Source: a virus. From it: a stretch of 21,985 bases of DNA. A model generated the notes under the pieces. It was not told the origin of the DNA. It made no database searches and saw only the letters and a program-made list of their open reading frames with translations. Within the stretch, counting starts at the first letter, position 1. Each line of letters starts with the position of its first letter. The stretch spans positions 1 to 21,985 of IMG/VR virus record IMGVR_UViG_3300030906_000068, one strand, 5' to 3'. Of this stretch, positions 1 to 21,985 are shown piece by piece. A program made the translations under genes and the position numbers.

Positions 1-234
1 GCGGCGGTCCTGCTGCAGGGCAAGTTCGACGCCGAACCGCACCACGTCAAGACGGCGGTCGCCACGGCGAAGCTGCTGCTCGACGAGGTGCACGGCGCCC
101 CCGAGGCGCATGACGTTCCGGACGAAGGACTGGCGCCCGTCGACACAACCAAGGCGTCCGAAGGCGCCTTGGCGCCAGCGGCGCAAACCGACCTGAAGCC
201 CGACGCAGCGAAGGCCGACACGCCGCCGAAATAA
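1..234 (+). CDS. 3' end of an unidentified phage gene
   Basis: The reading frame is open from the first base and ends at TAA 232-234, giving the last 77 residues of a protein whose start is outside the window. The visible part begins with a helical stretch (VKTAVATAKLLLDEV) and continues as a low-complexity tail rich in Ala, Pro, Asp and Lys that ends TPPK. A flexible acidic/alanine-rich C-terminus is common in phage structural and scaffold-type proteins. The position just before the connector genes suggests a head gene, but no family can be named. Codon use and GC content match the neighbouring genes. Confidence 0.7.
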   Translation, partial: AAVLLQGKFDAEPHHVKTAVATAKLLLDEVHGAPEAHDVPDEGLAPVDTTKASEGALAPAAQTDLKPDAAKADTPPK

Positions 235-240
235 CCCCAT

Positions 241-321
241 CCGGGCCGACACCTGGACGAGACGTCAGCGCTGACCAGACAGACCCGGGTGTCGGCCCGG
301 GTCTGTCGCCCTCCCGACAGA
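241..321 (+). promoter_or_regulatory. Intergenic region with three competing hairpins
   Basis: Three perfect inverted repeats share arms and cannot all form together. Hairpin A pairs 241-253 with 288-300 (13 bp). Hairpin B pairs 278-289 with 296-307 (12 bp, 6-base loop). Hairpin C pairs 302-308 with 315-321 (7 bp, 6-base loop). A 12-base palindrome, GTCAGCGCTGAC, lies at 264-275 inside the loop of A. None is followed by a run of T, so a simple intrinsic terminator is unlikely. The region lies between the stop at 234 and the ATG at 335. An attenuator, an mRNA-stabilising or processing structure, or a protein-binding site would all fit. The structures are seen in the sequence; the function is inferred. 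Confidence 0.55.
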
Positions 322-322
322 G
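309..322 (+). repeat. 14-base direct repeat, copy 1, upstream of a start codon
   Basis: CCCTCCCGACAGAG occurs here, ending 12 bases before the ATG at 335, and again at 519-532, ending 10 bases before the ATG at 543. This copy also supplies the right arm of hairpin C (315-321). It may be a shared leader or ribosome-binding element. Confidence 0.6.
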
Positions 323-334
323 AAAGATTGAACG

Positions 335-499
335 ATGGAAAAGTCCTTCACGCTCACCCGCGCCGAAATTGTCGCTGCCTTCAAGGCGTGGCGCAAAGAC
401 GAGGTTGCCGGCAACTGTGGCGGCGACCTTGAGGACGTCGAGGCGAGCGCCGATGCCTTCCTCAAATACGCGGGGTTCGGCTCGGAAGAGCTGAAGTAG
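335..499 (+). CDS. Small acidic phage protein of unknown function
   Basis: This 54-residue reading frame starts at ATG 335 and ends at TAG 497-499. It encodes an N-terminal helix-like segment (LTRAEIVAAFKAWRKDEV), then an acidic stretch (GGDLEDVEAS) and a hydrophobic/aromatic end (AFLKYAGFGSEELK). The overall look is a small helical protein with an alpha-helical hairpin. It is preceded by a purine-rich stretch within and after the 14-base repeat and follows the hairpin region. I recognise no family. Evidence that it is real is the fit of base composition, the good leader and the matching leader of the next gene. The reverse-strand frame over the same bases is a shadow. Confidence 0.6.
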   Translation: MEKSFTLTRAEIVAAFKAWRKDEVAGNCGGDLEDVEASADAFLKYAGFGSEELK

Positions 500-518
500 C
501 CCAAACGAAATCCGCCAT

Positions 519-532
519 CCCTCCCGACAGAG
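519..532 (+). repeat. 14-base direct repeat, copy 2, upstream of a start codon
   Basis: Identical to 309-322. Its last bases run into AGAGG (530-534), a plausible ribosome-binding site about 8 bases before the ATG at 543. No hairpin partner is present here, unlike the first copy. Confidence 0.6.
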
Positions 533-542
533 GCTTCCCGAA

Positions 543-881
543 ATGAAATTTAAGTTCTACGTCGAACGCTCACGTCTAACCGGCATGGATCGGCTCGGCA
601 TCACGGTGAAAGACGCGCTCTCTCGGTCCGTCGTGCAACCGCTCCAATTCAAGGTGTTGGAGCCTGGCGCCATCATATCCGAAGCCGAAGCGTACGCGAT
701 ATCCGGCGGCTATGACGAAGACAACGTCAGAGACTTCTTGCAGGCTGCAGCAGACTGCGCCTGGGACGAGGGCGTTCGTCCGAGCCAGTCCAGGGATATG
801 ACTAACGAAGTCGCCGCCGTCCGATATCACCTCGAAGATATGCGCCGTCTCGCTTTTCCGGCAACGGGAGGTGCGAAATGA
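543..881 (+). CDS. Hypothetical phage protein, 112 aa
   Basis: The start is ATG 543, preceded by AGAGG at a suitable distance. The stop TGA 879-881 overlaps the next start as ATGA, indicating translational coupling. The N-terminal half (MKFKFYVERSR...) looks like beta strands. The C-terminal half is helical: a segment with WDEGVRPS near residues 73-80, then RYHLEDMRRLAF near 94-105. Similar 'WEEGxRP...HLEDMR' endings occur in many small phage proteins of unknown function, as I recall them, but I cannot assign a role. Its first part is less GC-rich than the flanking genes, which could mean a later acquisition. A function linked to the downstream modification enzyme is possible because of the coupling. 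Confidence 0.75.
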   Translation: MKFKFYVERSRLTGMDRLGITVKDALSRSVVQPLQFKVLEPGAIISEAEAYAISGGYDEDNVRDFLQAAADCAWDEGVRPSQSRDMTNEVAAVRYHLEDMRRLAFPATGGAK

Positions 882-2047
882 GCGGCCGCGCGATCAAACT
901 CGACCTGGGCGCCGGCGATATCTCGCCGCCCGGCTACATTCCACTCGGCCACAGCCACGGCACCGAGATCTTCCCGCTGCCCTATCGCGACAACAGCGTC
1001 GACGAGATCCGCGCCAGCCACGTGCTTGAGCACTTCCCGCACGCCCAGCTGCCCGCGGTCCTGGCCGACTGGGTGCGGGTGCTCAAGACAGGCGGCGTGC
1101 TGCGCATCGCCGTGCCCGACTTTGCCAAGATCGCCGCCGGCTATCTCGAAGGCGCCGTCCAGCCGACCGAAGGTTACGTCATGGGCGGCCAGAGCGCGCC
1201 CGACGACTTTCACTGCTCGATCTTCGATGTGGACAAGCTGAAGACGTTGTTGCACGGCGCCGGCCTGATCCTGTTGCGGCCGTGGTCGTCGGGTATCGGT
1301 GACTGCGCCGACTATCCGATATCGCTGAACCTCGAAGGCTCGAAGCCGTGCGTGCCGGAATTACGCGTCTCGGGCGCGATGAGCGTGCCGCGTCTCGGCT
1401 TCATGGACAACATGTTCTGCGCCATGGAAGCTGTCCTGGCACTGCACATCAAGTTCCGCAAGCACGGGGGCGCCTTCTGGGGCCAGTCCCTGAGCAACGT
1501 CTTCGAGCGCATCCTGGAAGAAGACCAGGCCGACCTCATCCTGACCGTCGACTACGACTCGATCTTCACGCCGAAGCAGCTGGCGACGCTGGTCCAGCTG
1601 ATGATGCTGCATCCCGAGATCGACGCCCTGGCGCCGCTGCAATCGTCGCGGCACCTCGAGACAACGCTGTTCACCGTGCGCGGCGAGGACGGCAACGAGC
1701 CGGTCATTAGCCGCGACGACCTGGCGGCCGATACGTTCAAGGTCCATACCGCCCATTTCGGCCTGACCCTGATCCGGGCCGACAAGCTTCGCGCGCTGCC
1801 CAGGCCGTGGTTCCATTCGGTGCCGTCGCCGGCGGGCGAATGGCGCGACGGCGACGGCCATATCGACGAGGACATCCAGTTCTGGCGCAAGTGGGAAGAG
1901 GCGGGGAACTCGCTGCACATCGCGCCGCGGGTTGCCATCGGTCATGCCGAACTGATGTGTCGGTGGCCGGACGTCAACCTTGAAACCTTCTACGGCTCGA
2001 TGACGGATTTTCAGAACAAGGGCCTTCCCGAAGGCCTGTGGCAATAA
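878..2047 (+). CDS. Fused SAM methyltransferase-like and glycosyltransferase-like protein
   Basis: The protein has 389 residues and two apparent enzyme domains. Residues 5-155 resemble a class I SAM-dependent methyltransferase: KLDLGAGD (7-14) fits the SAM-binding glycine loop, SHVLEHFP (47-54) fits the family's EH motif, and WVRVLKTGGVLRIAVPDF (65-82) fits motifs III/post-III. The acidic residue usual at the end of strand 2 seems to be Gly (YIPLG, 20-24). Residues 160-389 resemble a GT-A glycosyltransferase, with DYDSIF (225-230) as the metal-binding DxD, AHFGLTLIR (292-300), and HIDEDIQFW (328-336) as the acceptor/catalytic region. The start at 878 overlaps the previous stop. The substrate is unknown; modification of virion proteins, DNA, or host surface sugars is possible. 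Domain calls rest on motif reading only. Confidence 0.75.
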   Translation: MSGRAIKLDLGAGDISPPGYIPLGHSHGTEIFPLPYRDNSVDEIRASHVLEHFPHAQLPAVLADWVRVLKTGGVLRIAVPDFAKIAAGYLEGAVQPTEGYVMGGQSAPDDFHCSIFDVDKLKTLLHGAGLILLRPWSSGIGDCADYPISLNLEGSKPCVPELRVSGAMSVPRLGFMDNMFCAMEAVLALHIKFRKHGGAFWGQSLSNVFERILEEDQADLILTVDYDSIFTPKQLATLVQLMMLHPEIDALAPLQSSRHLETTLFTVRGEDGNEPVISRDDLAADTFKVHTAHFGLTLIRADKLRALPRPWFHSVPSPAGEWRDGDGHIDEDIQFWRKWEEAGNSLHIAPRVAIGHAELMCRWPDVNLETFYGSMTDFQNKGLPEGLWQ

Positions 2048-2068
2048 GCGACCAGCGGGAGCGCGGAC

Positions 2069-2962
2069 TTGAGCACTGATGTTGTGACGACCGTGCTGGC
2101 GCCGGCGGCGACCTATAACCTGACCGATCTGGCGACGGTGCGGATCGAATTGAGTATCAAGGCCACCGACACGTCGAACGACGCCTGGCTGGCCGGCGCC
2201 ATCGCCCGGATGTCGCAGGCGGTGATGACGTACACCAACCGCGTCTTCGCGCCGGAGACGGTCCAGGACGTGATCGACATCCGCCGCTGGCGCTCGCGCG
2301 TCCCGCTCGATGCGACAGCGCTGCAACTGAGCCGCTGGCCGATCCTGGCGGTCACCTCGGTGATTCAGACGCTCGAGGACGGCGCCACGACGCTGGTCCT
2401 GGTCGCGGGCACAGACTTTCGCATCGACGCCAAGAACGGGCGCCTGATCCGCCTCGACAGTACGACCGGCCGGGAGAAGATTTGGGAACCGTTCCTCGTC
2501 GTCGCGATCTATTCGGCCGGTTTCGGCGCGGCCGTGACGGAAACGCACACGGTTCCGGCCACGCCTTACAAGGTCGTCGTCGCCGGGTCGGCGATCTTTT
2601 CCTGCGACCAGCTCGTGACCTATGCAAACGGGACGGCGTTGACGCCGGTCGCTGCCAACCCGGCCCAGGGCCAATACACGGTCGCGGCGGGGACCTACAC
2701 CTTCGCCGCGGCCGATCTCGGCCAGGCCTTGACGTTCAACTATTGCACGGCCGCGCTGCCGGGCGACGTCGTCGACGCGGTGATCGAGCTGATGACGACG
2801 CGATTTCGCGCCAAGGGCCGCGACGGCAACCTGATCCAGCGCGACCAGCCGAACCTCGGCACCGAGCGCTATTGGTTCGGCTCCGCGCCGGGCCAGAAAG
2901 GGCCGTTCCCGCCAGATATCGCGGCGACGCTCGACTACTACCATTCCCCTGTCGTCGGCTGA
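2069..2962 (+). CDS. Head-tail adaptor (gp6/gp8-like) with inserted beta module
   Basis: This protein is probably the connector ring between portal and neck. The start is TTG 2069, with GGGAG about 8 bases upstream. Residues 17-150 have the usual adaptor pattern: a helical N-terminus with LAGAIARMSQAVMTYTNRVF (41-60), then the strand-rich region with WPILAVTSV and LVLVAGTDFRID (109-120) and IYSAGFG (147-153). The C-terminal helix (DVVDAVIELMTTRFRAK, 233-249) is also typical. Between them, residues about 156-228 form an extra, strand-rich segment with YTVAAGTYTFAAADLG (203-218), and a near copy of this motif occurs in the major tail protein at 5350-6105. At 297 residues it is longer than typical members, mainly because of this insert. 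The order before neck and tail genes agrees with the role. Confidence 0.75.
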   Translation: MSTDVVTTVLAPAATYNLTDLATVRIELSIKATDTSNDAWLAGAIARMSQAVMTYTNRVFAPETVQDVIDIRRWRSRVPLDATALQLSRWPILAVTSVIQTLEDGATTLVLVAGTDFRIDAKNGRLIRLDSTTGREKIWEPFLVVAIYSAGFGAAVTETHTVPATPYKVVVAGSAIFSCDQLVTYANGTALTPVAANPAQGQYTVAAGTYTFAAADLGQALTFNYCTAALPGDVVDAVIELMTTRFRAKGRDGNLIQRDQPNLGTERYWFGSAPGQKGPFPPDIAATLDYYHSPVVG

Positions 2963-2977
2963 ACGGAGGCTGAAACC

Positions 2978-3262
2978 ATGACCGAAGCCAATAAGGCGCG
3001 CGTTATCGCCGCCCAACACGCCATGCAGTCCGGCGTCGCGCACGAGCTTCATATCAACGATGCGGCGAGTCCGAAGCATCTGCGCGTCGGTGTCAATTCC
3101 GCGATCGTCCAGGATAGCGCGCTCGCGCTGCTGCTGATTTCGAAAGGCGTGATCACCGAGGAAGAATATTGGGAATCGCAGGCCAACGCCTTCGAGGACG
3201 AAAAGGCCCTCTATGAAGCGCGCCTGTCCGAGCATTTCGGCACAAAGATCGTGCTCGCATGA
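2978..3262 (+). CDS. Hypothetical phage protein, 94 aa
   Basis: It starts at ATG 2978 with GGAGG (2965-2969) upstream and ends with TGA 3260-3262, overlapping the next start as ATGA. The sequence has a central hydrophobic helix (SALALLLISKGVI, about 46-58), followed by a very acidic helix with EEEYWESQANAFEDEKALYEARL. It has no cysteine and no signal peptide. I do not recognise the family. It sits between the adaptor and neck genes, where phages often encode small connector or accessory proteins. The strong ribosome-binding site and coupling make it a convincing gene. Confidence 0.75.
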   Translation: MTEANKARVIAAQHAMQSGVAHELHINDAASPKHLRVGVNSAIVQDSALALLLISKGVITEEEYWESQANAFEDEKALYEARLSEHFGTKIVLA

Positions 3263-3483
3263 GTGCCGCCGACGACATCGTTGAAGCCTTTCACCGGCTC
3301 AAGGCGGAGAACAGCAAGCTTAAAGCCGAAAACCGCAAGCTGAGAATTCGAAATCGCGAGCTTGGGAAAGTCGCGAAGGTCGCTCAGGCAGACGTTGAAT
3401 TCCTTAGCGCGGAGCTCGATCGACGTCCCCCGCGCAATCATCTTCCGAATGGCGTTTATTTCCAAGATGCCACAGAGACGTGA
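3259..3483 (+). CDS. Small coiled-coil protein
   Basis: This gene encodes 74 residues. Residues 8-50 form a strongly predicted coiled coil with heptad-like repeats (FHRLKAENSKLKAENRKLRI, then RNRELGK), rich in Lys, Glu, Asn and Leu like a short leucine zipper. The C-terminus is basic and Pro-rich (RRPPRNHLPNGVYF). It is translationally coupled to the upstream gene by ATGA at 3259-3262. The base composition is less GC-rich than the tail genes. A basic zipper could bind nucleic acid or oligomerise a partner, but nothing points to a specific function. Confidence 0.65.
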   Translation: MSAADDIVEAFHRLKAENSKLKAENRKLRIRNRELGKVAKVAQADVEFLSAELDRRPPRNHLPNGVYFQDATET

Positions 3484-3563
3484 CCATTCCGCCCAGGGAG
3501 CGCCCCTCAGCTGCGAAGGGTGCTCAATGAGAGACCTGATTCCGCCAACCTAAGGGTGATCCG

Positions 3564-3953
3564 GTGACCGATATCGTCAAATCGTTCCGCGACAAGCTCG
3601 GCCTGGGCCCGTCGAAGGCCGACCGGTCGAAGGTGACGCTGACCGACGGCTCACCCGTCACGCCGGATCATCGCGAGATTCGCGCTGATGGCCAGCAGAA
3701 GGCCTATGTCGTCCTGTCGGAAGCTGAACGCTCAAAAGGCTTCGTGCGGCCCTACCGCGACGCCTATCGCCACGCAACTTGCGGAAAGATTACGACGATG
3801 GGCCGCCCCCTGGCCGAGACCTATGCGCGCGATCCGTATTTCTACAGCGGCACGTTCTGCGCCGTCTGTCGCAAGCACTTCCCGGTGGGCGAAGACGGCG
3901 AGTTCACCTGGTACGAGATGGACGGCACCGAAGGCCCGAAGGTCGGGACGTAG
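3564..3953 (+). CDS. Putative zinc-binding small protein in the neck region
   Basis: The protein has 129 residues and starts at GTG 3564, with AAGGG 3552-3556 as ribosome-binding site. The C-terminal half carries H70, C73, C99, C102 and H105 (HATCG ... FCAVCRKHF), a spacing suited to a treble-clef or zinc-ribbon-like site. Aromatic and acidic residues follow (PVGEDGEFTWYEMDGTE). The N-terminal half is polar and has no clear domain. It lies between the adaptor and the gp10-like neck protein, where other phages encode the head-closure (stopper) protein; no other stopper candidate is obvious. Zinc binding is inferred from the ligand pattern, and the role is unknown. Confidence 0.7.
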   Translation: MTDIVKSFRDKLGLGPSKADRSKVTLTDGSPVTPDHREIRADGQQKAYVVLSEAERSKGFVRPYRDAYRHATCGKITTMGRPLAETYARDPYFYSGTFCAVCRKHFPVGEDGEFTWYEMDGTEGPKVGT

Positions 3954-3959
3954 CGATCC

Positions 3960-4463
3960 ATGGACTCCATCCATATCGATCTCGCCGGCGTGCGCCAGGT
4001 CGGCTTGCGCTTCGACGAGTTCCCCAACGCGCTCTATGCCGACCTGAAGCGGGAAATCGACAGCCTGTCGGTCGAGCTTTACGCCCGGGTCCAGGCGGCG
4101 ACGCCCAGCCTGACCGGCCAGTTGCGCAGCCAGGAACGGCTGCGCCTGTTCACCGACCCGAACCGCATCACCGGCTATATCGACGTCGAGGGCGGCAAGG
4201 GATCGCAGGACTTCGCCAAGGCTGCGGCGCTGGAATACGGCGCGCACAAGCCGACCAAGGTCAAGGCCCACAGCATGGGCCTCGATCACTACTGGTCGAA
4301 GATGCTGGCCGCGCCGGAAACGGTGCTGGTCGAAGCCTATAACCGCACGCCCGATATCGCCGAGGCGGCCTTCGAGCGCGGCCCTCTGGCGGCGATGCAG
4401 CCCGAAATCGTCGGCCGCCTCAACGCCGTCGTCGAGAAAGCCGTTGCTGAGGCGAACGCCTGA
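3960..4463 (+). CDS. HK97 gp10-like neck/tail component
   Basis: The 167-residue protein starts at ATG 3960, six bases after the previous stop, with only a weak purine-rich site upstream. It matches the HK97 gp10-like pattern: an N-terminal helical region that ends near PSLTGQLRSQ (about 49-58; the family motif is 'TG.L..S'), then a strand-rich centre with GYIDVEGGKG and AAALEYGAH, and a C-terminal helix. Members sit between adaptor and terminator genes and are annotated as minor neck or tail components. The order here (adaptor, gp10-like, terminator, tube) agrees. Sequence similarity is recognised by pattern only. Confidence 0.7.
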   Translation: MDSIHIDLAGVRQVGLRFDEFPNALYADLKREIDSLSVELYARVQAATPSLTGQLRSQERLRLFTDPNRITGYIDVEGGKGSQDFAKAAALEYGAHKPTKVKAHSMGLDHYWSKMLAAPETVLVEAYNRTPDIAEAAFERGPLAAMQPEIVGRLNAVVEKAVAEANA

Positions 4464-4473
4464 GGATCCGGGA

Positions 4474-5112
4474 ATGAACATCGATTTCGAGACGCCGATG
4501 GCGGCGCTGCTGGCGTGGTGGCAAGCCAAGTGCACCATCGCGCTGACGGCCGATGCGACGGAGGCGTCGGCGACCTTGTCGAATGTCAGCACCTTTACCG
4601 GCCTGTTCGAGGGACTGCCGGTCACCGGACCCGGCGTCGTCGAGGGCGCGACCATTCTGACACTGGATCCCGGCGCCTCGGAGATCGTCCTTTCCGACCT
4701 GGTCGGCGCCGATGTGACCGACGGCGCGTTCCAGGCGGGATTTCAGACCGTCGACCGGCGCGTGCAGCACTGGGACGATTGCACGGCCCAGCCGGCGCTG
4801 TTCCTGCGCCGCATCGGGGCGACCGACGATGAGGACCGCGACAGCGGCTACATCATCACCACGCTCGAATGCGAGGCGTGGATCGAATGCAAAAGCGGCC
4901 AGAATCCCGACGTCGTGCCCGACACCGGCCTGACCGCCCTGAACCGCCTGGTCCGGCAAAGCATGGCCTATGACGACCCTGGCGGCGACAACCGCTTCAC
5001 CATCGCCGGCCAGGTCTATTGGGCCCGCATCGCCGGCCGCTCGGACGCATCGCCTGGCGACCAGGGGCCGCAAGCCCTCGAAAAGATGCCTGTCCGCATC
5101 ACGCTGCCCTGA
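4474..5112 (+). CDS. Tail terminator (tail completion) with inserted beta domain
   Basis: It probably caps the tail tube and joins it to the neck. I chose ATG 4474 (212 residues), which has TGAGGA and GGGA upstream. A TTG 30 bases earlier lies inside the previous gene and is less likely. The C-terminal two thirds carry terminator features: QPALFLRRIG (106-115), a strand ending in LECEAWIEC (131-139), DTGLTALNRLVRQS (150-163), then the FTIAGQVYWARIAGR strand (175-189) and MPVRITLP at the end. Residues about 21-90 look like an added beta-rich domain (FEGLPVTGPGVVEGATILTL), of a type seen in tail fibres ('GxxVxGxGIxxGTxI'). It directly precedes a small gene and the tube protein, as expected. Confidence 0.7.
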   Translation: MNIDFETPMAALLAWWQAKCTIALTADATEASATLSNVSTFTGLFEGLPVTGPGVVEGATILTLDPGASEIVLSDLVGADVTDGAFQAGFQTVDRRVQHWDDCTAQPALFLRRIGATDDEDRDSGYIITTLECEAWIECKSGQNPDVVPDTGLTALNRLVRQSMAYDDPGGDNRFTIAGQVYWARIAGRSDASPGDQGPQALEKMPVRITLP

Positions 5113-5124
5113 GGAGGGCCTGCC

Positions 5125-5331
5125 ATGACACCCGCCGAAATCGTCAACGCCTGGTTCCAGGAGCGCCTGCGCGGCGGTCCACTGGGCCGCGATACCGAGG
5201 CCTTCAACCAGGTCAACGCCGCGTTGCCCGACCTGATCGCGCGGCTAACGCCCCCGGCGGCGCCCGCGCCTGAACCGGAAACGCCGCCCGCGCCACCCGC
5301 ACCCGCCGTCGACCTCGACCGCGCCGTCTAA
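5125..5331 (+). CDS. Small Pro/Ala-rich protein, unknown function
   Basis: This gene encodes 68 residues. It starts at ATG 5125 with a strong GAGGAGG ribosome-binding site about 7 bases upstream. The first 40 residues are predicted helical (EIVNAWFQERLRGG, AFNQVNAALPDLIARL) and the rest is a Pro/Ala linker ending VDLDRAV. It lies between the terminator and the tail tube genes with gaps of 12 and 18 bases. No family is recognised. The strong Shine-Dalgarno site supports translation. Confidence 0.6.
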   Translation: MTPAEIVNAWFQERLRGGPLGRDTEAFNQVNAALPDLIARLTPPAAPAPEPETPPAPPAPAVDLDRAV

Positions 5332-5349
5332 CCCGAAAGGACACCGTAA

Positions 5350-6105
5350 ATGACCGTCCAAGCCCTCAAGCCGACCTTCGGCGCCGGCCGCGTTTTCGCG
5401 ACCGCCAATATCGCCAACCCGACGCCGGCGCGTGCCCTGGTGCCGCAGTCGCAGTCGATCGATTTTAAGCGCAAGACCGAAAGCCTGTTCGGTGAAGGCC
5501 AATTGGCCGTTGCCGTCGGCGCCGGTGAAATGGACGTGACCGGCAAGGTCGAATACGGCGCGGCCAATGCGCGAATCTTCGCCGACATCATGTTCGGCGA
5601 TGGCTCGACGACCGGCCAGTACCTGGAAGCGGACGGCGAAGCCGGGACGATCGCCGCGACGACGCCCTTCATTGTGACCGTGGCCAATTCCGTCACCTGG
5701 CTGTTCGACCTGGGCGTCGTTTATGGTCCGACGCAGGCCAAGATGACCTGCGTTGCATCGGGGCCGGTGGCGGGCAAGTCCTACACGGTGGCGGCCGGCG
5801 TCTATACCTTCGCCTCCGCCGACGAGGGCGTGGCCGTGGCGATCTCCTATGGCTATTCGGTGTCGACGGCGGGCGAGACCATCTCGCTGACCAACCAGCC
5901 GCAGGGTCTGATCGGCAGCTTCCAGGCCGTCCATGTGCTGCCGTGGGGGACCGCCCAGGACATGTTCGTCTTCAATTCGTGCATCGCCGGCAGCGCCGGC
6001 GTGTCGATGAAGAAGAGCGGCTTCGCCAGCAATACGCTCGACTATACGGCCTGCGCCAACAGCAACGGCGTGCTCGGCACCGCGACCTTCGCCAACGCCG
6101 CGTAA
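5350..6105 (+). CDS. Major tail (tube) protein with inserted beta module
   Basis: This 251-residue protein has the size and position of a siphophage tail tube subunit, after the terminator and before the chaperones. The start ATG 5350 has AAAGGA (5336-5341) upstream. The first 85 residues resemble tail tube proteins (FKRKTESLFGEGQLAV, MDVTGKVEYG, IFADIMFG), and the end has FQAVHVLPW and an N/S/T-rich strand region. Residues about 122-172 hold an inserted segment with YTVAAGVYTFASADEG (145-160) and AISYGYS, nearly the same as in the adaptor at 2069-2962. Such inserts often sit on the outside of the tube. Tail tube identity is by context and pattern. Confidence 0.75.
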   Translation: MTVQALKPTFGAGRVFATANIANPTPARALVPQSQSIDFKRKTESLFGEGQLAVAVGAGEMDVTGKVEYGAANARIFADIMFGDGSTTGQYLEADGEAGTIAATTPFIVTVANSVTWLFDLGVVYGPTQAKMTCVASGPVAGKSYTVAAGVYTFASADEGVAVAISYGYSVSTAGETISLTNQPQGLIGSFQAVHVLPWGTAQDMFVFNSCIAGSAGVSMKKSGFASNTLDYTACANSNGVLGTATFANAA

Positions 6106-6110
6106 ATCCG

Positions 6111-6479
6111 GTGACCGACGACGAACGGCGCGCGCTGGGGCAACGAAGGCGGCTGGTGTTCGGCAACATCGCCAACGGCGTGCCCACGCCGCAGATCATG
6201 GTCGACCTTCAGCTGTCTCAGCTGGAGGTCGACCAGGCGCGCCAGTTCGTCGCTAAGAAGATCACGCAATATCTGGTGCAGCGCCGCCAGCCGACCATCG
6301 CCTGCAATGACATGGGCGCCATTCGTGCCAACCGCGGCCGCCTGTTGGCCGTCCTTCAGCGGATGGGCAATATCGACCTGTCGACCGACCTGATCCTCGA
6401 CATCAAAATCCAGGATATCGACGCCCATGCGGGCACGATTGCCGACATCAATCACAGCATGCAAAAGGCCTATAAATGA
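6111..6479 (+). CDS. Small helix-turn-helix-like phage protein
   Basis: I chose GTG 6111 (122 residues). A longer frame reaching back to 5943 lies inside the tube gene and is rejected. The stop at 6477-6479 overlaps the chaperone start by ATGA. Residues 18-50 have a helix-turn-helix-like layout (FGNIANGVPTPQIMVDLQLS, then QLEVDQARQFVAKKI), similar to small families annotated as hypothetical in phage tail modules. The rest is helical with RANRGRLLAVLQRMGNIDL. DNA binding is possible but unproved. A protein at this place could also be an extra tail assembly factor. Confidence 0.65.
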   Translation: MTDDERRALGQRRRLVFGNIANGVPTPQIMVDLQLSQLEVDQARQFVAKKITQYLVQRRQPTIACNDMGAIRANRGRLLAVLQRMGNIDLSTDLILDIKIQDIDAHAGTIADINHSMQKAYK

Positions 6480-6946
6480 CCGAACCCGCTACCGAATTCG
6501 ATCCGGAGACGACCCCGACCGTGACCCTGGCCGGAAAGATGTGGCCGGTGCCTGTCCTGGCATGGAAGCAACTGCAGTATTGTCGCATGGAGTTTCTGGA
6601 ACTAACGGCATCTATCAACGCGGCGATCGCGGCGTCCGACGACGCGGTCGAGGTCTCGGGCGATAAAAAGCGCGAGAGCGAGGATGCGCGGGGCATACGA
6701 CATATGGGCGTTCTCGCCGAAGTGCTAAACGGCTTGTCGAACGGCGATTTTGGCCGCCTGGTCATCATCCCATTGCATTCTGCCGTATCCGCGCTGCATC
6801 CGTCAGTCACACGCGATGAATTTGCGGAGTGGCCCATTACCGAGGGCGAGCGCCAACTAGCATGGCTCACGGCGCGCCGGCAATCGGGCCTATTCGTGAT
6901 GAGCGGCGAGGCGCCTCCAAAGGGGGAGACAAAGGGGGCGGCCTAG
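6476..6946 (+). CDS. Tail assembly chaperone, short form (G-like)
   Basis: This 156-residue protein would coat the tape measure during tail assembly, like lambda gpG. It lies between the tube and tape-measure genes and starts at ATG 6476, overlapping the stop of the previous gene. The N-terminus has TVTLAGKMWPVPVLAWKQ (15-32), a typical short beta pair and hydrophobic strand for this class. The rest is mostly helical with LTASINAAIAASDDAV. Near its end, two AAAGGGG heptamers (6919-6925 and 6931-6937) permit a -1 frameshift to the downstream frame, giving the GT-like longer form. The stop TAG is 6944-6946. Confidence 0.75.
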   Translation: MTEPATEFDPETTPTVTLAGKMWPVPVLAWKQLQYCRMEFLELTASINAAIAASDDAVEVSGDKKRESEDARGIRHMGVLAEVLNGLSNGDFGRLVIIPLHSAVSALHPSVTRDEFAEWPITEGERQLAWLTARRQSGLFVMSGEAPPKGETKGAA

Positions 6947-7215
6947 TCCCCAACCCAAACTGGGAGCGCGTCGTCTTAATCGCTTGCCGCTACTTTGGCA
7001 GCAGCCGAGAATATTGGTGGAACAACCTCACCTGGGCACTCTTCGAAGAAATCTCTCAACATCTCGCCGAAGAGCCGCCGGCCGATCGCTTGATCAGGAC
7101 CTACTTCGAAATCAACAAATGGTGGTCGCCTCCTACGCCGGCAGGCTCGGCGAAAGAGCCTGTCGAGAGCGATGGAGAGCTGTGGGAAAGCGGCCTTCCA
7201 GAGACGACGGATTGA
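6476..7215 (+). CDS. Tail assembly chaperone, long form (GT-like) by -1 frameshift
   Basis: If ribosomes slip back one base at either AAAGGGG, translation continues in the frame that ends at TGA 7213-7215, giving a 246-residue product. Zero-frame codons around the first site are CCA AAG GGG, so the heptamer has the canonical X XXY YYZ phase. The second site (ACA AAG GGG) has the same phase. The added C-terminal part, after the slip, has WERVVLIACRYFGSSREYWW and LTWALFEEISQHLAE, then FEINKWWSPP. The domain has no obvious start codon and no ribosome-binding site of its own, which favours frameshifting. In phages the GT-type tail domain recruits the tube protein to the tape-measure/chaperone complex. 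Frequency cannot be read from the sequence. Confidence 0.72.
6919..6937 (+). promoter_or_regulatory. Two tandem -1 frameshift heptamers (AAAGGGG)
   Basis: The first heptamer is 6919-6925 and the second 6931-6937. Both are in the phase A AAG GGG, and both lie within 30 bases of the zero-frame stop. The spacer between them is GAGAC. Either slip yields the same product length, but the five residues between would differ. A weak 4-bp stem (6954-6957 with 6961-6964) follows; no strong pseudoknot is obvious by eye. Confidence 0.75.
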
Positions 7216-7246
7216 CCTGGCGATGCGTCGTGAAAAGGACTGAACT

Positions 7247-10200
7247 TTGACGAACAACATTGCCGTCTCAGTCACCGCCGACGTGCAAGACCTGGTGGCG
7301 AAGCGCGCCGTCATGTCGGCCGAACTGAAGGCGGCGACGGCCGATTTGAACAATTTCGCCAGAACAGCCGCGAAAAGCGGGACTACGGCAGAGTTGCAAA
7401 CCGGAATGCTTGGCGCTGCCGACCGCGCCGAGAAGCTGCGCAATCAGATCAAGCTGGTCGATGCCGAACTGAAGACCCTTCGGGCCGGCAGCGGCCTGGC
7501 GACCGTCGCCGGCGATGCCGGTCAGGCGACCCAGGCCATGGGCGGCCTGCAGCACGGCTCAGCCGGCGTCACGCGCGAATTGATCGTTATGGGCCGGGAG
7601 GCCTCACGTGGCAATTTCAGCCGCATGGCCGGATCGGCTACGATCTTGGCGGGAAAGCTGGGCCTCATCGAGGCGGCGCTTACACCCGTAGGCCTCGCCA
7701 TCGCCGCGGTCGCGGCGGTGGAGATAGCCGCGACCGTAGCAACGGCGCAATACGAGGCCGAACAGCAAAAGCTCATAGCCACCACGATCGGCCTGGGCGC
7801 GGCGTCCGGTCTGACGGGTGAGCAGTTGCAGCAATCGGCTGTACAGGCAGCAAAGGCTAGCGGGCAATCGGTTTCCGCGTCGCTTGCATCCGCAGAGGCC
7901 TTCGCTGGCGCCGGCGTAAGATCACAAGGCACGATTCGGCAATTGTCGGCCGACGTGCAGACGTTCGCGGCCCTGGTCGGCCAAAAGGCTGCGGACGCCC
8001 AGAAGACACTGGCTGATGCCATGAAGGACCCGACCAAGGGTGCGGAGGAGCTGAATTCCAAGCTCGATATTCTCGATAGCACCCAACTGCAGCAAATCAA
8101 GACCGCTCAGGCGGCAGGCGACCAAGAAAAGGCTGACGCTATCCTGTTGCAAGCGCTACAGAAGCGTATCGACGAGGCAAGGGGCGCCGGCGTGGGCCTG
8201 AACGGCGAGTTCGGCCAACTGGCTTCGGGCGCGTCGAACTTCTGGTCATGGCTCGGCAAGGTTAATGAGCAACTGACCCTATTCAACGAATTGGGCTTTG
8301 CGTCAGGACGGGTCCAGGCGCAGGCGCAGGCGAATGCCGCCAGCGCCGCCGCGAAGGCTTCAGCTGAGGCGCAGCTCAACAAGGCCTCAGCCGGCGGCGC
8401 CGAGGCTTTCGCCAAAACACCCGAGGGCGAAGACGCGGCCAAGCGCAACGAGCTCGCCGAGGGTTTGTCGAAGGCCAAGGGGGCGCTCGAGGCCGACACG
8501 AAACTCCATGGCGCTAATTCTGACGCCGTCAAGCAGGACAGACAAACCGTCGCCGATTACACGCGGGCCGTGACGACATATGTAGGTGAGGCGCAAAAGA
8601 AGACCGAGATCGACGCCCTCGACGTCAAGATCACCGAGGCGCGCCACGCCCACAACAAGGCGTTGATCGAGGATCTGACGACGCAAAAGGCATTGCTTTC
8701 GCAAGCTGGCGTTGTTGAAAGTGCCGCCGACGCTGCAGCGCTTTCCAAAGGCTCTGGCGACGTCGCTGGCGCCAAGGGCGCCGGGGGCGCGAAGCCCAAG
8801 AATGATGAAGTCCAGATACTCGAGCAGCAATTGCAGACGCAGCTTGAGGACAAGAAGGATTATTTCGCCGACTCCAAGGCCGACGAACTGAGATTTTGGA
8901 CCGAAAGCCTGGCGCAGACCAGGCTGAGCGCGGAGGAGCAACGCCAGGTCAAGACCAAAATCTACGGCCTCGATAGGGAAATGGCTCAGCAGGCCTATCA
9001 AGAGCAGATCGCGCTATCGAACGATAGGATCGAAGCCGATCGCGGCGATTGGTCCAGGCAACAGGCCGACTGGGTGGCCAAACTTGTCTATATCGAGAGC
9101 TTCTACAAGCAAGAAAGTACCGAGTACCAAAACGCCTATCGCGAATACGAAGCGGCCGAGCGCACGCATGAGGCGTCGATGGCGCAGATTAAGCGTGATG
9201 CCGAAAAGCAGGCGCTGGACCAACTCAAGGAATCGTTGACGACGGCAAAAACCATTCGCGACGAGGATGCCAAGACCCAGGAATCGCTGATCAACGCCAA
9301 TGCCGGCGCCGGGCCGATCGGCGCCATCCAGGCGGCAATGCAGGTCGCCGAACTGAAGAAGCAGCTCAACGCCCAGGACTTGGCCGACACTGAGGCGACC
9401 TACCAGGCAGAGGATGCGCTGCGCGAGCAGGCAATTGCGCGGGCAATCGCATCCTACACGGCGGATTCAACGCAAGCCCAATCCGCGGTGGATGCCAAGA
9501 TTGCCGCCGACCAGGCCTATTACGACAAACGCCGGATCATGGAGGATCAGGCGACACAACAGTCGATCCGCGATGCCCAGGAGATACAGTCGAAATGGAT
9601 GGGCGTCACCCAGCCGATCGGCTCAGCCTTCACGTCGATGTTCCAGGGCATGTATTCGCGGCAGGAAACCTTTGCCCAGGCGGCCGCGAAGGCTGGCGAC
9701 CAGCTCCTGTTCAAGCTGATCGACGTCGCCGTCGAGGATCTCGAAAAGTGGGGCGCGACGCAGCTCGCCAAAAGTGGAATCATCAAGGCGCAGGCCGCGA
9801 TACAAGGCGCCGCACAAACGACAGCGGCATCTGGCGCGGCGATTGCGCAAAAAGCGGCCGACGAAGCCGCGGTGACGGGCTACGCCGGCGAGGCGGCGGC
9901 TGCAACATTCGCGGCCTATTCGCCGCTTTCTATGGTCGACCCCGGCATACCAGCCACGATGGCCGCCGCGGCTTTCGCCCAGACGATCAGTTTTGGCTCT
10001 TTTAGCAAGGGTCTTGATACGGTGCCTCGCGACATGATCGCCCTGGTCCACGCCGGCGAGAAAATCATGCCGGCTTCGGACAACGCCGCCATCAGGGAAG
10101 CGGTCAAGGGGAATGCCTCGGGTAACGCGGGCGCCCGTGGCGGAGCGCAAACCATCAACAACCACTACAGCCCGACCATAAATGCGCCGGCGCAGTCCGG

Positions 10201-10279
10201 CATTTCGGGCATGCTCGAGGACCATGGCCACGAGCTGCTGACCTGGTTGGGAAAGCAACAACGTAAAGGCAGGATCTGA
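7247..10279 (+). CDS. Tail tape measure protein
   Basis: This is the largest gene (1010 residues). It sets tail length and is injected with the DNA. The start is TTG 7247, with AAGGA (7235-7239) seven bases upstream; no ATG gives a better site. The N-terminus is coiled coil (about 8-80). A hydrophobic segment, TPVGLAIAAVAAVEIAATVATA (about 146-168), is followed by long helical, Ala/Gln-rich regions. The C-terminal part has the family signature GLDTVPRDMIALVHAGEKIMP. Length in known tape measures scales at roughly 1.5 Angstrom per residue, which would suggest a tail near 150 nm. The gene immediately upstream of the distal tail protein agrees with siphophage order. Confidence 0.92.
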   Translation: MTNNIAVSVTADVQDLVAKRAVMSAELKAATADLNNFARTAAKSGTTAELQTGMLGAADRAEKLRNQIKLVDAELKTLRAGSGLATVAGDAGQATQAMGGLQHGSAGVTRELIVMGREASRGNFSRMAGSATILAGKLGLIEAALTPVGLAIAAVAAVEIAATVATAQYEAEQQKLIATTIGLGAASGLTGEQLQQSAVQAAKASGQSVSASLASAEAFAGAGVRSQGTIRQLSADVQTFAALVGQKAADAQKTLADAMKDPTKGAEELNSKLDILDSTQLQQIKTAQAAGDQEKADAILLQALQKRIDEARGAGVGLNGEFGQLASGASNFWSWLGKVNEQLTLFNELGFASGRVQAQAQANAASAAAKASAEAQLNKASAGGAEAFAKTPEGEDAAKRNELAEGLSKAKGALEADTKLHGANSDAVKQDRQTVADYTRAVTTYVGEAQKKTEIDALDVKITEARHAHNKALIEDLTTQKALLSQAGVVESAADAAALSKGSGDVAGAKGAGGAKPKNDEVQILEQQLQTQLEDKKDYFADSKADELRFWTESLAQTRLSAEEQRQVKTKIYGLDREMAQQAYQEQIALSNDRIEADRGDWSRQQADWVAKLVYIESFYKQESTEYQNAYREYEAAERTHEASMAQIKRDAEKQALDQLKESLTTAKTIRDEDAKTQESLINANAGAGPIGAIQAAMQVAELKKQLNAQDLADTEATYQAEDALREQAIARAIASYTADSTQAQSAVDAKIAADQAYYDKRRIMEDQATQQSIRDAQEIQSKWMGVTQPIGSAFTSMFQGMYSRQETFAQAAAKAGDQLLFKLIDVAVEDLEKWGATQLAKSGIIKAQAAIQGAAQTTAASGAAIAQKAADEAAVTGYAGEAAAATFAAYSPLSMVDPGIPATMAAAAFAQTISFGSFSKGLDTVPRDMIALVHAGEKIMPASDNAAIREAVKGNASGNAGARGGAQTINNHYSPTINAPAQSGISGMLEDHGHELLTWLGKQQRKGRI

Positions 10280-10950
10280 TGACCCTTCCGGTCTATCCGG
10301 GCCGGAACCTATTGCCAGGCCTGACCTACAACTCGACCTGGACGCCGACGTTCGTGAACCTGCCGACGGCGACGACGGCGTCGGGGGCGGATATCGATAT
10401 CGCCATCGCGGAATATCCGCTGCACGATTTCGAGCTGAACTACCAGTTCCTGCGCGACGGGCTGAACGCCCAGTTCCTGGCCGGAGAGGGCCTGGAATTC
10501 AGGACCATGATGGGGTTCCTGCTGCAGATCGGCGGGACGGTCGGGCGGTTTCTGTTCAAGAACCCTGACGACTACAAGGTCTCGCAAAACTCGATCGGCA
10601 CCGGCGACAGCGCGACGACCGTCTTCACGCTGACGCGCTTCTTCGGCGCGAATGGCTACGGCGCCAGCGAGCCTGTGGGCCAGGTCAACCTGGGCGAAGG
10701 CTTCAACGTCTATCTCGACGGCTCGGCCACGCCGGTCAATCCGTCGCTCTATTCGGTCAGCACGGCCAATCCGGTAGCCAATACCATCACCTTCGCTACG
10801 GCGCCGGCCAGCGGCTACAACATCGCCGTCGACATGTCGTATTTCTATTACTGCAAGCTGGCGAACAACAATAACACGATGAAAAAATTCATGAACCGCC
10901 TGTGGTCGATGGAAAAAGTCAGCCTGCACAGCTGCCGGCCGGACGCCTGA
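10279..10950 (+). CDS. Distal tail protein, DUF2460 family
   Basis: The 223-residue protein matches the DUF2460 (TIGR02217-type) pattern: an N-terminal FPxxIxxG-like start, here LPVYPGRNLLPGLTYNSTW (3-21), followed by HDFELNYQFLRDG (49-61) and FRTMMGFLLQIGGTVGRFLF (74-93) with FKNPDDY. A connecting beta insert, with FNVYLDGSATPVNPSLYSV (142-160), precedes the C-terminal strand. In the Rhodobacter gene transfer agent the DUF2460 protein (g12) is the distal tail protein at the tube end. The ATG overlaps the tape-measure stop (TGATG). Position before the DUF2163-type hub gene agrees. Confidence 0.85.
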   Translation: MTLPVYPGRNLLPGLTYNSTWTPTFVNLPTATTASGADIDIAIAEYPLHDFELNYQFLRDGLNAQFLAGEGLEFRTMMGFLLQIGGTVGRFLFKNPDDYKVSQNSIGTGDSATTVFTLTRFFGANGYGASEPVGQVNLGEGFNVYLDGSATPVNPSLYSVSTANPVANTITFATAPASGYNIAVDMSYFYYCKLANNNNTMKKFMNRLWSMEKVSLHSCRPDA

Positions 10951-10951
10951 C

Positions 10952-11836
10952 GTGGCGGCGTTGCTGCGCACCTCGACGCTTGGGCTGCTCCAGTCCGCGC
11001 TGGCGGACGGATTGATCACGGCCGAGGCCGACCTGTTCGTCTTCACGCTGTTGGACGGGACGGTGCTTTACTGGACGAGCTGGGACCGCGACCTGATCTT
11101 TCAGGGCCAGGTCTATTCGTCGAAGGCGCCGTGGCTGGAATCCTCCGACTGGAACGTCTCCAACACCATGGAGATCCCGGAACTCAAGATCTTCATGCGG
11201 GCGTTCAATACCGCCTTCAACGGGGGCGCCAGCATCAAGGCGCAGGTCCACAACGGTCTGTTCGACGGCTGCGTCGTGCTGATGTCGACGGCCTTCATGA
11301 TCGTACCGGGCGTGATCTACGACACGCTGCCTCTGTTCGGCGGCGAGACGGCCGGCATCGACCTGGGCGGCGCGACGGCGACGATCGAGGTGCGCGGCAA
11401 GAACAACGATCTCGACCAGAATTTCCCGCGCAACCTGTATCAGATCGGCTGCAATCACGGTTTCTGCGACGCCGGCTGCACGCTTTCGCGCGCGACCTTT
11501 ACGGCCGACTTCACCGCGGGGTCGTCCGGACTTACGTCGTTCTTCATTCCCTGGGCCTCGGCGCCGGGCGACGCCACCAATTATCAAAACGGCACGATCA
11601 CCATGACCAGCGGCGAGTCGTCCGGACAGACGCGTACGGTGGCCCTGGCGAGCAGTTCCGGCCTGACCTTGGCCTATCCGCTGTATTACACGCCGGCACC
11701 CGGTGACACGTTTTCGGCCTTCCAGGGCTGTGACAAGACCTTCAACTCCGGCTCCGGCCAAAGCTGTACCGATCGGTCGAATACCCAGCATTACCGGGGT
11801 TTCGAATTCGTGCCGCCGCCAAACAGCGCCATCTGA
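10952..11836 (+). CDS. Tail hub protein, DUF2163/BR0599 family
   Basis: The protein is 294 residues and starts at GTG 10952, one base after the previous stop. It follows the DUF2163 (TIGR02218, BR0599) layout: an N-terminal substrate-like region with LFVFTLLDGTVLYWTSWDRD (28-47), then IEVRGKNNDL, and a cysteine-rich part RNLYQIGCNHGFCDAGC (160-176). The C-terminus has QGCDKTF and SGQSCTDRSNTQHYRGFEF (268-286). Cys167, 172, 176, 260 and 272 could bind an iron-sulphur cluster, as reported for lambda gpL and for the gene transfer agent hub. The NTQHYRGFEFVPPP end is typical of the family. Confidence 0.85.
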   Translation: MAALLRTSTLGLLQSALADGLITAEADLFVFTLLDGTVLYWTSWDRDLIFQGQVYSSKAPWLESSDWNVSNTMEIPELKIFMRAFNTAFNGGASIKAQVHNGLFDGCVVLMSTAFMIVPGVIYDTLPLFGGETAGIDLGGATATIEVRGKNNDLDQNFPRNLYQIGCNHGFCDAGCTLSRATFTADFTAGSSGLTSFFIPWASAPGDATNYQNGTITMTSGESSGQTRTVALASSSGLTLAYPLYYTPAPGDTFSAFQGCDKTFNSGSGQSCTDRSNTQHYRGFEFVPPPNSAI

Positions 11837-11838
11837 CC

Positions 11839-12375
11839 GTGCTTCGAACAGAGGGATGCGACATCGTCGTTCCGCGCCACATCGGCGAGGAGCGGTACAG
11901 TTTCGCGACAGCGTCCGAGGCCGAAGGGCGGGCGGCGTTCATCACCGAGGCCCTGTCCTGGGTCGCGACGCCATTCGTGCATTGCGGCGACATCAAGGGC
12001 CGCAATGGCGCTGTGGATTGCGCCATGTTGCTGGTGCGATCGGCCGTCGATACCGGCCTGATCACGCCGGTCGACCCAAGGCCCTATCCGCCGCGCTGGA
12101 TGGTCCATCGCACCGAGGAGCGCTTCCTCAACTGGCTGATCAAGATAGGCCTGCGTGAGGTCGAGACGCCCCAGGTCGGCGATATCGTCGTGTTCCACTG
12201 GTGCCAGTGCTATTCGCACGGCGCCATCCTGGTCAACAGCGAAGAGGTCGTCCACGCCTACGCCGCCGCGCACCAGGTCATCGTCTCGCGCCTCGATGAG
12301 GCATTGCTGAAGTTCGTGCCGGTCACCTTTGCCAACATCGCGCGCCCCGTGCGCTATTTCAGCCTGTGGGGGTAG
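11839..12375 (+). CDS. NlpC/P60-like cell wall peptidase at the tail tip
   Basis: This 178-residue protein probably cuts peptidoglycan stem peptides during DNA entry. GTG 11839 is only two bases after the previous stop and has no good ribosome-binding site, so coupled translation is likely. The catalytic Cys is C61 in GRNGAVDCAMLLVRSA (54-69). The His is probably H127 in CYSHGAILV (124-132). H139 (EEVVHAYAA) could be the third residue. An aromatic WVATPFVH (41-48) is typical of the fold. In the gene transfer agent g14 has the same place between hub and large tip protein. The start could lie further downstream, but no better site was seen. Confidence 0.85.
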   Translation: MLRTEGCDIVVPRHIGEERYSFATASEAEGRAAFITEALSWVATPFVHCGDIKGRNGAVDCAMLLVRSAVDTGLITPVDPRPYPPRWMVHRTEERFLNWLIKIGLREVETPQVGDIVVFHWCQCYSHGAILVNSEEVVHAYAAAHQVIVSRLDEALLKFVPVTFANIARPVRYFSLWG

Positions 12376-12378
12376 GAG

Positions 12379-15057
12379 ATGGCGGGTTTCGGAGTACCGC
12401 GCGGGCCGACCAACGCGCCGATCAATTATGTGGGCCTGAACGTCGGCTCGTCGCAATGGAATGCGCCGGTGCCCGTCTTCTGGGGCATGCGCCGGCTATC
12501 GACCAACGCGATGTGGTTCAACGATTTCAAGGCCAAGCCGGCCAGCGGCAAGGGAAAGGGCGGAGGCGGCAAGGGCGACCAGCAGATGACCTACACCGCC
12601 TCGGTGTGTCTGGGGCTGTGCGAAGGCGACAGCACGCTCAGTGTCGGCAACATCTGGGCGGACGGTTCGACCACCACCACGACGACCTTGTCGGCGCTGA
12701 ACATGTCGTTCTTTTCAGGCACCTTGTCCCAGGCGCCGTGGAGCTATGTCACCACCAACTATCCGGCGCAGGCCCGGTCCTATTCGCAAACGGCTTACCT
12801 CGGCGCGGCCAACCTGCCGCTGGGCGAAAGCGCGACGATTCCGGACAATGCTTTCGAGTGCACGCGCACCGCCGGCTTTGCGTATACGAAGACCAGCTCG
12901 ACCAGCGGCTGGATCAATCCGAACTCGCATGCCCAGTCGGCCGGCGTCGACTGCCTGATGAGCGATATCATCACCGACGCGCTCACCCGCGTGCAGTACG
13001 GCATGGGCTTCAGCTCGGGCGATATCGGTCCGATCACGCAGTACGCGACCTATCAGCGCGCCCAGGGCCTGTTCTTTTCGCCGCTGTGCAACAGCCAGGA
13101 AAAAATGAACGAGCTGATCGACCGTTGGGCGATATCGTCCAATGCATGGATCTATTGGAGCGGCACACAGCTACAGTTCGTACCGTTAGGCGACAGCGTC
13201 GTCACCGGCAACGGCGTCACCTATACGCCGGTCGACGACGTCGCCTATAACCTGGGCCCGGATGATTTTCTGACGGCGACCGGCAAGAACGGCGGCATCG
13301 TCGCCTTCACCCGGGTCGATCCCGACGACGCAAAAAACCGCACTGTCCTGACGATCACCGATCGGACGCTAGGCTATATCGACAACCCGTTCGAATGGAA
13401 GGACGACGGTCTCGTCGACCAGTTCAGGCTAAAGGACGACAGCTCGACCCAGGCCGACGAGATCTGCGACCCGGCCGTCGCCCGGATCGCGGTGCAGCTG
13501 ATCGGCAAGCGCGCCGCCTACATCCGCAACAACTATGCGGTTACAGTGAGCAGTCGCTACATCCTGTGCATTCCAGGCACCATCCTGACCCTGACCGACC
13601 CGACGATCCCCATCAGCATGGTGCGCGTGCGCGTCAAGACGGTCGCCCGTAGCGGAAAGGACAAGGACGGCAAAGGCACGCTGGCCTTCGTCTGTGAAGA
13701 ATTCCCCGGCAATGTCGGCACCTATTACCCGCCGGTCGCCGCGGCGGCGATCGACACGGCGACGACGCCGGTCACCAATATCGCGCCGGGCAATATCAAT
13801 ACGCCGGCCGTCATCGAGCCGGCCTCGACCTTCACCGGCGGCGTGCCCAAGATCATCGTCGCCGCGTCCGGCGGCGAGACCTGGGGCGGTGCCATCGTCA
13901 CGCTCAGCTTCAACGGGTCGGACTACAGCACGCTCGGCACGATCAACGCGCCGGCGAAACAAGGGGTGTTGACCGCCGCGCTGGCGGCCTATGCCGGCGC
14001 AAATCCGGACACGACCGACACGCTGTCAGTTGACTGCACGCAGAGCCTGACGACGCCGACGCCGGTCGACACCGCCGACGCCGAGGCGCTGCGCACGCTC
14101 AGCCTGGTCGCGGCGCAACCGGTCCTCAGCGGGGGCGCCTATGTGTTACCGAGCAATGGCGAGCTGCTGGCCTTCGGCGATGTCAGCGCCACCGGCACCT
14201 ACGCCGCCGATCTGAGCTACCTCGAGCGCGGCGCCTATGGCACGGGCCCGGGCGCGCACAGCATCGGCGACCAGTTCACCCAGATCGACGTCACCGGCAC
14301 GGACGGCACCTCGGTCGCCTTCGACATTCCGCCGCAATACATCGGCGCGACGATCTATTTGAAACTGTTGTCGTTCAATGTCTTCAAGCAGGCGCTGCAG
14401 GATCCGTCGACGGTCGTCGAATATCAATACACGCCGACGGGCGCGGGCTATGGCGCCGGGACCGCCGGCGCGCCGCTTGAGCCCACCGGTTTCGGTATCG
14501 TCGGTTCGCCTGGGTCCAATGCGGTCGCCCTGGGTTGGGCCGCCAATGCGCCGGCCGACAACGTCACGAGTTACACCCTGTGGCGGGCGCCCGGGACGGG
14601 CGCGTCGTTCGGATCGGCGGTCGCCGTATGGTCCGGCGCGGCGCTGGCCGATACCGACGCCAGCCTTAGCGGAGGCACCGGCTACACCTATTTCCTGACC
14701 GCCAATAACGCGGTCGGGGCATCGCCCAACACGTCGGGCGTCGATGCGACGACGGCCGAGGCCGGCGGCGCGGCGACATCCGTCGTCGCAGTCAGCGCTT
14801 CGCCCTACGCGCTGGGCGCGCCGCCGGCGGCGACCTGGTACGTCGATATCGACAATACGTCGGGTGGCGCGCTCGAGGTCGACCTGCCGGTCGGCACGCC
14901 GGGGCTGGGCCAGCGGATCATCATCACCGACGCCGGCGGCAATGCCGGAACGAACGCCTTCACCATCAAGGCCGGCGTGACGATCGACACGATCGGGGTC
15001 AATAACGGGTGGTCAACCTGCCGCTGGAACGGCGTCACATGGCTTAGGAGCGCATGA
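12379..15057 (+). CDS. Large tail-tip/host-specificity protein
   Basis: The protein has 892 residues. The start ATG 12379 has TAGGAG upstream. The N-terminus (about 1-110) matches the conserved start of phage tail-tip proteins: INYVGLNVGSSQWNAPVPVF (15-34), and YTASVCLGLCEGD further on, separated by a Gly/Lys linker (GKGKGGGGKGD, 57-67). The centre is a hub/baseplate-type region of about 350 residues. Residues about 700-793 look like a fibronectin type III domain (PTGFGIVGSPGSNAVALGW). The last 95 residues are a beta-rich terminal domain ending TCRWNGVTWLRSA, of a kind common at phage fibre ends. It has the position of lambda J and gene transfer agent g15. The end overlaps the next start by ATGA. 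Confidence 0.85.
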   Translation: MAGFGVPRGPTNAPINYVGLNVGSSQWNAPVPVFWGMRRLSTNAMWFNDFKAKPASGKGKGGGGKGDQQMTYTASVCLGLCEGDSTLSVGNIWADGSTTTTTTLSALNMSFFSGTLSQAPWSYVTTNYPAQARSYSQTAYLGAANLPLGESATIPDNAFECTRTAGFAYTKTSSTSGWINPNSHAQSAGVDCLMSDIITDALTRVQYGMGFSSGDIGPITQYATYQRAQGLFFSPLCNSQEKMNELIDRWAISSNAWIYWSGTQLQFVPLGDSVVTGNGVTYTPVDDVAYNLGPDDFLTATGKNGGIVAFTRVDPDDAKNRTVLTITDRTLGYIDNPFEWKDDGLVDQFRLKDDSSTQADEICDPAVARIAVQLIGKRAAYIRNNYAVTVSSRYILCIPGTILTLTDPTIPISMVRVRVKTVARSGKDKDGKGTLAFVCEEFPGNVGTYYPPVAAAAIDTATTPVTNIAPGNINTPAVIEPASTFTGGVPKIIVAASGGETWGGAIVTLSFNGSDYSTLGTINAPAKQGVLTAALAAYAGANPDTTDTLSVDCTQSLTTPTPVDTADAEALRTLSLVAAQPVLSGGAYVLPSNGELLAFGDVSATGTYAADLSYLERGAYGTGPGAHSIGDQFTQIDVTGTDGTSVAFDIPPQYIGATIYLKLLSFNVFKQALQDPSTVVEYQYTPTGAGYGAGTAGAPLEPTGFGIVGSPGSNAVALGWAANAPADNVTSYTLWRAPGTGASFGSAVAVWSGAALADTDASLSGGTGYTYFLTANNAVGASPNTSGVDATTAEAGGAATSVVAVSASPYALGAPPAATWYVDIDNTSGGALEVDLPVGTPGLGQRIIITDAGGNAGTNAFTIKAGVTIDTIGVNNGWSTCRWNGVTWLRSA

Positions 15058-16043
15058 TGAAGATCTGGTCTTTCGTGCTCACCGCGATCCTGGGCGCCGC
15101 GCTGCTCGTCCTGCTGGTCGCCGAGCTCCCGGCTTACGCCGGCCAGGTGCCGGCGCCGGTCAATGCGCCGGCGACTATCGCCCATGCCGGCGATGCGCTG
15201 ATCGCCAGCGGCACCAATCCGCAACAAGCCGCGGACAGCGGCCTGAGCCTGACCGGCGAGGCGCAGAATGCGGTCCTCGCCGGCCCCTCGAGCGGCGGAT
15301 CCGGAACACCTTCGTTTCGCGGCCTGACCTCGGCCGACATGCCGGCCAGCGGCGCCGGCGCGGGATCGGTCACCAGCGTCGGCGTGACGCTGCCGGCGCA
15401 GTTTTCGTGCTCCGGCTCGCCGATCACGGCGTCAGGAACGATCGGCTGCGGCTGGAACAGCCAGTCGGCGAACACCTTCCTGGCCGGTCCCTCGAGCGGC
15501 TCGGCCGCGACGCCCGGCTTTCGGGCACTGGTCGGCGCCGATATCCCGCCGATCGATCTGGGCGCCACCGGCAATGGCGGCGTCACGGGATCGTTGCCCG
15601 ACGCCGACTTGGCCAGCTCGGCGATCACGATCGCCGGCGCATCGGTGTCGCTCGGTGGCACCGCCAGCTTTTCACCGCTGACCACGACCTTGTCATCGCC
15701 GGTCGCGCTCAACAATGTCTCCGCCAATTTCGACATAATCAGTGTGTCACAGGGCACGACGGGCGTCTTCGTCGTCACCACGACGGCAACCGCGCTGGGC
15801 GGCATCACGGCGGACGTCATCGCCTGCCGGATCTCGGACGGCACGACCACCTTTGCCGCCAGCCGCGTCAGTGTCGTCGCGCTCGGCGCCGCGCCGATCG
15901 CCGTGTCCGCGATCGTCACCAACCCGGCCGGCAATCTGCGCCTGAATTGCCAGGATACCAGCTCGGTCAATGGCTCGATCGAGGCCAGCGGCTCGGGCTT
16001 CGGCACGACCGACACGACGCTGAGCGTTTTCCGCATCGGCTGA
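15054..16043 (+). CDS. Tail fibre-like protein with N-terminal signal peptide or anchor
   Basis: The 329-residue protein begins at ATG 15054, overlapping the previous stop. Residues 4-25 form a hydrophobic segment (IWSFVLTAILGAALLVLLVA) followed by PAYAG, a good signal-peptidase site after A29. Two imperfect repeats follow: NAVLAGPSSGGSGTPSFRGL (72-91) and NTFLAGPSSGSAATPGFRAL (140-159), each ending in an acidic (A)D(M/I)P. Such 'LAGPxSG..P.FRxL..xDIP' repeats are common in phage tail fibres. The C-terminal 110 residues are rich in strands and resemble a receptor-binding domain, but no family is recognised. A signal peptide is unusual for a virion protein. An alternative is a small protein that decorates the cell surface. 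Confidence 0.65.
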   Translation: MMKIWSFVLTAILGAALLVLLVAELPAYAGQVPAPVNAPATIAHAGDALIASGTNPQQAADSGLSLTGEAQNAVLAGPSSGGSGTPSFRGLTSADMPASGAGAGSVTSVGVTLPAQFSCSGSPITASGTIGCGWNSQSANTFLAGPSSGSAATPGFRALVGADIPPIDLGATGNGGVTGSLPDADLASSAITIAGASVSLGGTASFSPLTTTLSSPVALNNVSANFDIISVSQGTTGVFVVTTTATALGGITADVIACRISDGTTTFAASRVSVVALGAAPIAVSAIVTNPAGNLRLNCQDTSSVNGSIEASGSGFGTTDTTLSVFRIG

Positions 16044-16064
16044 CCCTATCCTTCGGAGAGTCCC

Positions 16065-18770
16065 ATGATCCTGATGATCGCGCCCGCCGCGGGGATGTCG
16101 TTTGGCGCCATGCCTTCCGGCGCGACCTATGTGTCGAATCAGTACGCGCTGATTTTCATCAGCAATAATTCCGCTGCCGACCAGGCCGCCCTGGCCGCGG
16201 CCGGCTGCTATACGCTGTCGCCCTTCGGTGGCTGGGGAACCTACGGCTTCCCGTCGCTGGCCAGCCTCTACGCGGCGGACCTGGCCAATAACCTGGTCAT
16301 GACGGGACAGGTGGGATTCCCCGAATACACCATGGCGGTCGTGTACAATGACGCGACGCCTGGCAATAATGGCACATGGAACAAGACCGCGTCCGGCAAC
16401 GGCACGGGTAATTGGACCTATCTCGCCCAGATACCGTCGAGCGGCGCCCTAGCCGCCGCGGCTTCGGCCGCGGCGGCGGCCGCGGCCGCCGGCAGCGTCG
16501 CCGTCGACGCAACCGCCGCAGCAGCGGCCTCGACCTCAGCCGGGGCATCGGCAACGGCAGCGGCGACCAGTGCCGCGGCGGCCGCGGCGGCCGTGCTGGG
16601 GCTTCCTTACTATCCATTCATCAATGCCTCGACGGCGGCTGGCGGCTCGAACGTTCTGCCGCAGGGGATCACGTCCGGCACCGTCGGTGGCACGGCCGTC
16701 ACGGGCGCGACGATCGGCACCTATCCGCTGACCGCGACTGGCGGCAGCTTCACCGGCGTGACGGCGAACCTGGTCGTTACCTCGGCGACGGCGGCCACGA
16801 TCGTCGTCACCAATCCGGGGCGCACGACTTCGGCCAGCCCGAGCGCGCCGACCTGGGCCAATCCGTCCGGGGCCACAATTCCGGCCGGGACCACGCTGAC
16901 GGCCAATATCGGCACGCAGATCGCCAGCGGCGGCGGCCAATATTACCTGACATCCGACGTGACCGGCGCCTACCTGCTCTATTGGCAGAATACCGGCACC
17001 GGCGCGCCCGTCGCCGTGCTGGGTGCAACCAGCGCCCAGGTCAGCCTGCCGCTGGCGGCGACCGTGTCGGCCCTGGTCACCAAGTCGGCGCTGTTGTACG
17101 GCGCACTGAACCTGTGGCCGGGCGGTATGGCGCCGGCCGTGGCGATCGCGTGCCCCGATGGCACGGCGGCCGCTCTGCTCGACGGGCAAGGCCATCTGGT
17201 GACGCCGATTGCCTCTGGCGGCTTCGAACGCGTCTTCTCGCCGCAGAATATCAACGGCACTGCTGCGCTCAACATAGCGCCGATCGGCGGCGAGCAGATC
17301 GTCTCGGTCAAATACGACCAATGGAATTATGTGCGCGCCGCCACCGGCGTGAACGGCGGCTATTTCCTGGCGACGCCTACGGGACTGCAGCGGGCGAACG
17401 CCAATTATTTCGTAGCGTCGCCACTGTTGAAGACATTCACCGGCACCAACTATTCCTCGTCGCCGGTATCGGTCGCGCTGCCGCACAAGCCATCGCAATC
17501 CGGCACAGCCTACATTTTCGTGGGCATGGGCCAAAGTAACTATGACGGCCAGAACAACAACGCCAGCGATCCATTCCTGTCGTCGACGGCGGTCTATGCA
17601 TCCAACGCCTTCATGCTGCAACAGGGTTCGACCGCCGGCGGCCCGCGCGTACGCACAGCCAGTGGCGCGGCGGTTCTCGCCCCGTTGGTCGAGCAGGTCA
17701 TCAATGCCGGCGGCGGTAGTTACCAGCAGGAAACGCCGACGTCCGGCTGGGTCAATCATTTCATCAGTCTTTATAATTCCGCAAACGGCGTGCTGCCGAC
17801 AGTCGTCGGGGTGTCCGTGGCGATCGGCGGCCGCGGTTATGTCGGCAACGGCCGCGGGCAGGCCCCGCTCGAGCTCGGTCTGGAGCTGGCGACAACCGCG
17901 CTCAAGGCGAAGGGATTCACGGATATCATCGTGGTCGGCGCCTGGGTAGGCTCGGAAAGCGACACAACGCTCGCGGGCATGGATGATCTTTGGTTCAAGC
18001 GCAATATGCGCCAACTTCGCCGGGATTTTACCGAGTCGTGCCGACGCATTTGCGGGATGCAGGCCGATCCGGAAATCCTGTTCATTCAGCCGGACAATGT
18101 CATCAACGCGACGCCCAATTTCCAACCGGCGCGCGACGGCCAAAGGACGCTCGACAACGAATATGGCTTCACGTTGGCGGGCACAGGTTACGACCTGCTG
18201 CGCGAAACCTCGTCCGATACCACGTCGAACTATATCCACCGCTCGAACCTTTCGAAATATACGACCGGCATGCGGCTTGGCATCGCGACGTTCTACCAGA
18301 TCTGCAATAACGGCGCCTGGCACGGTATCAAACCGACCAAGGCCTATTGGACATCGTCGACCGTCATCAATGTCGAATTCGACGGAATGGGTGTCGGCGT
18401 TTCCGGCAACGCCCTGGTTCTCGATACGTCGGGAACGATCACCACGGCATCGAGCACCTATAACAACGCGCTCGCCAACTACGGCTTCAGCTTCGATGAC
18501 GGATCGGGCTCACCTCCGGCGATCAGCACGGTGACCGTGTCGGGCTATATCGCCACGATCACGCTCGCGTCTGCCCCGACAGGGCTGCGCAAATACATCG
18601 GCTATGCCCTGGCTCGCACCGCGCTCTCCGGCGCTCCCAACAACATCAACATCACGGACGGCCCTCTGTATGGCGCGCGCGGGCAGCTTCGCGACAGCGT
18701 TGCGCGCACACGCCTGACCGATAGCGCCACCGAGTACGACTGGTGCCCGGCCTTCATGATCAATCTCTGA
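16065..18770 (+). CDS. Tail fibre/tailspike with SGNH (sialate-O-acetylesterase-like) domain
   Basis: The 901-residue protein begins at ATG 16065 with GGAG upstream. Residues 1-125 are probably the tail-attachment domain. Residues 128-178 form an Ala-rich stalk. Strand-rich regions follow to about 470. From about 478 the sequence resembles SGNH hydrolases: VGMGQSNYDG (486-495) with S491 as probable nucleophile, AIGGRGYVGN (586-595) as second block, and a block V-like region around H725 in NYIHRSNLSKYTTGMRLG (722-739). The residue three before H725 is Asn, not the usual Asp. The C-terminus ends in RGQLRDSVARTRL. An O-acetyl sugar esterase acting on host polysaccharide is likely. Confidence 0.75.
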   Translation: MILMIAPAAGMSFGAMPSGATYVSNQYALIFISNNSAADQAALAAAGCYTLSPFGGWGTYGFPSLASLYAADLANNLVMTGQVGFPEYTMAVVYNDATPGNNGTWNKTASGNGTGNWTYLAQIPSSGALAAAASAAAAAAAAGSVAVDATAAAAASTSAGASATAAATSAAAAAAAVLGLPYYPFINASTAAGGSNVLPQGITSGTVGGTAVTGATIGTYPLTATGGSFTGVTANLVVTSATAATIVVTNPGRTTSASPSAPTWANPSGATIPAGTTLTANIGTQIASGGGQYYLTSDVTGAYLLYWQNTGTGAPVAVLGATSAQVSLPLAATVSALVTKSALLYGALNLWPGGMAPAVAIACPDGTAAALLDGQGHLVTPIASGGFERVFSPQNINGTAALNIAPIGGEQIVSVKYDQWNYVRAATGVNGGYFLATPTGLQRANANYFVASPLLKTFTGTNYSSSPVSVALPHKPSQSGTAYIFVGMGQSNYDGQNNNASDPFLSSTAVYASNAFMLQQGSTAGGPRVRTASGAAVLAPLVEQVINAGGGSYQQETPTSGWVNHFISLYNSANGVLPTVVGVSVAIGGRGYVGNGRGQAPLELGLELATTALKAKGFTDIIVVGAWVGSESDTTLAGMDDLWFKRNMRQLRRDFTESCRRICGMQADPEILFIQPDNVINATPNFQPARDGQRTLDNEYGFTLAGTGYDLLRETSSDTTSNYIHRSNLSKYTTGMRLGIATFYQICNNGAWHGIKPTKAYWTSSTVINVEFDGMGVGVSGNALVLDTSGTITTASSTYNNALANYGFSFDDGSGSPPAISTVTVSGYIATITLASAPTGLRKYIGYALARTALSGAPNNINITDGPLYGARGQLRDSVARTRLTDSATEYDWCPAFMINL
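16446..16600 (+). repeat. Low-complexity GCC/GCG tract coding an alanine stalk
   Basis: About 155 bases of almost pure Ala, Ser, Thr, Gly codons encode the helical stalk between the attachment and esterase parts of the fibre. Runs such as GCGGCGGCCGCG make this stretch prone to slippage, so length could vary between isolates. Confidence 0.6.
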
Positions 18771-18787
18771 TTCCAGGAGCAACTACG

Positions 18788-19597
18788 ATGCTTGCCGCCC
18801 AGCAAAATGCCCAGATCATCAATGCCAATCTTCCCAAGGTCACGACGACCGCCCGGCAGGCGCGCATCCTCGCCAATGCTGCGCCGACGCTGTGGCTGAA
18901 ACCGGACAGTGCCTACTTCGCGCTGGATGCGAACGGCAATTGCGCGGCGTGGTACGATGCCGCCAACCCGCGCTCATTCGTTCCGGTCGGCAACAGCCCG
19001 CCATCCGTCACCGCCCTTGTTAACAGCGCCAACAGTTTTCTGACGTTTGCCGGCGCCGGATCTCCGCTGTTCGACGCCACGCTGGCCAACATCTTCCCCG
19101 CCAACGGCACGCCGGGTACGGTTGCGGCACTGGTGTATAACACGACGGGAGCCTCGACCTTCGGCGGTGGCGTCATAGGCAGCCCGCTTTCCAGCAACCA
19201 GTTCAGCCTCTACATCAATACATCGACGGGGAGTTACAACCTTCAGGGTGAAATCGGTGTCTCTGGCAACATCGTCAGCGGCACAAGCACCATCAACAAT
19301 GGCGCCTGGACCACTATATTGGGCAGTTATACAGGCTCGGGATCTGGTGCTATCGCACAGAAAAACGGCACGACCGAAACCACGTCGGCCAATACTCTCG
19401 CGGTATCCACGGCCAGCACTGCGCTGCAGGCGATCATCGGCGGCTATGGGCCATCCGGAGCGACCAATCCCGCCAAGATGCGAATTGCGGCTCTTATGGT
19501 CGCCTCAGTCGACCTGACGCTGGCCGCCAATGCGTCGATCCTGGCCGACATCAACGCCGAATTTGCCGCCTATCAGACGCTGCTCGTCGCCGGCTGA
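18788..19597 (+). CDS. LamG/concanavalin-like lectin fold fibre protein
   Basis: I chose ATG 18788 (269 residues), which has AGGAG (18775-18779) at good spacing; an earlier ATG at 18743 lies in the previous gene. Residues 31-60 (APTLWLKPDSAYFALDANG and AAWYDAANP) match the start of LamG/concanavalin A-like domains. Later strand motifs include TVAALVYN, NQFSLYIN, NGAWTTILGSYTGSGS and AKMRIAALMV, all typical of a beta sandwich. The last helix, NASILADINAEFAAYQTLL, also fits the family end. It is likely to bind sugars on the host cell or to help the preceding esterase fibre. No catalytic residues were seen. Confidence 0.7.
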   Translation: MLAAQQNAQIINANLPKVTTTARQARILANAAPTLWLKPDSAYFALDANGNCAAWYDAANPRSFVPVGNSPPSVTALVNSANSFLTFAGAGSPLFDATLANIFPANGTPGTVAALVYNTTGASTFGGGVIGSPLSSNQFSLYINTSTGSYNLQGEIGVSGNIVSGTSTINNGAWTTILGSYTGSGSGAIAQKNGTTETTSANTLAVSTASTALQAIIGGYGPSGATNPAKMRIAALMVASVDLTLAANASILADINAEFAAYQTLLVAG

Positions 19598-19698
19598 TCA
19601 GCGCTCGGATACGCCGCAATTCCTTAGGCACACACCGGGCGCCCATATTGCGCGCTACGGCAGCACCACACTTCACCAAATTCTCAGCCTTTACCCAA

Positions 19699-19717
19699 AT
19701 CGCCCGCTCCGGGCGAT
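19699..19717 (+). terminator. Hairpin between fibre and lysis genes, possible terminator
   Basis: ATCGCCCG-CTC-CGGGCGAT forms a perfect 8-bp stem with a 3-base loop (19699-19706 with 19710-19717). It is followed by CTATTT, a poor U-tract, so it may reduce transcription or protect the mRNA rather than stop it. It lies in the 153-base gap 19598-19750, which otherwise shows no gene. Confidence 0.4.
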
Positions 19718-19750
19718 CTATTTCCGATGCCCTAAGGAGGGGCAAATATC

Positions 19751-20098
19751 ATGACCAACCCTATCAACGTTACGGGCGCCCTGGCTGGTTTCAAGTCGCT
19801 CGAAACCGCCATGCTGGCGTCGACGAACGCCGACCTGCAGAACGTCGGCGCCAAGATCACGACCCTGCTCGCCGCCGGCGAGGATGTGGTCACGGCCCTG
19901 CGCGGCGCGGCCGGCCCGCTGGCGGCTCAGTTCGTCAACGCTGGCATCGGCGCACTCGCGGCTGCCGAGCCCGCCTTCGGTCTGTTGATCCCCGCCGAGG
20001 GCATCATCGACCCGACCGTCTCGGGCCTGACGACCGCCGTCGAGAACATGCTGTTGGGCGCGCCGGCCGCGCCTTCCGGATCGAACGCCCCGGAGTAA
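19751..20098 (+). CDS. Small hydrophobic protein in the lysis region, unknown
   Basis: The 115-residue protein starts at ATG 19751 after a strong AAGGAGGGG site (19733-19741). It is rich in Ala, Gly and Leu. The N-terminal half is amphipathic helix (NVTGALAGFKSLETAM, NVGAKITTLLAAGEDVVTAL). The second half has longer hydrophobic stretches (PLAAQFVNAGIGALAAAEPA, FGLLIPAEGII). These contain charged or proline breaks, so real membrane segments are uncertain. It lies just before the holin candidate; its TAA overlaps the next ATG (TAATG). A holin partner or membrane-associated lysis protein is possible, but no family is recognised. Confidence 0.65.
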   Translation: MTNPINVTGALAGFKSLETAMLASTNADLQNVGAKITTLLAAGEDVVTALRGAAGPLAAQFVNAGIGALAAAEPAFGLLIPAEGIIDPTVSGLTTAVENMLLGAPAAPSGSNAPE

Positions 20099-20382
20099 TG
20101 GCGGCGATCCCGAAGCCTCAGGGCATCGTCGCTAAACTTTCGAGCATGGTGGCGATGCCGGACCTTTCGGCGGTCGTCATCAACGCCAGGCGCTTGAGCG
20201 TCCAGGCCGGCATCCTGGGCGGCGCTCTGACCGCGGCTTGGGGCGCCTTCCAGGCCGCCACGGCCGGCGCTCCGAAAACCCATGGCGCGGTATCGGGCGC
20301 GTTCGCCATGACGATCGGCTGTCTGACGGCCTTTGGCGTCTTTGCCGGCCGCATGTGGCCCCAACCCAACCTGTCAAAATAG
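20098..20382 (+). CDS. Holin candidate, two transmembrane helices
   Basis: The 94-residue protein starts at ATG 20098, overlapping the stop of the gene before it. Two hydrophobic helices are clear: about 36-56 (QAGILGGALTAAWGAFQAAT) and 63-84 (GAVSGAFAMTIGCLTAFGVF), separated by a short charged turn (GAPKTH). The C-terminus is short (RMWPQPNLSK). Two-helix small membrane proteins immediately upstream of an endolysin gene are usually holins. A longer frame starting at 19648 lies in the upstream gene and is rejected. Family assignment cannot be made by eye, so the function rests on position and topology. Confidence 0.65.
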   Translation: MAAIPKPQGIVAKLSSMVAMPDLSAVVINARRLSVQAGILGGALTAAWGAFQAATAGAPKTHGAVSGAFAMTIGCLTAFGVFAGRMWPQPNLSK

Positions 20383-20394
20383 GAGGCCACGGCC

Positions 20395-21027
20395 ATGGAT
20401 ATCACGCCGGCGCAAAACGCCCTCGCCGCTGCCGGGCTCTACGCCGGCATGATCGACAACCTCATGGGGCCGCTGACCATGAAGGGCCTGATGATGTCCG
20501 GCGCCAATGTGGAGCAGCCGTCGGCCGTCATGGAGGCGATCGCTCCCGCGATCGTCGCCAGCCTGTCGGTCGCGGCGCTGACCACGCCGCTGCGCCTGTG
20601 CCATTACCTGGCGCAGTGCACCGTTGAAACCGCCAACTGGGAAACCCTGGTCGAATATGGTGACGACGCCTACTTCGTCGAGCATTACGATCCGGGCACC
20701 GAAGCCGGCAAAGATGTCGGCAACACGCAGCCAGGCGACGGGCCGCTTTTCCGTGGGCGCGGTCCGCTGCAGACGACCGGCCGATACAATTACGGCAAAG
20801 CCTCCGCGTGGCTGGGTACCAACCTGATCGCCCACCCGCAACTGCTGGCGACCGACATGACGTTGAGCGCGGCATCGGCGGCGCATTTCTGGCTGAACTG
20901 CGGCGCCAATGTCGCCGCCGATGCCGACGACGCCGAGCGCGTTACGCGCCTGGTCAATGGAGGTGAAAACGCCCTCGCGGCGCGTGAGGCGGCTCTGACG
21001 CGATTGAAAACCTTATGGGGATTATGA
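20395..21027 (+). CDS. Endolysin, glycoside hydrolase family 19 (chitinase-like)
   Basis: This 210-residue protein cleaves the peptidoglycan glycan chain. The start ATG 20395 has GGAGG upstream. Conserved features are LRLCHYLAQCTVETANWETL (67-86 region), with catalytic E78 and E87 nine residues apart as in many GH19 lysozymes, then FRGRGPLQTTGRYNYG (119-134) and the NP-equivalent AHPQLLA (146-152). SAAHFWLNCGANVAADADD (161-179) and VTRLVNGGENALAARE (183-198) complete the fold. It has no signal peptide and relies on the holin. It overlaps the start of a tiny gene downstream (ATGA at 21024-21027). Confidence 0.85.
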   Translation: MDITPAQNALAAAGLYAGMIDNLMGPLTMKGLMMSGANVEQPSAVMEAIAPAIVASLSVAALTTPLRLCHYLAQCTVETANWETLVEYGDDAYFVEHYDPGTEAGKDVGNTQPGDGPLFRGRGPLQTTGRYNYGKASAWLGTNLIAHPQLLATDMTLSAASAAHFWLNCGANVAADADDAERVTRLVNGGENALAAREAALTRLKTLWGL

Positions 21028-21113
21028 TGAGCGAACCGGCGAACCCGCCTGAGGCTAAGGAATCGTCCGAAGCTGTCGCCGGCGCCAAGACGGTCGAGGA
21101 CAACGCGGCGTAA
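21024..21113 (+). CDS. Possible 29-aa acidic peptide after the endolysin
   Basis: ATG 21024 (or the ATG three bases later) overlaps the endolysin stop as ATGA and the frame ends at TAA 21111-21113. The product, MMSEPANPPEAKESSEAV..., is acidic and disordered, with no membrane segment. The tight overlap suggests translation by coupling. It is too short to prove, and no family is recognised. Confidence 0.4.
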   Translation: MMSEPANPPEAKESSEAVAGAKTVEDNAA

Positions 21114-21136
21114 CTGCCAGCCTTGATGGCAATACG

Positions 21137-21168
21137 AATGGCGGCGGCTTCGGTCGCCGCCATTTTTT
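21137..21168 (+). terminator. Intrinsic terminator of the late operon
   Basis: A 12-bp stem (21137-21148 with 21153-21164) with one G-T pair and a TTCG tetraloop is followed directly by a T-run (21163-21168). It sits 23 bases after the stop of the last lysis-operon frame. This is a textbook rho-independent terminator. Confidence 0.9.
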
Positions 21169-21183
21169 CAAGAAGGATCCGCA

Positions 21184-21495
21184 ATGGCCGATGACACCGC
21201 TCGCGCCGCCGTCAAGGAGGTGCTCTTGTCCCTCGGCCTCGATGCCGAGGACCCGATCGAGATCCAGGAGCAATTCGCCGCTTTGCGCGCGCTGCTGAAG
21301 ATGATTTCCGATCCCGAGTTCAAAAAGGACATGGAGGCCGTCCGCAGCTGGCGCGAGACGCAGGAGCGCGTTAGGAACGCCGGCATCGTCGCGGCGGTCG
21401 GCACGCTGGTCGCGGCCTTTTTCGCCGGCATCGGCTGGGCCGTCCGGGCGGCGATCCTCGCCCTGCAGCATGGTGGCGGACGGGTAGGGCATTGA
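21184..21495 (+). CDS. Small coiled-coil membrane protein beyond the terminator
   Basis: This 103-residue protein starts at ATG 21184 with AAGGA upstream. The N-terminal part is amphipathic and acidic (VLLSLGLDAEDPIEIQEQF, 13-31), with a helix containing FKKDMEAVRSWRETQERVR (46-64), followed by one transmembrane helix about 66-90 (GIVAAVGTLVAAFFAGIGWA). The layout matches a family of phage proteins of about 90 residues that I know only as hypothetical proteins near lysis or tail genes. It could help holin action or membrane attachment. Expression must come from terminator read-through or a promoter close to it. Confidence 0.7.
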   Translation: MADDTARAAVKEVLLSLGLDAEDPIEIQEQFAALRALLKMISDPEFKKDMEAVRSWRETQERVRNAGIVAAVGTLVAAFFAGIGWAVRAAILALQHGGGRVGH

Positions 21496-21527
21496 GACGG
21501 CTTGCAAGGACTGTTCGTAGGTGATGA

Positions 21528-21728
21528 TCATATGCCCAACGCCCTTCTAACCACGGCCTTGGCATCCCGTTGGCCGTCCGAATACATAACGATGAAGGCT
21601 GTTATTAACTCAGCGGCGTGCGCATGGTCATCGGCATAAGCGAGCCACTCAGCGCCGCGATGTATCGACCATTCCCGCACCTTGGGATCGGCGGGGCGAA
21701 CTTGGAAATCTGATCTTGTAAGGCTCAT
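21528..21728 (-). CDS. Hypothetical 66-aa protein, last gene of minus-strand micro-operon
   Basis: On the minus strand, ATG at 21728 overlaps the stop of the gene before it (ATGA, 21725-21728) and the frame ends at TGA 21528-21530. It encodes a small protein beginning MSLTRSDFQVRPADPKVREW and continuing with a helix SDGQRDAKAVVRRALGI at its end. It has aromatic residues and a hydrophobic patch (ELITAFIVMY). No family is recognised. The gene points towards the tail/lysis operon, so the two transcription units converge at 21496-21527, where I see no strong terminator. The region is less GC-rich than the tail genes. Confidence 0.65.
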   Translation of the reverse strand: MSLTRSDFQVRPADPKVREWSIHRGAEWLAYADDHAHAAELITAFIVMYSDGQRDAKAVVRRALGI

Positions 21729-21844
21729 CCCTCAAATCCAATCCACTTAATGATTGCCGGCCTCAGGACGAAGCCAACCGCAATTCCGATAGCCAGGGCA
21801 ATAGAGACTGACGCCCAAGGGTGAGATGATAAGAGGTGGATCAT
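21725..21844 (-). CDS. 39-aa single-pass membrane protein
   Basis: On the minus strand, ATG at 21844 overlaps the stop of the upstream partial gene and its own stop, TGA at 21727-21725, overlaps the next start. A GGGAG-like site (GGACGGGAGAAG in the minus-strand direction) precedes it. The peptide starts MIHLLSSHPW, and residues 10-32 (WASVSIALAIGIAVGFVLRP) form one transmembrane helix, followed by IIKWIGFEG. Such small helices occur in phage accessory and regulator genes, but no function can be assigned. It is too short for most gene finders. Confidence 0.6.
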   Translation of the reverse strand: MIHLLSSHPWASVSIALAIGIAVGFVLRPAIIKWIGFEG

Positions 21845-21985
21845 TGGCTTCTCCCGTCCTTATCGATGAAACTAGGCATGAATTCACCCTCTATTGACGG
21901 CTTTGTGGGCCGGGACTTGAACTCTTTGACCCGCAGATATTCCCGACAATCCACGGTGATTTGCTGGATGGTCGAAAGATACACG
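21841..21985 (-). CDS. C-terminal end of a minus-strand gene cut by the window edge
   Basis: Reading leftward from the window edge (frame from 21984), the frame is open for 47 codons and stops at TGA 21843-21841, which overlaps the next start. The visible peptide includes VYLSTIQQITVDCREYLRVK and, near the end, EGEFMPSFIDKDGRSQ. It is hydrophilic and probably alpha/beta. The start is outside the window. Its coupling to two further tiny genes suggests an operon. Confidence 0.55.
   Translation of the reverse strand, partial: VYLSTIQQITVDCREYLRVKEFKSRPTKPSIEGEFMPSFIDKDGRSQ

Follow-up and report, generated by a model that had tools for sequence, protein, structure and literature searches.

The analysed window is a stretch of 21,985 nucleotides from an IMG/VR virus record (IMGVR_UViG_3300030906_000068), and the tail genes described here all lie on its plus strand. 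The first of them, at 5350-6105, encodes a putative major tail tube protein with 49-69% identity across relatives. Its product matches phrog_8234 (4.6e-29, PHROG search), a family of unknown function, and the tail tube identity is proposed from position and from conservation across relatives. This ORF also served as the conserved upstream marker for fetching relatives. Next, a small conserved ORF of unknown function occupies 6111-6479, with 50-57% identity in relatives; no Pfam or PHROG match was found for it when read from 6105. In the relatives examined, this small ORF directly adjoins the following gene on its upstream side.

That following gene, at 6476-6946, encodes a 156 aa product which we assign as a zero-frame, G-type tail assembly chaperone from its gene order, and which has homologues in all relatives. 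Its stop codon, TAG, is at 6944-6946. Overlapping its end, an open stretch in the -1 frame runs from 6820 to 7215, with frame and motif both kept in relatives; from about position 6940 it encodes the GT domain, recognised by the conserved motif RYF..YW..PP. Finally, the tape measure protein is encoded at 7247-10279 (Pfam TMP_2, 4.3e-23).

Some further observations concern the upstream part of the window. The head-tail connector (2069-2962) and the tail tube protein both match phrog_8234, and share a segment of the form YTVAAGxYTFAxAD. Upstream of the connector, a 389-aa ORF (878-2047) has, as judged by eye, a methyltransferase-type N-terminal half and a glycosyltransferase-like C-terminal half.

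In terms of function, ORF 6476-6946 and its -1 extension probably constitute a tail-chaperone pair of the G/GT type. The ORF is placed between the tail tube and tape measure genes, as the G gene is in such pairs, and the extension overlaps the end of G with no usable start of its own. Gene order and frame arrangement are the basis of the assignment, because no known family is matched by either product: searches of Pfam, PHROG and PDB gave no sequence match for G or GT. Fold searches, including one with an AlphaFold model of G (pLDDT 80), likewise returned only non-significant matches, a few of which carry names of tail assembly proteins. Likeness to known chaperones in sequence or fold is not strictly defining, as G/GT proteins diverge widely.

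Relatives were collected from viral contigs by scans whose queries were the chaperone, baseplate, tail tube and tape-measure proteins. These gave 17 divergent loci, which together with the window make the 18 loci counted below. Among annotated phages, no close relatives of G/GT were found by DNA or protein. A distant relative of different architecture (L066) was left outside the counts; around its position 1570 it carries instead an in-phase GGGAAAC, a canonical slip-site type. A genome scan with a GT profile gave a sole match, in a Bdellovibrionales contig (L014), which was rejected as a chance match.

We observed that the GT domain lies in the -1 frame in every relative examined, so that the frame arrangement is conserved, which agrees with the earlier note's proposal of a tail-chaperone-like gene with -1 frameshifting ahead of the zero-frame stop. 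That note had also raised the alternative that the downstream domain has a start of its own. The -1 frame of the window does hold a GTG at 6829 and an ATG at 6862, but both are upstream of the slip site described below, within the coding region of G, and no usable start was found between the slip site and the core of the GT domain. Moreover, in 9 of the 18 loci the GT frame has no ATG, GTG or TTG ahead of the conserved RYF motif. Translation from an own start codon is therefore highly improbable, and ribosomes very probably get to the domain by frameshifting.

The window contains just two copies of the heptamer AAAGGGG, at 6919-6925 (site 1) and 6931-6937 (site 2), both on the plus strand and 12 nt apart. 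In the frame of ORF 6476-6946 each is read as A_AAG_GGG, the codons over the region being CCA AAG GGG GAG ACA AAG GGG GCG GCC TAG. The identical, same-phase pair before the zero-frame stop is thus located as the earlier note had described it. The number of copies is unremarkable, with 1.78 expected on both strands and at least two found in 56 of 100 shuffles. The close spacing of two in-phase heptamers is mildly unusual, as paired in-phase XXXYYYZ heptamers at most 15 nt apart within the ORF overlap appear in 2.6% of mononucleotide shuffles. The G gene holds no other in-phase XXXYYYZ heptamer. A slip at either site would give a product of 246 aa, equal in length, and the two products would differ at residues 151-152 (GD or ET), that is, at two residues and not at the five previously suggested.

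In the case of site 1, the sequence in the window is AAAGGGGGAG, in which AAAGGGG (6919-6925) overlaps a G_GGG_GAG core (6922-6928). A zero-frame GGG-GAR preceded by G is present in 18 of 18 loci, with the register of one locus (L061) reset by eye, so that a conserved in-phase slippery heptamer lies within the ORF overlap throughout, as in G/GT pairs. The overlapping A_AAG_GGG is found in the window only among the loci, while three others (L030, L035 and L036) carry C_CCG_GGG in its place. At the protein level, this site encodes a Gly-Glu pair that does not vary in the alignment of the G proteins (12 loci), where mean column identity is 32%. By eye, no obvious Shine-Dalgarno-like element was seen in the 25 nt 5' of site 1. 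Transcriptional slippage is unlikely at G-runs just 5 long. Three more distant loci (L008:5824, L062:2181 and L068:2592) keep G_GGG_GAR and have no second G-run; the last of them is able to form a different hairpin 3' of the slip site.

A contrasting picture is seen at site 2. In 17 of the 18 loci, window counted, the first GGG is followed at a distance of exactly 12 nt by a second in-phase GGGG, the exception being L018. Its slippability is not conserved in the same way. The base before site 2 is C in 8 of 17 loci, whereas at site 1 none of the 17 has a C there (Fisher p = 0.0009, a value that overstates independence because the loci are related), and such a site is not slippable, since the C forbids -1 re-pairing of tRNA-Gly. 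Conservation of both sites in relatives, which had been proposed as a check, accordingly holds for site 1 and for the GGGG of site 2, and fails for the capacity of site 2 to slip.

One relative (L037) is informative here. It reads CCG GGG GAA GAG TAG GGG GAG, with a zero-frame stop ahead of site 2, so translation in the zero frame never extends to site 2 there; the second G-run and a facing CCCCCC nevertheless persist past the stop. Of note for this locus (4543-4587), G stops one codon past the slip-site GAA (GAG TAG), the hairpin lies beyond the stop, and the zero-frame tail is the shortest among the relatives.

The facing C-run is itself general. A CCCC lies 10-15 nt past site 2 in 17 of 17 loci, compared with 1 of 55 control in-phase GGGG (Fisher 1.3e-15, which again overstates independence among related loci, and for a distance criterion chosen after the data were seen). 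The count was 16 at first, and became 17 once the register of L061 was corrected. Two relatives (L038 and L040) have extra codons ahead of the conserved IDF motif, yet their hairpin keeps its register relative to the slip site. Conservation of the second G-run and of the facing C-run, with slippability not conserved, is the pattern that a stimulatory hairpin would give.

A possible protein-level cause is that the repeated GGGG encodes a conserved glycine-rich linker of the two proteins, with no role for the RNA. Gly or Arg-Gly is indeed encoded in both frames at these positions. A null model that keeps each -1 frame amino acid and samples its codon by usage, though, predicts GGGG with CCCC in 1.3 of 17 loci, and the element was observed in 17. 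Furthermore, just 13% of the glycines encoded in the tape-measure and tail-tube ORFs of the loci use GGG, and L037 has no zero-frame coding at site 2. A linker is thus a very unlikely explanation for the repeat.

In the window, the predicted stimulatory hairpin spans 6934-6951, with a 5' arm at 6934-6939 (GGGGGC), a loop at 6940-6945 (GGCCUA) and a 3' arm at 6946-6951 (GUCCCC), so that the zero-frame stop sits within it. The computed folding energy is -10.8 kcal/mol for the hairpin alone and -12.3 kcal/mol in a 29-nt context, where the MFE structure takes 99.5% of the ensemble. The spacer is 8 nt from AAAGGGG and 5 nt from GGGGGAG, and in 17 of 17 loci the second G-run begins 5-6 nt past GGGGGAR. 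Published rules for stimulators (PMC4066793) ask for a hairpin of at least 17 nt, placed 4-10 nt past the motif, with a stability of at least 7.6 kcal/mol and a G-C first pair followed by at least three more pairs. By these rules the hairpin at 6934-6951 qualifies as a stimulator for site 1, and the heptamer of site 2 lacks any stimulator that satisfies them.

Two folding results are weak points of this reading. RNAalifold reported no covariation, with the four core stem pairs nearly invariant G-C and no two-sided changes; one core pair is GU in 7 sequences. Single-sequence folding z-scores were weak (mean -0.45 over the 18 loci), because shuffled G/C runs fold too.

We next consider the proposal that both AAAGGGG heptamers slip in series in the window phage, giving more frameshifting or a backup. 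The two are in phase, are the only in-phase XXXYYYZ heptamers of the gene, and belong to a type with efficient shifting in E. coli (PMC4066793). A tandem double slip site calls for a second site that is slippable, conserved as such and provided with its own stimulator, and this is not what was found: relatives do not conserve the slippability of site 2, the arm of the hairpin takes in part of the second heptamer, and L037 keeps its G-run even past a stop codon. Serial slipping is thus unlikely, and the earlier note's reading of the second heptamer as a further or backup slip site is not supported.

The explanation we favour, with high confidence, is that a G/GT-type pair undergoes standard -1 programmed frameshifting at site 1, with site 2 acting mainly as the 5' arm of the hairpin. 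Ribosomes would slip back one base at AAAGGGGGAG (6919-6928) while stalled at site 1 by the GC-rich hairpin at 6934-6951, and the shift would join the G-type ORF (6476-6946) to the -1 extension ending at 7215. We infer the occurrence of frameshifting and its efficiency from the frames, phase, conservation, hairpin potential and spacing, all obtained by computation.

A ribosome at the second AAAGGGG would already have opened the hairpin, and any slip at site 2 would for this reason be unstimulated and minor. Since E. coli ribosomes shift readily on A_AAG_GGG, the window phage may make a low or minor use of site 2. Of the 18 loci, the window alone happens to have AAAGGGG at site 2. It may be that here alone the arm of the hairpin has turned into a second functional A_AAG_GGG slip site and doubles as a stimulator, which we regard as improbable; if true, one sequence would be both the stimulator for the first slip and a slip site for ribosomes that read through it. 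Judged from the sequences, the locus carries an ordinary, well-conserved phage tail-gene frameshift signal and not a double slip site.

In terms of known systems, the slip motif of phage lambda is GGGAAAG, and the window differs from it in having AAAGGGGGAG. Lambda-type G/GT pairs (PMC5009743) are alike in the order tail tube, G, GT and tape measure, and in a -1 shift near the end of G with the zero-frame stop soon after; a difference is that for the G and GT of the window no similarity to known chaperones could be detected, either in sequence or in fold.

Another likeness is found in GGGGGAA, a recurring “fivetwo” slip motif seen in about a thousand annotated phage frameshifts (PRFect, PMC10885494), where tRNA-Glu re-pairs on GGA through a G:U pair (PMC10885494). 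The same motif was proposed as the slip site of corynephage phi16 (PMC5506516), and we confirmed in the phi16 sequence that it has the same phase. The actinobacteriophage “fivetwo” sites (PMC10885494) and phi16 (PMC5506516) share with the window the G_GGG_GAR core, in the same phase and at the end of the G gene, and in phi16 a structure is likewise predicted downstream of the slip site. The differences are that the window has GAG and not GAA, and that here the structure is a short hairpin in which a G-run 12 nt downstream forms the 5' arm and mimics a second slip site.

Lastly, X_XXZ_ZZN heptamers with a 3' hairpin, as known from E. coli and the IS3 family (PMC4066793), are resembled by the A_AAG_GGG of the window with its hairpin 8 nt on, within the rules given above. 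That source places A_AAG_GGG among the high-level shifters of E. coli (PMC4066793); the window phage may have another host, with other lysine tRNAs. The relatives, in contrast to this class, drop A_AAG_GGG, and only G_GGG_GAR is common to all.

The elements described here, G_GGG_GAR, 5-6 nt and a GGGG hairpin, would form a compact and strongly conserved cassette in a tail chaperone family of uncultivated phages. An apparent repeat of a slip site can thus really be a hairpin arm. Current family libraries miss these tail chaperones, and the cassette could aid in finding and annotating such pairs.
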